Source: a virus. Taken from it: DNA of 52,750 nucleotides. The notes under the pieces are model-generated. The model had not been told where the DNA came from. It did no database searches and saw only the letters and a list, made by a program, of their open reading frames with translations. Shown in pieces: positions 1 through 52,750 of this stretch. The DNA is taken from positions 1 to 52,750 of the IMG/VR virus record IMGVR_UViG_3300048446_000640. The stretch is one strand, 5' to 3'. The translations under genes were made by a program, and so were the position numbers. The number at the start of each line of letters is the position of its first letter. Positions within the stretch are counted from its first letter, which is position 1.

Positions 1-1
1 C

Positions 2-163
2 AGCACACCAGCAGAAATCGTATACCAATTAAACGAAGTCAGCCATGATGGTACAGACACCACAGTAAGTGTAACAGTACTCCAAGTATCAAATGATGCA
101 TATGATCATCTCACAGCATCAGGAAATATAACAATCGGGGGTAGTGCTATAACCTTTAAATAA
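2..163 (+). CDS. 3' end of a phage gene cut by the window edge
   Basis: An open frame runs from the window edge to a TAA at 161-163 and gives 53 residues. The segment is rich in Thr, Ser and Val (for example TVSVTVLQVSNDAYDHLTA) and reads like the beta-rich C-terminus of a virion or tail-associated protein. It lies directly upstream of the tail-fibre-like gene on the same strand. The start is outside the window, so the function cannot be assigned. Confidence 0.6.
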   Translation, partial: STPAEIVYQLNEVSHDGTDTTVSVTVLQVSNDAYDHLTASGNITIGGSAITFK

Positions 164-188
164 GCCAATAAAAGATTGGCCTTTGTAT

Positions 189-210
189 GTAACCTAATTA
201 TCTTGATAAC
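189..210 (+). promoter_or_regulatory. GTAACCTA box directly abutting the start codon
   Basis: Matches GTAACCTA-N10-TNAC exactly and ends at the base before ATG 211. A TTGGCC 17 bases upstream of a TATCTT inside the box could act as -35/-10. No Shine-Dalgarno sequence fits between box and ATG, so a transcript from here would be leaderless or nearly so. Confidence 0.6.
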
Positions 211-3200
211 ATGAGCATTAATCCGTTAACTTTTGGATCGCCTGTTTATTCTCCACCATTTTCAGTTAGCCCTGGAGATACAGGTGTCATGAAGCTTCGC
301 AGTATGGAGACTGCACCCTTGTCACATGAATCCTTAGACGAGAACTTCACAAACCTAGCAAACAAAATTAACGAGATTCTTGGACTCAATATTGATGAGG
401 TTAATATCACATCTGATGGAATTATTAGCCCTGCCAATCTAGGCATAAGTGCAGGCTCAGGACTTCTTCTAAGTGCATCAGGAGTATTTACTCACCAAGC
501 TAGACCAGCAAGGGCAGCAGGCTATGAAAATGTTGATATATCTACTAGTAATCGTAGATTTATATCAGGCTTAGACTTCGATGAATTTGGGCATGTAGTA
601 GGCTATCAGGATCGCACACTTAACTTCACAGGAAGCGGTAGTGTTTCGGTTGACCAATCTTCTGTAAACCAAGTCACCATATCCTCTTCTGCTTACACAT
701 CAGGAAGTAGTCCTTCCTTTGGTAATATTGCTGGAAGTAAATTAACAATAGGTAGTGGAGTAGAGTTGAGAGAATCTGTCCATCGTGCTGACCTACTTGA
801 AATTTGTAGTCTAACCTCAGGTTGGGGAGGTATTCAGATTAAGAATAATACAAGTGAACACCTATGGTCATTGATGTCTGATGGAGAATCATTCGGTTTG
901 TATGATGATGCCTCCAATGAATGGTCATGGATGGCTAAGAGGAGTGGTGAGCTAAAAGTTTTATATGAAGGAAATACAGTATTTACAACTAATGACTCAG
1001 GGGTACGAATACATCAGCAAGCCGGTAAAACAATTGGTGGCAATAACTTGTCGCAAGCATCTCTACTTGTTGGGTCTACTACTGCTGGTATTGGTATTGA
1101 CGATAATGAAATTATCAAAAAACAGGGTACTAATGGTGGTGATCTAAACATAGGCTCTGTAGGAAGTTCTTCTGCCATTAAATTAAAAACAGGGGTAAAC
1201 TCTAGCGGTTTACCTTATAATAGAATGGTCATCACCTCTGCCGGGAATGTAGGTATTGGTAAAGAGATTCCTAGTGCATTGTTAGATGTTACAGGTAGCC
1301 TTGATCAATTAAACTCTGCAAGCGTTGAAAACACTAGCGCCACTGGCTATGGACTTGTCACAAAAGGTGGAGGTAACGGTAAAACAAGGTATATTGCTGA
1401 TTTCAGGGATAAAGACAATAGCTCTGCTCTTAAAATTGATGGAGACGGCAACGTAGGTATTGGTACTACGAGTCCTGATAGACTTATGCATCTTGCTTCT
1501 AATGCTGCGATAATTTGCATAGAAGATACCGCAGGTGCTACAGATGACAAGCGAGTGCAAATTCAGGTTGATGATGGTAAATTTGAAATCAACAGTCGAA
1601 ACGATGACAATAGCAGCAGAAAGGACAATATTTTTGTAGCCGATTTAGGCACAAGCAACGTAGGTATTGGAACCCCTGCGCCACAAGAATTATTGACCAT
1701 AAGAGGCACAGGTACGAGTGATTATAATGCGATTCGTACATCACTTGGAGGTGGTAACGAAAATTTATATTATACAGAATGGATTGCCGCGTCGGGTTTC
1801 AAAGTACATCGAGCTAAAGGCACTTCGGGTAATCTTAACATTGGTATCGACACACCTCCTTCTGATAACACCGAATTCACTGGCACTGGAGGTAATATAG
1901 GATTTAGTACAAACAGCGAAGGTACATATGGTACACGGCTAATGATTACCAAAGATGGGGATGTAGGTATTGGTACTACGAATCCTCAAGGTAAGCTAGA
2001 AATTAATCATACTGGATCATGGAATGACCCATCTATTCACCTAAAAGGTGATTATCCTACAATAAAATTTAATGATACCAATGCAAGTGAAGATGATTGG
2101 TACATACATGTAAACAATAATAATTTTAATATATTAGTAGACAGAGGTGCATCTGGTGATGATTCTCCAATAGGTGATGCGAATAATGTGTGGGAAACTC
2201 CGCACCCATTAGTCCTAGAAGGTGACAACAACAAGGGTTACCTATTTGGCAGTCAGATTGTAACAAAAGAATTTACAGGCGATCTGAATGTTTCAGGTAC
2301 GCTTTCAACTGACACTCTCTCCATAAAAAGTGGTGCAATTTATATGTGGCATAGGACATATGCTGTTAGCAATACTTCCTTCCAGGAATTAAAAATGGAA
2401 GATGGTAGTGATTTGGCTACAGGTGGTGTGTATAGAGTTACTGCACATATACCATCCACTGGTACACATACGGGTGCAACAGCAGTGTATTGGAATAATA
2501 ACGGAAAATGGTATTGTAACCAGACAACAGGCGCAGGGGGTAGTTCTAATCATATAGGTTTCATTGTACTAAGCGATGGTAGGCCAGCTATCAGAACATG
2601 GCATGCTACAGGGTATTCCGTATCGGTTTATCATGAACGAATGTATCTTGGCGAAAATGACACTGAGAACACTAGTGCATTATTTGGTTGTGATGGCATA
2701 ATTAGTAAACCTCCTGGAGAGGATAATTTATATTATAATAGATATACTAGTGAAACAGGTCTTGGAGGTGGCAGTTTTGGGCAAAAAATACTAAAATCAA
2801 GCCACGTTTATAATAATTGGGATGTATTCTTGCATGAAAATTCAGGCATGCTCATGTCTTATACGGGAGCTTCGTCAGCTAATCATTGGTTTGGTGGTAA
2901 TGTTACTTATGATTCTAGTGGCTTTAAAGCTCGCTACGAAGGGCAAGTAGTTTGGGGTAAATACGATTCAAATCCGGACACTTCCGTAGTTCATGCATTG
3001 TATGCTACAAGAGCAACCGCAGATAACCAAGTTGTTTCAACTACTGACAATCAAGTACTCAGCGTGAATTGTGACTTCAATTCACAAAGAAAGAAAGTAT
3101 CTATCTATGCTGGTTTTGAACTGTTATTAAATGAGCAAGATGTTGAAACGTCACACACTAAGCATGGAGATTGGTTTGCCACTTATAACTCAAGCCATAC

Positions 3201-4098
3201 TCGTGATGTTCTTTATAATCGAAGCACTCGTCAGACTGAGCTTAAGGGTGTCAACAGTTCTGATGTCACAACTGGTGCAACACACAAGGCAGTAAGAGTA
3301 CCCCCAGGGTGCAAAAGGTTTAGAGTTTCTATATTGGCTTATGGTACAAACAACAGGTCAAATGGTTTTTATATAGGTGCTGCCGAACTTGATAGTGAGC
3401 TACCTGTTGGTAAGTTAGCTATCTCTCATAATGCAAGCAGTGGAGATAACACAGTTCAGGAAGACACTAGATATCAATGGCTAAGGAATAATGGAAATAT
3501 TAGCTCTTCCCGACAATTATATACCTACGAATTTGAAGTAGCCAATACTTGTAAGTGGTTTAGCATATTCATGCTTAACTGGACTGGTATGAGTACAGAT
3601 ACTCTTTATTTTGATCCTGATATCAAAATAGAGCCTATTTATAATGAGTTTGGGCAAAGCCAAGGATTAGCCTATGCAGATTTTTCTGTTAGAAATTCTA
3701 GTGGTAATTATTCATCAGGACTTACTTGGGTCGGGTCGAATAATTCTTATGCCAACTATACATGGCATAGGCAAGGTGGGCATGTTCATCTCGATATTCA
3801 AATCCACAGGAAGGTAGCACTTGGAATTTCGAACATAGGATTTGTTGCCTTTAATGGCTTACCTTTTCCGGCATATAAACCTGCTTATAGTGGTGGCTAT
3901 AACAATACTACTTATTCCAACGGTGGTTCGCATGGCATAGGAGTACGCACCTGGGGGAATGACTTTGTGCATTTTAACACTAGTAACCTTGCTGGCACAG
4001 GAGTACTTACGATGGAATGCCCAAGCGGTGACCTTACCAATGGTAGCACTACAGGCACAATTAGGGGATCAGTAGATTACATGACAGACGAATATTAA
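211..4098 (+). CDS. Tail-fibre or tail-spike-like structural protein (1295 aa)
   Basis: Probably a receptor-binding or fibre protein of the virion. The sequence is Gly/Ser/Thr/Asn-rich throughout, has no signal peptide or membrane segment, and carries four short repeats of the form (N/D)VGIGxxxPxxxL at residues about 346, 414, 483 and 584, the kind of repeat often seen in long phage fibres and surface proteins with beta-helical shafts. The N-terminal 150 residues contain a (S/T)S-rich segment with LNFTGSGSVSV, plausible as the virion-attachment region, and the C-terminal 150 residues are aromatic and Gly-rich as in fibre tips. The start at 211 is chosen because it abuts a GTAACCTA box. The next gene follows after one base. 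The role rests on composition and repeats, not on a recognised enzyme motif. Confidence 0.7.
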   Translation: MSINPLTFGSPVYSPPFSVSPGDTGVMKLRSMETAPLSHESLDENFTNLANKINEILGLNIDEVNITSDGIISPANLGISAGSGLLLSASGVFTHQARPARAAGYENVDISTSNRRFISGLDFDEFGHVVGYQDRTLNFTGSGSVSVDQSSVNQVTISSSAYTSGSSPSFGNIAGSKLTIGSGVELRESVHRADLLEICSLTSGWGGIQIKNNTSEHLWSLMSDGESFGLYDDASNEWSWMAKRSGELKVLYEGNTVFTTNDSGVRIHQQAGKTIGGNNLSQASLLVGSTTAGIGIDDNEIIKKQGTNGGDLNIGSVGSSSAIKLKTGVNSSGLPYNRMVITSAGNVGIGKEIPSALLDVTGSLDQLNSASVENTSATGYGLVTKGGGNGKTRYIADFRDKDNSSALKIDGDGNVGIGTTSPDRLMHLASNAAIICIEDTAGATDDKRVQIQVDDGKFEINSRNDDNSSRKDNIFVADLGTSNVGIGTPAPQELLTIRGTGTSDYNAIRTSLGGGNENLYYTEWIAASGFKVHRAKGTSGNLNIGIDTPPSDNTEFTGTGGNIGFSTNSEGTYGTRLMITKDGDVGIGTTNPQGKLEINHTGSWNDPSIHLKGDYPTIKFNDTNASEDDWYIHVNNNNFNILVDRGASGDDSPIGDANNVWETPHPLVLEGDNNKGYLFGSQIVTKEFTGDLNVSGTLSTDTLSIKSGAIYMWHRTYAVSNTSFQELKMEDGSDLATGGVYRVTAHIPSTGTHTGATAVYWNNNGKWYCNQTTGAGGSSNHIGFIVLSDGRPAIRTWHATGYSVSVYHERMYLGENDTENTSALFGCDGIISKPPGEDNLYYNRYTSETGLGGGSFGQKILKSSHVYNNWDVFLHENSGMLMSYTGASSANHWFGGNVTYDSSGFKARYEGQVVWGKYDSNPDTSVVHALYATRATADNQVVSTTDNQVLSVNCDFNSQRKKVSIYAGFELLLNEQDVETSHTKHGDWFATYNSSHTRDVLYNRSTRQTELKGVNSSDVTTGATHKAVRVPPGCKRFRVSILAYGTNNRSNGFYIGAAELDSELPVGKLAISHNASSGDNTVQEDTRYQWLRNNGNISSSRQLYTYEFEVANTCKWFSIFMLNWTGMSTDTLYFDPDIKIEPIYNEFGQSQGLAYADFSVRNSSGNYSSGLTWVGSNNSYANYTWHRQGGHVHLDIQIHRKVALGISNIGFVAFNGLPFPAYKPAYSGGYNNTTYSNGGSHGIGVRTWGNDFVHFNTSNLAGTGVLTMECPSGDLTNGSTTGTIRGSVDYMTDEY

Positions 4099-4099
4099 A

Positions 4100-4438
4100 A
4101 TGAGCATTGAAGAAAAGAAAACATATATATCAACGAAAGTTAGCGCTAATAATATAATAACTTACCGCGAGAGGTTAGACATTGTTAAGGATGGTGAGGT
4201 TTTAAGCTCATCCGTTAAACTTACAACAATTGACCCTAACTACTCAGGTGATGGCTCTGAGCTTCCCAAGCAAGTGAGCGATATTATGGGCAAGCTTTAC
4301 ACTACTGAAGCTATTTCTGCATTTAATGTAGAAATATCTGAGGAGGTCAAAGCCCGCACAAAAGCCCTTAGAGATTCTACCCTAAGTCAAGAGATGCAAG
4401 ATGAGTTGGAAAAGGATCTTGCAGAAGAGCAAGTTTAA
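4100..4438 (+). CDS. Small protein following the fibre gene, possible fibre assembly factor
   Basis: This is a 112-aa acidic, mostly helical protein with a Glu/Lys-rich C-terminus ending LEKDLAEEQV. It starts one base after the fibre stop codon and its own TAA ends directly before the next ATG, so the three genes are co-transcribed. Small proteins in this position are often fibre chaperones. That is inference from position only; I do not recognise the family. Confidence 0.65.
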   Translation: MSIEEKKTYISTKVSANNIITYRERLDIVKDGEVLSSSVKLTTIDPNYSGDGSELPKQVSDIMGKLYTTEAISAFNVEISEEVKARTKALRDSTLSQEMQDELEKDLAEEQV

Positions 4439-7400
4439 ATGTCTCTTACCGAACTAGAGCATGCCAAGCTTTTGGCTATGGGTGCTGACGCCAATAATGA
4501 TGGTGAAGTCAGTAGATCCGAAGCAGCTGACTACCTTAATGTCGGTGGGCAGAAGTATCTGACTGCTGATGATTATGACCGATACAAGAATAATTCCAGA
4601 CCCGATTTAATTAATTTCGGTACTTGGACGAAAATGGGTCGCCAGAAAAGATCTGATTACCCTCAGTATGGTGGCAGTGTTAACTGGTATAATGAAGTAA
4701 GACCCGAACTAGAAAGGGGGTTGGCACTAGTTGGCGAGCTAGAGGGAGAGCTAGGTGATATTCATGTAGAGAATGCATTCAATGAGTGCAGGAAGGAAGG
4801 CATGGGTGGTAAGGCTAATACAGACACTGGCTTTGCTTGCTGGAGTGTTTGGCATGAGGTGGAGCATTATGGTAAGAGAAGCTTCCCTGGTCTTGTGCCA
4901 ACTGGTGTTCGTGTTTCCACTGAAAAGTTACAAGAAGTATTAGCCGAGAATGAGTTAACAGAAGCGCAGAAAAAGAAATTAATGACTATGCGATTTGGTG
5001 GCATGGGCATTAATGAGATTAGCCAAAAGGTTCAGGATATCCAACGGGGAGTAGAGTATGTTACTGGGAAGGAAATAGACTTTAGGTCTGCAATGCTTTT
5101 ATTCTCACAAGACCCAGAAGCAGGATATAATTACAGTAACTATAAAGCATTTAAGCAACTAGAAGAAGCTGTAGAGAAAGGCAACCCAAGAGCCGTAGAA
5201 CTTTTTAAGGATATACCTGAAGAGGAAAAAGCCCAATACGATAATCCACCAGGCATGCCCGAGTTTGTCACTGAAGGAGAGGGTGAATTCGTTATTGATG
5301 TAGATTCGGTAGACGAGACTATCCTAGCAATGACGCCGTATGACTTTGAGAATGATCGGCGTATATACGGAAGTACAATTAATAAATTTGATGCTAAAGG
5401 AAATAGAGTAGAGAAAGAGGGCGAGTACTGGGCAGCAATAGGTGGGTGGGAAGAGCATCCAAAGTTTGGCCCTGTCAGGCAGGCTGGTGAAGAAAACTGG
5501 TATTACTCTAATGAATTTGGTTGGTACTATCAAGATACATCTAGAAGCGATGAGTGGATATGGACAGAGGATACAGGTAAGTGGCTATACCCTGTCCAAG
5601 GAGAAGAAGACCAAGGTATTTTCTTCTATGCGCATGAAGATGGTGATCCCGAAGGTTCAGAGTGGATTTACCCTAATTACGATGAGGGTACGTATTGGGA
5701 TTTTGATGATAAGGTGTGGCGGACTGGAGATGAAATACAGGCAGGAGAGCTTAATAAAGACCTAGACTTAGATGGATCGGGTACAGTAGAGCCTGACGAG
5801 CAGTGGGCAGAGATGATTGGTATAGCCGAGAAGGCACTTGAATCAGGTGACATTAATAACGATCAGTTCCAGCAATTCATAAAAAATAGAAGTGACTTTT
5901 ATGATACTGCAATACCTGATGAAATATGGGAAGATCGTAATCTTAATTCTTTAATATCTGAGGACTATAGCCCACCAGTTGCTGACCCTGTATCCGATCC
6001 TGTATCCGATCCCGTTGATCCCGTTAACCCTGTTGACCCCGTAGATCCTGTTGACCCCGTAGATCCTGTTGACCCCGCAGATCCTGTAGATCCTGTAGAT
6101 CCCGTTACAAATAATCAAGATACTTCACTTGGTAACGGTTGGTTCCAGGATGAGCATGGCTCATACTATGAAGACCCCGAGAGAAGCGGTTGGAAGTTTT
6201 ATGCTGGTGATGACTATGAGGGGTGGTGGTATGATCATGAAGGCACGGATTGGGCTTGGAATGAAAACACAGGGTGGATGTGGAATGACAAAACTGACAA
6301 TTGGTGGTACTCTCAAGCAAACCAAGAATGGGCATATTCTACGAAAGGTACTTTTGTAGATGAGGCTGGGGAACAAATTGATTTCCTTTTGGATGAAAAT
6401 GAAGACGAAACAACTACACCAAGCGGGCCACCTCCTAGTAGGGAGGATGCCCCAAAAGGTGTACCAAGTTTAATTTCATATGATAATTTCCCGCAAGATG
6501 ATCTTGGTGCAAGACTAGACAACTACCGTGGGCAACTCGATAAGATAGCTCAGAACTACAGATATAAGGGCTATAATGAAGGTTTCATAACTAGCTTACT
6601 TAAGCGTACTCCCATCTATGAAAAGATGATGGAGGAGTTGGGTGGTGATGGTGACGAAGCTATGGGTCTTGGTGATGAAATTGTCAATATGGTTGCCAAG
6701 AAGAATGCTCAAGAGGCAAATGTTGGTGGAACTTTAGACATGCTTGATACTCGTGGCGGGGGAATGCTTGACCCGATGATGACGCCCGAGCAAAAGCTCA
6801 AGATACGTATGGCAAAGCCGAGTAAGGCTGCAACCCAAATTGATGTTGATGAGGGGCGGGCAAGTGAAGTCGGAGAGATAATCCTTAACCCAGATTACGA
6901 TGAGAACCTAAGTTACTACTTTGAGTATGAAAACCCCGAAACAGGAGAGCTTGAAACGAGGGCATTCCGTCCTGATATGCCAGCTAAGCAGCCTGCAATG
7001 GGAATACAGGAGAGGCTTATTGATGGCACTATTGATATCACAAATCAATACATGGATGAGCTTACTAAGGTAGGTGAGGATGGTAAGACCAATTATCAGC
7101 GTAAGTATGACGATACCATTCAACTCCTAAAAGACGAAGGCATTCTTTCTGATACACCGGGGCAAGACTTGTATACGAAGGAGGCTTTAGCTCAAATGAA
7201 TTATCTCTACGGAGATGACGAAGATTCATATGCAGGTAAGCTAGATGATTACAACGAAATGCAGAAGCATTTACGCGATCAATCAAATTACCTAAGGAGC
7301 ATGGATACTCAGCGTGACCTAGATAATTCTGCAAAACTACGTGCTGCTATTGGAGATGTTGATCCAAAGATCAATGCAAGGAATCGTGGTCTTGATAGAA

Positions 7401-7813
7401 TCAAGCTTGCAAGATTTGGTGGTGGTTCAGCAACTGCTGATAATAATATTAGGACAACTGGCAATACACTTTTCGAGAATGATATTAGAGCTAAGGTTGC
7501 ACCCAAGGACATTAGTGCTGTTACTGGATTGGGTGACACCTACACTCAGGAAGAGATTGATGCATTAGGAATTGGAGGAGGATTAGATCAACTTCCGCAG
7601 ATGACATCAGACTTAAAGGAGAATCAATATTCAAAGAATATTATATCTCTAGGCTCAGTGGGGTCTAATTCGCAAAAAGAAGAGCTACAGACAAGTGGCG
7701 CGCAGCGAGTAAAACGACCTGTTAAAATTTCACCAACATATGTTGAACCAGTAGAAGCTGAGAGTCGCGAACCACCACCACCAGTAGATCCAAAAGTAGT
7801 AACAACGAGGTAA
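4439..7813 (+). CDS. Large acidic structural-type protein with EF-hand loops and Trp/Tyr-rich repeats (1124 aa)
   Basis: A probable virion protein. Residues 17-28 form a canonical EF-hand loop (D-x-N-x-D-G-x-V-x-x-x-E) and residues 443-454 form a second one (D-x-D-x-S-G-T-V-x-x-x-E), so calcium binding is likely. Two blocks extremely rich in Trp and Tyr occur at about residues 320-430 and 566-640, with recurring W(I/A)W-x-E-x-TG and WWY motifs, separated by a linker of about 14 PVD/PVDP units at 515-556. The C-terminal half is helical and charged. The family is unknown to me; the aromatic blocks resemble carbohydrate-binding or cell-wall-binding repeats only in composition. It follows directly on the previous stop codon and sits in the structural operon. 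Confidence 0.7.
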   Translation: MSLTELEHAKLLAMGADANNDGEVSRSEAADYLNVGGQKYLTADDYDRYKNNSRPDLINFGTWTKMGRQKRSDYPQYGGSVNWYNEVRPELERGLALVGELEGELGDIHVENAFNECRKEGMGGKANTDTGFACWSVWHEVEHYGKRSFPGLVPTGVRVSTEKLQEVLAENELTEAQKKKLMTMRFGGMGINEISQKVQDIQRGVEYVTGKEIDFRSAMLLFSQDPEAGYNYSNYKAFKQLEEAVEKGNPRAVELFKDIPEEEKAQYDNPPGMPEFVTEGEGEFVIDVDSVDETILAMTPYDFENDRRIYGSTINKFDAKGNRVEKEGEYWAAIGGWEEHPKFGPVRQAGEENWYYSNEFGWYYQDTSRSDEWIWTEDTGKWLYPVQGEEDQGIFFYAHEDGDPEGSEWIYPNYDEGTYWDFDDKVWRTGDEIQAGELNKDLDLDGSGTVEPDEQWAEMIGIAEKALESGDINNDQFQQFIKNRSDFYDTAIPDEIWEDRNLNSLISEDYSPPVADPVSDPVSDPVDPVNPVDPVDPVDPVDPVDPADPVDPVDPVTNNQDTSLGNGWFQDEHGSYYEDPERSGWKFYAGDDYEGWWYDHEGTDWAWNENTGWMWNDKTDNWWYSQANQEWAYSTKGTFVDEAGEQIDFLLDENEDETTTPSGPPPSREDAPKGVPSLISYDNFPQDDLGARLDNYRGQLDKIAQNYRYKGYNEGFITSLLKRTPIYEKMMEELGGDGDEAMGLGDEIVNMVAKKNAQEANVGGTLDMLDTRGGGMLDPMMTPEQKLKIRMAKPSKAATQIDVDEGRASEVGEIILNPDYDENLSYYFEYENPETGELETRAFRPDMPAKQPAMGIQERLIDGTIDITNQYMDELTKVGEDGKTNYQRKYDDTIQLLKDEGILSDTPGQDLYTKEALAQMNYLYGDDEDSYAGKLDDYNEMQKHLRDQSNYLRSMDTQRDLDNSAKLRAAIGDVDPKINARNRGLDRIKLARFGGGSATADNNIRTTGNTLFENDIRAKVAPKDISAVTGLGDTYTQEEIDALGIGGGLDQLPQMTSDLKENQYSKNIISLGSVGSNSQKEELQTSGAQRVKRPVKISPTYVEPVEAESREPPPPVDPKVVTTR
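5983..6106 (+). repeat. Tandem 9-bp repeat encoding a PVD linker
   Basis: About 14 degenerate units of GAYCCYGTW lie in frame within the large acidic gene and encode Pro-Val-Asp triplets. Synonymous changes between units indicate selection on the protein linker, and the tract should be prone to slippage in whole-triplet steps. Confidence 0.85.
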
Positions 7814-7818
7814 TAATT

Positions 7819-9990
7819 ATGGCATCTCAAACTTTCAGACTTCAACCCATATCAACTGTAACTCGAAGCCCGTACGGCAGGGATGGAAAAACACCGCAGC
7901 CTGCATTGGCGGGGCAACCTGCTCAAAATCAGCCTACATTCAATATCACTACAACTGGTGTAGATAGCGCGATAAACACTTCGGGTGCTAATTCTTCTCT
8001 TGATGGAGGTTTCACTACTACGAACCTAGAGACAGGATCATTTGGTGATACAGGCGAAACTCCTGGATTAGCCCAAGCAGAAGGGGCAATGCTTGAAGAA
8101 ACACTTTCCGACGCGTCAGATAGATTTGATATAAAGACTGGAGCGATTGATGATCAGTTTGACAACCTTACATCTTATCTGCCCAACCTAGAGCAAGCTT
8201 CACAAAATGTATTAACAGAGCAACTTGCAGATGCAGACACAGCAAAAAATACTTTACAGAATGCTTCTACAACAAAACAGAATGAGATAGAGGCAGCATC
8301 AAAACTGCTCACACCGCTGCAACAAGCAGCAAGCACGGAGACTTTTAATGATGCGGTTTCAGCGCGATCAGTATTAGATACTACAAACAAACAAAGGTTT
8401 GTTAATTTAGATAATGCTTCTAGCGAGTTAGCAGAAGCCGAGCGTGGAGTCTTGAATGAAACGCTTACAGATGCAAGTACAGCACAAAATACTATACTTG
8501 ATTCTGCTGCTCAAAACCTAGAACTTAAGAACGATGCAACAGCCGATATAAAAGATGCTAGTCGGGGTGTACTAGAGGAAAGACTTACTGATGCAGGAAC
8601 TGCAACAGAAACAATGAAGGGTGCAGCAGGTGATCAGTTCTCAAAAATAGAAGAAGCAAGTCAGGCTTTGGCAGATGCACAGTCTGAAGCAAATCGTCTA
8701 AAATACAGAAATGTAACTGATGCCTTGCGAGCAGATAGACTCAATGCGATGAGGAGGGGGGAGTCTGGAACCATTGGATCTTCAGACAGAATGATGCTCG
8801 AGGCAGAGATGCGGGCAGCAGATCAGTTTTCCAACCTTGAGAGTGCTGCCGATGTAGCACAGGCTGGGCGGACTTTACAGAATACACAGAAGCTTGGTCA
8901 GCAAGAGACTGATGCCACAAACATACTAGCGAAAGCTCAGGCTAACACACAAGTTTCCCAAGCAGAGCTAGATGAAGCAAGGCAAATATTAAGTAATGTA
9001 AACTCGACAGAAGCGGAGCGTAGTAAGGCAAATTCAATTTTAGCACAAGCTCAGGCATCCACACAGGTATCCCAAGCAGATGCCAATGAGGCGCAAAGGA
9101 AAATTGGTAATGTCCAGCAGTTCGAATCACAGAGTCTTGTAAACGCTAAGGTTCAGACTGATGCCATGTTGATGGATAATCAAACAAAGGCACTGGTTGA
9201 AGAGGCACAAAGGACTTTACAGAATACAGCAGCAGGAGCAGCCGAGAGAGCAGAAGCAGAGAGGATAGTTGCAGATACTGAGTATGCTAACAATGTGGCA
9301 GCAACTAAACTGCAAACTACCAAAGAAGCATTTAACTTATTCCAAAATCGAGAGAACCAAAGGCTTGAAGCTGCAAGTGAGCTTGCTAATGCTATTGGTG
9401 CTACTCAAGAAGAAACACTTCCGGCAGTTACCCTAGCAGAGCAGTTGATTCAGCAGGCTATTGATGAGGGTAATGTTGAGGACATGAATGCCGATGATAA
9501 GTATCAGGCAGGCATGGAGATGGCTCGTGAGCTATGGAAAAACCCATCACTTATGGATACTCTTGCTAATCAAATTGATAGTGAGAAGATCGTACTTGGA
9601 GAGAACTTTACTGCCGAGCAAGCAGCTATGATTAATCGTATATCAAATCTATCGAAGATGGAGGGTCTTATCGACTACATGAAGGATAAGATCACAGACG
9701 AGATGTTTGATTACTATGAAAGTTACATGGGTCAGCTTGGTGCAGTATGGGCAGGTCTTTCACAACTCCAACTAATTGACCAAGATGGTTACTTTATTCC
9801 AGAGAATGCATATGCCATGACGCAGGTCGGAATGGAGGACTCAGAAAACTTGGACTTTATTGTGGAGAATAAGGATAAGAAGGATGGCGTCGAAAATGTA
9901 GTTGATGGGATCGTTGAAGGCATAGGTGATAAAGCAGGTGATGCCTTAGGTGATGTATGGGATGAAGTAACAGGACAGAATGATGATTAG
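7819..9990 (+). CDS. Long helical/coiled-coil virion-type protein (723 aa)
   Basis: After a low-complexity Thr/Ser/Gly-rich N-terminus of about 90 residues, the protein is almost wholly Ala/Glu/Gln-rich helix. It contains loose repeats of about 60-70 residues with the theme L-x-(E/D)-x-L-(T/A)-DA-x-TA between residues 90 and 290, and an A-x-A-x-TQVSQA element twice near 380-420. The C-terminal 130 residues are acidic. This suits an internal virion or tape-measure-like role, but length and motifs do not identify a family. Start 7819 has an AGGT Shine-Dalgarno sequence eight or so bases upstream. The end overlaps the next gene. Confidence 0.7.
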   Translation: MASQTFRLQPISTVTRSPYGRDGKTPQPALAGQPAQNQPTFNITTTGVDSAINTSGANSSLDGGFTTTNLETGSFGDTGETPGLAQAEGAMLEETLSDASDRFDIKTGAIDDQFDNLTSYLPNLEQASQNVLTEQLADADTAKNTLQNASTTKQNEIEAASKLLTPLQQAASTETFNDAVSARSVLDTTNKQRFVNLDNASSELAEAERGVLNETLTDASTAQNTILDSAAQNLELKNDATADIKDASRGVLEERLTDAGTATETMKGAAGDQFSKIEEASQALADAQSEANRLKYRNVTDALRADRLNAMRRGESGTIGSSDRMMLEAEMRAADQFSNLESAADVAQAGRTLQNTQKLGQQETDATNILAKAQANTQVSQAELDEARQILSNVNSTEAERSKANSILAQAQASTQVSQADANEAQRKIGNVQQFESQSLVNAKVQTDAMLMDNQTKALVEEAQRTLQNTAAGAAERAEAERIVADTEYANNVAATKLQTTKEAFNLFQNRENQRLEAASELANAIGATQEETLPAVTLAEQLIQQAIDEGNVEDMNADDKYQAGMEMARELWKNPSLMDTLANQIDSEKIVLGENFTAEQAAMINRISNLSKMEGLIDYMKDKITDEMFDYYESYMGQLGAVWAGLSQLQLIDQDGYFIPENAYAMTQVGMEDSENLDFIVENKDKKDGVENVVDGIVEGIGDKAGDALGDVWDEVTGQNDD

Positions 9991-11848
9991 ACCAATTTTA
10001 CAGCCTGGAATCGATAAGGGTGGGCAGATAATAAAGCCCACAATGCCAACACCTCGTGTAGGGTCTACTATCAGGAAGTCCACTGGTGGAATGATTGCTC
10101 CTGGTTCACAGGAACTTATGCGTAATGTTGCGAACACACGGAGGGATCTAAGGCAAAGGGCATTCGATCTAGAGGATGACCAAAGACAATACGATAGGGG
10201 TGCAGAGGAGCGTGAGTTTAATAGGAAGAAGAGAAAGCAATTCTTCAAGCTTGCTAAAAGAGAGGAAGCTGACTGGGAAGAAAAGAAGATCAACCTCAAG
10301 CAGGAAAGGCTTCTTAAGGCTCAAGAGCAGTATAGTAATCTCCTAGATGCCGAGGCAAGATCAGCCGACAATACTGAGTTTATTAAAGAGGTAGATATTA
10401 TCCGAGGGGAGCTTGGTAGAGAAAGAGCAACATTTGATAAGAACTTAACCACAGGTGTGATATCTATGATTGCTGAGGTCATAGACAACGAGGTAGATGA
10501 TGAAGCTATTAACCAGTTGCAAACCATTGCAGATGGGATGTTCCCGAATCAAAATGTAGATATAGAGGATTTATCACAGGATCAGTTGGGTCAGTTGGCA
10601 AACAAAGTGGCACTTCTAGCCAAGGGTTCTGATTCCATGGATGCTATCGGAACTTTTACTGGTAGAGTTAAAACATTCTTTGACTCCCAAATCGATAGAC
10701 AAAAAGAAATCAACAAGCAGTTACTTTATTACAACCAACTCAGGGAAAAGCTTCAGAGTACAAGGAAGTCATCTGAGGCAGTCAATGGTCTTAAGGAAGC
10801 TCTTGGTAGGAGAATAAAAACATTGGGTGGAAACCTTGATGCTTTTGCTGCTCGCACAGGAGAACAGACCGAGGTAGAGAAGTTAATGGAGGGCATGGGT
10901 CTGCCATCCGAGGGTGAAGAAGGAGATGACATTGATGCTCTTGCTGGAGAAGATACAGGAGAGAATGAGGACATAGGTGAACTTATTGATGAGGATGACA
11001 AGAAGGTTGAGTCTGCTAGGTTTGGCAAGGAAGAGGAGAGGTCATTAACAGGAAGTGCTTTAGCGAATATCAAAGAAATAGGTGGTAATATAGCTCAAGC
11101 TTACGAAAATGCTGGAGGCACAGAGGAGCTACTTAATCAGACAAAACAATTTATAGAGAATAATCCAGGGGCAACCTCAGGTGCTGCAACTGCATTAGCT
11201 ATGGCTGCCAAGCCTACAGGTGAAGCAATAGTTAGAGGTGGAAAGGCTCTCCTTCCAAAGTCAGTTGAAGGTCAACTTAATACTGATCAGAAGGCTTTAG
11301 TCTCTGAGGCAGATAAGGTTGGTAAGCAACAATTCTTGGATCAAGATGGTAATGTTGGCCCTAAGAAAGGTGGTAAAGGTCTTACACCCGTGAAGAAAAC
11401 TTTATCTGTTGATCAAGTTAATGGAGTTAATAAGCTGCTCAATGACTATAAGCTCGAACCATTTACTGAGGCTGAGCCAAAGACAACTGGAAGTGCATCT
11501 AAGGACTTAAAGGCAAAGATCGAGCATCAGATTAAATTGCGAGATCACCTTAATGGACAGATCAAGAAAAGAAGATCTGTTATAGCTGCCAAGCTGAAGT
11601 CCATGAAGAAGAAGTACGATTCAGCTAAGCAAACTAAGATTGGATCTTTACTCAATAAACTCATGATTGTAGGTGCAGTTGCAGAAGGTGCTAATATAAT
11701 ATATGACCTTTATGATGCATTTAAGGGAGATGACCCTGAGTTGGATGCCATGATTGAGGAGGATAAGTTAATGGTTTCTACCAGCGCCGATCTGTCTGCT
11801 AATATTGATACTCAGATAGATGAGTTAGAAAAGGGAGTGTCGCAATGA
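9980..11848 (+). CDS. Helical virion-type protein with a hydrophobic stretch (622 aa)
   Basis: The start overlaps the previous gene by 11 bases and is preceded by AGGA; two adjacent ATGs are possible (9980 or 9983). The N-terminal third contains a strongly charged coiled coil at about residues 55-130. An acidic linker follows at about 305-345. An Ala/Gly-rich segment near 400-415 and a hydrophobic segment near 560-575 could contact membrane. The end overlaps the next start (ATGA). By position and composition this is an internal or ejection-type virion protein; no enzyme signature is visible. Confidence 0.65.
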   Translation: MMIRPILQPGIDKGGQIIKPTMPTPRVGSTIRKSTGGMIAPGSQELMRNVANTRRDLRQRAFDLEDDQRQYDRGAEEREFNRKKRKQFFKLAKREEADWEEKKINLKQERLLKAQEQYSNLLDAEARSADNTEFIKEVDIIRGELGRERATFDKNLTTGVISMIAEVIDNEVDDEAINQLQTIADGMFPNQNVDIEDLSQDQLGQLANKVALLAKGSDSMDAIGTFTGRVKTFFDSQIDRQKEINKQLLYYNQLREKLQSTRKSSEAVNGLKEALGRRIKTLGGNLDAFAARTGEQTEVEKLMEGMGLPSEGEEGDDIDALAGEDTGENEDIGELIDEDDKKVESARFGKEEERSLTGSALANIKEIGGNIAQAYENAGGTEELLNQTKQFIENNPGATSGAATALAMAAKPTGEAIVRGGKALLPKSVEGQLNTDQKALVSEADKVGKQQFLDQDGNVGPKKGGKGLTPVKKTLSVDQVNGVNKLLNDYKLEPFTEAEPKTTGSASKDLKAKIEHQIKLRDHLNGQIKKRRSVIAAKLKSMKKKYDSAKQTKIGSLLNKLMIVGAVAEGANIIYDLYDAFKGDDPELDAMIEEDKLMVSTSADLSANIDTQIDELEKGVSQ

Positions 11849-12420
11849 ACCAGGGTTTAGCAGAAGCATTTGAAGGACAGGGATTGGCTGAGGCATTCAG
11901 TGAACCACTGCCAGGTATTGAAGACTTTCAGCCAGAGTCAGTTAGTATAGAGCCACCTCAAAAGGAGGAGAAAGAGATTACCCTTAGTGATATTGCTACC
12001 TTAAGAAGCATGAATGATGAGGGTAGGCAGATTAAGCCACTAGATGAGGGCAATCAACTAGATCAGCTTCGCCAAGCAAAGCAGGATCAAGCAGTGCGAA
12101 ATGCTGAGGATTTTGGATCAAGTTTGGCAGGGGGATTTATGGCAGGTGCTGCTACACCAGGGCCACCAATGGTTAAAGCGGGAGCAGGAATACTTGGTGC
12201 AATTGCAGGCCCAGAAGCTTTCCAAGGCTTTAAGGAGAATGGAATTAAGGGTGCTGCAGCAGGCATTGGGAAGACCTATGGAGTTAATGAGGAAGATAAT
12301 ATCCAGAAAAACCTAGAAGCATTTCGATCTGCCCCCGGAAAGGCAGAGGCAATTAAACCAATGAAGCCAAGAACTATGGGTGTAGAAACCAAAGACTTGC
12401 TTCAAAGTGGTATATATTAA
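11845..12420 (+). CDS. Small structural-operon protein with an Ala/Gly-rich hydrophobic segment (191 aa)
   Basis: Translation is coupled to the previous gene through an ATGA overlap, and a good GGGAG Shine-Dalgarno sequence precedes the start. The N-terminus contains a short duplicated motif, GLAEAF, at residues 3-8 and 13-18. Residues about 88-130 form a Gly/Ala-rich hydrophobic stretch (SLAGGFMAGAATPGPP and onwards) that could insert into a membrane. The position directly before the giant gene suggests a partner in the same virion compartment. The family is not recognised. Confidence 0.6.
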   Translation: MNQGLAEAFEGQGLAEAFSEPLPGIEDFQPESVSIEPPQKEEKEITLSDIATLRSMNDEGRQIKPLDEGNQLDQLRQAKQDQAVRNAEDFGSSLAGGFMAGAATPGPPMVKAGAGILGAIAGPEAFQGFKENGIKGAAAGIGKTYGVNEEDNIQKNLEAFRSAPGKAEAIKPMKPRTMGVETKDLLQSGIY

Positions 12421-12440
12421 GAAAAAATCTGATAATCTTT

Positions 12441-12462
12441 ACAACCTATTTATCTAGGTTAC
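12441..12462 (+). promoter_or_regulatory. GTAACCTA-type box with both half-sites, upstream of the giant gene
   Basis: Reads ACAACCTA-N10-TTAC, and its centre forms the dyad AACCTA-N6-TAGGTT, the most symmetrical copy in the window. The ATG of the giant gene is 9 bases downstream. A TTTACA-N16-TACAAT pair overlaps the box. No Shine-Dalgarno sequence is present. Confidence 0.5.
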
Positions 12463-12471
12463 AATATTAGC

Positions 12472-15400
12472 ATGGCAAGTAGTATTGTATCTCAGTATCG
12501 AGACGTTCTTAGAAAGAAGGGAAAGATTGAAAAGGAGCAGTCCCTCTCAGATCAGGACTTAGCTCTCGAGATATATCAGTCACTTAGAAATAAAGGCTAT
12601 GATGTAAATGCCTTTGTTGAGAAGAGAGGTGACGAGGGATTCTTCCCTTTAATTAGGGAGTCATACGGAGAGGATAAGACTTTACTAGGTGGCACTATAG
12701 ACTCTATGCAGAAGAGGCTTGCCTCTAAGGCACAGGGCTTGAAGCAAGGTGGTGCTGTACTTGCAGGATCAGTGGGCATGGACGATACTGCCCGAGACTT
12801 AATGCGTTCTGCTAGGAGTAGCGGTAGGGAAGTAAGTCGAGAGAGTAAAGAGGTATTTGATGACTATACCATGATCGATGGCTTTGATGACTTTGCTCAG
12901 TATGTTGCTCATGGTGCTGCGAGTGGAGCAGTTGAGATACCTATATCAATAGTACAGGCATTCCTTGGTAGGGGTGTGGGTAAGCAGGTACAGAAGGGTA
13001 TTGAAAAGTCCGGCAAGCTAGAGGAGTTACAGAAGAAAGCCAAGAAGTACCTAGGTGATGACTATGGTGCAAATGTGGGTATGGGTGCTGGTGCATTAGG
13101 TGGTTCCGCAATAGAGAACACAGGTCATGTATATGGTGACCTATATGAATACACCAAGCTTGACCCTAAGGATGAGATGTATCTTAGTCCATCCGATGCT
13201 AGAGCAATGTCCATGCTTTCGGGTACAGCAGCAGGTATACTAGACTCTGCATTACCAGTTTATCTTACTTCAAGGCTTGCTAAGAAGATCGGTGTAAAGC
13301 CAGCTGAAGCTGAGGTTGCCAAGATGTTCAAGAGTTTGCCAGATGGTATGGCTCTATTAGCAAAGGGAGCAGGAGGAGAAGGTGTCACGGAAGCCTTGCA
13401 AGAAGCATTACAGATGCTCACTGTTAAGTACCACACTGAGGAAGAGTGGAGAGACGAAGACTGGCAAAGGATGATCAATGGTGGATTCCTTGGAGCTATA
13501 GGAGGTGGTACAGTCACAGGGGGAACAGCAGTCATAAGTGATATGCTCAGCCCCAAGCCAATAGGTGACGAGGAGATAGCCCAGGCTGAGGCAGACGATG
13601 CTCTAGACACAATCAAGGAAAGAGTAGAGATACGAAACCGAGGGGAAGCCAAAAGATTCGCAGAACTTAACCAAGCAGGACTAGGTGCAGTTGTCAGTCC
13701 TTCCGGTTCAGGACGTCTAGGACGGATAGTAGAGCTTAATGAAGAAGACAGCACTGCGGTAGTAGAGTTTGTTAATGGCGTCACGAAGAGCTACAAGCCA
13801 ACTGAGCTTAATATCAAGGAGGGCAAGCAGAAGATATTTAAGGAGGAAGACCTAGCCAAGTTGTCTAACGAGAAGCTAGAAGAGGTTAAGACCCTCATGC
13901 CTCGTTTGACCAAGAAGGTAATAGCCGAGCAGGAGAGAAGAAGGAACACCGAAGAGGATGAGAGTGGACTGAAGGTTCTGGATACCAAGCTCGAGGTAAA
14001 GATTGATAAGAACAATCAGCTTATTGTTTCTGATGTAATCAGTAAGGAAAGAATTTATTCAGCTACCCTAAGAGAGGAAGATAGCATTCTGTATCTTGAG
14101 AATGAAAATGCAGATAGCACAATAGATCAGAGGAGAACACAATCTTCGGAATTAGTACGCAAGAAGGCGAAAGCTAAGGCAAGGGAGATGTCTATGCCTA
14201 TAAGCATAGATGGTCAGGTTACATATCCTCTTACTACAGAAGATGTAGATCAGATTGATAACAAGGAAGAGTTGATTGTCGAGTTTGCAAAGCTACAGGC
14301 ACTTACTCGTTCTGCCACCAACCAAGCAGTCATTGATTCTACTACAGATGTATCGAACGCAATCATCAAGAGGCTGATTGATCAGCAGGTAATTTCCCTT
14401 AATAAAAACAATAAGCCTATCCTGGGTAAGCTTGAGCCAAAGAAGGGTGTAAGCTCCAAGCTCATTACTGAGAAGCCTAACATCGGTAGGCTTATAGCAG
14501 GGTCTATATTCTCCGAGCTTGAGGGGAGATTGGAGAACTACAATGAGACTGTCAGTTCAGCAAACCTCACAGATAAATTTATCCTTGGGGAGGCTAAAGA
14601 CTTAGCCGTTGAGCTAACTGAGGAGATAAAGGGAATCAATAAGAATGACCAACTCCGTATTGCTCAAGCTGCAACCCAGATATTTAGGGAACACCATCTC
14701 GACAAGGATGGCAACTGGGCAAAAGGTAAAACCAAGAAGGACATCCAAGATGATAAGGACTTGGAGCTTCTAGCTCAGCAGCAGAGAGAGCAAGATGCTA
14801 AGACTAGATTTGAAAGTCTTGACCTTAAGGCTAATGACTTTGTTCAGCTTAAGAAGGGTGGGGAACTAATAAAGATAACCGAGGTAGATGAGAAGAATCA
14901 CAAGGTAAAGCTAGAGGGTGGAGACACCTTCATGCTTGCTAACTCTATCCTCAGGAAAACAAATGAACGAGCAGTCAAGGTAGGAGAGGAACTAGTTACA
15001 GAGTTGTCCAACGGCTTGTATACCAAGAAGGTTAAGGTGTCAGGCAAGGACACGAACTATGAACACAAAGGCTCTAAGTCACTCAGTTTGTTTTTCAATG
15101 AAAATGGCAAGATAGCTAGAGTTAAGGATCAGAATGAGAACTCTTACTCTTTATCTGACGAGATCGATCTAGATACAGAGAACCTCACTGAGTATCTGGC
15201 AAGACTTACTCTTCCTGAGACACCGAGCCAAAGTAGTACTCCAGTAGTCAAGCCAGTTAAGCTTGCCGACAATATTTATCGTAAGGGTTCTGATGTCACT
15301 AGCTTTGAGTATGAGGTTAAAGGGAAGAAGAAGATTGGTAAGTTTGATACCACACCAATACTGCTTGATGGTAAGGTGCAAGGGGTGGAGTTTGATGGTG

Positions 15401-18400
15401 AGACTTATGACTTTGATGCACCCGTTGAGCCTAGCCAATGGGTAGAAGCCACAAGGAGTTTGTTAAAGAAGAAGAAGCTTTGGGGTAGATCAGAAAATAG
15501 GGTACAAACACCTAAGCGCCAATACATCAAACCCGACAATTCACTTGTATTTACTAGGAGGAATGATAAGCCATTCAACCCTGGGAAGGTAGAGTTGATT
15601 AGAGCCGAGGAGGGAGAGGATATATTTGATCTTTCCAAAAAGGTAAAGACTACTGAGAGTTCATCCACTAAGGCTGCTGTAGCATTACGCTACACTTATG
15701 ATGATGGTAAAGAATCTGTACTTGTAAGACGTCTTGGTAAATCACCCGGCAAGGATGGTAGATATGTTATCTATGACATGGCAGGCAAGTCGGGCATTGC
15801 TCCACTAGAGGGCAAGAAGCTTTCACTTACCATATCAACCGATGAGGATATGCTCATCGATGCTGAGGATGAAGAGTCCCAGGATCGCATCGAGGTCTTG
15901 GGGGTTATGCAGTTTGATTCCGAGGTAAAGGTAAATGCCAACTTTGATTCTGAGGATGCCTTCGAATCTGCCATGAATCCTTATTTAGATTCATCGCTAA
16001 TTAGAGCTAACCCAAAGGATGTCCTTGAGGATATTGACCAAAAGATAGCAGAGACAGAGAATCCTGAGGTTGAGCAGTCGCTTATTGAGCAGAAGAAAAG
16101 GATAGAGGTTGCGACCAAGGATGAGTCAGGAGAGTTCAATCCCCTTATCAGTGTATATAACAACAATATACCGGACTCAGAGGTAGATTCATTTAAGGGT
16201 GCAGTAAAGAAATTAGCTACCTCAATTGAAGATAAAGAGGTCAAGGAACTTGCTAACAAAATTGCCAAGTCTGATGACTTCCGAGTGTTCGACCTGCAGA
16301 AGTTCTTGGGTGCTATAGCTCCAAAGAAGAACTCATGGAAGTCTGGGATGCAACGGATGAACGAAGATGGTGGCTACCAAAACATAGAGGAAACCATCGA
16401 CCTTATGGCAAAGGAGTCAGCCATTGGTCAATATAAACCTAGAGTCAAAAAGGGCGAAGGGGATGTTATGAATCGTGTCCTCAAGATCACGGATGAAACT
16501 TCCGAGATTAAGGCAGATGGCAAGACAGAGGATATTACGATTGAGGGTGCTGACAACTACAGTGAAGATGCTGAAAGAGAAAATATAGGAGATTCTGAGA
16601 GTAAGCTTGATTTTGATGCTCAAGATCAAGAGGTAACAACTCCTGGCACAGAAAAAGATATTGCCGAATATGAGTCAGAAACCGATGTTGAGATTGAGAA
16701 GAATAAATTTAGCACAGAAGTCCGTACTGATGGGGATGTAAAGATTGACCAACAGTCCGTGGACATTGTTGAGGGTATCATAGCCGATGACTCTTTCCCT
16801 GATAAGCTAAGGAAGGATTTAGTCAACAAGGTAAAGCTACACAAGACAGGGGAGCTACCAGCCGATGCACTAGTATCAACTGCTATGTCGATGTATCAAA
16901 ATCATATCAATAGGCATCAGTCGGTTGGTGATATAGCATATACTCAGCAAGATCTTGAGGATCAAATAAAGCTAGAGCAATCTGAGCTTCGTAGTCCTAA
17001 AATCAATAAGCTTCCTATTCCTCAGGGTTTGGTAGAGGAGAATAATGCAGCAGTACAAAGGCATCTTGGGGGAGCCAAAGTAGATGGCGGGCCAATAAGA
17101 CTTTCAGCTTTTCTCTCAAAGCTACCTGACTTCCTCAAGGGTTCAACCGAGCTAGATGGAGTTTTGGTTGATATGGCTCAAACACTTTTATCACATCCAT
17201 TCACGAGAAGCCTTAAGGTTGAATTTACATCTTGGGATAACTTTAAGAACTTTGTTGAAAATGACGGAAGCAACGGAAAGCTAACTAGGGCTTTTGTTCG
17301 TGGGAACAATATTGTGATGGGGCCATTCTTTAAGCTCCCAGGTTCTGATCTTTCGGCAGATGCATCTCTGCAAATTACATTACTTGAAGAGGTTGCTCAC
17401 CGAGTCTTAGGGACTGCAATTGAGGCTGGCATACAAGCCAAGCGAAAAGGCGAGCTACCAAAGGGGGTGTCCAAGGTGATGTCAAGGCGTCAAGCCATCA
17501 AGATGTATGACGAGACGAAGGAACTCATGGATTGGCTAAGGACAGAGACTGACGGGAAGTACTACCATGGTCTTCTTAATATGCATGAGTTCTGGGCAAA
17601 CTTTGCGAGTAATCCAAGGTTTAGGAAATTCTTAAATCGTCCGATGCCACCAGCCATGAGGCGTAAGTTTAGCTCAAGGTTTGAGCGTGTCATCGACTGG
17701 GTGCTTGACTTGGTCAGTAAAATATTCGACGTCGATTTCACACCAAACAGAACTGCATCCGATATAATTAGAAAGAGATACCGTACGCTTTTGCGTACCT
17801 CTGATAAACTAGCCAAGGCAGACCTTGACATATACGCTAAAATACAACTCTACCATGAAAGCCAAGCAAGAAGATCCACTCAAATCCCAGTACCCCTCCC
17901 GCTGGAAATACGCACAGCAAGTGAAGGAACAACTGAAGAAGCAGCCGCGAGTATCGCAAGAGGAAGCCTACAAGCAGGCGGACGAGACCAGGCAGGGTTC
18001 CAAGTCGAAGAACAAGCGCTAAGAGCATGGGCTGGAGAGAATGACCTTATGCTCGATGCCGAGGAGTTTGACTCCAAGGTTTCAGACAAGGGTGGATTGG
18101 AGCATGAGATTTACTATGATGAAGACAAGGGGATATGGGTTAAGGCTAACGACCTATCCAATCACTCATCATACTTAGAGTATTTCAATAGGTTACAGAT
18201 AAGTAACTATATTTTCCCCGAGGCTGCTATGGAGCTACAAGGGTTTATCGAGCGAGATGGTATGCTCATGCCTGTTGTTCATCAAGTTCATGTTAAAGGG
18301 TCAAGACCAACAGAAGCCGAGATAAGAAAGTTCTTCGAGGAGAATGGATTCAAGAAGGTTGCGAGTCCAACTAGAGAGAATGACTATGAGAATGACCTGT

Positions 18401-21400
18401 TTGAAATTACAGATGCTCATGACGAGAATATAAAGAAGTTGCCTAATGGTCAGCTTGTAGTGATCGATGTTGTGCCATTCCATAAAGAGTCAATAAGTAA
18501 CACCGGAACATCGAGTAAGTTTAAGCAGTTCTTGAAAGCACCTAAGCTTAGCCGAGAAGAGATAGAGGCAATGGGTGGACGATTTGAGTCTGCTGATAGC
18601 ATCAATCAACAAGAGGAGCAGAGCGTTGCACAGGGTACACTCCGCGCGCATATGGCAGCACTTAAAGACTTGGGGAATGTAGCAGAAAGTGCTTTGAGTA
18701 GAGTAGGGGAAACAACATTAAGCTCTGAGCGGGTTAAAGACTTCACAACTTTTGATAGAGGTATCACTCCAGAGACTGTAGGCAAGGTACTCAAGGAGAA
18801 GCAACTGAGTATACAGGAGATGCAATCTCAGTTCGCTGAGGCAACCTCACCTGAAGTAAACATAGCCGATGCCAACAACATCAATGAGCTAGAAACAACT
18901 GCCAATAGAGACACAGGGGCAAGAAACCTACTCAACATGCTTACCAAAGCCAGGAGAGGGGCAGTAGATATACTCAACACTGCAAAGAAAGAGCAGACTA
19001 GGGCATCCGAGAAGATGACATACCTTAAGGCTGAGATGGACAGACTATCTAGCACTAAGACAATGTTCGATGCTGGTAAGACACAAGGAATATTTGAGAA
19101 ATTCATAAAGAGTGCTTTGTACAACAAGAATAGCAATGGTGAGTCATCCAAGGTAAACACCTTTGAGTTGACTCTCATGGCACAAGGCAAAGACATCAAG
19201 CCCACACCATTCGACAAGCTCAAAGAGGCAGAGATCGACCCGCAGAAGATTTACACCTTAATGGAAAGGCTCGCTGAGGGAGTAGAGGACATAAAGGTTA
19301 TTGAGCAACTTACTGCCGAAGAGATATTTGATACAATAGACATCAAGGCTAGTGACCTTGGGATAAAGGACTCCGACTTAGATCAGGCTGCTCAAATGGC
19401 AGTAGCTCTAATGCTAGGTAGTGACCAACGAAATGATGTTGCTCGTAGTTCATTCGCAGTAAGGCTAAGATTAGCCAAGGGACAGATCTCACATGAGACA
19501 CAGGATGCAGTCCAGCTGATAAAGGCAGCTGCTCGAGGGGAAGCTACCCGTGAGGTGAAGGATAAGTCCATGAAGATGATCCTTAACTCTGTCCGTAAAA
19601 TGTCAGAAGATTTAAAGGAGAACCAAGAAGACCTAGAGACTGCCAATGAAGAACTTCGAGTAGCTGAAGCATTTGTAGAGGCTTATGATGATCGCATAGC
19701 AGACCTTGATGAGTTCTTCCTAACATCTCAGCCCGTGGAGCTACGAGAAGGAGCAAACATCAAGACCCTTACCTTAGATAAGGATGGCAAGATGGTAGAG
19801 GATGACATTGTCTTCAGGCTCGGTGCTGGTGAGAGTTCACAAGAGTCTAAGTTCATGGCTGCTCGAGCATCCGAGCTAATTAAGATTATGGATACCGATG
19901 AGTACAAGGCTACTTATGCTGGTACTCCAATGGATAGGTATTTCAAACAATTAGCTAGGGAACTTAGAAAGCCCAACTTTGGTATCCAATATGTAACTGC
20001 TAATGTTGGATTCCTCCAAGCAGCTGCTCAATCCATCCAAGCAAGGTTCGCAAATCTTGGCCCAGCCGGAAAGGTGGTATCAAGTCTCATCAATGCATAC
20101 ACAAGAGACTATGCAGGGGAGAGTGCTAAAATATTTAATCAAGGACGAAGGGTTTCCAAGGCAATGACTAGGCTTCATTCCGAGATGAAGATCGATAAAG
20201 GAGAGAACCTCAATCAGTTCATAAAGACATTTGGTGACCGAGTGTTTGATTGGCTTAATGAGCGTCCCGACCTAGCAGGAGAAGAAGAGTTTGCTATTAA
20301 CAAGTTATGGGCAGACCTAAAGAAGGCTGACCCAACTAGGGAGTATACGGAAGATGGCAGAAAAGCCCTCCGTGCCTACCTTAAGCAGTGGAGCATCCAG
20401 AATGAAAACTTTCGTAAGCTTTATGAGAAGTATGACATTAAGATTGAGGATGAGGCAGTAGCTAGGGAGCAGATCGCAACAGGCGAATATGGAGATGTGC
20501 TTTTCCGTAGGTTTGTAGACCAAGGTATCGTCACTGCCCCTCGTAGGCTAAATAGGTCAAGGGTCACACAAGTTGCTCAGCTACTAGATGCAGGATTCCA
20601 GGATGACAACTATCGCATAACAGAAGATGATGAATCTTTCTTCTCTAAGGCTATGGTTAGTATAAAGGAGGCTGAGGCTAAGGGAGTAGATCTCGTTGAG
20701 AGCTTTAAGCAAATAATGGGTAAGTCTGTCAGTGATGAGTTAGCCGATATGTTCTTCCGACCTTTCTTTACGGGTAAGTCAGCACACAATACTCCATTCA
20801 CCCTAACAACCGAAACAGACCAAGGTAAGCAGACTCGGATCGTGCTGCCCGAAGAGATGCATAGGGCTTGGATTCAAGCGAAAGGGAATAATCCCGGGGT
20901 ACGTGTTGCAAATGCAATACAAAATGTTGTGGATCTACTGCCAGATGCAGATGAAGCAACCCTATCGAATTTACTAGGGCAGTTTAAGCATCGAGCAAAT
21001 GCTATCCTTCGAGCCGAGAATGATGCTCGTAATGAACAGACTGCACTCGGCAATGAGTCATCCCTTTCTCAGATGTTAAATGGTTCCGAGTTTCATGACT
21101 CCATACATGCTCGTAACTTTTACAATGTATTGCCAGGTGAGTTCTTCTCATACCAGACATACGATGAGACTTCTTCTGGGCAGTTACTCTCTAAGCTAAT
21201 GATGACTGCCCACTTTGGCAGGAAGGGCGAGAAGCTTACAGATAACTATCAAGCGATTATTGATGATTATGAGCCTTCATGGAACCTATATTCTGATTTA
21301 TCTGAATCCATAGGTCTTCCCATTAAAAAGAACTCCATGCCTAGTAAGGTAGCCTTCAAGGCTTATGCTACACGCAAGAAGAAGATGAAGGAGGAGCTTG

Positions 21401-23478
21401 CCCGCAGGGGATACCCTGCTAGTGACTTCGAAAAGCTCGAACTGAGGGCTGCCAGCTATGTGGAGGCACAGAAAGCAATGGCAGCTGCAAGTGCAGCACT
21501 AACTTCTAGATCTTCCTATAACGCTGACCTGAGTCTTGGGCTAGACGCTTTGCGCACGTTAGCGTTTGGGTTGGTTAACACGATCAAGGGTGCATGGACT
21601 GCAACAATGTCTATCCCTGATATCGTTAAAGTCCTTGGCTTGAATGCATCTGCCTTCAGAACACTCGGCGGTGCATACGGGAATCTTGCCCGTGAGGTAG
21701 CAGGTTCTTTCCTTGAGAGTTTTGGTGTAGAGATGGTGAGGCCAAATAAGTACAACGAGGAGCTTAGCGAGATTTACGGATACGAAGAAGGTATCATGAG
21801 TTTCTCTGAGAAAATGACAGAAATTGGCGTAGAGGGTACGGTGCAGGGAACCTTGCAAGCCAAGATTCGACAACTTCGCAACTTGGCTCAAGCTCTATCT
21901 ACTCTAGGGGCGAGCAGAAGAGTTAAGACCGGAAGAAACTTTGTTCCAGGCTCCCTACTTACTCCTATTACCGCACCATTCACTTACTTAGCCCAAGCAA
22001 CCAATAAGTCTATATCCCTAGCAATGGCTAACACCATAGATAGGTTTGTAGTCAAAACAGTTGAGGCTCTAGAAACCAAGGGTATCACTTTAGACAATAA
22101 CACCTTCGAGATAAAGCCTGAGGACATTGGCTACAAGGATGGGAAGCTAGATGCTTACATATTCGGCAACATGGATATGATTAATAAGCTAAACCAAAGG
22201 CTCACAGCCGAGGGGATGTCTTTTACCCAATTAGCACAAGACTTTAGAAGGAGATTGCAGGTAGACCCTAATGCCAAGGTTCTAACCAAGGATGCAGTAA
22301 GGGCTGCTTACAATATAGCAATGTCCGAGGTTACCTATGATACAATGTCGGGCAAAAGTGGACTCATGCAATCTGGAATTGGTCAGTGGGTGTCTCCACT
22401 TGTTGGATGGTCTGTATCTTCAGCGAATAAGGGCTTTGAACAGATGAGAAACAAAGAGGGTAGACTAGCTATGAGGGAAAGCATCAGATATATGCTTACC
22501 TCAACTGCTTGGCTTATGCCTGTAGGTATTGCATTTACCTTATTTATGGATTGGTGGGATGAGGAGCTTCTAGGTAAGCCTAGTTCCCTCAGAAAGGTTC
22601 CGCCTACAGCTGCGCTTCCTGGGGTAGGGACATTCCTAGCCATGGCAGATCCAAGGTTCGAAATGTCGGCAATGCTCGAGAGAAGTATGCGAGCAAATAA
22701 CATACTTGGTATTGTGCAGGAGTTTGCTACCCCGATGTTGATTGGTCAATTAGACCCCTCTTCATTAGGTGCTAAATTTGACCCGACTCGAAGGATTTTA
22801 GGTATTTCGACAGTAATGAATGCCTACGCTGTGGCAACTAACTACATCAATGCCCTAAGGACAAGTGAGGGCAAGCTAGAGGATGCTATACCAGACTATG
22901 CAACGGTAATCCGCCCTACGCTATACCTACTAGGACTAAACTCAGTAGTACAGAATGCTCAAATGCTTACCAACTTAACAGATGCCGAAGACTACGACCC
23001 AACAGGGTTCCTTTCTAACGAGAGGCAGGTTGCCGACATAACAGGAATGAGGAACTCACTAAGGGTATTTGCTAAGTCACTTGGAATGGAGATGCGCCGA
23101 GGTGGGCTTATGCAGTTCTCGACCACTGCCATGAGTAATGCCATAAGGAGAATGGAAAGGGCTGCATATGCTAATGATAAGGAATCCTTCAAGGAAGCCT
23201 ATCGGAAGGCAGTTATGCTATCTGAGAAGCCAGATCCTCGAAAGGACGTAATGGAGCAGTTTAAAAGAAGGAACATAAGGGCAAATATAACAAGATTTTC
23301 ACTTACAGATTCCGACATGGGGGCAATGCTATCAGTTATGGATAGAGATCAATCTACTGCCATTAAGAAAGCTATGCGTAACCATGATTTCTACCTAAGA
23401 TCAATTGGAGGGACTCCATCAGTGCCAAGAAGTAACATCAAGCACTACAAGGAGGAGCTTAGAAGACTAGCCCTATGA
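12472..23478 (+). CDS. Giant polyvalent virion-type protein with kinase-like domain (3668 aa)
   Basis: A multi-domain protein of the kind phages package and inject. Gly/Ala-rich hydrophobic segments lie at about residues 195-215, 245-270 and 340-356, with a GGEGVTEALQEA motif near 301-312 that I associate with large phage ejection proteins. Near 1634-1725 there is a zincin-like arrangement (LLEEVAHRVLG, then MHEFWANFASNP), but the first His of HExxH is replaced by Glu 1639. Residues about 1850-2005 match the kinase-like domain known from polyvalent proteins: Lys 1891, D1981-x-H-x-x-N1986 and D1999 fit ATP/Mg positions. The C-terminal third is helical with a hydrophobic stretch at about 3341-3365. 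Targets are unknown. It has its own upstream box and is followed by an ATGA overlap. Confidence 0.75.
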   Translation: MASSIVSQYRDVLRKKGKIEKEQSLSDQDLALEIYQSLRNKGYDVNAFVEKRGDEGFFPLIRESYGEDKTLLGGTIDSMQKRLASKAQGLKQGGAVLAGSVGMDDTARDLMRSARSSGREVSRESKEVFDDYTMIDGFDDFAQYVAHGAASGAVEIPISIVQAFLGRGVGKQVQKGIEKSGKLEELQKKAKKYLGDDYGANVGMGAGALGGSAIENTGHVYGDLYEYTKLDPKDEMYLSPSDARAMSMLSGTAAGILDSALPVYLTSRLAKKIGVKPAEAEVAKMFKSLPDGMALLAKGAGGEGVTEALQEALQMLTVKYHTEEEWRDEDWQRMINGGFLGAIGGGTVTGGTAVISDMLSPKPIGDEEIAQAEADDALDTIKERVEIRNRGEAKRFAELNQAGLGAVVSPSGSGRLGRIVELNEEDSTAVVEFVNGVTKSYKPTELNIKEGKQKIFKEEDLAKLSNEKLEEVKTLMPRLTKKVIAEQERRRNTEEDESGLKVLDTKLEVKIDKNNQLIVSDVISKERIYSATLREEDSILYLENENADSTIDQRRTQSSELVRKKAKAKAREMSMPISIDGQVTYPLTTEDVDQIDNKEELIVEFAKLQALTRSATNQAVIDSTTDVSNAIIKRLIDQQVISLNKNNKPILGKLEPKKGVSSKLITEKPNIGRLIAGSIFSELEGRLENYNETVSSANLTDKFILGEAKDLAVELTEEIKGINKNDQLRIAQAATQIFREHHLDKDGNWAKGKTKKDIQDDKDLELLAQQQREQDAKTRFESLDLKANDFVQLKKGGELIKITEVDEKNHKVKLEGGDTFMLANSILRKTNERAVKVGEELVTELSNGLYTKKVKVSGKDTNYEHKGSKSLSLFFNENGKIARVKDQNENSYSLSDEIDLDTENLTEYLARLTLPETPSQSSTPVVKPVKLADNIYRKGSDVTSFEYEVKGKKKIGKFDTTPILLDGKVQGVEFDGETYDFDAPVEPSQWVEATRSLLKKKKLWGRSENRVQTPKRQYIKPDNSLVFTRRNDKPFNPGKVELIRAEEGEDIFDLSKKVKTTESSSTKAAVALRYTYDDGKESVLVRRLGKSPGKDGRYVIYDMAGKSGIAPLEGKKLSLTISTDEDMLIDAEDEESQDRIEVLGVMQFDSEVKVNANFDSEDAFESAMNPYLDSSLIRANPKDVLEDIDQKIAETENPEVEQSLIEQKKRIEVATKDESGEFNPLISVYNNNIPDSEVDSFKGAVKKLATSIEDKEVKELANKIAKSDDFRVFDLQKFLGAIAPKKNSWKSGMQRMNEDGGYQNIEETIDLMAKESAIGQYKPRVKKGEGDVMNRVLKITDETSEIKADGKTEDITIEGADNYSEDAERENIGDSESKLDFDAQDQEVTTPGTEKDIAEYESETDVEIEKNKFSTEVRTDGDVKIDQQSVDIVEGIIADDSFPDKLRKDLVNKVKLHKTGELPADALVSTAMSMYQNHINRHQSVGDIAYTQQDLEDQIKLEQSELRSPKINKLPIPQGLVEENNAAVQRHLGGAKVDGGPIRLSAFLSKLPDFLKGSTELDGVLVDMAQTLLSHPFTRSLKVEFTSWDNFKNFVENDGSNGKLTRAFVRGNNIVMGPFFKLPGSDLSADASLQITLLEEVAHRVLGTAIEAGIQAKRKGELPKGVSKVMSRRQAIKMYDETKELMDWLRTETDGKYYHGLLNMHEFWANFASNPRFRKFLNRPMPPAMRRKFSSRFERVIDWVLDLVSKIFDVDFTPNRTASDIIRKRYRTLLRTSDKLAKADLDIYAKIQLYHESQARRSTQIPVPLPLEIRTASEGTTEEAAASIARGSLQAGGRDQAGFQVEEQALRAWAGENDLMLDAEEFDSKVSDKGGLEHEIYYDEDKGIWVKANDLSNHSSYLEYFNRLQISNYIFPEAAMELQGFIERDGMLMPVVHQVHVKGSRPTEAEIRKFFEENGFKKVASPTRENDYENDLFEITDAHDENIKKLPNGQLVVIDVVPFHKESISNTGTSSKFKQFLKAPKLSREEIEAMGGRFESADSINQQEEQSVAQGTLRAHMAALKDLGNVAESALSRVGETTLSSERVKDFTTFDRGITPETVGKVLKEKQLSIQEMQSQFAEATSPEVNIADANNINELETTANRDTGARNLLNMLTKARRGAVDILNTAKKEQTRASEKMTYLKAEMDRLSSTKTMFDAGKTQGIFEKFIKSALYNKNSNGESSKVNTFELTLMAQGKDIKPTPFDKLKEAEIDPQKIYTLMERLAEGVEDIKVIEQLTAEEIFDTIDIKASDLGIKDSDLDQAAQMAVALMLGSDQRNDVARSSFAVRLRLAKGQISHETQDAVQLIKAAARGEATREVKDKSMKMILNSVRKMSEDLKENQEDLETANEELRVAEAFVEAYDDRIADLDEFFLTSQPVELREGANIKTLTLDKDGKMVEDDIVFRLGAGESSQESKFMAARASELIKIMDTDEYKATYAGTPMDRYFKQLARELRKPNFGIQYVTANVGFLQAAAQSIQARFANLGPAGKVVSSLINAYTRDYAGESAKIFNQGRRVSKAMTRLHSEMKIDKGENLNQFIKTFGDRVFDWLNERPDLAGEEEFAINKLWADLKKADPTREYTEDGRKALRAYLKQWSIQNENFRKLYEKYDIKIEDEAVAREQIATGEYGDVLFRRFVDQGIVTAPRRLNRSRVTQVAQLLDAGFQDDNYRITEDDESFFSKAMVSIKEAEAKGVDLVESFKQIMGKSVSDELADMFFRPFFTGKSAHNTPFTLTTETDQGKQTRIVLPEEMHRAWIQAKGNNPGVRVANAIQNVVDLLPDADEATLSNLLGQFKHRANAILRAENDARNEQTALGNESSLSQMLNGSEFHDSIHARNFYNVLPGEFFSYQTYDETSSGQLLSKLMMTAHFGRKGEKLTDNYQAIIDDYEPSWNLYSDLSESIGLPIKKNSMPSKVAFKAYATRKKKMKEELARRGYPASDFEKLELRAASYVEAQKAMAAASAALTSRSSYNADLSLGLDALRTLAFGLVNTIKGAWTATMSIPDIVKVLGLNASAFRTLGGAYGNLAREVAGSFLESFGVEMVRPNKYNEELSEIYGYEEGIMSFSEKMTEIGVEGTVQGTLQAKIRQLRNLAQALSTLGASRRVKTGRNFVPGSLLTPITAPFTYLAQATNKSISLAMANTIDRFVVKTVEALETKGITLDNNTFEIKPEDIGYKDGKLDAYIFGNMDMINKLNQRLTAEGMSFTQLAQDFRRRLQVDPNAKVLTKDAVRAAYNIAMSEVTYDTMSGKSGLMQSGIGQWVSPLVGWSVSSANKGFEQMRNKEGRLAMRESIRYMLTSTAWLMPVGIAFTLFMDWWDEELLGKPSSLRKVPPTAALPGVGTFLAMADPRFEMSAMLERSMRANNILGIVQEFATPMLIGQLDPSSLGAKFDPTRRILGISTVMNAYAVATNYINALRTSEGKLEDAIPDYATVIRPTLYLLGLNSVVQNAQMLTNLTDAEDYDPTGFLSNERQVADITGMRNSLRVFAKSLGMEMRRGGLMQFSTTAMSNAIRRMERAAYANDKESFKEAYRKAVMLSEKPDPRKDVMEQFKRRNIRANITRFSLTDSDMGAMLSVMDRDQSTAIKKAMRNHDFYLRSIGGTPSVPRSNIKHYKEELRRLAL
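17855..18022 (+). CDS. Candidate overprinted small basic protein inside the giant gene (55 aa)
   Basis: In the +1 frame relative to the giant gene, ATG 17855 to TAA 18022 gives a Lys/Gln/Arg-rich helical peptide (starts MKAKQEDPLKSQYPSRWKYA) with the composition of a genuine phage protein. At the same place the main frame is a Ser/Ala/Gly/Pro-rich linker between the zincin-like region and the kinase-like domain, so a second coding frame would cost little. It could also be an ancestral gene trapped when two genes fused. No Shine-Dalgarno sequence is obvious, and expression is unproven. Confidence 0.35.
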   Translation: MKAKQEDPLKSQYPSRWKYAQQVKEQLKKQPRVSQEEAYKQADETRQGSKSKNKR

Positions 23479-23894
23479 GTGTAAACAAAAGAGCCGGAAC
23501 ATTATACGAGCAGTTGTTTGTATGTGAGGCTCTAGAGAGGGGACTAGATGTATCTATGCCTGTGGGAGACTACTCTCAGTATGATGCAGTCGTGGATGGT
23601 AAGGGTGGACTGTCGAAGATTCAGATAAAAGGTACTTGTACTATACTAACTGGTAAGAGCGGATATAATATTAATACCTCAATGGGCTGTAAGAGTAATG
23701 CAAAGAAAAGGTATGGAAAAGATGTATATGACTATTTAGCTGCAGTAATAGTAAGGGGTGGAGATAGAATTTGGTACATTATACCAAGGAAAGATATTGG
23801 GAATAGAATGACCATAAAGCTATATCCTAACCCAGAGAGTGAGGGAATGTGGGAGAAGTATAGATATGGATGGGATTTAATTTGTAAGCTGTAA
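23475..23894 (+). CDS. PD-(D/E)XK endonuclease-like protein (139 aa)
   Basis: The N-terminal half has the pattern of the small PD-(D/E)XK family that includes group I intron-type endonucleases: an early Glu in GTLYEQLF, then Pro-x-Gly-Asp with a YDAVVD Asp around residue 38, and IQIKGT around residue 50 as the catalytic (D/E/Q)xK element. The expected activity is metal-dependent DNA cleavage, perhaps homing or host-DNA degradation. It overlaps the giant gene by ATGA. Its stop codon TAA is part of the next GTAACCTA box. Length matches small stand-alone members. The target is unknown. Confidence 0.65.
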   Translation: MSVNKRAGTLYEQLFVCEALERGLDVSMPVGDYSQYDAVVDGKGGLSKIQIKGTCTILTGKSGYNINTSMGCKSNAKKRYGKDVYDYLAAVIVRGGDRIWYIIPRKDIGNRMTIKLYPNPESEGMWEKYRYGWDLICKL

Positions 23895-23912
23895 CCTATT
23901 AATCTAGAATAC
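23891..23912 (+). promoter_or_regulatory. GTAACCTA box ahead of the small basic gene cassette
   Basis: GTAACCTA-N10-ATAC. The TAA in GTAACC is the stop codon of the nuclease gene upstream, and ATG 23919 begins six bases after the box without a Shine-Dalgarno sequence. It probably drives the whole 23.9-25.5 kb cassette. Confidence 0.55.
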
Positions 23913-23918
23913 ATATAT

Positions 23919-24041
23919 ATGAACTGTCCAATTACCAAAAGAAAATGCGTGAAAGCTGCTTGTAAGAATGGCTGTGCGTTGAAAAAGAAAAAGTCAACGG
24001 CAAGAACATACAAAAAGCCGTTAAAAAAGAAGAAGAAATGA
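23919..24041 (+). CDS. Tiny basic Cys-containing protein (40 aa)
   Basis: Starts MNCPITKRKCVKAACKNGCA and ends in a Lys-rich tail, with four cysteines in the first 19 residues that could form a small metal site. It is the first gene after a GTAACCTA box and overlaps the next gene by ATGA. Together with its neighbours it resembles small basic proteins common in marine phage genomes; the roles of these are not known to me. Nucleic-acid or virion-DNA binding is an inference from charge. Confidence 0.55.
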   Translation: MNCPITKRKCVKAACKNGCALKKKKSTARTYKKPLKKKKK

Positions 24042-24139
24042 AGGGTAAGAAGCCAAAAAAATGCTGTTGCCACAAAAAGGCAGAGCAAACCAAGAAGAAG
24101 CTTAATCCACACCTAAAGCGCCGTGGCAAGAAAGCCTAG
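24038..24139 (+). CDS. Tiny basic Cys-containing protein (33 aa)
   Basis: Starts with MKGKKPKKCCCHKKAEQ: three adjacent cysteines and a His within a Lys-rich peptide. It overlaps the previous gene by ATGA and the next by 17 bases, in an operon of tightly nested small genes. Function unknown. Confidence 0.45.
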   Translation: MKGKKPKKCCCHKKAEQTKKKLNPHLKRRGKKA

Positions 24140-24362
24140 AAAGTATAAGAAAGGAGCTAAAGACTCCGAGTATGATGCTTATCATGGTAAGCCTGAGCAA
24201 AAAAAGAGAAGGGCTGCCAGGAATAAGGCTAGGCGCTTAGCTAAATGTGGTAAAGGCAAGGAAGCTCATCACAAGGATGGGAATCCACGTAATAACAAAC
24301 GTAGTAACATAAAATGCATTACAAAGAAGAAGAACCGGAAGATTCAACCCAAACGGAAATAA
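24123..24362 (+). CDS. Small basic HNH-like protein (79 aa)
   Basis: Very basic throughout. The C-terminal half contains EAHHKDGNPRNNKRSNIK, which matches the His-His...Asn...Asn core of the HNH/beta-beta-alpha fold (HHxDGNPxNN...NI), suggesting DNA binding or nicking. It lacks the CxxC zinc pairs of larger HNH enzymes, so activity is uncertain. The start codon is GTG, overlapping the previous gene. The end overlaps the following gene by 49 bases. Confidence 0.55.
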   Translation: MARKPRKYKKGAKDSEYDAYHGKPEQKKRRAARNKARRLAKCGKGKEAHHKDGNPRNNKRSNIKCITKKKNRKIQPKRK

Positions 24363-24556
24363 CTTCCTATCATCAACAGGTGGATGCTTTCTCTATGGAA
24401 CTAGATAATTTAATAAACCGCTTTCACAACGAGTTCGATCTGACCTTGGAGACAATGGTTGGATGCCTTGAGTGTGCAAAGACTGCTATAGCTCAGCCTA
24501 TGATTGTAGATCTAGGTTCGGAGATGTTAGAGGATGGCGAAGAAGAAGAAATCTAA
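24314..24556 (+). CDS. Small acidic protein (80 aa)
   Basis: In contrast to its neighbours this protein is acidic, with a helical core (DNLINRFHNEFDLTLETM) and an Asp/Glu-rich tail. It starts within the 3' end of the HNH-like gene and overlaps the next gene by 23 bases. The opposite charge suggests it could pair with one of the basic cassette proteins. Family not recognised. Confidence 0.5.
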   Translation: MHYKEEEPEDSTQTEITSYHQQVDAFSMELDNLINRFHNEFDLTLETMVGCLECAKTAIAQPMIVDLGSEMLEDGEEEEI

Positions 24557-24686
24557 GAAGGACGCTTGTTACCACAAGGTCAAGAGGCGCTACACCAAAT
24601 GGCCTAGTGCCTATGCTTCAGGTGCATTAGTTAAATGCCGGAAAGTTGGAGCCAAGAACTGGGGGAACAAGTCCAAGAAGAAGTGA
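24534..24686 (+). CDS. Small basic phage protein with WPSAYASGALVKCRK motif (50 aa)
   Basis: Residues 13-41 read as a Cys-x-His pair followed by KWPSAYASGALVKCRKVGA. I recall this signature from many marine phages, where it occurs in short basic proteins of unknown function. The length is typical. It overlaps both neighbours (acidic gene upstream by 23 bases, next ATG sharing one base with the stop). The conserved Cys/His residues may bind a metal. Confidence 0.7.
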   Translation: MAKKKKSKKDACYHKVKRRYTKWPSAYASGALVKCRKVGAKNWGNKSKKK

Positions 24687-24910
24687 TGGCTAAGGAAGGT
24701 TTGAAGAAATGGTTTTCCCGTAATGGCGGAAAAGGTTGGATAGACTGCAAAACAGGCAAGCCTTGTGGTCGAAAGTCTGCTAAGAAAAGCAAACGTTCCT
24801 ACCCAGCATGTAGACCTACGAAGGCTCAATGTAATTCCAGTATGAAGAAGAAGAAGGGGCCGGCAAGAATTTCGTGGAAAAAAAAGAAAACCAAAAAAGG
24901 AGATAAATAA
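24686..24910 (+). CDS. Small basic phage protein, DUF6321-like (74 aa)
   Basis: The core GWIDCKTGKPCGRKSAKK followed by SYPACRPTKAQC matches small DUF6321-type proteins of aquatic phages as I remember them: conserved Trp, four Cys and a P-x-C-R-P-T element. The ATG at 24686 is chosen over an upstream in-frame start because it gives a one-base overlap with the preceding stop and removes an N-terminus unlike the family. Function unknown, possibly nucleic-acid binding with a zinc site. Confidence 0.65.
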   Translation: MAKEGLKKWFSRNGGKGWIDCKTGKPCGRKSAKKSKRSYPACRPTKAQCNSSMKKKKGPARISWKKKKTKKGDK

Positions 24911-24911
24911 A

Positions 24912-25034
24912 ATGCCAAACATTAATGGAAAAAAATTCCCATACACTAAAAAAGGCAAAGCAGCTGCTAAAGCATATAAAGCTAAAGCCAAGAAACCTGT
25001 GGGCAAGAAGCCTATGGGCAGGAAGAAGTATTAA
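24912..25034 (+). CDS. Tiny Lys/Ala-rich basic protein (40 aa)
   Basis: Starts MPNINGKKFPYTKKGKAAAK, a short sequence form that I have seen in other marine phage small proteins (PxINGKKFPYT followed by a Lys/Ala helix). It begins just after the previous stop and ends with TAATG shared with the next start. Function unknown; charge suggests binding to DNA or RNA. Confidence 0.6.
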   Translation: MPNINGKKFPYTKKGKAAAKAYKAKAKKPVGKKPMGRKKY

Positions 25035-25285
25035 TGCCTGCTAAGAAGAAAGCATGTAAACCCACCAAGGGTAAGCGCTTTGCTAAGAGAGTAAAAGGCA
25101 AGTGCCGTTCTTTCGGGCAGAAGGGTAAAGCTAAGGGTGGGGGTGACCGAATACGTCCTGGGACAAAGAAGGGCGATGCCTATTGCGCGCGTTCTGCTGG
25201 TATAAAGAAGTGTAAGAACCCACCATGTGCCAATGCTCTTTCCCGTAAGAAGTGGAAGTGTCGTGGCAAGAAGTCAATGAAGTGA
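25034..25285 (+). CDS. Small basic Cys-rich protein, DUF5872-like (83 aa)
   Basis: Lys/Arg-rich with six cysteines, including DAYCARSAGIKKCKNPPCAN, a pattern seen in DUF5872-like small phage proteins. The paired cysteines suggest a zinc-binding or disulphide-stabilised fold. Translation is coupled to the previous gene by TAATG. The family assignment is from memory of the motif and is tentative. Confidence 0.55.
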   Translation: MPAKKKACKPTKGKRFAKRVKGKCRSFGQKGKAKGGGDRIRPGTKKGDAYCARSAGIKKCKNPPCANALSRKKWKCRGKKSMK

Positions 25286-25287
25286 GC

Positions 25288-25500
25288 ATGGACTACTATA
25301 TTCTCATAGGAGTTGGTGCTGCACTATCAGTGCTAGGTTTCTTTCTAAAGAGAATGAAAGAGGAGATTGATATAATTAAGGCGAGGAATGCTAGACTTGA
25401 GGTTAACCAAGCTAGGAATCACGAGCGAATCAATAACCTTGAGAAGGTAGTCGAAGATAGGCGCGAGGATATCAAACGCCTCTTCGAAATAACAAAGTAA
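25288..25500 (+). CDS. Short membrane-anchored coiled-coil protein, lysis-type candidate (70 aa)
   Basis: The first 20 residues (YYILIGVGAALSVLGFFL) form one hydrophobic N-terminal segment. The rest is a charged coiled coil with RLEVNQARNHERINNLE, similar in build to XhlA-type lysis accessory proteins or the inner-membrane spanin class. Start 25288 is used instead of an upstream in-frame ATG because it begins just after the preceding stop and puts the membrane segment at the N-terminus. No endolysin is recognisable in the window. The gene ends base to base with the integrase stop on the other strand. Confidence 0.6.
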   Translation: MDYYILIGVGAALSVLGFFLKRMKEEIDIIKARNARLEVNQARNHERINNLEKVVEDRREDIKRLFEITK

Positions 25501-26541
25501 TTACTCGTGTAGGTAGCCTTCGGTTGTCTTGGTATCAGAGTGACCAACAACCTTACCGATTTCCTCAAGGCTTAAGCCTGCCTTCTCAAGTCGAGTGACA
25601 AATGAATGCCGTAAGCAATGGAAGGATCGATTATATATATCTAGTCGCTCACATATTCTTTTAAAGTAAACACTAGGCTTTGACCTAGACTTTGGGTCAG
25701 CCATCATCTTGTGCCATTCAGGGAAGCAATAGGTTTTATCTTCAACATCTATCTCGCTAAGAACTTTTTGTACAATCCCTCCACCGAAGTATTCACTATT
25801 TAAATCAATCTGAACAAGCCTATCTCTCTTAAGAGTCCACACTACCATCTTGTTGCGATTCTTGATGCTTGCCCACTCAAGTGAGCAGATATCCCCAAGC
25901 CTAAGACCTGTCCAATAACTTATAGCAGTGGCTTGTTTAAAGAAGTATGGTGTGTGTTTGATGATCTTATCGACTTCATCCTTATGGAATATAGATCTTT
26001 CCTTTGGTGTCTTCTGCTCGTGCTTGAGCTTTGACTTGTCTATCTTAAGAATCATCAAGGGATTGGTGAGAACATACATCTTAATCTGAGCAAAGTTCCA
26101 TAGCTGACTAAGGCTAGACTTTCGTAATGCTCGCATACTCATGGCAGTCCCGTCATCCTTATTGAGGAAGTCATATAGATTCTTCTCGGTTACAGAAGCC
26201 ATAGGTTTATCAAGGCACTTGAAGTCCCTACCAAATTGCTCGAAGATTGCCATCATAGTATAGATGGAGTTCTCGGAGTGAGCAGATAATCTCATATGAA
26301 CCTCGTACTCCTGGACTACATCCCAATACTTCTTGGATGTTCCACCCACTATCTTCTGGAGTACATCCGTAGAGAGTACACCAAGTTTACCAGCTTCTTC
26401 TAGTTCTTCGATCTTGAGTTGCTTAACAAGTCGCTGAGCTTCTTTCCGATCCTTAGTCTTTAATGCAGTTGCTCTGGTATTACCAGAGGCATCCGTATAC
26501 TTGACCGAAAAGTTTCCACTATCTAGTTTTACTATCTTCAT
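25501..26541 (-). CDS. int: Tyrosine site-specific recombinase (integrase), complete
   Basis: Catalyses site-specific strand exchange, most likely phage integration and excision. An N-terminal SAM-like core-binding region at about 65-170 precedes the catalytic domain. All expected active-site residues are visible: Arg 214 in TGLRLGDI, Lys 238, the H308-x-x-R311 box in FHCLRHS, His 334 in VVGHSD and the nucleophile Tyr 343, only three residues from the C-terminus. The 346-aa length is typical. Start 26541 has an AGGAG Shine-Dalgarno sequence, unlike most other genes behind a GTAACCTA box. The gene is convergent, without any spacer, with the late small-gene cassette. No attP core or excisionase could be identified with confidence. 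Confidence 0.93.
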   Translation of the reverse strand: MKIVKLDSGNFSVKYTDASGNTRATALKTKDRKEAQRLVKQLKIEELEEAGKLGVLSTDVLQKIVGGTSKKYWDVVQEYEVHMRLSAHSENSIYTMMAIFEQFGRDFKCLDKPMASVTEKNLYDFLNKDDGTAMSMRALRKSSLSQLWNFAQIKMYVLTNPLMILKIDKSKLKHEQKTPKERSIFHKDEVDKIIKHTPYFFKQATAISYWTGLRLGDICSLEWASIKNRNKMVVWTLKRDRLVQIDLNSEYFGGGIVQKVLSEIDVEDKTYCFPEWHKMMADPKSRSKPSVYFKRICERLDIYNRSFHCLRHSFVTRLEKAGLSLEEIGKVVGHSDTKTTEGYLHE

Positions 26542-26547
26542 TTTGTT

Positions 26548-26569
26548 ACACTCCTATTCATTAGGTTAC
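26548..26569 (-). promoter_or_regulatory. GTAACCTA box upstream of the integrase
   Basis: GTAACCTA followed by an N10 that includes the AGGA of the integrase Shine-Dalgarno sequence, with GTGTAAC two bases off the usual spacing. It fills most of the 34-base gap between the helicase stop and the integrase start. Here the box is combined with a ribosome-binding site. Confidence 0.45.
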
Positions 26570-26575
26570 ACATAA

Positions 26576-29062
26576 TCAAGCTAATTTAGTATCTTCCATT
26601 TCTACACCAGCTTGTACTGCAAGCTTACCTCTAAGGTTTATCCATTTGAGTTCCATCTCAATCTCGCTCTCAGTATCTACTCTCTCGGCACTAAAGCTAA
26701 GGAAGTGATCAGCCATCACCTCATTAATGTCACCATCTTTGTAGTCAGCAGGCACATACTGACCTAACATACATATGGTAGCAGCATCTCTCTTATCCGA
26801 TAGCTTATCAAACATAGCTTCCTCAATGGAATCCTTGTTGAGTATAATCTTGATGTTGGCATCCTTCTTGGAGTTAAGCCTATACACTCTACCCATTGCT
26901 TGGTGAAAGGCTCCATAGCTCCACTCAAGTGACCCGATAATCATGTTGGGGCATTCGTCAAAGCTATGCCCGACTGCACATTTCGCACCCATTAGGAGTA
27001 CCTTTGTGTCACCTTTCTTGAATGCATTAGCATGCTTTACATGGTTTGTAACTTTAGAATCTACCCTAGAATATTCAATGCCACATTCAGATAGACGCCT
27101 TGCGAGTTCATCTGTCTGACCAATGAATGAAGATATATGAACTACTTGCTCGCCCTTATCAAGAAACCCACCGATAAGCTCAAGAGTTGTAATTAGCTTG
27201 GGATTGTAGTTGGAAGCCACATGCCCTTCATTGAAGTCTCTACCAGCAGGATCTGCACAAGTCCCTCTGAGTCTAGTAAGCTGAACACCATACTTAGTCT
27301 TCGGGTCGCGCCATGGGATATTCTTGATATTAAGATTCTCTGCATACAATTGCTTCTGGGCATACCCAAGTGGGATACGGATAGTCTCTACATTGCAGTC
27401 AACCACATCGGGGTTGCACTCATCTTTAGATATGTAGGCTACAATTGACTTGAGTACCTTAAGCAGCCTCTGCACTTGGCTAATAGTAGGGGACACCTTA
27501 ACACACATAGAGCCATTACCTCTGACTGATTCCTCAGTGAAGTCTCTCTCCTTAGTTAAGAATGTCTGACAGAAGTCTGATAAGCCTTCCTTCGGGTAAG
27601 GCCATCTCGGATTACTCTTCTCACCATGGAACCAGTTAGGTACTGCAAGCCACCCTAGGATCGGGAAGATATTAGGCAGTATATTAGATATCGGCGTTGC
27701 AGTCAGTGCATACCGATACTTCGGTTGCATGCGGATAAGCGATGATGTGACAGTGGAGTCAAGGTTCTGCATAACATGAGCTTCATCAATCATGACCATA
27801 TCAAACTGATGCTTGGATAGAGTGCATAGGCTTGGTTTGACTACACAAGTGAATCCATTGCGAGTCTGACCGACTCCGCGATGCCAATGATTCTCTACGG
27901 CAGGAGGAGACTCATCACTATAGGGTGCATCAAAGCCCATGTCTTTGAGCCGCGCGCGAAACTTCTTCTCCCTCTTACTAGCAGCCCAAGAATTAGGTAT
28001 CTTCTCAAAGGAGTCATTAATACAAAACGCATTAGGGTAAGTAATGTACATACCAGGAGGTAAAGAGCCATCCTTTCTAACTAAAGACAGATAGTCCTGT
28101 TTACAGAATAGTTGATGCACCGAGGTATCTGGAGAGAACTTACGAACCTCAGCAATCCACTGAGCAGGGTCATAGTTCTTTGAGTTACCCTGGGCATCCT
28201 TAACTGTACCTTTCGGAGCCATGAGTAGAGTACGCTTAGCATTCTTGGCAGCCATAATAGAGATAGCAAAGCACGACTTACCTGTGCCGACATCACCACA
28301 TACTAATGCCTCATCTACACATAGGAGCCTAGCAAGGTAGGGGAGTTGCCCGGGGAAGTAGGTAAAGCCATTCAGTTCCTCTAGTTGTTTAAGCTTAGCA
28401 AGCATAGCATCATAGAGTTTTGGTCTTAGCTCTGCCACTGTCTTGACCTTAGGCATTTCGAAGAAGCTCCAAACCTTAGTGCTAGGGAACTCACCTTCTC
28501 CTACTGGGTTGTCCCTAAAGACATACTCATGGTTATCATCGTCTCTGAAGACATAACCTGCATCGACACCATACCTCTCAATCTCATGATCGAGTACAAA
28601 TGTCTTACCGTACTTATCGGTATGCATCTTCTTCTTACTGAGTGGACGAGTGTATGAGTATCTAAGCCTGCGGAACTTATACTTATTACCCTTAGTTATC
28701 TTTGGCCATGTACCTGCACCATGGAACTCGAAGTCCTTTGGAGGCTCGGGGCAATCCTTTGCTTCGAGCAGTTTAATTTCATCGATCATGCCGACCATCT
28801 CGTAAGGAGTTAGCTCACGAATTGGAGGAGCAGTAAACTTAGACTCATGTAATGCCTCGTGAATGGTTGCCTTTGAGGTTGGTTCTATGGCTACATTGTC
28901 ATGGTTATATAACTCTTGTAGCACTCGCCTGTCAGTAGATACGACACTCAGTGCCATCGGGGATATGCCATCGATATAGGCAAGCTTACCATCAATTACT
29001 TTGTGTCCTGTAGGTGCAGTTCTGATAGCACCCATTGGGTTAATCCAGATATTGTATTTCAT
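26576..29062 (-). CDS. SNF2/superfamily 2 DNA helicase (828 aa)
   Basis: An ATP-dependent DNA translocase. Walker A (GDVGTGKS) lies near residue 255, the DEAH-type Walker B (MIDEAH) near 424, motif III (ALTATPISN) near 457 and motif VI (QAMGRVYRLNS) near 720, in the order of two RecA-like lobes. The preceding VHISSFIGQTDELA and GAKCAVGHSFDECPN segments are lobe-2 motifs IV-V. This is the layout of phage SNF2-like helicases. The N-terminal 230 residues are a separate region with no recognised motif. The gene lies downstream of a 290-aa gene of unknown function in the same orientation. A role in replication, recombination or transcription restart is possible. Confidence 0.85.
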   Translation of the reverse strand: MKYNIWINPMGAIRTAPTGHKVIDGKLAYIDGISPMALSVVSTDRRVLQELYNHDNVAIEPTSKATIHEALHESKFTAPPIRELTPYEMVGMIDEIKLLEAKDCPEPPKDFEFHGAGTWPKITKGNKYKFRRLRYSYTRPLSKKKMHTDKYGKTFVLDHEIERYGVDAGYVFRDDDNHEYVFRDNPVGEGEFPSTKVWSFFEMPKVKTVAELRPKLYDAMLAKLKQLEELNGFTYFPGQLPYLARLLCVDEALVCGDVGTGKSCFAISIMAAKNAKRTLLMAPKGTVKDAQGNSKNYDPAQWIAEVRKFSPDTSVHQLFCKQDYLSLVRKDGSLPPGMYITYPNAFCINDSFEKIPNSWAASKREKKFRARLKDMGFDAPYSDESPPAVENHWHRGVGQTRNGFTCVVKPSLCTLSKHQFDMVMIDEAHVMQNLDSTVTSSLIRMQPKYRYALTATPISNILPNIFPILGWLAVPNWFHGEKSNPRWPYPKEGLSDFCQTFLTKERDFTEESVRGNGSMCVKVSPTISQVQRLLKVLKSIVAYISKDECNPDVVDCNVETIRIPLGYAQKQLYAENLNIKNIPWRDPKTKYGVQLTRLRGTCADPAGRDFNEGHVASNYNPKLITTLELIGGFLDKGEQVVHISSFIGQTDELARRLSECGIEYSRVDSKVTNHVKHANAFKKGDTKVLLMGAKCAVGHSFDECPNMIIGSLEWSYGAFHQAMGRVYRLNSKKDANIKIILNKDSIEEAMFDKLSDKRDAATICMLGQYVPADYKDGDINEVMADHFLSFSAERVDTESEIEMELKWINLRGKLAVQAGVEMEDTKLA

Positions 29063-29089
29063 TTTTATTTTTGTGTTAGCGGTTTTGAT

Positions 29090-29962
29090 TTATGCGGCCA
29101 AGTCTTTGGGTTTCTTGACCTTGTAAATTATCTTTGGGTAGTTCCCTTTACTATCGGGGATTGGTGGAATAAGAATGTCCTCACCTTGCTTATTGACAAA
29201 GTAGTCACTATGCAGGGTACGAAGGTGACCAACCCTACCATTCTTGAGGGAACCAACCTTCTTAGTCTTCCTGTTATCCTCATACTCTCTGATCTTCTTA
29301 GGTAAGTAGACCACACGATATAAGGACTTAGCTTCTTTAACCTTATACTTTTTCTTCGCAGCCTTGTATTCCTTCTGATCCCACTTGTTTATTTTGGTCG
29401 GAGCAAAGTAGGTTATCGCAGAGTAATTAATTACCTTCAGAGCCATTAGTACAGTCTCCATACCACTGCTTGTGTCTTGGTCATACCCTTGCCAATCTAC
29501 AAACTCTTGGATGCCTTCGCGGAGTCTTGATTCACCGTATTCGCTTGGTAGGTTGCCAAACACTTTACCACGAGGGGTATCGATAGTGTATACCACCACA
29601 TCCTCAAACCACATAGGGACACCCTTTTCATCTGGCCCCCATTCTGTTGCCAATATTCTCAGATACTGCTTCGCAACACTATCCTTACACTTGTCTGCAT
29701 AGTCCCAAGTAGTTTGAAGAAACTCATGGTGCTTTGCTTTATTGATCTGAATATTATAAAAATCCTTTGACTCGAACTTTATATCCAGGCTACTACTAGG
29801 CCACTTGGATTGCCCAAAACTATTTGAGACATGGCATGCCTGCATGGCATCGGTTACGCTTTGATCAACAAGCATGGTTTGTCCGTATGTTTTTTGCCAT
29901 ACATCGTTTATCATACCAATTGCAGTTGTACATTTATCCACAGCTTCTTTACTATTCATCAT
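29090..29962 (-). CDS. Conserved-looking phage protein of unknown function (290 aa)
   Basis: No enzyme motif is recognised. The C-terminal half is very basic (DQKEYKAAKKKYKVKEAKSL, then RVVYLPKKIREYED and a GRVGHLRTLHSDYF element), a style seen in phage proteins of unknown function next to helicases. The start has a good Shine-Dalgarno sequence (AAAGGA) and is preceded by a 200-base leader with stable hairpins, so its expression may be attenuated. The SNF2 helicase follows after a short gap and is probably co-transcribed. Confidence 0.6.
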   Translation of the reverse strand: MMNSKEAVDKCTTAIGMINDVWQKTYGQTMLVDQSVTDAMQACHVSNSFGQSKWPSSSLDIKFESKDFYNIQINKAKHHEFLQTTWDYADKCKDSVAKQYLRILATEWGPDEKGVPMWFEDVVVYTIDTPRGKVFGNLPSEYGESRLREGIQEFVDWQGYDQDTSSGMETVLMALKVINYSAITYFAPTKINKWDQKEYKAAKKKYKVKEAKSLYRVVYLPKKIREYEDNRKTKKVGSLKNGRVGHLRTLHSDYFVNKQGEDILIPPIPDSKGNYPKIIYKVKKPKDLAA

Positions 29963-30161
29963 GGTTTTCCTTTCTTAGTTGTGTAGTTAATGGCAGCAGG
30001 TTTTTGGTCATCATGAGGATTTTCTGCCCTCACTCGCATTATCCCTTCTAGCCCCGTCCTCAGACAGCCTCAGCAAAGGTGGCTCCCACCTAAAAGAAAG
30101 CCCCTGTACCATATAAGAGGCTTTTCAAGGACTAGTCCCAATGGAACTGCCTAACTACAAA
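29963..30161 (-). ncRNA. Structured leader between a GTAACCTA box and the 290-aa gene
   Basis: About 200 bases without a gene. On the minus strand it contains a terminator-type hairpin (see separate entry), a perfect AGGTGG/CCACCT hairpin with a 3-base loop (30077-30091), a duplicated CTGAGG, and a GAGG/CCTC pair before the Shine-Dalgarno sequence. The arrangement suggests an attenuator or cis-regulatory RNA. It does not match a riboswitch that I recognise. Confidence 0.4.
30091..30124 (-). terminator. Rho-independent terminator-like hairpin in the leader
   Basis: The arms 30097-30104 and 30117-30124 pair over 8 bp with one G-U, loop 12 bases, followed on the minus strand by TTTCTTTTA. It lies downstream of a GTAACCTA box and upstream of the gene at 29090-29962, so it should stop or attenuate transcription into that gene and the helicase. 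Confidence 0.55.
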
Positions 30162-30183
30162 GTTATATATTATAATAGGTTAC
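30162..30183 (-). promoter_or_regulatory. GTAACCTA box with TATAAT centre
   Basis: GTAACCTA-N10-TAAC. The centre contains a perfect TATAAT, with TTACAC 17 bases upstream, the best sigma70-type promoter among the minus-strand copies. The TAA of GTAACC is the stop codon of the gene at 30180-30431. The transcript would carry the structured leader. Confidence 0.6.
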
Positions 30184-30431
30184 ACTTGGTGGTGTAATGC
30201 ATAGCCCATGGAATCACCGTTGTCCCATGTGATAAGCATCTTACCTTGCTGTAATCCCATTGTGGTTAATGGATATAGTGGTTCAGGTATCATAAGTTCA
30301 TTAAGTCTACCTGCTAACCGTTCTTCCTCTGTCCACCCTCTGGCTGGCATGGCATGTTCATTGAAGTAATCATATGCCTTGTCCATATTGAAGGGTGGGG
30401 TGTTTGGGTTATATTTTGTACCTCGATTCAT
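30180..30431 (-). CDS. Small phage protein of unknown function (83 aa)
   Basis: Starts MNRGTKYNPNTPPFNMDKAY. It has a Pro-rich N-terminus and a mixed alpha/beta C-terminus ending WDNGDSMGYALHHQV. It overlaps the upstream gene by ATGA, so the two are translationally coupled. Not recognised. Confidence 0.55.
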   Translation of the reverse strand: MNRGTKYNPNTPPFNMDKAYDYFNEHAMPARGWTEEERLAGRLNELMIPEPLYPLTTMGLQQGKMLITWDNGDSMGYALHHQV

Positions 30432-30916
30432 TTACCAAGACTTACCCAGAATTTATTAATCATATTATATAATTCCTCCTTTACTATCTTCCTCACATCA
30501 TCCTCAGTTAGACCACTAGGTTGTGAGGTCAGTAGGGTAGTGAGTGCTTCGACTCGTGGATCAAGCTTCTGCTTCTTCTCCTTCTTGACCTTTGGCTTCT
30601 TGATCTCGGGTACAGGTTCTGGCATAGGCTCAGTCGGATCTTCCACATCAACAGTTACCTTCCTTTCTCTATTGGATAGATCTTCTAGGATCTGTTGGTA
30701 GATTGATTCTTTCTTTTCCTTGAGCCATCCATCGAAGGCAAGGTCAGTACACACGGGCTGCTCACCTGGTATGTACTCACCCGCCTCATCCATGACTAGC
30801 TTCTGCAAGGAGTCGCAGTCTGGATCGAGGTTAGTCCTCAGCCATTCGTTAACGAAGTCACGGACTTCTTGGGATTCACGCTGTTGGGTTATCAGTAGTT
30901 TGTATGTATCACTCAT
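30428..30916 (-). CDS. Phage protein of unknown function with Pro/Glu/Lys linker (162 aa)
   Basis: A helical N-terminal region of about 85 residues, a low-complexity Pro/Glu/Lys linker (residues about 93-118) and a helical C-terminus (GLTEDDVRKIVKEELYNMI). The build is that of a two-domain adaptor. It is the first gene after a GTAACCTA box. Family unknown. Confidence 0.55.
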   Translation of the reverse strand: MSDTYKLLITQQRESQEVRDFVNEWLRTNLDPDCDSLQKLVMDEAGEYIPGEQPVCTDLAFDGWLKEKKESIYQQILEDLSNRERKVTVDVEDPTEPMPEPVPEIKKPKVKKEKKQKLDPRVEALTTLLTSQPSGLTEDDVRKIVKEELYNMINKFWVSLGK

Positions 30917-30921
30917 TTTAT

Positions 30922-30943
30922 GTCACTTAGTTTAATAGGTTAC
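30922..30943 (-). promoter_or_regulatory. GTAACCTA box after the methyltransferase gene
   Basis: GTAACCTA-N10-TGAC. Its TAA is the stop codon of the methyltransferase gene, and ATG 30916 follows five bases after the box without a Shine-Dalgarno sequence. Confidence 0.55.
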
Positions 30944-32409
30944 TTTAGATATTGTGCAAACAAAATCCTGTATGCACGTTCGGCTTGGGCAGGCACAATG
31001 CCATTACCCAAAAGTCTTAGTCTTGGGACTCGTAGAGCCATGACTTCGGCAGAAGCGTAGTATTGGTCGGCAGTCCCATCAGGGATTCCACCCACGAAGG
31101 ATTCAATTTCCCCGACTGAGATAGAATCGTTAAGTCCCTCCCTAGGCACTTCTGATTGGAGTCCATTGCTGTTCTCGCTCCCTCCACATGATCCGAAGCT
31201 TGTGGAGTTGCCCATGTGCTGGCTACCTTTCTTCCCAATGTCTCCTGAGATCCCTCGGGTACTGTCCCCATTGTATCCTTCCAATCCCTTGACATCGGGG
31301 TCGGCCACTTCTCCATCGTTTCCACTGCATCCCTTAGCTTTGGAGTCCACTTCTCCCCCTTGGCATTCGTCCGAATGAATCGGTTGTTCTCGATTGTCAC
31401 ATTCGGTGCTAGACCCCCCTCGGCATCCACTGTTCTCGGTGTCGGGTACATTATCTCTGGGTTCATCTCTGGGTTCACTACATCCTCCCTCAGATTTTTG
31501 CATCCTCCCTTCTTCTTGTTGCGAGCTAATGCTTCCCCTGTCTTCGGAGGCAGTACATCCATTGTCGATGGGGTTGCCCAACTCTGTAGGGCTACTGCTG
31601 ACAGGCTTGGACTCTGTCTGTTCTTCTCCGACTCGGGTGTCCCGTCCGTCTTTCCCGTTCTCGGGGTAGGCCATGATGACTCTTGGTTCTTCCCACTCGT
31701 ATTGAGTTTCCCCTGGGCGTGAAGGCCATGCACCTGTTCTCCAAGGTTGCTTTTTCCCCTGTCCGTCAAGCAAGCTCGGGAGTCCTGTTCTTTGGGTGTC
31801 CCCCACATCTCGTTGAGACTCATCTGGGTGTGCGTTACGGAAGAGCATGAAGACTCGCTTACGCTGGTGAGGCGCGCCTTCTTCACTCGCGCTGACCATT
31901 GTGAACGAACCTTCGTAACCAATTTCTTCCATTCTGCCCATGACATATTTGAGAACGCTTGTGTCCGGCTCGCCACCGAACTTACAACTGATGATGCCCT
32001 CGACATTTTCGAGTGCGACCCAGTTTGGTCGGCAAAGATCAACTCCGTTTGCAATGAAGGGAAACAGGTGTCTTGGGTCTTCAGTTCCTTTCCGAATGCC
32101 TGACGATGAGAAGGGCTGGCAAGGGAAGCCCGCAGATAAGATGTCCACGACTCCACGGAACTCTGCGTATGGGAACTCTTTAACATCCGTGAAGATAGGT
32201 GCTTCAGAAAGTTCACCCTCTTCAATCTTCGCAACCAAGTTCGCGCAAGCGAATCCTTCCCGTTCCACGTATGCGATCTCTCGCAAGTTTGGGAATATTC
32301 CTCTAAGCCCTCTGCCCATTCCTTCGTATCCGGAACACATAGAGAGGTGAGTAACGACGTTTTCGGTAAGTATGCCCTGTATTTGCTCTTCATAGTTTTC
32401 TTCACTCAT
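30940..32409 (-). CDS. DNA (cytosine-5) methyltransferase (489 aa)
   Basis: Transfers a methyl group from SAM to cytosine C5 in DNA, probably to protect phage DNA or alter host restriction. Motif I (LSMCSGYEGMG) is at residues 22-32, motif IV (GFPCQPFS, catalytic Cys 97) at 94-101, motif VI (ENV) at 134-136, motif VIII (QRKRVF) at 182-187 and motif X (GNGIVPAQAERAY) near 465-478. All are in one frame, so the enzyme should be intact. Between VIII and X, where the target-recognition domain belongs, lies an unusually long Gly/Ser/Asp/Glu-rich stretch of about 260 residues, overlapped by a second large reading frame. No partner restriction enzyme is visible next to it. Start 32409 gives the N-terminus expected for the family. 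Confidence 0.9.
   Translation of the reverse strand: MSEENYEEQIQGILTENVVTHLSMCSGYEGMGRGLRGIFPNLREIAYVEREGFACANLVAKIEEGELSEAPIFTDVKEFPYAEFRGVVDILSAGFPCQPFSSSGIRKGTEDPRHLFPFIANGVDLCRPNWVALENVEGIISCKFGGEPDTSVLKYVMGRMEEIGYEGSFTMVSASEEGAPHQRKRVFMLFRNAHPDESQRDVGDTQRTGLPSLLDGQGKKQPWRTGAWPSRPGETQYEWEEPRVIMAYPENGKDGRDTRVGEEQTESKPVSSSPTELGNPIDNGCTASEDRGSISSQQEEGRMQKSEGGCSEPRDEPRDNVPDTENSGCRGGSSTECDNREQPIHSDECQGGEVDSKAKGCSGNDGEVADPDVKGLEGYNGDSTRGISGDIGKKGSQHMGNSTSFGSCGGSENSNGLQSEVPREGLNDSISVGEIESFVGGIPDGTADQYYASAEVMALRVPRLRLLGNGIVPAQAERAYRILFAQYLK
31017..32405 (-). CDS. Overlapping second frame with W(P/A)TP repeats inside the methyltransferase gene
   Basis: A 462-codon open frame lies wholly within the methyltransferase gene on the same strand. 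Its C-terminal two thirds contain about six repeats of the form (W/Y)(P/A)TPxxxD followed by an L-x-x-x-V element (WPTPRTGKTD, WATPSTMD, MYPTPRTVD, WPTPMSRD, WATPQASD) and end GKLNPSWVESLMGLP. Such periodicity is not expected of a shadow frame. From memory, proteins with this TP-repeat and LNPxWVExLMGxP ending recur in phages next to or overlapping cytosine methyltransferases, so this may be a genuine dual-coding gene, perhaps made from an internal start. The exact start is uncertain (a GTG at 32405 opens the frame). Function unknown; a target-recognition or anti-restriction role would be speculation. Confidence 0.5.
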   Translation of the reverse strand: MKKTMKSKYRAYLPKTSLLTSLCVPDTKEWAEGLEEYSQTCERSHTWNGKDSLARTWLRRLKRVNFLKHLSSRMLKSSHTQSSVESWTSYLRASLASPSHRQAFGKELKTQDTCFPSLQTELIFADQTGSHSKMSRASSVVSSVASRTQAFSNMSWAEWKKLVTKVRSQWSARVKKARLTSVSESSCSSVTHTQMSLNEMWGTPKEQDSRACLTDRGKSNLGEQVHGLHAQGKLNTSGKNQESSWPTPRTGKTDGTPESEKNRQSPSLSAVALQSWATPSTMDVLPPKTGEALARNKKKGGCKNLREDVVNPEMNPEIMYPTPRTVDAEGGLAPNVTIENNRFIRTNAKGEKWTPKLRDAVETMEKWPTPMSRDWKDTMGTVPEGSQETLGRKVASTWATPQASDHVEGARTAMDSNQKCLGRDLTILSQSGKLNPSWVESLMGLPTNTTLLPKSWLYESQD

Positions 32410-32411
32410 AG

Positions 32412-32813
32412 TTAGTTAGTCTCTGCCCACACATGGGGAAGTATCATCCACGCACGACCAGCTTTGGTTATTGGTTTACTATCCTTTTGTTGGATAAATT
32501 GTTTATTTTTGTATGGATTGTAGGTGACCCGCCGCCACCTCTCATCCCCGAAGGCTCGGATGCTCTCAGGATTAGGATGGATAAACCCCTTCAGCCATGC
32601 GTGTACCTCCTTAACCTTATCCCTAAGGACACGCCTCCTACCTGCATCCTTTACGATAAAGATAGTATCGGTAAGATGAACGACATCTGAGTAAGCCTTA
32701 ACAAGACCATCTTGCCTAATTGACCAACAATCCCTATGCAGATTCCTATAAACCTGCACAGGTCGAGAATAATCCATATGATATCGTATATCATTTTGTT
32801 TCAGTAGCTTCAT
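32412..32813 (-). CDS. Conserved phage protein with YRNLHRDCWSIR motif (133 aa)
   Basis: The N-terminal 80 residues (VQVYRNLHRDCWSIRQDGLV, then GRRRVL and KVKEVHAWLKGF) match a very widespread small phage family with YRNLHK-x-CWSVR and R-x-RVL-x-x-x-x-KxVHA signatures that I recognise; its function is not established. About 50 extra residues follow that are not in the usual short version. Start 32813 is chosen because it gives an ATGA overlap with the previous gene and matches the family N-terminus; the frame extends further upstream without a plausible start. Confidence 0.7.
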   Translation of the reverse strand: MKLLKQNDIRYHMDYSRPVQVYRNLHRDCWSIRQDGLVKAYSDVVHLTDTIFIVKDAGRRRVLRDKVKEVHAWLKGFIHPNPESIRAFGDERWRRVTYNPYKNKQFIQQKDSKPITKAGRAWMILPHVWAETN

Positions 32814-33154
32814 AGTCCTGCCTTTGCTAGTGCTGCCTCCTCCTTTGCCGACTCGATAGCATCGTCTACTGCACCATCGAGATCTATTTGCTCTGCGATA
32901 ACATCCCATAGCTTATCCTGAGGGGTGTTAACTAGTATAGCTATGTCTACATCTTCAGGCTCTATATAGAACTCCTTAAGACTCGTTACCTTAACATCAG
33001 TAGGCTGAATGCCACCGCCAGGATGCCACGCATAGGTGTCCCCATAGGGGACATAGCCTATCGCAGTATCTTCGATGTCAAACTCTACGGTTCCAGAAGC
33101 TATGGCTTTTATGCCTCCCACTTCTACCTCTTCGCACTCGAATTCATATTCCAT
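32810..33154 (-). CDS. Phage protein of unknown function (114 aa)
   Basis: An acidic protein with a beta-rich first half (MEYEFECEEVEVGG, then VEFDIEDTAIGYVPYG) and a helical Ala/Glu-rich C-terminus. The pattern recalls small acidic phage proteins of unknown function. It is the first gene after a GTAACCTA box and overlaps the YRNLHRDCWSIR gene by ATGA. Confidence 0.6.
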   Translation of the reverse strand: MEYEFECEEVEVGGIKAIASGTVEFDIEDTAIGYVPYGDTYAWHPGGGIQPTDVKVTSLKEFYIEPEDVDIAILVNTPQDKLWDVIAEQIDLDGAVDDAIESAKEEAALAKAGL

Positions 33155-33157
33155 AAT

Positions 33158-33179
33158 GTAATATATATTATTAGGTTAC
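33158..33179 (-). promoter_or_regulatory. GTAACCTA box
   Basis: GTAACCTA-N10-TTAC with a TAATAT in the centre and TTGTAA 18 bases upstream. ATG 33154 follows three bases after the box and there is no Shine-Dalgarno sequence. Confidence 0.6.
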
Positions 33180-33188
33180 AATTGTCGC

Positions 33189-33395
33189 TTACAATTTTGG
33201 TATAATTACGCCTACCTCATCGAAGGTGTAATTAAGTTCATCCATTATCCAATGCATAGCGAGTTTCACATCATCCTCTGTAGGTTCATGCTCATCTCGG
33301 TGTTCTTGTATGTCAGCAGACCACTGATGTACTGCTTCCCATACTACTTCTAATGACTCGGATATACTGAAGTTAGTTGGCTTACTCATCTCCAC
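33189..33395 (-). CDS. Small phage protein of unknown function (68 aa)
   Basis: An acidic helical protein (EVVWEAVHQWSADIQEHRDE is the core) that overlaps the upstream gene by 14 bases. Trp- and His-containing helices suggest a small helical bundle. Not recognised. Confidence 0.5.
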   Translation of the reverse strand: MEMSKPTNFSISESLEVVWEAVHQWSADIQEHRDEHEPTEDDVKLAMHWIMDELNYTFDEVGVIIPKL

Positions 33396-33681
33396 CTCCG
33401 TTTTCTAAAAGAAATGTGACCTTACGATCTATCTCTTGTTGAACACACTCGAATGCTTTCATGTTAGTGACTAGAGTGAAGCCATGCTCGGGGTCATGCC
33501 ATTGGTCTTTGCAGTTACACCAGTCCTCTTCTAGTTCTATCTTTAGCATGTCGAGCGAGTGAGCCACTAGCTCTAGTTGCCTTACGGTAAAAGGGATGTC
33601 ATTATCCCAAGATTTCTTCACTTCTTCATTAAAGAACTTCTCATAAAGTCCTTTGCTAGGTGCTTCATTTGATTTACTCAT
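33382..33681 (-). CDS. Small phage protein of unknown function (99 aa)
   Basis: A helical protein containing VRQLELVAHSLDMLKIEL and a WCNCKDQWHDPEHGF segment whose Cys and His residues could bind metal. It is nested between overlapping neighbours on both sides (14 bases downstream, ATGA upstream). Not recognised. Confidence 0.55.
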   Translation of the reverse strand: MSKSNEAPSKGLYEKFFNEEVKKSWDNDIPFTVRQLELVAHSLDMLKIELEEDWCNCKDQWHDPEHGFTLVTNMKAFECVQQEIDRKVTFLLENGGGDE

Positions 33682-33842
33682 TGTTTTCTTTTCCTTTCGA
33701 GATGTTTCTCAATTAGTTCATTGATTAAGGTCATTTCTTCAGTCCTTCCTCCGAACCAAGCGTCTAGCAGTTTAGCTATCTGCTCGGCACATTCGTTGAA
33801 ACTTTCAATATAACCAGCATTTTTTTTGATTTTTATTTCCAT
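33678..33842 (-). CDS. Very small helical protein (54 aa)
   Basis: ATG 33842 to a TGA overlapping the next start (ATGA) encodes a charged helical peptide with NECAEQIAKLLDAWFGGRTE and a Lys/Arg-rich end. Composition, operon spacing and coupling to the next gene support it as real. Function unknown. Confidence 0.5.
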   Translation of the reverse strand: MEIKIKKNAGYIESFNECAEQIAKLLDAWFGGRTEEMTLINELIEKHLERKRKQ

Positions 33843-33875
33843 ATTTTAGTGCTTCCTATCATTGTTCCCGCCCAT

Positions 33876-33907
33876 TAGTAGTCACCTACATATATAGGTG
33901 ACTACTA
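33876..33907. repeat. Perfect 13-bp inverted repeat in an intergenic gap
   Basis: Arms 33876-33888 and 33895-33907 (TAGTAGTCACCTA and its complement) with a 6-base loop, extendable on the minus strand by GCCC/GGGC. It is not followed by a T-run on either strand, so a simple terminator is unlikely. It could be an operator, an RNA-stabilising or processing hairpin, or a recombination site. Confidence 0.75.
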
Positions 33908-33920
33908 GGGCAGGGGTTAG

Positions 33921-34715
33921 TTAATCGTTAATCCCGAACTCGTGAGCCATTTCCTTGAGCATAGTATAGTACCCTGTGCCTTCCTCGGTGTAATAATCTA
34001 GGGCATACTTGAGGTGACTTTTCTTAACATCTTGCGATAGTTCTTTCAGTGAGTCGTAGACTTGCCATACAGACATGTTATTACCCCATGACTCGATAGT
34101 TGTCTTGTCCTCCGGCGTAAGAAGTTCTTCCATAGGTAGAAGCTTACACAGGTCATCTAAGTGTACACTCAGGTTCTCTGCATCACATAGATCACTATCG
34201 GGTGATGAGATATCTAGGTATTCCTCTACGCATTCAAAATGCCTGAAGTCGTAATCACCCTCGCCACATTCATGTGCATTCACAAGGAGTTGCCTCAAGG
34301 GATCAGGTATTTCGTTTAAATGAGACTCTTTATCGATTGTATCTCGAAGCTTTTCAAGTATGTCATCGATGTTCTCCCTACTTCTTTGTAAGGCATCTAC
34401 TGCATCATTATATTTTGCGCATTGGTGATTATACTCCTCAGCATTGCCAGTGTAATAAGACTCAAGCTCACTATAAGCATCGTCTGCTGCATCACATGCT
34501 CTGGTTGCATCCTTTTGTGCCTCCATGAACTCATCTATTCTTTGTCTCTCATCCTCACTAAGTGCAACGCCATACTCTCGGCATGCCCTTAGCTCAGCTT
34601 GCTTCTGTTCCTTGGCTGCCTGCTCCTCACGTCGCTTAGCTTCCTCGGCTTGTTTAAGTAGCTCATCTGAGCTTGCGTTAATTACTGCGGTTTCTTGGTT
34701 ATCTTGATCACTCAT
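33921..34715 (-). CDS. Coiled-coil phage protein of unknown function (264 aa)
   Basis: Residues 20-140 are a long charged coiled coil (LLKQAEEAKRREEQAAKEQK and onwards). The C-terminal half is acidic and helical with CVEEYLDISSPDSDLCDAEN. There is no enzyme motif. The 3' side borders the perfect 13-bp inverted repeat. Transcription probably comes from upstream genes or from a weak GTAACC-like element at 34741-34757. Confidence 0.55.
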   Translation of the reverse strand: MSDQDNQETAVINASSDELLKQAEEAKRREEQAAKEQKQAELRACREYGVALSEDERQRIDEFMEAQKDATRACDAADDAYSELESYYTGNAEEYNHQCAKYNDAVDALQRSRENIDDILEKLRDTIDKESHLNEIPDPLRQLLVNAHECGEGDYDFRHFECVEEYLDISSPDSDLCDAENLSVHLDDLCKLLPMEELLTPEDKTTIESWGNNMSVWQVYDSLKELSQDVKKSHLKYALDYYTEEGTGYYTMLKEMAHEFGIND

Positions 34716-34772
34716 TGTATTTACTCTTTTGATATTTGGGTTACGGTTACTTCCTTGGAGTTACATCACTCA

Positions 34773-35126
34773 TCATGCACCTCCTTCTTGGTATTGGTAG
34801 TAGTTCTGCTTGCGAAGGAACTTGGCACACTCTACCCACAACTCATTGCAAATTAGATTAACCATACCTTCCTTCTGTTGCTCTTTCTCCTTAGCAATCA
34901 TCTCATCACCATGCTTGATAACCTCATCGGCATAGTTGTTGATTGCCTCGATTATGAATGGCCCAACCATTGGGTGAGTAAGATCACACAGGTAGGTAAG
35001 GTACTCGGGGTTGGACATAGACCCTCCCCAATCCTTCTTACGTGAGCGTATTGGTTTCTCATGCACATTGTGCAAGCCATTGATTCTCTTTAGTACAATG
35101 TCCTTAGGATTTTTTTTATCTGTCAT
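34773..35126 (-). CDS. Phage protein of unknown function (117 aa)
   Basis: A helical protein with a basic N-terminus (MTDKKNPKDIVLKRINGLHN) and a C-terminal NLICNELWVECAKFLRKQNY. It is the first gene after a box whose last base pairs overlap the start codon itself (TGAC in ATGAC), which excludes a Shine-Dalgarno site. Not recognised. Confidence 0.55.
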   Translation of the reverse strand: MTDKKNPKDIVLKRINGLHNVHEKPIRSRKKDWGGSMSNPEYLTYLCDLTHPMVGPFIIEAINNYADEVIKHGDEMIAKEKEQQKEGMVNLICNELWVECAKFLRKQNYYQYQEGGA

Positions 35127-35143
35127 TTATTTATCTAGGTTAC
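35122..35143 (-). promoter_or_regulatory. GTAACCTA box overlapping both a stop and a start codon
   Basis: GTAACCTA-N10-TGAC. The TAA is the stop codon of the gene at 35140-35847 and the terminal TGAC includes the last two bases of ATG 35126. With TTGCTA 18 bases upstream of GATAAA, a transcript would start at or next to the ATG. Confidence 0.55.
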
Positions 35144-35847
35144 GCTACTGCCATAGCAATAGCTTTGTTTTTCTTTGATCCATGTGGGTTGATCCATATG
35201 GATTTTGCTTTCTTGTTAGTTCCGTCACACAAGCCACAATCTAAGCACTGCTTGCCATGTGTTTCGGATACACATTCGATTGCCTTGCTCGGCTTGAGGG
35301 GAGAGACATGGAAGTACCTAAGACCAAGCGCCTCGGCAGCCATGCGTGAATCCTCTGTCTCAGTACTAGCCATAAAGTACTTACCATACTCTCTAGCCCT
35401 CTCGACTGGCATCTCATGCCAATCATGAAAGTACCCTGTCCACCCCTTACAATGAGCAGTAACCATCTCAATCTTCTGTAAGGGAATAATACTAGGGTTA
35501 CCATAAGCGCCGAACCTCACGAACCTATTCTTGAATGCAGTCTCATAAGCACCCAATGCAAGGAAGGGATAAGATCCATTCTTGTATGATTTCCATACCC
35601 CAAGTGGAGCCTGCCCTACATTGACATAGCATCCCATGCCACTAGCAAAGGGACAGCCACGACAATTGGATACTGCATCCAAGCCAGAGGCTACAGATTC
35701 GACAGGGTTAACATGACGATTCAGTATCCATATCTGAGCCATGTTGCCTGTCTTTGCGTTAACTGATTTCCAAGTAACGATAGCTACGTAGTCATCATCT
35801 TCATAGATGCAGTTACCGCCTTGCGTGAATAGGTTTTTAATGAACAT
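35140..35847 (-). CDS. Conserved phage protein, DUF7227-like, with Cys clusters (235 aa)
   Basis: Recognisable elements are a central CRGCPFASGMGCY cluster near residue 62, RFGAYGNPSIIPL near 115, GWTGYFHDW near 134, a TETEDSRMAAEALGLRYF segment and a C-terminal CLDCGLCDGTNKKAKSIWIN with HG. This order matches a phage family I know as DUF7227-like, function unestablished. The Cys groups could bind zinc or an Fe-S cluster. Its stop codon lies within a GTAACCTA box. Confidence 0.65.
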   Translation of the reverse strand: MFIKNLFTQGGNCIYEDDDYVAIVTWKSVNAKTGNMAQIWILNRHVNPVESVASGLDAVSNCRGCPFASGMGCYVNVGQAPLGVWKSYKNGSYPFLALGAYETAFKNRFVRFGAYGNPSIIPLQKIEMVTAHCKGWTGYFHDWHEMPVERAREYGKYFMASTETEDSRMAAEALGLRYFHVSPLKPSKAIECVSETHGKQCLDCGLCDGTNKKAKSIWINPHGSKKNKAIAMAVA

Positions 35848-35850
35848 AGT

Positions 35851-36120
35851 TTATTTTTGTAGGTTAGTTAGTACGTCCTCGGCTACTCTGCGTAGCTTGT
35901 GAAGGGACATCTCGATTTCCATAAGGGCGAGGCGTGAGAAGTCTTGCCCAAGCTCACCCTTCACATAGTGATTCCTCCCATGAAAAGAGGATTTTGGTAT
36001 TACTCCGATGACCTTCTCGATATGATCGTAGAAGTCATCCCATTCGCATAGGATTGTAGACTTATCGTCACCATTCATATGGATGACGGGTGTACATGCC
36101 TCGGGTGTTACGTTATTCAT
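35851..36120 (-). CDS. Small phage protein of unknown function (89 aa)
   Basis: Contains FYDHIEKVIGVIPKSSFHGR in the middle and a helical C-terminus (LALMEIEMSLHKLRRVAEDV). It overlaps the upstream gene by ATGA and is followed three bases later by the DUF7227-like gene, so it is part of the same operon. Not recognised. Confidence 0.5.
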   Translation of the reverse strand: MNNVTPEACTPVIHMNGDDKSTILCEWDDFYDHIEKVIGVIPKSSFHGRNHYVKGELGQDFSRLALMEIEMSLHKLRRVAEDVLTNLQK

Positions 36121-36545
36121 TGTACTGATATCCTAGATGAACCCCTAGAGTCATGTTGTTGGATATGATACCACTCATCATGAGAGACAGTCATATCCTT
36201 GAGGTTGTAGGTATACTCATCGCCATAGCTTGTGCCATCTCCGGCTCCGGTGTAGTATCCGCCAGGGTAATCAGCCCACTTAGCAATAATTTCACGGGCT
36301 TGTTTTTTGGCAACCTTTGTAAGCTCTTCGCTTGGCTTGTTATCAAGTAGGACTGTATCCATTTCTAAGATCTCCCCATGGTAGTATCCCTCATCTGATC
36401 CGCCTTCCCAATGAACACGGAACACGATGATGCCTAGTCCCTTCAGGTAGTCTACTAGTTCCTTGGTTAATGGCTTAGCGCCATTACTACACCATGCGTG
36501 TTCTTCTTCTCCTAAGTTAATGTCTGGTATATGTGTATCACTCAT
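36117..36545 (-). CDS. Phage protein weakly resembling DUF6878 (142 aa)
   Basis: Contains LKGLGIIVFRVHWEGGSDEG in the first half and a Gly/Tyr-rich YPGGYYTGAGDGTSYGDEYT segment, in the order seen in DUF6878-type proteins (x-GSGDSG-x, then a Gly-rich WExN-like block); this is a weak match from memory. Start 36545 gives an ATGA overlap with the upstream gene; longer in-frame starts lie inside that gene. Confidence 0.5.
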   Translation of the reverse strand: MSDTHIPDINLGEEEHAWCSNGAKPLTKELVDYLKGLGIIVFRVHWEGGSDEGYYHGEILEMDTVLLDNKPSEELTKVAKKQAREIIAKWADYPGGYYTGAGDGTSYGDEYTYNLKDMTVSHDEWYHIQQHDSRGSSRISVQ

Positions 36546-36910
36546 TGTATTTTTATCCTTTCTTGTATTGATTTTTTGCCGACTCGAAGCATCCAATCGG
36601 CGGGTTGTTGTGTTAGTCCCTTCAGCCAATCTTGTGGCGTAGGGATAAATCCGCAGTCCTCCATCACGTGTTGCTCTGCAACTAACTTGGTTGGTATGTG
36701 CTTAGGCTTACCATCGATGTAAACCATGACCACATCACCAAGAGTATCGCAGACCCACTGGATGCCTGCACTATGGTGGCGCAAGGCACGGTGAGTCCAA
36801 TCACCTGTGAAGGCTTTCGTTTCATCGAACCATCTATGTATGTATAGATAGTCCTCGGGTTCCCCTCCCCATTTCTTGGCGGAGGATTCAGCATGTTTAT
36901 ACGGAGTCAT
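36542..36910 (-). CDS. Conserved phage protein, DUF6915-like (122 aa)
   Basis: Strong match in memory to a small family: MTPYKHAESSAKKWGG at the N-terminus, YLYIHRWFDETKAFTGDWTH, RALRHHSAGI, then LVAEQHVMEDCGFIPTPQDW. Conserved His residues (RALRHH and EQH) suggest a metal or nucleotide site, but no function is established. It is intact and of normal length. Confidence 0.75.
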   Translation of the reverse strand: MTPYKHAESSAKKWGGEPEDYLYIHRWFDETKAFTGDWTHRALRHHSAGIQWVCDTLGDVVMVYIDGKPKHIPTKLVAEQHVMEDCGFIPTPQDWLKGLTQQPADWMLRVGKKSIQERIKIQ

Positions 36911-36912
36911 GA

Positions 36913-37227
36913 TTAAAACTCCGTGTTGATAACTACGCCACCATCATAGCGAATGACAGTTGTGTGATCATTTAAGATATCAATGATCTCATCATCATCA
37001 TACTCTTCATCTTCATCGAAGAGATGCTCGTAATCATTTTGCAGATCACCCATCTCATTGAAGTCAGAGTATTGGCAATCAAGTGCCACTACATCTAGAT
37101 CGTAGTTAGGATCGACCTCCTCAAGGAAGTCATAGAGTGCCTCGAGTCCACGGAGTGACCATGAACTTCCTCTTCCTCGTTGGTCGAATGCGTTAACGAA
37201 ATCGTTTTGTGTTATTGTCTGTATCAT
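36913..37227 (-). CDS. Conserved-looking acidic phage protein (104 aa)
   Basis: The pattern FVNAFDQRGRGSSWSLRGLE, LEALYDFLEE, then ALDCQYSDFNE and a very acidic C-terminus (DEDEEYDDDEIIDIL) resembles a common small phage family with an (F/W)S-x-x-GLEALYDYLEE core. Acidity suggests a DNA-mimic or protein-binding role; this is inference. Confidence 0.6.
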   Translation of the reverse strand: MIQTITQNDFVNAFDQRGRGSSWSLRGLEALYDFLEEVDPNYDLDVVALDCQYSDFNEMGDLQNDYEHLFDEDEEYDDDEIIDILNDHTTVIRYDGGVVINTEF

Positions 37228-37231
37228 AGTG

Positions 37232-37678
37232 TTATTTAGTGAAGTATTCAGTTCCTACTTGTGATCTAGTGAAAGCCTTAGCTCCCTCTAAAGAATTGAA
37301 TCCTTGTTGTATGGATTCTACGCAGTCCTCATCTCTGTTAGGGTAGTACCTAACCACATCAAATGTCCCATCCTCTTGGTCGGTGACATAGTATTCACCA
37401 TCCCAAATATTAGGGCTGTTGAATCCGTAGTGGTATGCTTGTACACACCAATCGCCATTCAGCCCACATGGTTGCCATGCAAAGTACTCGAAGATCCGAT
37501 CAATCGAATCCATCATGCGATTATGGTGAGAGTATTCGCTTATCATCTCTACTCCCTTGACATGTTTATAATGGAGATAATCCTTGTAGATTACCCCAAG
37601 GTTAATAATGAGATCACCCTCATCTAACCCCTCGGCTAGTGTACAGGATATACTTTCTATGTAATATGTAGTGTTCAT
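37232..37678 (-). CDS. Phage protein of unknown function (148 aa)
   Basis: A mixed alpha/beta protein rich in Tyr and Asp (WDGEYYVTDQEDGTFDVVRY near residue 95). There is no enzyme motif. It is the first gene after a GTAACCTA box and lies four bases upstream of the acidic protein gene. Not recognised. Confidence 0.5.
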   Translation of the reverse strand: MNTTYYIESISCTLAEGLDEGDLIINLGVIYKDYLHYKHVKGVEMISEYSHHNRMMDSIDRIFEYFAWQPCGLNGDWCVQAYHYGFNSPNIWDGEYYVTDQEDGTFDVVRYYPNRDEDCVESIQQGFNSLEGAKAFTRSQVGTEYFTK

Positions 37679-37682
37679 AGGT

Positions 37683-37704
37683 GTAATATATTTATATAGG
37701 TTAC
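37683..37704 (-). promoter_or_regulatory. GTAACCTA box
   Basis: GTAACCTA-N10-TTAC with a TATAAA in the centre. The TAA of GTAACC is the stop codon of the gene at 37701-38495, and ATG 37678 follows four bases after the box. No Shine-Dalgarno sequence. Confidence 0.6.
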
Positions 37705-38495
37705 TTAATTACTTGGTGGAAGAATGTGGAGAACTCTCCAAAAGGTACAGTGAATCTGAAGTAATGATTGTCTTCTCCATACCACTTGGTTACTTCGATG
37801 ACCTCCTCGGTCTGTTCGAACTTAGTGAACTCCGAGTATACTATCTTCCCCCATTTATCTTTCTTGTACGATCCGTCCTCAAGCTTTACGGGTTTGCCTT
37901 GCGAGAATCTGTCTTGCCTCTCCACATTAATAGCAAACCACCAATAGCCATACTCCTCACCTCTTGCATCCTCTACCTTATATACCCACCCAAAGGTAGT
38001 TGGTTCAGCAACTAACCCTAAGTTCTCTTCCATAAGGTATCGCATCTTGTTGGATGTCCAATCCAGTTCGGTAGGTTGGAACGTGGAAGGTGTATACTGA
38101 GAGTCACCATCGCAACTCTCACCATAGGCAATCAGATTGTTAAGCCATCTGAATAGACCACACGAACCATTGAGTATGGCATCGCTTCCCATGATAAGGG
38201 CATCATCTAGTTTGTCATCAGCCATAGGGTCATTGTGTGCTTCCAAGAGCCAATCACTTACGGGAGTACAGAACCATCGAGAAGCCTTGTCCCCACATGT
38301 TTCCCCGAGGAAGTATTGGAACTCATTGATAAATGAATCTATGATATCCATGCACTCACGTGCATCTAGCGTTCGATCTTGGGAAGCAGACACATTTGCC
38401 AACTCCCTAAGCATCTGCCTTGTGATCTTGATAGCCCTACTTTGTAGGGTAATCCTCTTGTATGGTACGTATTCAGTATTAGTTTCTTCACTCAT
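37701..38495 (-). CDS. Phage protein of unknown function (264 aa)
   Basis: The first half is helical (SRAIKITRQMLRELANVSAS) and the second half beta-rich with many Trp and Tyr (GWVYKVEDARGEEYGYWWFA). No motif is recognised and there are no membrane segments. It is six bases from the upstream zinc-ribbon gene. Confidence 0.5.
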   Translation of the reverse strand: MSEETNTEYVPYKRITLQSRAIKITRQMLRELANVSASQDRTLDARECMDIIDSFINEFQYFLGETCGDKASRWFCTPVSDWLLEAHNDPMADDKLDDALIMGSDAILNGSCGLFRWLNNLIAYGESCDGDSQYTPSTFQPTELDWTSNKMRYLMEENLGLVAEPTTFGWVYKVEDARGEEYGYWWFAINVERQDRFSQGKPVKLEDGSYKKDKWGKIVYSEFTKFEQTEEVIEVTKWYGEDNHYFRFTVPFGEFSTFFHQVIK

Positions 38496-38501
38496 AATTA
38501 A

Positions 38502-38687
38502 TTATATTAGGGTTATTAGTATTTCCTCGGCTCCACATACTGTATGCTCGCCACAATTCTCGCACTTGTAGTCACGAGCATCAGGCTCACAACCATCTTG
38601 GCTATGACCACAAGCTAGGCAGAAGCCTACGTTCTCATCATTCATGGCACATGCCATGACTTCTTCTATGTCTATATTATCATTCAT
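38502..38687 (-). CDS. Small zinc-ribbon protein (61 aa)
   Basis: Two Cys pairs, CLACGHSQDGC (residues 23-33) and CENCGEHTVCG (residues 42-52), form a treble-clef or ribbon-type zinc site. The N-terminus VMACAMNDENVGFCLACG resembles a small zinc-ribbon family common in phages. It probably acts in nucleic-acid or protein binding. It overlaps the upstream stop by one base. Confidence 0.7.
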   Translation of the reverse strand: MNDNIDIEEVMACAMNDENVGFCLACGHSQDGCEPDARDYKCENCGEHTVCGAEEILITLI

Positions 38688-39091
38688 TAGTAAGCTCTCC
38701 TTTTAGTTAGATGTGAAATCTCCCTTGACTGCATTGCGATGAATGACTTGCAGTCACTCAACTCAGTCCTTATCCGAAGGAACAGATCCTCGGCAGTTAC
38801 TACATCCACACCCTTTGGTGCTTTACCCTCAAGGATTCCTCCGTGCTTAAGTATTACTTTTGCAACCACATCGACAGGGACGTAAGGGTAGATAGTATCT
38901 GTAGGGCCAAAATCTTCATACAGTTCAGCATAAGGAGTAAGTAGCTCATCCTCTTGGTTAGGATAGCCTACCTCAACTTCCTCGTAGTACTCGGCATTAT
39001 CCCGCCTCGGTAGGCAGTAGTGTGATCGGCTTGCTTGTACGGACAAAGAGAATCCGTCAAGACATCTAATTTTAGGATTATAATCACTCAT
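38687..39091 (-). CDS. Conserved-looking phage protein (134 aa)
   Basis: CLDGFSLSVQASRSHYCLPR, then YYEEVEVGYPNQEDELLTPY and TIYPYVPVDVVAKVILKHGG match a small phage family that I recognise by its DGFSxSVQAS and YVPV motifs; function unknown. It is the first gene after a GTAACCTA box. Confidence 0.65.
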   Translation of the reverse strand: MSDYNPKIRCLDGFSLSVQASRSHYCLPRRDNAEYYEEVEVGYPNQEDELLTPYAELYEDFGPTDTIYPYVPVDVVAKVILKHGGILEGKAPKGVDVVTAEDLFLRIRTELSDCKSFIAMQSREISHLTKRRAY

Positions 39092-39113
39092 GTTATATAT
39101 ATATCTAGGTTAC
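39092..39113 (-). promoter_or_regulatory. GTAACCTA box abutting a start codon
   Basis: GTAACCTA-N10-TAAC, immediately followed by ATG 39091. The TAA of GTAACC is the stop codon of the 41-aa membrane peptide gene upstream. No room exists for a Shine-Dalgarno sequence. Confidence 0.6.
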
Positions 39114-39235
39114 GAAAGGAGGCCACACATATCTAGTATGACCGAGAGAATACCTAATCCGAAGAGGGTAGGTATAAAGAATGGTGAATTGAGTATGCCA
39201 TCAATCATGGCATTAAACATTTCGAAGTAGTTCAT
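39110..39235 (-). CDS. Tiny membrane peptide (41 aa)
   Basis: ATG 39235, one base after the stop codon of the upstream gene, encodes MNYFEMFNAMIDGILN followed by one hydrophobic segment (FFIPTLFGLGILSVIL). The stop codon is inside a GTAACCTA box. It is a plausible single-span membrane protein; function unknown. Confidence 0.5.
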   Translation of the reverse strand: MNYFEMFNAMIDGILNSPFFIPTLFGLGILSVILDMCGLLS

Positions 39236-39236
39236 A

Positions 39237-39488
39237 TCAATTTAATGGCTCGAGATCATCAGCTAGTTTGATAAGTTCCATGCCCTTATCACTGACACAT
39301 GCATATCTCTCGATGTATGCATTAGGATCATACCAACCATCGGCATCCGTTTGATCCTCTCTGATTTCGAGCAGATCATTCTCTAGTGCGATCTTGAAGA
39401 CATCCTTGTCTTGTTCGTCATTTATCCACACCTCTGCCTCGGTGAGCTTTGAGATGTATGTTAAGTATTCTACTATTTTTTGTATCAT
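39237..39488 (-). CDS. Small phage protein of unknown function (83 aa)
   Basis: An acidic, helical protein (EAEVWINDEQDKDVFKIALE near residue 18; C-terminus GMELIKLADDLEPLN) resembling a winged-helix-sized domain in length, though I cannot support that fold. It is the first gene downstream of the terminator that closes the structured RNA region, with AAAGGAAT before the ATG. Confidence 0.5.
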   Translation of the reverse strand: MIQKIVEYLTYISKLTEAEVWINDEQDKDVFKIALENDLLEIREDQTDADGWYDPNAYIERYACVSDKGMELIKLADDLEPLN

Positions 39489-39518
39489 AATATTCCTTTG
39501 TTTGATTGGTTAAGTTGG

Positions 39519-39571
39519 TGAATTAAGAAAATGAAAAGCCCATGCCCGAGGACTAAGCCAAGGACATGGGC
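39519..39571 (-). terminator. Rho-independent terminator at the 3' end of the structured RNA region
   Basis: Arms GCCCATG (39538-39544) and CATGGGC (39565-39571), extended by CC/GG with a one-base bulge, followed on the minus strand by TTTTCATTTTC. It should end transcription coming from 41-39.6 kb, so the RNA gets a defined 3' end. Confidence 0.75.
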
Positions 39572-40613
39572 GAGTGACTCGTGATCATAGCGTCACCTTC
39601 TAGGACTGCCATACGATCATTACGTCGGTTGACGTACTAGAGCCGTACTACGGACGTACCATAGCCGACTCTAGTACTGGATTAATAATGGTGATGCAAC
39701 GGGTTGCGTTGCGACAAACATGAACATCCTCTAATAGATGAACATAACTTCCTTCAAGAGCCGAACCATACTCTCTAGGGTAGAAGTACCCTAAGCACTT
39801 ATTTACCGTTAACCCCCCTTTCCCAATAAAATTGGTACTCCCAGGGGCAAGTTCCATTAGTCCAAGCAGAGACTCGCTTGTTTGGTTTATCACTAATTGC
39901 CATCCTATGAACCATAGGCTACTTCTATTGACTCACGTCTTTCACTAACCCCTAAACCAATTAAGATCTAGGTTGTCACTATTAGCTTCCCACGTTGCCG
40001 TAACGTCGAAGTATTGGATATGCATTAGGTTTGAAATACTAATGTCGCCAAGCTACCGAATGCCCACCTTATTTTAATCTTATGTAGGGCTTGCTTTCCT
40101 ACTATAATGATGAGTATACACTAACGCACATACTGCGCTAATCGGATCTTTACGCTATGATTTTGATGCTTCCCATGCTTGAGAGTATAGAGCTTACATA
40201 AAGGATCGGACTCAATGTAAGATATAAGCTTGTCACGCAAACTATGACCACAAAAGGCTATTAACCCATAGCTACCGAATCGGTAGGGAAAAGTTAAAAG
40301 TACAAACCAATATTTTAAGTCAATCCTTTCGGCTCAGTATCCCATAGACGGTGATCAAACCGTACGGTAGGATCTGAAACCTTTTACCCATTGACACTTG
40401 CAAGCGTAGACCCGCTAAGGATAAAGGAATTGAAAGACTGAAAAAATGGCAACCGCAACTTTTTCCGCTAAACTGTCAAAGAACTGAGGACTCCAACGCC
40501 TTGCACCGCAAGACTACGATTCAATCGAATCATCCGAGGGCTTCCCCATACCCACCGCAAGGGTGGGTTTCATCGACTAGCCAAGTCGAATCGTCAGTGG
40601 GGAGCGAAACCCC
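39536..40613 (-). ncRNA. Large structured non-coding RNA candidate (about 1.05 kb)
   Basis: No convincing gene occupies this stretch. On the minus strand it is packed with perfect short hairpins, for example at 40599-40613, 40550-40568, 40518-40531, 40272-40286, 39992-40006, 39904-39918, 39863-39880, 39823-39835, 39696-39712, 39634-39677 (9 bp) and 39622-39635, and an 8-bp long-range pair (39882-39889 with 39953-39960) encloses one of them like a junction. A terminator defines the 3' end. A GCAA-tetraloop hairpin straddles the stop codon of the gene just upstream. Size and phage setting recall the giant phage-encoded RNAs GOLLD and ROOL, but I cannot show homology. The 5' end is unknown; it may be processed from the transcript of the 138-aa gene. 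Confidence 0.6.
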
Positions 40614-41030
40614 TTAGCTTGCGCTAAGGGCTTTCTTTTGCTCAGGGGTAAGGACTGACATAATTCTTGCGATCTGTTCCGCTTGGGTATCGATCACCGC
40701 TTGCTTGGTTACCTTTGGCTTTTGTACCTTTAGCGTGAGCATGTTGCTTGTCTCGCTTATCGAATCGCAAACGCCATCCTCTAGGGCTTTATTAAGCGCT
40801 TCCCTTGCAATCACGTTTCGAAGATCTTTCTCGCCCGCTAATATCTGAGTGACTCGCGCTGTTAACTCTTTGCCTTTAAGAGCAGTTGTCTCTCTAAGCT
40901 TTTTTCTAATGGCGCTTGCTCCGTTGCCATGTTCGCCAAATTTAATTTCATTTCTAATTACTTTTCCGTTCTTGTTAAGGATAGGTTGAACGTTGCCTTG
41001 AGTTGATGTAAGTATGATTGAATTGCTCAT
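40614..41030 (-). CDS. Protein encoded directly upstream of the structured RNA (138 aa)
   Basis: A basic, mostly helical protein (GASAIRKKLRETTALKGKEL, then RVTQILAGEKDLRNVIAREA and a C-terminus PEQKKALSAS). There is no recognised motif. Its last codons and stop form one arm of an 8-bp hairpin with a GCAA loop (40611-40630) at the border to the RNA region. The two are probably on one transcript, so the protein may bind or act with the RNA; this is inference from position and charge. The codon use looks more GC-rich and less AT-biased than in neighbours. Confidence 0.6.
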   Translation of the reverse strand: MSNSIILTSTQGNVQPILNKNGKVIRNEIKFGEHGNGASAIRKKLRETTALKGKELTARVTQILAGEKDLRNVIAREALNKALEDGVCDSISETSNMLTLKVQKPKVTKQAVIDTQAEQIARIMSVLTPEQKKALSAS

Positions 41031-41142
41031 TTGATTTTTGATTGAATGATATTTGATTGATGGCTTGCCAAAGCCGATGTGATGGCAAACTATTTTATGC
41101 CACAGCTACCCATTGCAAACCAACGACTTAGGGAAATAGTGT

Positions 41143-41164
41143 TACCTAATGGGCATTAGGTTAC
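41143..41164 (-). promoter_or_regulatory. GTAACCTA box, palindromic variant, upstream of the RNA operon
   Basis: GTAACCTA, then a 10-bp inverted repeat with one mismatch (ATTAGGTTAC against GTTACCTAAT, 4-base loop), so the second half is GGTAAC rather than TNAC. It lies 113 bases upstream of ATG 41030 and is the only copy far from its gene. Probable control site of the 138-aa gene and structured RNA. Confidence 0.45.
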
Positions 41165-41193
41165 AGGCACCCCGCCCGGGGGAACACGGCCTG
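41164..41193. repeat. GC-rich nested inverted repeat
   Basis: Outer arms CAGGC (41164-41168) and GCCTG (41189-41193), inner arms CCCCG (41170-41174) and CGGGG (41177-41181). It is a GC island in AT-rich surroundings, next to the palindromic box between divergent genes. Without a T-run it is not a standard terminator; a cruciform or protein-binding site is possible. Confidence 0.5.
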
Positions 41194-41263
41194 GCATTCA
41201 TATACATTATATGCACCTTTTCTGAACTTTCCTCATTCTAGAACTAATTGGGGCGTTCAACAT

Positions 41264-41299
41264 TTGACCTTTAACTTGTAACCAAGTAATATTGGTAAC
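41264..41299 (+). promoter_or_regulatory. Sigma70-type promoter fused to a GTAACC box
   Basis: TTGACC (41264-41269), a 17-base spacer and TAATAT (41287-41292), with the box GTAACCAA-N10-TAAC at 41278-41299 overlaying spacer and -10. ATG 41300 starts eight bases after the -10 hexamer, so the predicted transcript is leaderless. This is the clearest evidence for how the boxes sit in promoters. Confidence 0.65.
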
Positions 41300-43351
41300 A
41301 TGACATCATATTATAATGATTATGTCTCGTCAGTCCCAGGGTACGGTGGTGGCTTAGACTCAATGTATGATAATACATTTCAGGATACTTTAATAACCGA
41401 TACTTCTAGTGCATTAGATACATTTACTCCTGCCCCGGTTATGTACAATAACACTAGGGATTGGATTAGTGATGTTCATGCAATAACTGGTGTAAATAAT
41501 CCTTTCCAAAATTCGGGATTCTATACTGACTATGGTAGTTTTGCGGATTACAGTAATGACTACGGAGATTTTGATACTACTGACTACGAGTTTGATTTTG
41601 GGGATGAGCCTTACGATGGATGGTCGGATGATAATTTAATAACTGGGGATTGGGATGACTTAACCTCAATGGCAAATAGCCTGAACCTTAGTGAGGGTGA
41701 TAATATTGTAGCTACATATAATGACCTTACTAGTTTGGATGGTGGTATTGAACTTCAGTCCTTAGAGAAGGCAGGTGTTGAGCTTTATGATGCTGATGGA
41801 AACATTAATGAGGATTTAGATACTAATACAGCAATTGCTAAGCTGGAAGGTGCTATATTGGACACTGAGAACGGGTTATCTCATGAGGAGAGGACTGAGA
41901 TGACCCAGACTCGTAATGAGTTAGTGAATGCTACAGAAGCTGGTCTTGATCAAATAACGATCAATGATATGGGTGAGCAGCAGGATATGATGGTTCATAC
42001 TAGGAACGATTATATGTATAAAAATCCCAAGGTTTCTACGGGAACTAAAGAGGGGATACCTTTGTTTGGTAGTTGGATTAAGAGGGGTCAGAATTACAAC
42101 AAAGATGGAGAAATTGGTGCTGGATATGTAAGTCCTGATGGTAAGTTTGTTATGTCTGATGCTATGGCAGCAGCTCAGCCAACTAGTAACTCTAAGCTTT
42201 TATATGGTGATGGTAATATAACAAACACTGCACCTAGACCTGGGCAGACAGTAGATTTGGCACAAGCTAGAAGACAAGTGGCAGATTCTATGGGTAAACC
42301 TAATCTTTTTGATCGAAGTGGTCAGATTGTGGAGAACAGGAAGGGTTTTAATGATTACTTCGATAGCTTTACAGACACACTAGGTAATGTTGCCACTACT
42401 GTTCTTAGCCCATTAAACTTTGTAACTGATACAGTAGGTGGTGGTATTCGGAAGTTTGGTAATGCATTGGGTGATAACTTTATTGGTACGGGAATCAGTA
42501 ACTTAGGTGGATTCATTGATGGTACTGGGGATTTTGTATTTAACACCGTACCTAACACCGTAATAAACTATCCAGACAATGCCGTGAATATGCTGACTGG
42601 AGCAGGCAGGGCATTGATGGGAACTGATATGGGTATCGGTCATCCTAGTAATTCGGATTTATTTATGGGTGGGCTAAAAGGATTATTTACAGATCCATTA
42701 GTTCTTGCCGGGGATGCGTTAAGTTTTCCTCTCAGTTTAGCAGTAGATGTATTAGGTGTTGATGAACTTTCCTTTGGATCGAAATCAGGCGGAGGCGGAG
42801 GCGGAGGCAAAAAGAAGCCTAAGAAGAAAGCCCGTAAGAATGTGCCAATAGTAAAAGGGACAGGCAAGATGAAGTCTAATGGATCTAGTACTGGTGGAAC
42901 TGGTTCTAGTGCAGTTTCTGCTGCAATGCCAGGTGGTGGGTCTGTTGTATCTGTTGGTGATGATTCTTATGATTTAAGTACTGCCGATGGTCAGCAGTCT
43001 TATGTTGATGAAACCGGAAGTTACGAAGCCCTTATGGAAGCTTTAAATAGAACGGGCGAAAGTTATCTGCTTGGTTCAGGTGTAGAAGGCAAAGATAAAC
43101 CTTTTAAGGCAGGGGCTGCGGATAAGAGTGGTATTAAAGATAATGCTATGGCAAACCAGGGTAATCCTAGTGCTACCAGAAGGATGGCTGCACCAAAAAA
43201 TCCCATAGATGTATATGCAGGGAAAGAAGACCCTGATGCTATGAATGCAGATTCAAAAGCAACAAAAGCAACAAGCCCAAGTGATATATTTGAGAATCCT
43301 GTTCAGACTGACATTGATGACATGGTTCCTAAGGATGAAGAGGATCAATGA
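41300..43351 (+). CDS. Structural-type protein with Gly7 and Lys-rich junction (683 aa)
   Basis: The N-terminus is rich in Asp, Tyr, Asn and Gly. Residues about 355-490 contain several Gly/Val/Leu-rich amphipathic stretches (FGNALGDNFIGTGISNLGGF, then LVLAGDALSFPLSLAVDVLG) that could contact membrane. These are followed near 497 by a run of seven Gly and then KKKPKKKARK, a strongly basic patch suited to binding nucleic acid. The C-terminus is low-complexity and acidic. The build is compatible with an internal or ejected virion protein away from the main structural block. Family not recognised. It is led by its own promoter-box and is the first of a + strand operon to 44.5 kb. Confidence 0.6.
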   Translation: MTSYYNDYVSSVPGYGGGLDSMYDNTFQDTLITDTSSALDTFTPAPVMYNNTRDWISDVHAITGVNNPFQNSGFYTDYGSFADYSNDYGDFDTTDYEFDFGDEPYDGWSDDNLITGDWDDLTSMANSLNLSEGDNIVATYNDLTSLDGGIELQSLEKAGVELYDADGNINEDLDTNTAIAKLEGAILDTENGLSHEERTEMTQTRNELVNATEAGLDQITINDMGEQQDMMVHTRNDYMYKNPKVSTGTKEGIPLFGSWIKRGQNYNKDGEIGAGYVSPDGKFVMSDAMAAAQPTSNSKLLYGDGNITNTAPRPGQTVDLAQARRQVADSMGKPNLFDRSGQIVENRKGFNDYFDSFTDTLGNVATTVLSPLNFVTDTVGGGIRKFGNALGDNFIGTGISNLGGFIDGTGDFVFNTVPNTVINYPDNAVNMLTGAGRALMGTDMGIGHPSNSDLFMGGLKGLFTDPLVLAGDALSFPLSLAVDVLGVDELSFGSKSGGGGGGGKKKPKKKARKNVPIVKGTGKMKSNGSSTGGTGSSAVSAAMPGGGSVVSVGDDSYDLSTADGQQSYVDETGSYEALMEALNRTGESYLLGSGVEGKDKPFKAGAADKSGIKDNAMANQGNPSATRRMAAPKNPIDVYAGKEDPDAMNADSKATKATSPSDIFENPVQTDIDDMVPKDEEDQ

Positions 43352-43712
43352 GTTTATTCGGGTCTTTCGTATAGAGAACCCAAGCTTATTAGGATTATAT
43401 CGTATATTTTTAGGCATACTTAAGGTTTTGCCTTATATAGCATGCAGAAGCGCCGATGATATCCGGGAATGGAAGAGAAGGTATAGAATCTGCCGAAAAT
43501 GCCCTATATATGATGCAGAACTAAGAAGATGCCGACCATTTAACGGATCTAATAGAGGATGTGGGTGTTATGTCCCATTTAGTAACATTATTTATGACAA
43601 GTGTTGGGGAAGAGAATATTATGGCAGACCTTTTGGATGGGCAGCCTCGGATACGCTCACAAGGATTAAGCGTGTTCGTAGGAGAAGAAGAAATCCATAT
43701 TTACGAAGGTAA
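43335..43712 (+). CDS. Cys-rich basic phage protein (125 aa)
   Basis: A hydrophobic N-terminal stretch (LLGLYRIFLGILKVLPYIAC) is followed by CRKCPIYDAELRRCRPFNGS, GCGCYVPF and DKCWG, seven Cys in a spacing that resembles the CxxC...C...CGCY zinc ribbon of small DUF6171-like phage proteins, then an Arg-rich tail. Start 43335 overlaps the 683-aa gene by 17 bases; earlier in-frame starts lie deep in that gene. Role unknown. Confidence 0.6.
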   Translation: MKRINEFIRVFRIENPSLLGLYRIFLGILKVLPYIACRSADDIREWKRRYRICRKCPIYDAELRRCRPFNGSNRGCGCYVPFSNIIYDKCWGREYYGRPFGWAASDTLTRIKRVRRRRRNPYLRR

Positions 43713-43800
43713 ATGGAAAAACGCAGAAGGTGTCTTTGATACCCTTGAGGAAGCAGTAAAAAATGCTCTACCCCGTGGGGGGGGAAATATTGCTCCATGA
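43621..43800 (+). CDS. Small phage protein overlapping the Cys-rich gene (59 aa)
   Basis: ATG 43621 with a GGGGAAG sequence upstream opens a frame with VFVGEEEIHIYEGKWKNAEG and FDTLEEAVKNAL, a sensible beta-beta-alpha fold. It overlaps the Cys-rich gene by 92 bases, where the other frame encodes an Arg-rich tail. The stop overlaps the next start by ATGA. Function unknown. Confidence 0.5.
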   Translation: MADLLDGQPRIRSQGLSVFVGEEEIHIYEGKWKNAEGVFDTLEEAVKNALPRGGGNIAP

Positions 43801-44066
43801 GGGGAGTGAAGGCTCCTGACTATGTTAGGGAGATAAGAGCAATTCAAGGGGGGGACGGGGTGGCTTTAAAGTATTACTCAGAGATAATGGGTTATCAAAA
43901 TATCGGATTAAAATTAAGTAAGACTGGTAAATTACCAGATATTTCGACAAAGGCCGACAACATGGCAGACGCTACGCTATTGTGTGATGAATGGAACAAA
44001 TGGTTAAAAACAGAATCCATACATTCGTATGGCAAAGCGAAGAAACGCTCATCATCGCGAAGGTGA
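43797..44066 (+). CDS. Small phage protein of unknown function (89 aa)
   Basis: Starts at an ATGA overlap with the previous gene. It contains GGDGVALKYYSEIMGYQNIG and a basic Ser/Arg/Lys-rich C-terminus. It is mostly alpha-helical. Not recognised. Confidence 0.5.
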   Translation: MRGVKAPDYVREIRAIQGGDGVALKYYSEIMGYQNIGLKLSKTGKLPDISTKADNMADATLLCDEWNKWLKTESIHSYGKAKKRSSSRR

Positions 44067-44182
44067 ATAGCGAAAACTTCTGTTGGAAAACCTTCTTCTT
44101 TTTTTACGAGCTAGGGATTGATTATGCTTTAGCTGCTATGCCTCAAATAAACAAAATTATTGATATACATCTTGAAGAATGA
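43991..44182 (+). CDS. Doubtful small overlapping gene (63 aa)
   Basis: An open frame fills the gap between the 89-aa gene and the HNH gene, overlapping the former by 76 bases and the latter by four. The C-terminal part (FYELGIDYALAAMPQINKII) reads like protein, and a GTG at 44063 would avoid most of the overlap. No Shine-Dalgarno sequence or family match. Confidence 0.3.
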   Translation: MEQMVKNRIHTFVWQSEETLIIAKVNSENFCWKTFFFFYELGIDYALAAMPQINKIIDIHLEE

Positions 44183-44478
44183 AAAGAAACGTCGGATTAA
44201 AAAGAAAAACGCCCCTAAGAAGAATATCGAAGAAGCGCCAGGGAGACTTGAAGAAGTACTCCGAAATGCGCCGGAACTTTCTTCATGGACTGCCATTATG
44301 CGAGGTCTGTGCAAAGGCAAAAAGTACCGACGTTCATCATAAAAAGGGTAGGGGAAAATACTACCTTGATGAGGATACATGGCTTGCAACTTGCCGAAGA
44401 TGCCATGACCAGATTCATGCGAACCCAGCCTGGGCTAGAGAAAAGGGATATTTGCTAGATCGTTATGTCGATGAGTAG
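44179..44478 (+). CDS. HNH endonuclease (99 aa)
   Basis: A metal-dependent DNA endonuclease of the phage HNH type. A basic N-terminus of 35 residues leads to CEVCAK (first zinc pair), DVHHKKGRG (the catalytic HH), then WLATCRRCHDQIHANPAWAR with the second CxxC pair and the final HNH His. The length is typical of small phage HNH proteins, which often assist packaging or nick DNA. It ends the + strand operon. All expected residues are present. Confidence 0.88.
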   Translation: MKRNVGLKRKTPLRRISKKRQGDLKKYSEMRRNFLHGLPLCEVCAKAKSTDVHHKKGRGKYYLDEDTWLATCRRCHDQIHANPAWAREKGYLLDRYVDE

Positions 44479-44509
44479 AATAGTCATTAAAAGCAAAACT
44501 AAGATAATA

Positions 44510-44710
44510 TCAGAGGTCATCATCCTGAACCTCATCTAAGGCAGGTTTGAGTTTAGTTATTTCCTCAGTCGCTTTTTCTGCTTTATTTCGAGCATCTAGC
44601 TCAATATTCATACAGAGACTCCTCCACTCTTCGAGCAATTTGATCCGTTCCTGAGGCGTCTGTCCGACTGAATCAGGTGCGTAATCCCCGTATGTTGCTA
44701 CGAAGTTCAT
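44510..44710 (-). CDS. Small phage protein of unknown function (66 aa)
   Basis: A helical acidic protein (RIKLLEEWRSLCMNIELDAR, then KAEKATEEITKLKPALDE) probably forming a short coiled coil. Upstream are the 44749-44770 box and an AGGAG that lies too far from the ATG (about 25 bases) to be a ribosome-binding site. A second GTTAC-containing stretch precedes the ATG directly. Not recognised. Confidence 0.5.
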   Translation of the reverse strand: MNFVATYGDYAPDSVGQTPQERIKLLEEWRSLCMNIELDARNKAEKATEEITKLKPALDEVQDDDL

Positions 44711-44748
44711 GGTAATTGATTACCAATATAGTAACCAATTCTCCTAAA

Positions 44749-44770
44749 GTAATCAAGATAAATAGGTTAC
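44749..44770 (-). promoter_or_regulatory. GTAACCTA box at the end of the replication operon
   Basis: GTAACCTA-N10-TTAC, nearly identical over 19 bases to the copy at 189-210 on the other strand (TTATCTTGAT centre). The TAA of GTAACC is the stop codon of the gene at 44767-45231. Confidence 0.6.
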
Positions 44771-45231
44771 ACGTTGAAGGGCTTAAGTTTGTTTTGTTCT
44801 AGGCAATAACCCTTGCCATGACCCAAGTCCTTAATGTTCTCTTCCTTGATTAAATCTTTCTTCCATGCCCATCCCTTGACATCAACCTTCTTTCCATCCA
44901 CCACGCACAACACATAAAAGTCTACATCCGGATTTACCTTTAGTGTACTTAGCAAACGAGCAGTAGGATAATGAGATGATTTAATATCATATCTGTTCCC
45001 CTTTAACACACCATCGCAACTACCGGAGCGAGGAGACGGAGCGAAGTCAGGAAATGTATTGAACTGTTTTGCAAATGCATACTCTGCAACAGCACCCATT
45101 ACGTCTGCCTCCGCCCCGTCTTGTTTACCCATTTTTGCGTCCTTAACACCCGTACCCCTCGAGATTAAGGTACGCATTCGCCCCAATATCTGACACAAAT
45201 TATATTCTGCTTCAGTAAGCTCTAAAATCAT
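44767..45231 (-). CDS. Restriction-endonuclease-fold protein, PD-(D/E)XK-like (154 aa)
   Basis: GAVAEYAFAK supplies an early Glu near residue 50. SGSCDGVLKGNRYDIKSSHY contains the Asp (D74) and the D-x-K pair (D82, K84) of a PD-(D/E)XK site, followed by FYVLCVVDGKKVDVKGWAWK. This is the pattern of small phage nucleases of restriction-enzyme fold. It lies at the 3' end of the replication operon and overlaps the RHH-like gene. Substrate unknown. Confidence 0.65.
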   Translation of the reverse strand: MILELTEAEYNLCQILGRMRTLISRGTGVKDAKMGKQDGAEADVMGAVAEYAFAKQFNTFPDFAPSPRSGSCDGVLKGNRYDIKSSHYPTARLLSTLKVNPDVDFYVLCVVDGKKVDVKGWAWKKDLIKEENIKDLGHGKGYCLEQNKLKPFNV

Positions 45232-45404
45232 ATAGCGTTTTGTTTCTTTAGGATGTCCCTCACAAACCTTGATACACTCTTTCTCTTTCGATGTGCATTA
45301 TGCATGAGGGTCTTCTTTTGATCTACAGTCATACTGATACTTAGCTGACTAGACCTAGGTAGCTTTTCTCCCTCACAAAAGTCTGGTGATTTGTATTTAG
45401 CCAC
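45228..45404 (-). CDS. Small ribbon-helix-helix-like protein (58 aa)
   Basis: GTG 45404, preceded by GGAG and AGG, opens a basic protein with SQLSISMTVDQKKTLMHNAH and RKSVSRFVRDILKK, the strand-helix-helix order of Arc/MetJ-type DNA-binding proteins. It overlaps both neighbours by a few bases. It is a candidate transcription factor, possibly for the GTAACCTA boxes (inference only). Confidence 0.5.
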   Translation of the reverse strand: MAKYKSPDFCEGEKLPRSSQLSISMTVDQKKTLMHNAHRKRKSVSRFVRDILKKQNAI

Positions 45405-45558
45405 GTTTCCTAAGCTCCTTTATTTCTTTTTTTGTCTTCTTTATCTCTTCCTGTATCCACTTTCTTTTATCTTCGTGATACTTGATCCGATGACTGCACA
45501 TCTTCGAATCATCCTTAAGGTAAGATATTCTTGCTTCTAACTGCTCAATATTACTCAT
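45397..45558 (-). CDS. Small coiled-coil protein (53 aa)
   Basis: ATG 45558 to TAA 45397 encodes a charged helix (MSNIEQLEARISYLKDDSKM, then Lys/Glu-rich coil to the end). It overlaps the gene before by eight bases and the next by eight. Function unknown. Confidence 0.5.
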   Translation of the reverse strand: MSNIEQLEARISYLKDDSKMCSHRIKYHEDKRKWIQEEIKKTKKEIKELRKRG

Positions 45559-45730
45559 CGGATTCAGGTATTAGTGTTTCACATATAGGGCAGACCGATC
45601 CATGCCCAGGCTGAGGACAGCAAAGGTTTCTCTCACACTTTACCGAGCAAGAACTTAGTAAAAAACTAATTAACATTACCAATCCCAAACATAGTAATAT
45701 AAATGCCCAATCTTTCTTCGCATCATTCAT
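45551..45730 (-). CDS. Small Cys-rich lipoprotein-like protein (59 aa)
   Basis: The N-terminus has a short charged region (MNDAKKDW), a hydrophobic core (AFILLCLGLVMLISFL) and LSSC, a usable lipobox, so it may be a lipoprotein. The mature part has CERNLCCPQPGHGSVCPIC, six Cys and a His that may bind zinc or form disulphides. A small lipoprotein could be an outer-membrane lysis or exclusion factor. It overlaps the dNMP kinase gene by eight bases. Confidence 0.5.
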   Translation of the reverse strand: MNDAKKDWAFILLCLGLVMLISFLLSSCSVKCERNLCCPQPGHGSVCPICETLIPESDE

Positions 45731-46262
45731 TAACTATTATCTCCTTGTCTATGTATTCATCTGACAACCCTTCTTCGGAAGTATGATCATCTTCAAGAGG
45801 AGTGAACCCATTTCTTTTAACTCTCCACACCTCGCCTTTGAGTTCTTTGATCATTAGTGCCTCATTCTTAAATCGAACATCATCCACTATTACCCGGAAG
45901 CCTTGATAGTTAGCTGCACTAGCCCATGCTATTAAGTCTGCTATTACATCATGGGTTTTATTCAGCCATATTTCCGGAAATAGGTTTCGTCCCCATTCAG
46001 TCCCCAAGGTCTGCAAGAGCTTTCGCCCATTTAATCCTTCAGGAAAACCTGGAATCTGTTCCTCCTTCTCATCATAAAGATATTTCTTGTCAACAATGAC
46101 TGAAAGCATCTCCTTGATGGGAGTGGATAAGGATAATATGTGTCCGCCAACTCTGTTAGCAAAAGTGCTTTTCCCGATTCCTTTCGGCCCAGTAAGTCCA
46201 ATTACTGACGGGAATTCAAATTCTTCTGCTTCAAGAGCCTCACTAATCTTATATGTCTGCAT
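45723..46262 (-). CDS. Deoxynucleoside monophosphate kinase-like protein (179 aa)
   Basis: Phosphorylates dNMPs to dNDPs with ATP, feeding phage DNA synthesis. The P-loop GPKGIGKS is at residues 25-32. LLQTLGTEWGRNLFPEIWLN near 88 is the substrate-binding block and VIVDDVRFKNEA the DVR element seen in T4 gp1-type kinases. Start 46262 gives the usual short N-terminus; an upstream in-frame start at 46331 would add 23 unlike residues. It overlaps the SWIM-like gene upstream by about 60 bases. Confidence 0.82.
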   Translation of the reverse strand: MQTYKISEALEAEEFEFPSVIGLTGPKGIGKSTFANRVGGHILSLSTPIKEMLSVIVDKKYLYDEKEEQIPGFPEGLNGRKLLQTLGTEWGRNLFPEIWLNKTHDVIADLIAWASAANYQGFRVIVDDVRFKNEALMIKELKGEVWRVKRNGFTPLEDDHTSEEGLSDEYIDKEIIVNE

Positions 46263-46453
46263 ACTTTTTTTGGTTTCTTTCCTTGCTTCAATGAAGGCCC
46301 GATAACAAATTGCCAATATTCGCATGAGCATTCCCCGTAACCGCCATACTCTTCCATATCAACTAGCTGAACATTATACTTATTCTTCTTGCTAGTTAGT
46401 AAGTATCGCTCGGCTTCTAAGTGCTGTACTTCGAAGTCAGAGGGAGTACTCAT
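46202..46453 (-). CDS. Small SWIM-type zinc-binding protein (83 aa)
   Basis: Contains GECSCEYWQF and VCRHIRLVRLL, giving the C-x-C...C-x-H arrangement of SWIM zinc fingers, after a beta-rich N-terminus (YNVQLVDMEEYGGYGE). It probably binds nucleic acid or a protein partner. It overlaps the upstream gene by 17 bases and the kinase downstream. Confidence 0.6.
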   Translation of the reverse strand: MSTPSDFEVQHLEAERYLLTSKKNKYNVQLVDMEEYGGYGECSCEYWQFVIGPSLKQGKKPKKVCRHIRLVRLLKQKNLNSRQ

Positions 46454-46682
46454 TGTTACTAAAATAACTAGGTTTCACCCTAGGTATGCCTGTGCCAATC
46501 CTATTGCCATTCTTATCAAACCCACAAATTTGATCTCTTTTCCAAAACTCCTCGATAGCTTCTTCTAATTCAGCTTTGAGCTTGGTGAACTCTCCTTTAC
46601 TTATTGAAAATGTATTAGGGAGGGGAGTTGCCCCCCCTCCCTCTTCCGAAGGGAAATTACTCCCCTGTGTCACCCTCAACAA
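46437..46682 (-). CDS. Small helical protein with uncertain start (81 aa or less)
   Basis: Helical C-terminal part KGEFTKLKAELEEAIEEFWK and PRVKPSYF. No ATG exists in frame; the frame opens at TTG 46682, with GTG 46673 as another choice. Just inside, GGGAGGGG/CCCCTCCC forms an 8-bp GC hairpin (about 46619-46643) that could block or restart translation. Not recognised. Confidence 0.5.
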   Translation of the reverse strand: MLRVTQGSNFPSEEGGGATPLPNTFSISKGEFTKLKAELEEAIEEFWKRDQICGFDKNGNRIGTGIPRVKPSYFSNNEYSL

Positions 46683-46899
46683 CAGCTAATCGCTGCTTAA
46701 GCTCAAGGTTCTCAACCTTAAGAGCAAGTGCTTGAATCTTTTCGAGAACTACATCAAGACGCTGCAGGCACTCTTGGCGTGACATTGCGTTCTGCGTGAT
46801 GACATTGACCTTCTCTTCAACACTAAGCTCATCGAATTTCTTCTGAGCTTCTTCTGCTGTGACGTTATCTTCTGTTGGTTTTTCTTCTTTTTTGCTCAT
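46657..46899 (-). CDS. Small coiled-coil protein (80 aa)
   Basis: Helical and charged, with LQRLDVVLEKIQALALKVEN and LELKQRLAVVEGDTGE at the end. Start 46899 lies one base after the preceding stop; a start four codons earlier is less likely. Part of the SSB operon. Function unknown. Confidence 0.55.
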   Translation of the reverse strand: MSKKEEKPTEDNVTAEEAQKKFDELSVEEKVNVITQNAMSRQECLQRLDVVLEKIQALALKVENLELKQRLAVVEGDTGE

Positions 46900-46900
46900 A

Positions 46901-47089
46901 TTATTGCGCATTTTTTACAAGGCCATATACCTTGCTGATTGGTAAGGATACTGATGCTTTTGCAGTTCTGCCTTTTGGCTTAAACTCCAATGTTTGTTGA
47001 TCAGCATTAATGGTTATTAGAAGCTTTCTGCCGTTACCATCTTCGGCATCAACCTCTCTTGTTAAAGACTTTGTAAGTTTAGTAGCCAT
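46901..47089 (-). CDS. Small phage protein of unknown function (62 aa)
   Basis: Reads KLTKSLTREVDAEDGNGRKL, then TINADQQTLEFKPKGRTAKA and PISKVYGLV, a small beta-rich protein of a type often seen next to phage SSB genes. It shares one base with the SSB stop codon (TAATG). Confidence 0.55.
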   Translation of the reverse strand: MATKLTKSLTREVDAEDGNGRKLLITINADQQTLEFKPKGRTAKASVSLPISKVYGLVKNAQ

Positions 47090-47511
47090 TAATATGGTAC
47101 GTCCTCATCAAGATCAGGGTCTGCAACCTTGTCGGATGACGTGGCTTTAACTTTTTCGACGCTGGCGTTGCCAGCGGGCCCCTCTTTAGGGTTTCCGGCG
47201 GGACAAAAACCAAAAGTATATGGTTTTACAATGTACTTCATTTTGGTCTTCGGCTTTCCATCTTTACCCTCGTAACTAGAATTGCGGATATCTGCTTCAA
47301 GAAAAACTGCATCACCTTTTCTTGCAAACTTTGCAATGTATTCACCAGCTGCTCTCCATGCTTCAAAGTCAAAGTAATGAACTGACTTTTCTCCACCCTT
47401 CTCAGGAAAGTTGCAAGCAAGGCTAAAGGTGACAAGCGAAGTGTCTCCTATCGTTTTTGTTTCGGGGTCAGCAGTTAAGCGACCCAAGAAATTAGATTTT
47501 GCGAATGCCAT
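47089..47511 (-). CDS. ssb: Single-stranded DNA-binding protein (140 aa)
   Basis: An OB-fold protein that coats ssDNA in replication and recombination. MAFAKSNFLGRLTADPETKT and HYFDFEAWRAAGEYIAKFAR, GDAVFLEADIR are typical strands of bacterial/phage SSB. A linker with Lys/Ala/Pro follows and the acidic tip DEDVPY parallels the DDDIPF partner-binding tail of bacterial SSB. The length is normal for phage SSB. It sits in the operon with DnaB-type helicase two bases upstream. Confidence 0.9.
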   Translation of the reverse strand: MAFAKSNFLGRLTADPETKTIGDTSLVTFSLACNFPEKGGEKSVHYFDFEAWRAAGEYIAKFARKGDAVFLEADIRNSSYEGKDGKPKTKMKYIVKPYTFGFCPAGNPKEGPAGNASVEKVKATSSDKVADPDLDEDVPY

Positions 47512-47513
47512 AA

Positions 47514-48782
47514 TTAATTTAATGTTGGTCGTGGTGTGAATTTTTGTATTTTTGGTTTGAAACAGACTTCGATGTCACCACAAGCACCGTCCCTCTGCTT
47601 TTCTAAACTTATAATTGTTTGATCGGGATCATCATTTTTTCTCCAGAGCATGAGGCAGGCATCTGCATCTTGTTCTAAAGCTCCCGACTCTCTCATGTCC
47701 GATAGCCTCGGCTTTCGATTTAACTCATCTGCCGAACGATTTAATTGAGATAAAAGAATTACTGGAATATCCAATTCCATAGCTATATCCTTCATAGACC
47801 CTGCAATCTCTGCAACTTGTTGCTCCCTGGGTATTCTTCCATCGAGGGGTCGCATTTTTTGAGCATAGTCTACAACGATCATATCTAGTCCTTTCCGTGC
47901 AAACTTCCTAGCCTTGGCTCTAACTTGGGCAGAATTTATGTTTCCACGATCATCCACCCAAAAACTACGATCCTTCATCCAATCCATTGCAGTTTGATAT
48001 TTAGCAATATCCTCAGGTCGAGCAGTGTTGTCTATGATGTAGCCAACAGGTACTTCTGATAAATTAGATATAAGCCTTCGCATTACTGCTTCAGCTTTCA
48101 TTTCTAAAGAAAAGAAAAGAACCCTCTTGCCGTTTTTAAGTGCATTCAGAGCCATCTCGCACCCAAATGCAGTCTTACCCACGGAAGTTCTAGCTGCTAT
48201 AACAATAAGATTATTTGGCTGCCAGCCATAAGTCTTTTGATCTAGCCTATTGATGCCCGATGGAATGCCACTCATACCATTCTGTTCCATGCGTTTCTTA
48301 AGCTGTTCCCACATTGAATCAATGATCTCAGGCGAAGAACGAACATCTTCCTTATTCTCGATAGTCAACTTGGTTAACTCACGATCAATTTCTTCAATAA
48401 GAATCCGTGACTGCTGATTATCTTTCAGATCATCTTGGATCTTAAGAGAAATCTTTCGAAGATTATTCTTAATGTAAGATTCCTTTAGTGCATCTACAAA
48501 TGATCCAAATCCAGCAGAAGTCTCACATGCTTCCATAACAAACTGAACTTGTGTGCGATCCTCGGGGTCGCGGAATGCAAGTAATACATCAACATCAATG
48601 CAATCAGAATCCCTATGCTCTAAAATTAAAGTCCAAACTTTCTGATGAAACAAATCCTGAAACCACTCAGCATTGATTCCCATAACAATTGCTTCATCCA
48701 AGCATTCATTTGATTTAGTGACGCAGGACAAGAAGCCACGCTCTACATCACTATTACTACTGGTTGTTGTCAGCAAACTCAT
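47514..48782 (-). CDS. dnaB: Replicative DNA helicase, DnaB-like (422 aa)
   Basis: Unwinds the replication fork in ring form. N-terminal domain residues 1-105, then a RecA-type core: Walker A ARTSVGKTAF near 195, Walker B MIVVDYAQKM near 300, the LSQLNRSADEL motif and the ESGALEQDADACLMLWR segment with the arginine finger region near the C-terminus. The length is close to normal for phage DnaB. No primase is visible in the window, so primer synthesis must come from elsewhere. It overlaps the probable loader gene by 26 bases. Confidence 0.92.
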   Translation of the reverse strand: MSLLTTTSSNSDVERGFLSCVTKSNECLDEAIVMGINAEWFQDLFHQKVWTLILEHRDSDCIDVDVLLAFRDPEDRTQVQFVMEACETSAGFGSFVDALKESYIKNNLRKISLKIQDDLKDNQQSRILIEEIDRELTKLTIENKEDVRSSPEIIDSMWEQLKKRMEQNGMSGIPSGINRLDQKTYGWQPNNLIVIAARTSVGKTAFGCEMALNALKNGKRVLFFSLEMKAEAVMRRLISNLSEVPVGYIIDNTARPEDIAKYQTAMDWMKDRSFWVDDRGNINSAQVRAKARKFARKGLDMIVVDYAQKMRPLDGRIPREQQVAEIAGSMKDIAMELDIPVILLSQLNRSADELNRKPRLSDMRESGALEQDADACLMLWRKNDDPDQTIISLEKQRDGACGDIEVCFKPKIQKFTPRPTLN

Positions 48783-49305
48783 CTATGTACAATTGATCTA
48801 CGTCGTTAATGTCAGTGGTCAGCCTATACTTCTCGAATATCGGAGGTCGTTCAGCTTCAGCCCATTTTAGAAAACTCTTTATGCTTACTGTCTCTTTCTC
48901 GACAGAAGGAACAGGACGCCAATCAGGATTATTTTTAAGCCAAGTGGTAATGCATGAACCCCAATGTTTGATTGGTGACCTACCGACCACCCAACCCTTA
49001 GATTGATAATAATCAAAGAACAGAGTGGCTTTAGGCTCAATAGGCTTGCAGATATTCTTACTCTCAAAGAAAGCAACCACTTCTTGTAGATTCTTTGGCT
49101 TATTTCCTTCACCTAAAGTTTTTTCCTTCTTGGGTTTTGCTTTAGGTTTAGGTTTTTCAGTAACCTGTATCTGTGGCTCAAACTGAGCCAAGGCGCATAG
49201 AAGTACTGATTGTGAAGTTATACCAATCGTAGTGGCAAGAAGCTCAAGCCTTTCGGCAATGTTATCCTTCACTTTAAGCTCAATCCTATTCTTGCACATG
49301 GTCAA
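48757..49305 (-). CDS. Replication accessory protein, helicase-loader-like (182 aa)
   Basis: Helical N-terminus (NIAERLELLATTIGITSQ), a Lys/Pro linker (residues about 53-68), and a C-terminal domain with NLQEVVAFFESKN, FFDYYQSKGWVVGR and PIKHWGSCITTWLKNNPDW. This FxxYYxSNGWxVG...W...W pattern recurs in phage and mobile-element proteins acting at replication initiation with DnaB. Its position directly before DnaB supports a loader role (inference). Confidence 0.6.
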   Translation of the reverse strand: MTMCKNRIELKVKDNIAERLELLATTIGITSQSVLLCALAQFEPQIQVTEKPKPKAKPKKEKTLGEGNKPKNLQEVVAFFESKNICKPIEPKATLFFDYYQSKGWVVGRSPIKHWGSCITTWLKNNPDWRPVPSVEKETVSIKSFLKWAEAERPPIFEKYRLTTDINDVDQLYIDEFADNNQ

Positions 49306-49708
49306 TCTCTACCTCGATGCCACAATTTTCATGTCGCAACTTGGTTATATACAGTTGAACAACTTGCGAGTCATCTTGCCAAAAGCGAAGCTTGCCCATG
49401 GTGTCCTGAAACATCTTCACAAGATTATCTGCATCGGGTTTCTTATCGTGAAAAATCCAACCCTTATCCCTTATCGCTTTTTTCTCAGTCTTAAGAAGAG
49501 GTAACTTATATACGATAGTAAGGATAAGAGGCCCTTCCATAGGCTGGTTAGGCACATGTGGCATGAGGAGTGACATGAAGTCTTGCTCTTGGGCTTTTCC
49601 TTTGGCGGTTGTATACGAAAATGGTTTTCCATTTTTTCTGACTCCTACTCTCTTGCTTGACTGATTAGTCGAGCGTGGTGGTTTGCACTTTATGAAAAAA
49701 CTAAGCAT
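49286..49708 (-). CDS. RusA-like Holliday junction resolvase (140 aa)
   Basis: Cleaves Holliday junctions and branched DNA. The diagnostic segment KPDADNLVKMFQDTM, then LRFWQDDSQVVQL supplies the conserved Asp residues (KPDxDN...D...DDxQV) of RusA. Start 49708 matches the family N-terminus (SFFIKCKPPRS) and overlaps the nuclease stop by eight bases; an upstream in-frame start adds unlike residues. The length is normal for RusA. Confidence 0.88.
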   Translation of the reverse strand: MLSFFIKCKPPRSTNQSSKRVGVRKNGKPFSYTTAKGKAQEQDFMSLLMPHVPNQPMEGPLILTIVYKLPLLKTEKKAIRDKGWIFHDKKPDADNLVKMFQDTMGKLRFWQDDSQVVQLYITKLRHENCGIEVEIDHVQE

Positions 49709-50783
49709 TGCTAACTGACTTTGCTTTTTCTTTACGAAACATAACCTGCTCAAGGCGTGTCCTTAAATCCTTCTTGGCATCAGCTTTTGACTGATCAGTG
49801 TGGTCAGCCCATATCTGAATCAAATCTGGCTCAGATATCTTCGTAGCTTGTAAGAATTTCGCGACAGGCAGATTTGCACTAAAGAGAATTTCAGATGCGC
49901 CGACAGCATCAAACGAAGTAACACTTCCAGTATTCCGCAACTTGTATCCAGGGATATTAATCCCACTCTCAAGCCTATTTTTCGCAGTTGATTTAACACT
50001 TTTGCCAAACCGTTCGATAAGACCGACAATAGCCATTTTTTCAGCAAGTTCTTCGTTAGAAATATTTTCCATATCAATTTTTTCAATAGTTTCATTTTTT
50101 AAGTATTCGAATGCTGCAGGACAGTGTGCGAGGGCTTTGCAGTATTTGCATTGCAGATGACCTGCAGTCATTTCTGCATCTTCCTGCTCAACTTCTTCAG
50201 CAAGTTTAAGAAGCTTTTCTTTTAAGATCATGCTTAGGTCGCGGTGCATAACTGCTTTAGTCCATTTACCCAAAGCAGGTTGCAGTAGTGCTACAAACAC
50301 CCTCTGTACATCGGGATAATTCTCGAAAACTAGAGTAGCATAAACTTGTAACTGCTTATTCTTTGGAGCTTCCTCGTAATGCCCATATAGCATTTTGTAG
50401 TCTAGGATTGAGGCATCCTCTCCATCGATTTCAAGATAATCGATCTGACCGGAGAGGATGCCCTCATCCTTCTCATTCATTAACCACAACCGCGGTTCCC
50501 GCGTGACATCGCCGTGTAACCCAAATTCCTTGGTAACTTGATCTTCCATCCTGCGGCATTCTGAAATCAGAAATGCATGGGAAGAATCAAGTATCTCATC
50601 CACGGGTGTTCCGTTTTCCATGTACCCATGTAGTAAAGTTCCTTGTGTGGCATCTGAAGTATCGTAGTCCTTGAATTTCTGAGAAGCTTTAAATCGTGCT
50701 TTGCAAAGCATATTCTCAAAAACCGAAGAACCCGACATCTTGGGAACTCCATCCCAAGCACGTTCATTTACTGCTATTGCCAT
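49701..50783 (-). CDS. RecB-like PD-(D/E)XK nuclease with Cys cluster (DUF2800-like, 360 aa)
   Basis: Residues 48-53 (GTLLHG) give the motif His, ILSGQIDYLEID an Asp, ILDYK the D-x-K pair and QLQVYA the Gln of RecB/Cas4-type nucleases. A Cys near residue 27 together with CKYCKALAHCPAAF (near 208-220) can form a 4Fe-4S cluster as in Cas4 and AddB. The C-terminal 130 residues are a helical extension. It acts with the annealing protein in phage recombination. It overlaps the Rad52-like gene by ten bases. Confidence 0.82.
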   Translation of the reverse strand: MAIAVNERAWDGVPKMSGSSVFENMLCKARFKASQKFKDYDTSDATQGTLLHGYMENGTPVDEILDSSHAFLISECRRMEDQVTKEFGLHGDVTREPRLWLMNEKDEGILSGQIDYLEIDGEDASILDYKMLYGHYEEAPKNKQLQVYATLVFENYPDVQRVFVALLQPALGKWTKAVMHRDLSMILKEKLLKLAEEVEQEDAEMTAGHLQCKYCKALAHCPAAFEYLKNETIEKIDMENISNEELAEKMAIVGLIERFGKSVKSTAKNRLESGINIPGYKLRNTGSVTSFDAVGASEILFSANLPVAKFLQATKISEPDLIQIWADHTDQSKADAKKDLRTRLEQVMFRKEKAKSVSNA

Positions 50784-51244
50784 CCTGAGAGATCCGTATC
50801 GGATTTCTGTTTTTCCTTAGGCAAAGCCCACTTAGGCAGGGCAGGGGGATTTTCAATCTGACGATACTTGTTTATCTCAACCCATTTAGTTGGCAAATAA
50901 TAGAGATAACGTCCGATACCCCACTTAACTGCTGCCCGCTTAAAAGCATCGGATATTCCACCCTTAGCTCCCTCAACATTTGTATCACCAGCGCCATCGG
51001 ATTTTCCAATCCACTCGCCATCGATACGAATTTTTAATGTGCAAATTAATCGACCACTAGCAGTTTCCTGATAACAATCCCGCCAATTTTCAAAACCGAC
51101 AACTTCGTCTAAACGCTTCATAACATCACGAGCATCTATGTAAGCCAAGGCTATGCATTTTGTTTTATCCTTATTGGTTTGCCCAGGGCGGAAGTGAACA
51201 ACATTTGCAGGAAATGGATTCTTAAGCTGCGCTTCTAGATTCAT
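50774..51244 (-). CDS. Rad52/Rad22-family single-strand annealing protein (156 aa)
   Basis: Anneals complementary ssDNA in phage recombination. YIDARDVMKRLDEVVGFENW near residue 35 and GISDAFKRAAVKWGIGRYLY near 95 are the two signature blocks of the Rad52/Rad22 family. The protein is only slightly shorter than usual and ends in a Pro/Lys tail. The neighbours RecB-like nuclease, RusA and SSB form a complete recombination set. Confidence 0.88.
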   Translation of the reverse strand: MNLEAQLKNPFPANVVHFRPGQTNKDKTKCIALAYIDARDVMKRLDEVVGFENWRDCYQETASGRLICTLKIRIDGEWIGKSDGAGDTNVEGAKGGISDAFKRAAVKWGIGRYLYYLPTKWVEINKYRQIENPPALPKWALPKEKQKSDTDLSGWQ

Positions 51245-51452
51245 TGACTTCCTCCAAAATGGTTAATGCTTCGACTTCCTTGCGAAGAACGCGTTTATTA
51301 CGATTGAACTTCAGACGATAGGATTTCAGATGACCTTTTCGTATGAGTTCTTTGACGGCACGAAAACTATCGAATCCCAACATATCTGCTGCTTGCGTCA
51401 GCGAGACTGTATCCTTCAGTCGTACCATTCCATCCACTTGATTATCACTCAT
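51222..51452 (-). CDS. Small helix-turn-helix DNA-binding protein (76 aa)
   Basis: SLTQAADMLGFDSFRAVKEL, IRKGHLKSYRL and RVLRKEVEAL give the order of an excisionase/MerR-type winged helix-turn-helix (HTH_17-like). It is the first gene of the replication operon, so it may regulate it or act as excisionase for the distant integrase. Start 51452 gives a compact domain; an earlier in-frame start adds a hydrophobic N-terminus unlike the family. Confidence 0.68.
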   Translation of the reverse strand: MSDNQVDGMVRLKDTVSLTQAADMLGFDSFRAVKELIRKGHLKSYRLKFNRNKRVLRKEVEALTILEEVNESRSAA

Positions 51453-51498
51453 GCCACAAAGAATTAGCGGAAAAGAATATCTAAGAAAAGAAAAAAAA

Positions 51499-51538
51499 TA
51501 GCAAAGTGCAAAATAAATTAGCAATGTACTAAATTGAG
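51499..51538. repeat. Two tandem 20-bp direct repeats in the divergent gap
   Basis: TAGCAAAGTGCAAAATAAAT and TAGCAATGTACTAAATTGAG agree at 14 of 20 positions and are adjacent, between the divergent HTH gene and the + strand operon. They suit an operator bound by the HTH or RHH protein, or a short iteron. Confidence 0.5.
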
Positions 51539-51596
51539 TGTAATAAAGTGATAAAAAGTATTGACCTTGATAATTTTTTTATGTTTTTGTAGGAAA

Positions 51597-51638
51597 ATGT
51601 TAAATGCACAGCTTGCCCAAATCGAGGAATACCGATGA
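51597..51638 (+). CDS. Possible 13-codon leader peptide
   Basis: ATG 51597 with AGG four bases upstream opens MLNAQLAQIEEYR, and its TGA overlaps the next ATG at 51635 (ATGA). It may serve only to couple translation of the RHH-like gene. Too short to judge further. Confidence 0.3.
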   Translation: MLNAQLAQIEEYR

Positions 51639-51859
51639 ATAAAACCACAGAAAAATCAATAGGCATTAGAGTGAAGCCTGAAATATACGATGAAATTCTA
51701 TCTATGTGTGAAAAGCTCGGAGGTATTCCAGTTAATAACTTTGCTCAGAATGCGATAGAATCAGCATTAGAGATGTTAAAAGAAAAAGAAATTAAAACCC
51801 CCAAGTGGATTGCCGTACAACGCTTTTCACTAGACTTCAAGAAAGGCGAAAAATTATAA
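51635..51859 (+). CDS. Small ribbon-helix-helix-like protein (74 aa)
   Basis: STTEK-like start, then SIGIRVKPEIYDEILSMCEK and NNFAQNAIESALEMLKEKE give the strand-helix-helix pattern of Arc/MetJ-type regulators. Divergent from the replication operon, so a likely regulator of the region. The start overlaps the mini leader peptide, and TAATG couples it to the next gene. Confidence 0.55.
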   Translation: MNKTTEKSIGIRVKPEIYDEILSMCEKLGGIPVNNFAQNAIESALEMLKEKEIKTPKWIAVQRFSLDFKKGEKL

Positions 51860-52302
51860 TGAGTAAAAACTTGATCATTGAGTTTGAAAAAGAAAATCAA
51901 GAAGTTGAGTTCGAGCAGCCTATTACAGGCATTTCAATGGATGGACAGAAATTAACAGATGTTCATGATCTAACGCAGAAAGTTATTGGAATGACTAAAA
52001 CCATAAAGGTTTTGGCATGGCTAGCAACTGTACTATCAGTTCTGGCAGTCGCAACCGTGCTGTTTCTTGCAAATTGGCTACTCAGTCATGAAGCAAGTAT
52101 TGAGAAGCTACTATTAACTGGTAATGACGAATATAATGTCATGGAACAAGATGCCCGCAGTTGGGGTTCCCACCAGAGGCACCGAGCATATGTTCATCTT
52201 GAAGAGTTCCAAGGACTGCATTGGGATGCAGGAATGCAGGACTGGGTTAACCATGCGATAGTAGAAGAAGCCAAGAAGGGAAACCATAGGGGGGCAAGAT
52301 AA
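51859..52302 (+). CDS. Membrane protein of unknown function (147 aa)
   Basis: Start 51859 shares TAATG with the previous stop. A hydrophobic span VLAWLATVLSVLAVATVLFL near residues 49-70 divides an acidic N-terminal part from a soluble Trp/His-rich C-terminal part (QRHRAYVHLEEFQGLHWDAG). Likely single-span membrane protein. Family not recognised. Confidence 0.55.
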   Translation: MSKNLIIEFEKENQEVEFEQPITGISMDGQKLTDVHDLTQKVIGMTKTIKVLAWLATVLSVLAVATVLFLANWLLSHEASIEKLLLTGNDEYNVMEQDARSWGSHQRHRAYVHLEEFQGLHWDAGMQDWVNHAIVEEAKKGNHRGAR

Positions 52303-52567
52303 TATCTCCTTAACAATCCTCTGATAAGAAGAAGCTTATTCTTAATATATAAGTACTTTATATATATTCTATGCTTTACCTCCTTAAACCCCCCCTATAG
52401 TCCCCCCCTTAATGGTTCCAGACCCTAGTATTTATCAGTGTTTTAGAAACAGAAAACGCCCACAATACGTCTGCGGACGTACTGAGGACGTCTAGGGTCG
52501 TACTGGACTACGGCTCTAGCCGGAAGTACTTTTCAGAATCTGCTTTGCAAATAGTAGATTCACAGTA
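52303..52567. other. Intergenic region with AT palindrome and ACGTC/GACGT dyads
   Basis: No gene seen. It holds an AT-rich near-palindrome centred on AAGTACTT (about 52345-52368), C-runs (52387-52410) and a cluster of ACGTC/GACGT boxes at 52467-52492. The boxes and an 11-bp CTAGAGCCGTA are shared with the 3' part of the structured RNA region at 39.6 kb. An origin, a cut site or a transcription end are all possible. Confidence 0.45.
52500..52534 (+). terminator. Terminator-like nested hairpin
   Basis: GTACT pairs with AGTAC (52500-52504 and 52525-52529) around an inner CGGC-TCTA-GCCG hairpin, followed by TTTTC. It could end the + strand operon at 51.6-52.3 kb. Confidence 0.4.
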
Positions 52568-52738
52568 ATGTCTATGGAAGGTTTTGTAATTGGTATGACC
52601 TGCAAATCTCATGGTCATTTCCATGCCAAAAAAGAAGTAGCCATAGGAGCAAAAGCTATGTCTCATCGCATCATGTGGAAGCTTTCCAAAATTTCTATAT
52701 CGGGCGAGTCTGTAGGCGTTGTAGGATGTGGGCTTTAG
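52568..52738 (+). CDS. Small open frame at the right edge, possible gene (56 aa)
   Basis: ATG 52568 to TAG 52738 gives MSMEGFVIGMTCKSHGHFHA and a Lys/Ser/Gly-rich remainder ending VGVVGCGL. No Shine-Dalgarno sequence or family match. The His/Cys-containing start is slightly unusual for a chance frame, but evidence is weak. Confidence 0.3.
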   Translation: MSMEGFVIGMTCKSHGHFHAKKEVAIGAKAMSHRIMWKLSKISISGESVGVVGCGL

Positions 52739-52750
52739 TGGAAACTTTTT

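Follow-up and report, generated by a model that had tools for sequence, protein, structure and literature searches.

A conserved phage locus that combines an exchangeable gene, candidate border ribozymes and a large structured non-coding RNA

The locus described here bears on the standing question of why phages retain structured RNAs of kilobase length. The closest described systems are the GOLLD and ROOL RNAs, structured phage RNAs of 0.6–1 kb with a variable part beside a conserved part (PMC12286853). Nearby tRNA genes are frequent, not universal, in GOLLD and ROOL, and a homo-oligomeric RNA cage is their feature. The lytic phage ICP1 produces an abundant non-coding transcript of ~800 nt (PMC7567579). 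Clustered hammerhead ribozymes that flank prophage genes are thought to cut long transcripts (PMC3088659), and activity has been demonstrated for the P4-less minimal HDV-like (theta) ribozymes of gut phages, which are associated with the processing of neighbouring RNA (PMC10879173). Untranslated rRNA is shielded from Rho by boxA together with Nus factors (PMC4807359).

The present locus lies in the window, i.e. the entire 52,750-nt stretch of viral DNA that was analysed. Its RNA resembles GOLLD and ROOL in size, phage origin and the placement of a variable part beside a conserved one, and differs from them in that it yields no covariance-model match, adjoins an exchangeable open reading frame (ORF), carries a ribozyme candidate at its border and, in the window, does not lie beside a tRNA gene. 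As in ICP1, a large stretch is devoid of ORFs; unlike in ICP1, no similarity was found in the phage collection, and the transcript, measured in ICP1, is predicted here. The ribozyme candidates share their position at a gene border with the prophage hammerheads, except that the border is that of a long non-coding RNA and that three ribozyme families occupy the equivalent place in relatives. One of them, a P4-less double pseudoknot in relative G009, is similar to the gut-phage ribozymes, from which it differs in that it is not beside a tRNA and would release a long RNA.

Between positions 41231 and 39528, the window carries on the minus strand, to which all features of the locus belong, a promoter-like block, a leader, a 138-codon ORF, a gene-less stretch of 1.08 kb and an intrinsic terminator. 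The promoter-like block and the hairpin leader (41231–41109) precede the ORF. The block (GAAAGTTCAGAAAAGGTGCATATAAT, 41206–41231), which probably acts as a promoter, combines a 13-mer without variation with a −10-like TATAAT; it is unvarying or nearly so across nine phages, and matches of the pattern scan were mostly confined to this locus. The leader contains a conserved hairpin, GTAACCTAAT-GCCC-ATTAGGTAAC (41141–41164), in which L044 (CCTTAT/ATAAGG) and G004 (GTAACAC/GTGTTAC) carry paired changes and which is followed on its 3′ side by motif TAAGTCRTTGRT (41119–41130), which is conserved in the leader alignment. The leader also has a C-tract (41186–41170), which reads CCCCC...GGGGG and forms a hairpin in the window, G004 and L039, and reads CCCCC...CCCCC in other relatives, as though one half had been inverted. 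The small and rapidly changing ORF (40614–41030, 138 aa) has a homologue in G002/G003 (52% identical), and different ORFs occupy its position in G005, G009, G018 and G023. The window ORF found no match in Pfam or PHROGs, and the AlphaFold models of ORFs (pLDDT of 63 and 46) were too weak for a fold search. In L034, near 11600, the homologue of the window ORF seems frameshifted at its start, without an in-frame ATG, and telomere-like tandem repeats (CCTAACCTAACCTAACC) directly follow the ORF stop in L036 (after 4640; G002) and near the end of L034.

Besides G001, a second and identical assembly of the window phage, DNA searches and pattern scans retrieved related elements in G002/G003/G014, G005 and G006–G013. 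Locus ends were judged by record coordinates only, pattern-search loci being cut pieces; L044 and L114 are joined within one contig. R1, a covariance model built from the leader, was run on records with a homologous helicase and matched the leader in all 11 records outside its build set (G015–G024 and G004); as several of these are near-duplicates, the 11 represent about seven distinct lineages. E-values ranged from 2e-18 to 1e-5 in eight of these records and were weaker in G016 (2.6e-5), where the contig start cuts the leader, and in G004 (2.5e-4), where the contig end does so; the weakest match, G022 (0.0016), nonetheless shares 80% identity with the leader of G019 across 91 nt. Matches extended down to helicase identities of 37–43%. 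Weak ones in G025 and G026 are owed solely to the selection of these records by the promoter-like motif. With R1 matching 11 of 11 records, the leader is a constant feature of this group of uncultured phages. Cultured phages gave no blastn match, no tblastn match for the neighbouring gene and only remote matches (20–24%) for the helicase, and the hairpin pattern was absent from the bacterial genomes scanned.

Near-identical phages differ at this locus only in the ORFs beside the RNA, which have been swapped. G018 and G023 share 99% identity downstream and 92% in the leader, but their ORFs, which lie between the leader and a non-coding block common to both, are unrelated (271 and 262 aa versus 217, 108 and 112 aa). 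Similarly, G006 matches G010 at 94% identity across 377 nt, to just past the ORF start, and is unrelated to it thereafter, and G005 and G009 have leader (91%) and 3′ RNA (80%) in common, and not the ORF. Nine contigs (G004–G008, G010, G011, G013 and G016) end inside the element, a pattern to be expected if the locus varies within a population, although this list is partly biased, part of it having been found through the leader.

At the border between ORF and RNA, ribozyme candidates of three families were found: hammerhead-like in the window, twister in two lineages and minimal HDV-like in a fourth. The window candidate, a type I hammerhead (40541–40604), begins 10 nt 3′ of the ORF stop codon and consists of stem I (40603–40598/40548–40543), CTGACGA (40597–40591), stem II (40590–40572; a U·U at 10.1/11.1, then 6 bp), GAAA (40571–40568), stem III (40568–40550) and A40549 as H17, with the predicted cut at 40549|40548. 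CUGANGA...GAA, the A15.1–U16.1 pair, H17 and the three stems are thus all present (40603–40543), and position 10.1–11.1 next to the core, paired in canonical cases, is occupied by the U·U mispair; a published survey rejected hits mispaired there unless their activity had been measured (PMC3088659). A hammerhead descriptor matched the window as the sole site in 2.9 Mb of fetched, redundant DNA, nothing in 3.2 Mb of shuffled sequence, and three looser sites, none of equal quality, across 200 Mb of random sequence. The Rfam models left the window hammerhead unscored, even in a 241-base search. The transcript of the window phage may be cleaved here. A hairpin directly 3′ of the stop codon, GGGG-TTTCGCT-CCCC (40599–40613), and stem I are mutually exclusive; a ribosome at the stop codon would open the hairpin and may thereby couple cutting to translation.

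Among the relatives, twister-P1 models matched directly 5′ of the ORF in G004 (52 bits, E 2e-9) and directly 3′ of it in G005 (32.6 bits, E 7.4e-4) and in G010 (32.8 bits, E 1.4e-4), a near relative of G005, all below the Rfam gathering score of 67.2; P1 of the G005 twister is unpaired in the Rfam register, and G012 has only a twister-like stretch, unscored by Rfam. The HDV-like motif of G009 (25.6 bits, E 0.058, below Rfam gathering) lies about 30 nt 3′ of the ORF and has P1 (7 bp, GCCAAGC/GCUUGGU), P2 (6 bp, UGGAAA/UUUCCA), P3 (3 bp, GCC/GGC), junctions GGGUAAC and CUAA with a C in J4/2, and no P4. A loose HDV descriptor gave chance matches, and the conserved junctions occurred in the G009 match only. 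G002, G015, G017, G018, G019, G021 and G022 yielded no recognisable ribozyme.

Downstream of the hammerhead, a boxA-like site (GTTCTTTGACA, 40484–40474) is the only match of its pattern on either strand of the window. GTTCTTT stands in a comparable position, shortly past the ORF, in G005, G009 and G012, which brings such sites to four elements. By analogy with rRNA, a long non-coding RNA of a phage would have to be protected from Rho, and GTTCTTTGACA presumably acts as a boxA.

With moderate confidence, we interpret the locus as giving rise to one transcript from which ribozyme cleavage yields a message and a structured non-coding RNA of about 1 kb, a scheme that unites all observations. Transcription would proceed leftward through the leader, a small accessory ORF, the structured RNA and the intrinsic terminator. 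The self-cleaving ribozyme 10 nt past the stop codon would cut at 40549|40548 and part the message from the RNA, with twister or minimal HDV-like ribozymes assuming this role in relatives, and the boxA-like site would let RNA polymerase traverse the untranslated region without being stopped by Rho. The predicted mature RNA (~1.02 kb, 39530–40548, from ribozyme cut to terminator) would fold around a covarying 3′ core and work as an RNA rather than as a message; the host translation machinery, or another RNA, is only a guess at its target.

Alternatively, the RNA could stay on the ORF message as a long structured untranslated region that stabilises or regulates it, and an active ribozyme would then be a device for decay or tuning. 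The constant adjacency of the element to an ORF, the lack of a clear SD before that ORF and the imperfect window hammerhead are in keeping with this scheme, which we nevertheless regard as unlikely because the non-coding stretch precedes the ORF, between it and the leader, in G004, G015, G017 and G021, because the 3′ RNA is unchanged under ORF exchange (G005 versus G009, G018 versus G023) and because a boxA-like site fits an untranslated transcript.

The sequence-only reading had described 39536–40613 as a hairpin-dense stretch without a convincing gene, closed by a terminator, and these claims were borne out. On the minus strand, 14 perfect non-overlapping Watson–Crick hairpins of at least 5 bp were counted, compared with 5.4 ± 1.8 in dinucleotide shuffles (maximum 10 of 100) and 6.9 ± 3.1 in the other 1-kb windows of the genome; hairpins of at least 6 bp numbered seven, versus 1.3 ± 1.1 (maximum 4). 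Strong perfect hairpins are thus 2.6 to 5 times commoner than in shuffles, and those of 4 bp (22 versus 18.7 ± 3.0 by chance) are not in excess. No frame is conserved on the minus strand between 40613 and 39530, most indels that separate the two closest relatives have lengths not divisible by three, and the substitutions are free of codon periodicity. The longest frame (81 aa, 39648–39893) was discarded as a gene, as it is not conserved and gave a lone 22-residue match in one relative. The terminator, GCCCATG...CATGGGCTTTTCATTTT (39571–39528), is conserved in position and ends the element in five of five members of the group. When folding was compared with shuffles in 200-nt windows, both ends of the stretch stood out, mainly on the minus strand, with z-values of −5.6/−4.2 (minus) versus −1.9/−2.1 (plus) at 39501–39800 and −4.5 versus −2.9 at 40501–40700, and the middle (39701–40300) folded no better than shuffles.

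The 3′ part contains a core (39774–39881) common to four phages (window, G005, G009 and G012) and composed of h1 (39880–39876/39867–39863), motif GGACTAATGGAACTTG, h2 (39848–39844/39816–39812), TAACGG and hairpin h3 (39794–39775). Since global alignment of the whole RNA was unreliable, only blocks anchored at GGA..RATGRAACTTG and YTAACGG in these four sequences were used. Therein, 95% of the cells of h1 and h2 are paired, and 7 of the 10 pairs of these helices show two-sided changes, versus 0–2 with the partners slid; covarying pairs among homologues, the check proposed for a structured RNA, are thus present in an alignment of four sequences. Alignment folding against column shuffles yielded z-values of −3.8 (sense) and −1.5 (antisense) for G005/G009, and −6.2 and −3.9 for G005/G009/G012. 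A core model (R2) matched exactly the four phages, and neither G002 nor more distant ones, whose non-coding stretches may accordingly be other RNAs; nothing of the core was detectable in distant phages, and G002 shares only the 3′ end with the core group. This end includes motif AGAGGATGTTCAT...TCGCAACGCAACCCGTTGC, a hairpin (39695–39732) kept in five of five group elements, G002 included. It is followed by a long hairpin, GTACTAGAG...CTCTAGTAC, with TACGTC repeats (39631–39680), which has analogous hairpins in relatives. Multiple copies of TACGT(C) occur at 39680–39620 and at the equivalent place in G002 (five copies), G005, G009 and G012, and are possibly protein-binding or kissing-loop sites.

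Conservation of the locus, its non-coding nature, covariation, cassette exchange and the twister matches at the border in relatives are shown directly; covariation, the better alignment folding in sense and changes that ignore codons support the RNA as a real one. These results also bear on the improbable case of a DNA-level element, such as a palindrome-rich replication origin or a packaging or recombination site: the locus is an exchange hot spot in which many contigs end, and perfect Watson–Crick hairpins are inherently equal on both strands, yet the folding signal and covariation favour a minus-strand RNA, and promoter block, boxA, ribozymes and terminator all lie on one strand. More improbable still is a decaying cassette, in which a hypervariable locus holds what is left of exchanged genes and its hairpins have no function; rapid divergence and a middle part structured no more than by chance would be explained, and neither the covarying core nor the order leader–ORF–ribozyme–boxA–core–terminator, kept in phages with unrelated ORFs, would be expected. 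The ribozyme-released RNA that we favour has against it that its middle folds like shuffles and that its core is found in four phages only.

Regarding known RNAs, the covariance models of GOLLD (RF02032) and ROOL (RF03087) matched none of 12 records at E ≤ 10, window included, control genomes likewise remaining without a ROOL match, and a cmscan with the whole Rfam library, group I/II introns, RNase P and tmRNA included, found nothing credible in the window, which points to a different RNA. That it belongs to GOLLD or ROOL, or is a distant relative, as had been suggested, is thus very improbable despite its length, its occurrence in a phage, the combination of a conserved 3′ with a variable 5′ part and the tRNA gene beside the G015 leader, given that the window has no tRNA, that sequence membership is refuted and that kinship could be revived only by a shared three-dimensional fold. 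Near the leader, tRNAs were found in G015/G024 only, as a tRNA-Thr(CGT) directly beside it (L161, 4413–4488). The proposed large structured minus-strand phage RNA finds support in its homologues, strand bias and 3′-core covariation, and the GOLLD/ROOL assignment does not stand; the earlier reading was also incomplete, as the conserved leader (41231–41109) and the hammerhead-like fold (40604–40541) had been overlooked, and with them the setting of the RNA in a conserved locus with an exchangeable ORF and a border ribozyme candidate.

A new RNA class is possible. We tentatively envisage it as a large RNA from a conserved exchange locus with a swappable protein gene, released by a ribozyme whose family (hammerhead, twister or HDV-like) is itself exchanged among related phages. 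An RNA that is kept while its neighbour gene is swapped, with varied ribozymes at the same border, would define the end of the RNA and demonstrate selection for its release, and the locus models can be used to find more such RNAs.

Elsewhere in the window, a promoter-like repeat, TTGACC-N17-TAATAT, lies just before structural genes, on the plus strand at 41264–41302 and as a similar copy at 176–214; the copy at 41264 points away from the RNA locus (divergent). Among the structural genes, a single gene of 3668 aa (12472–23478) probably encodes a giant virion protein. A tyrosine integrase (Pfam PF00589) is encoded at 25501–26541, so the window phage may be temperate.
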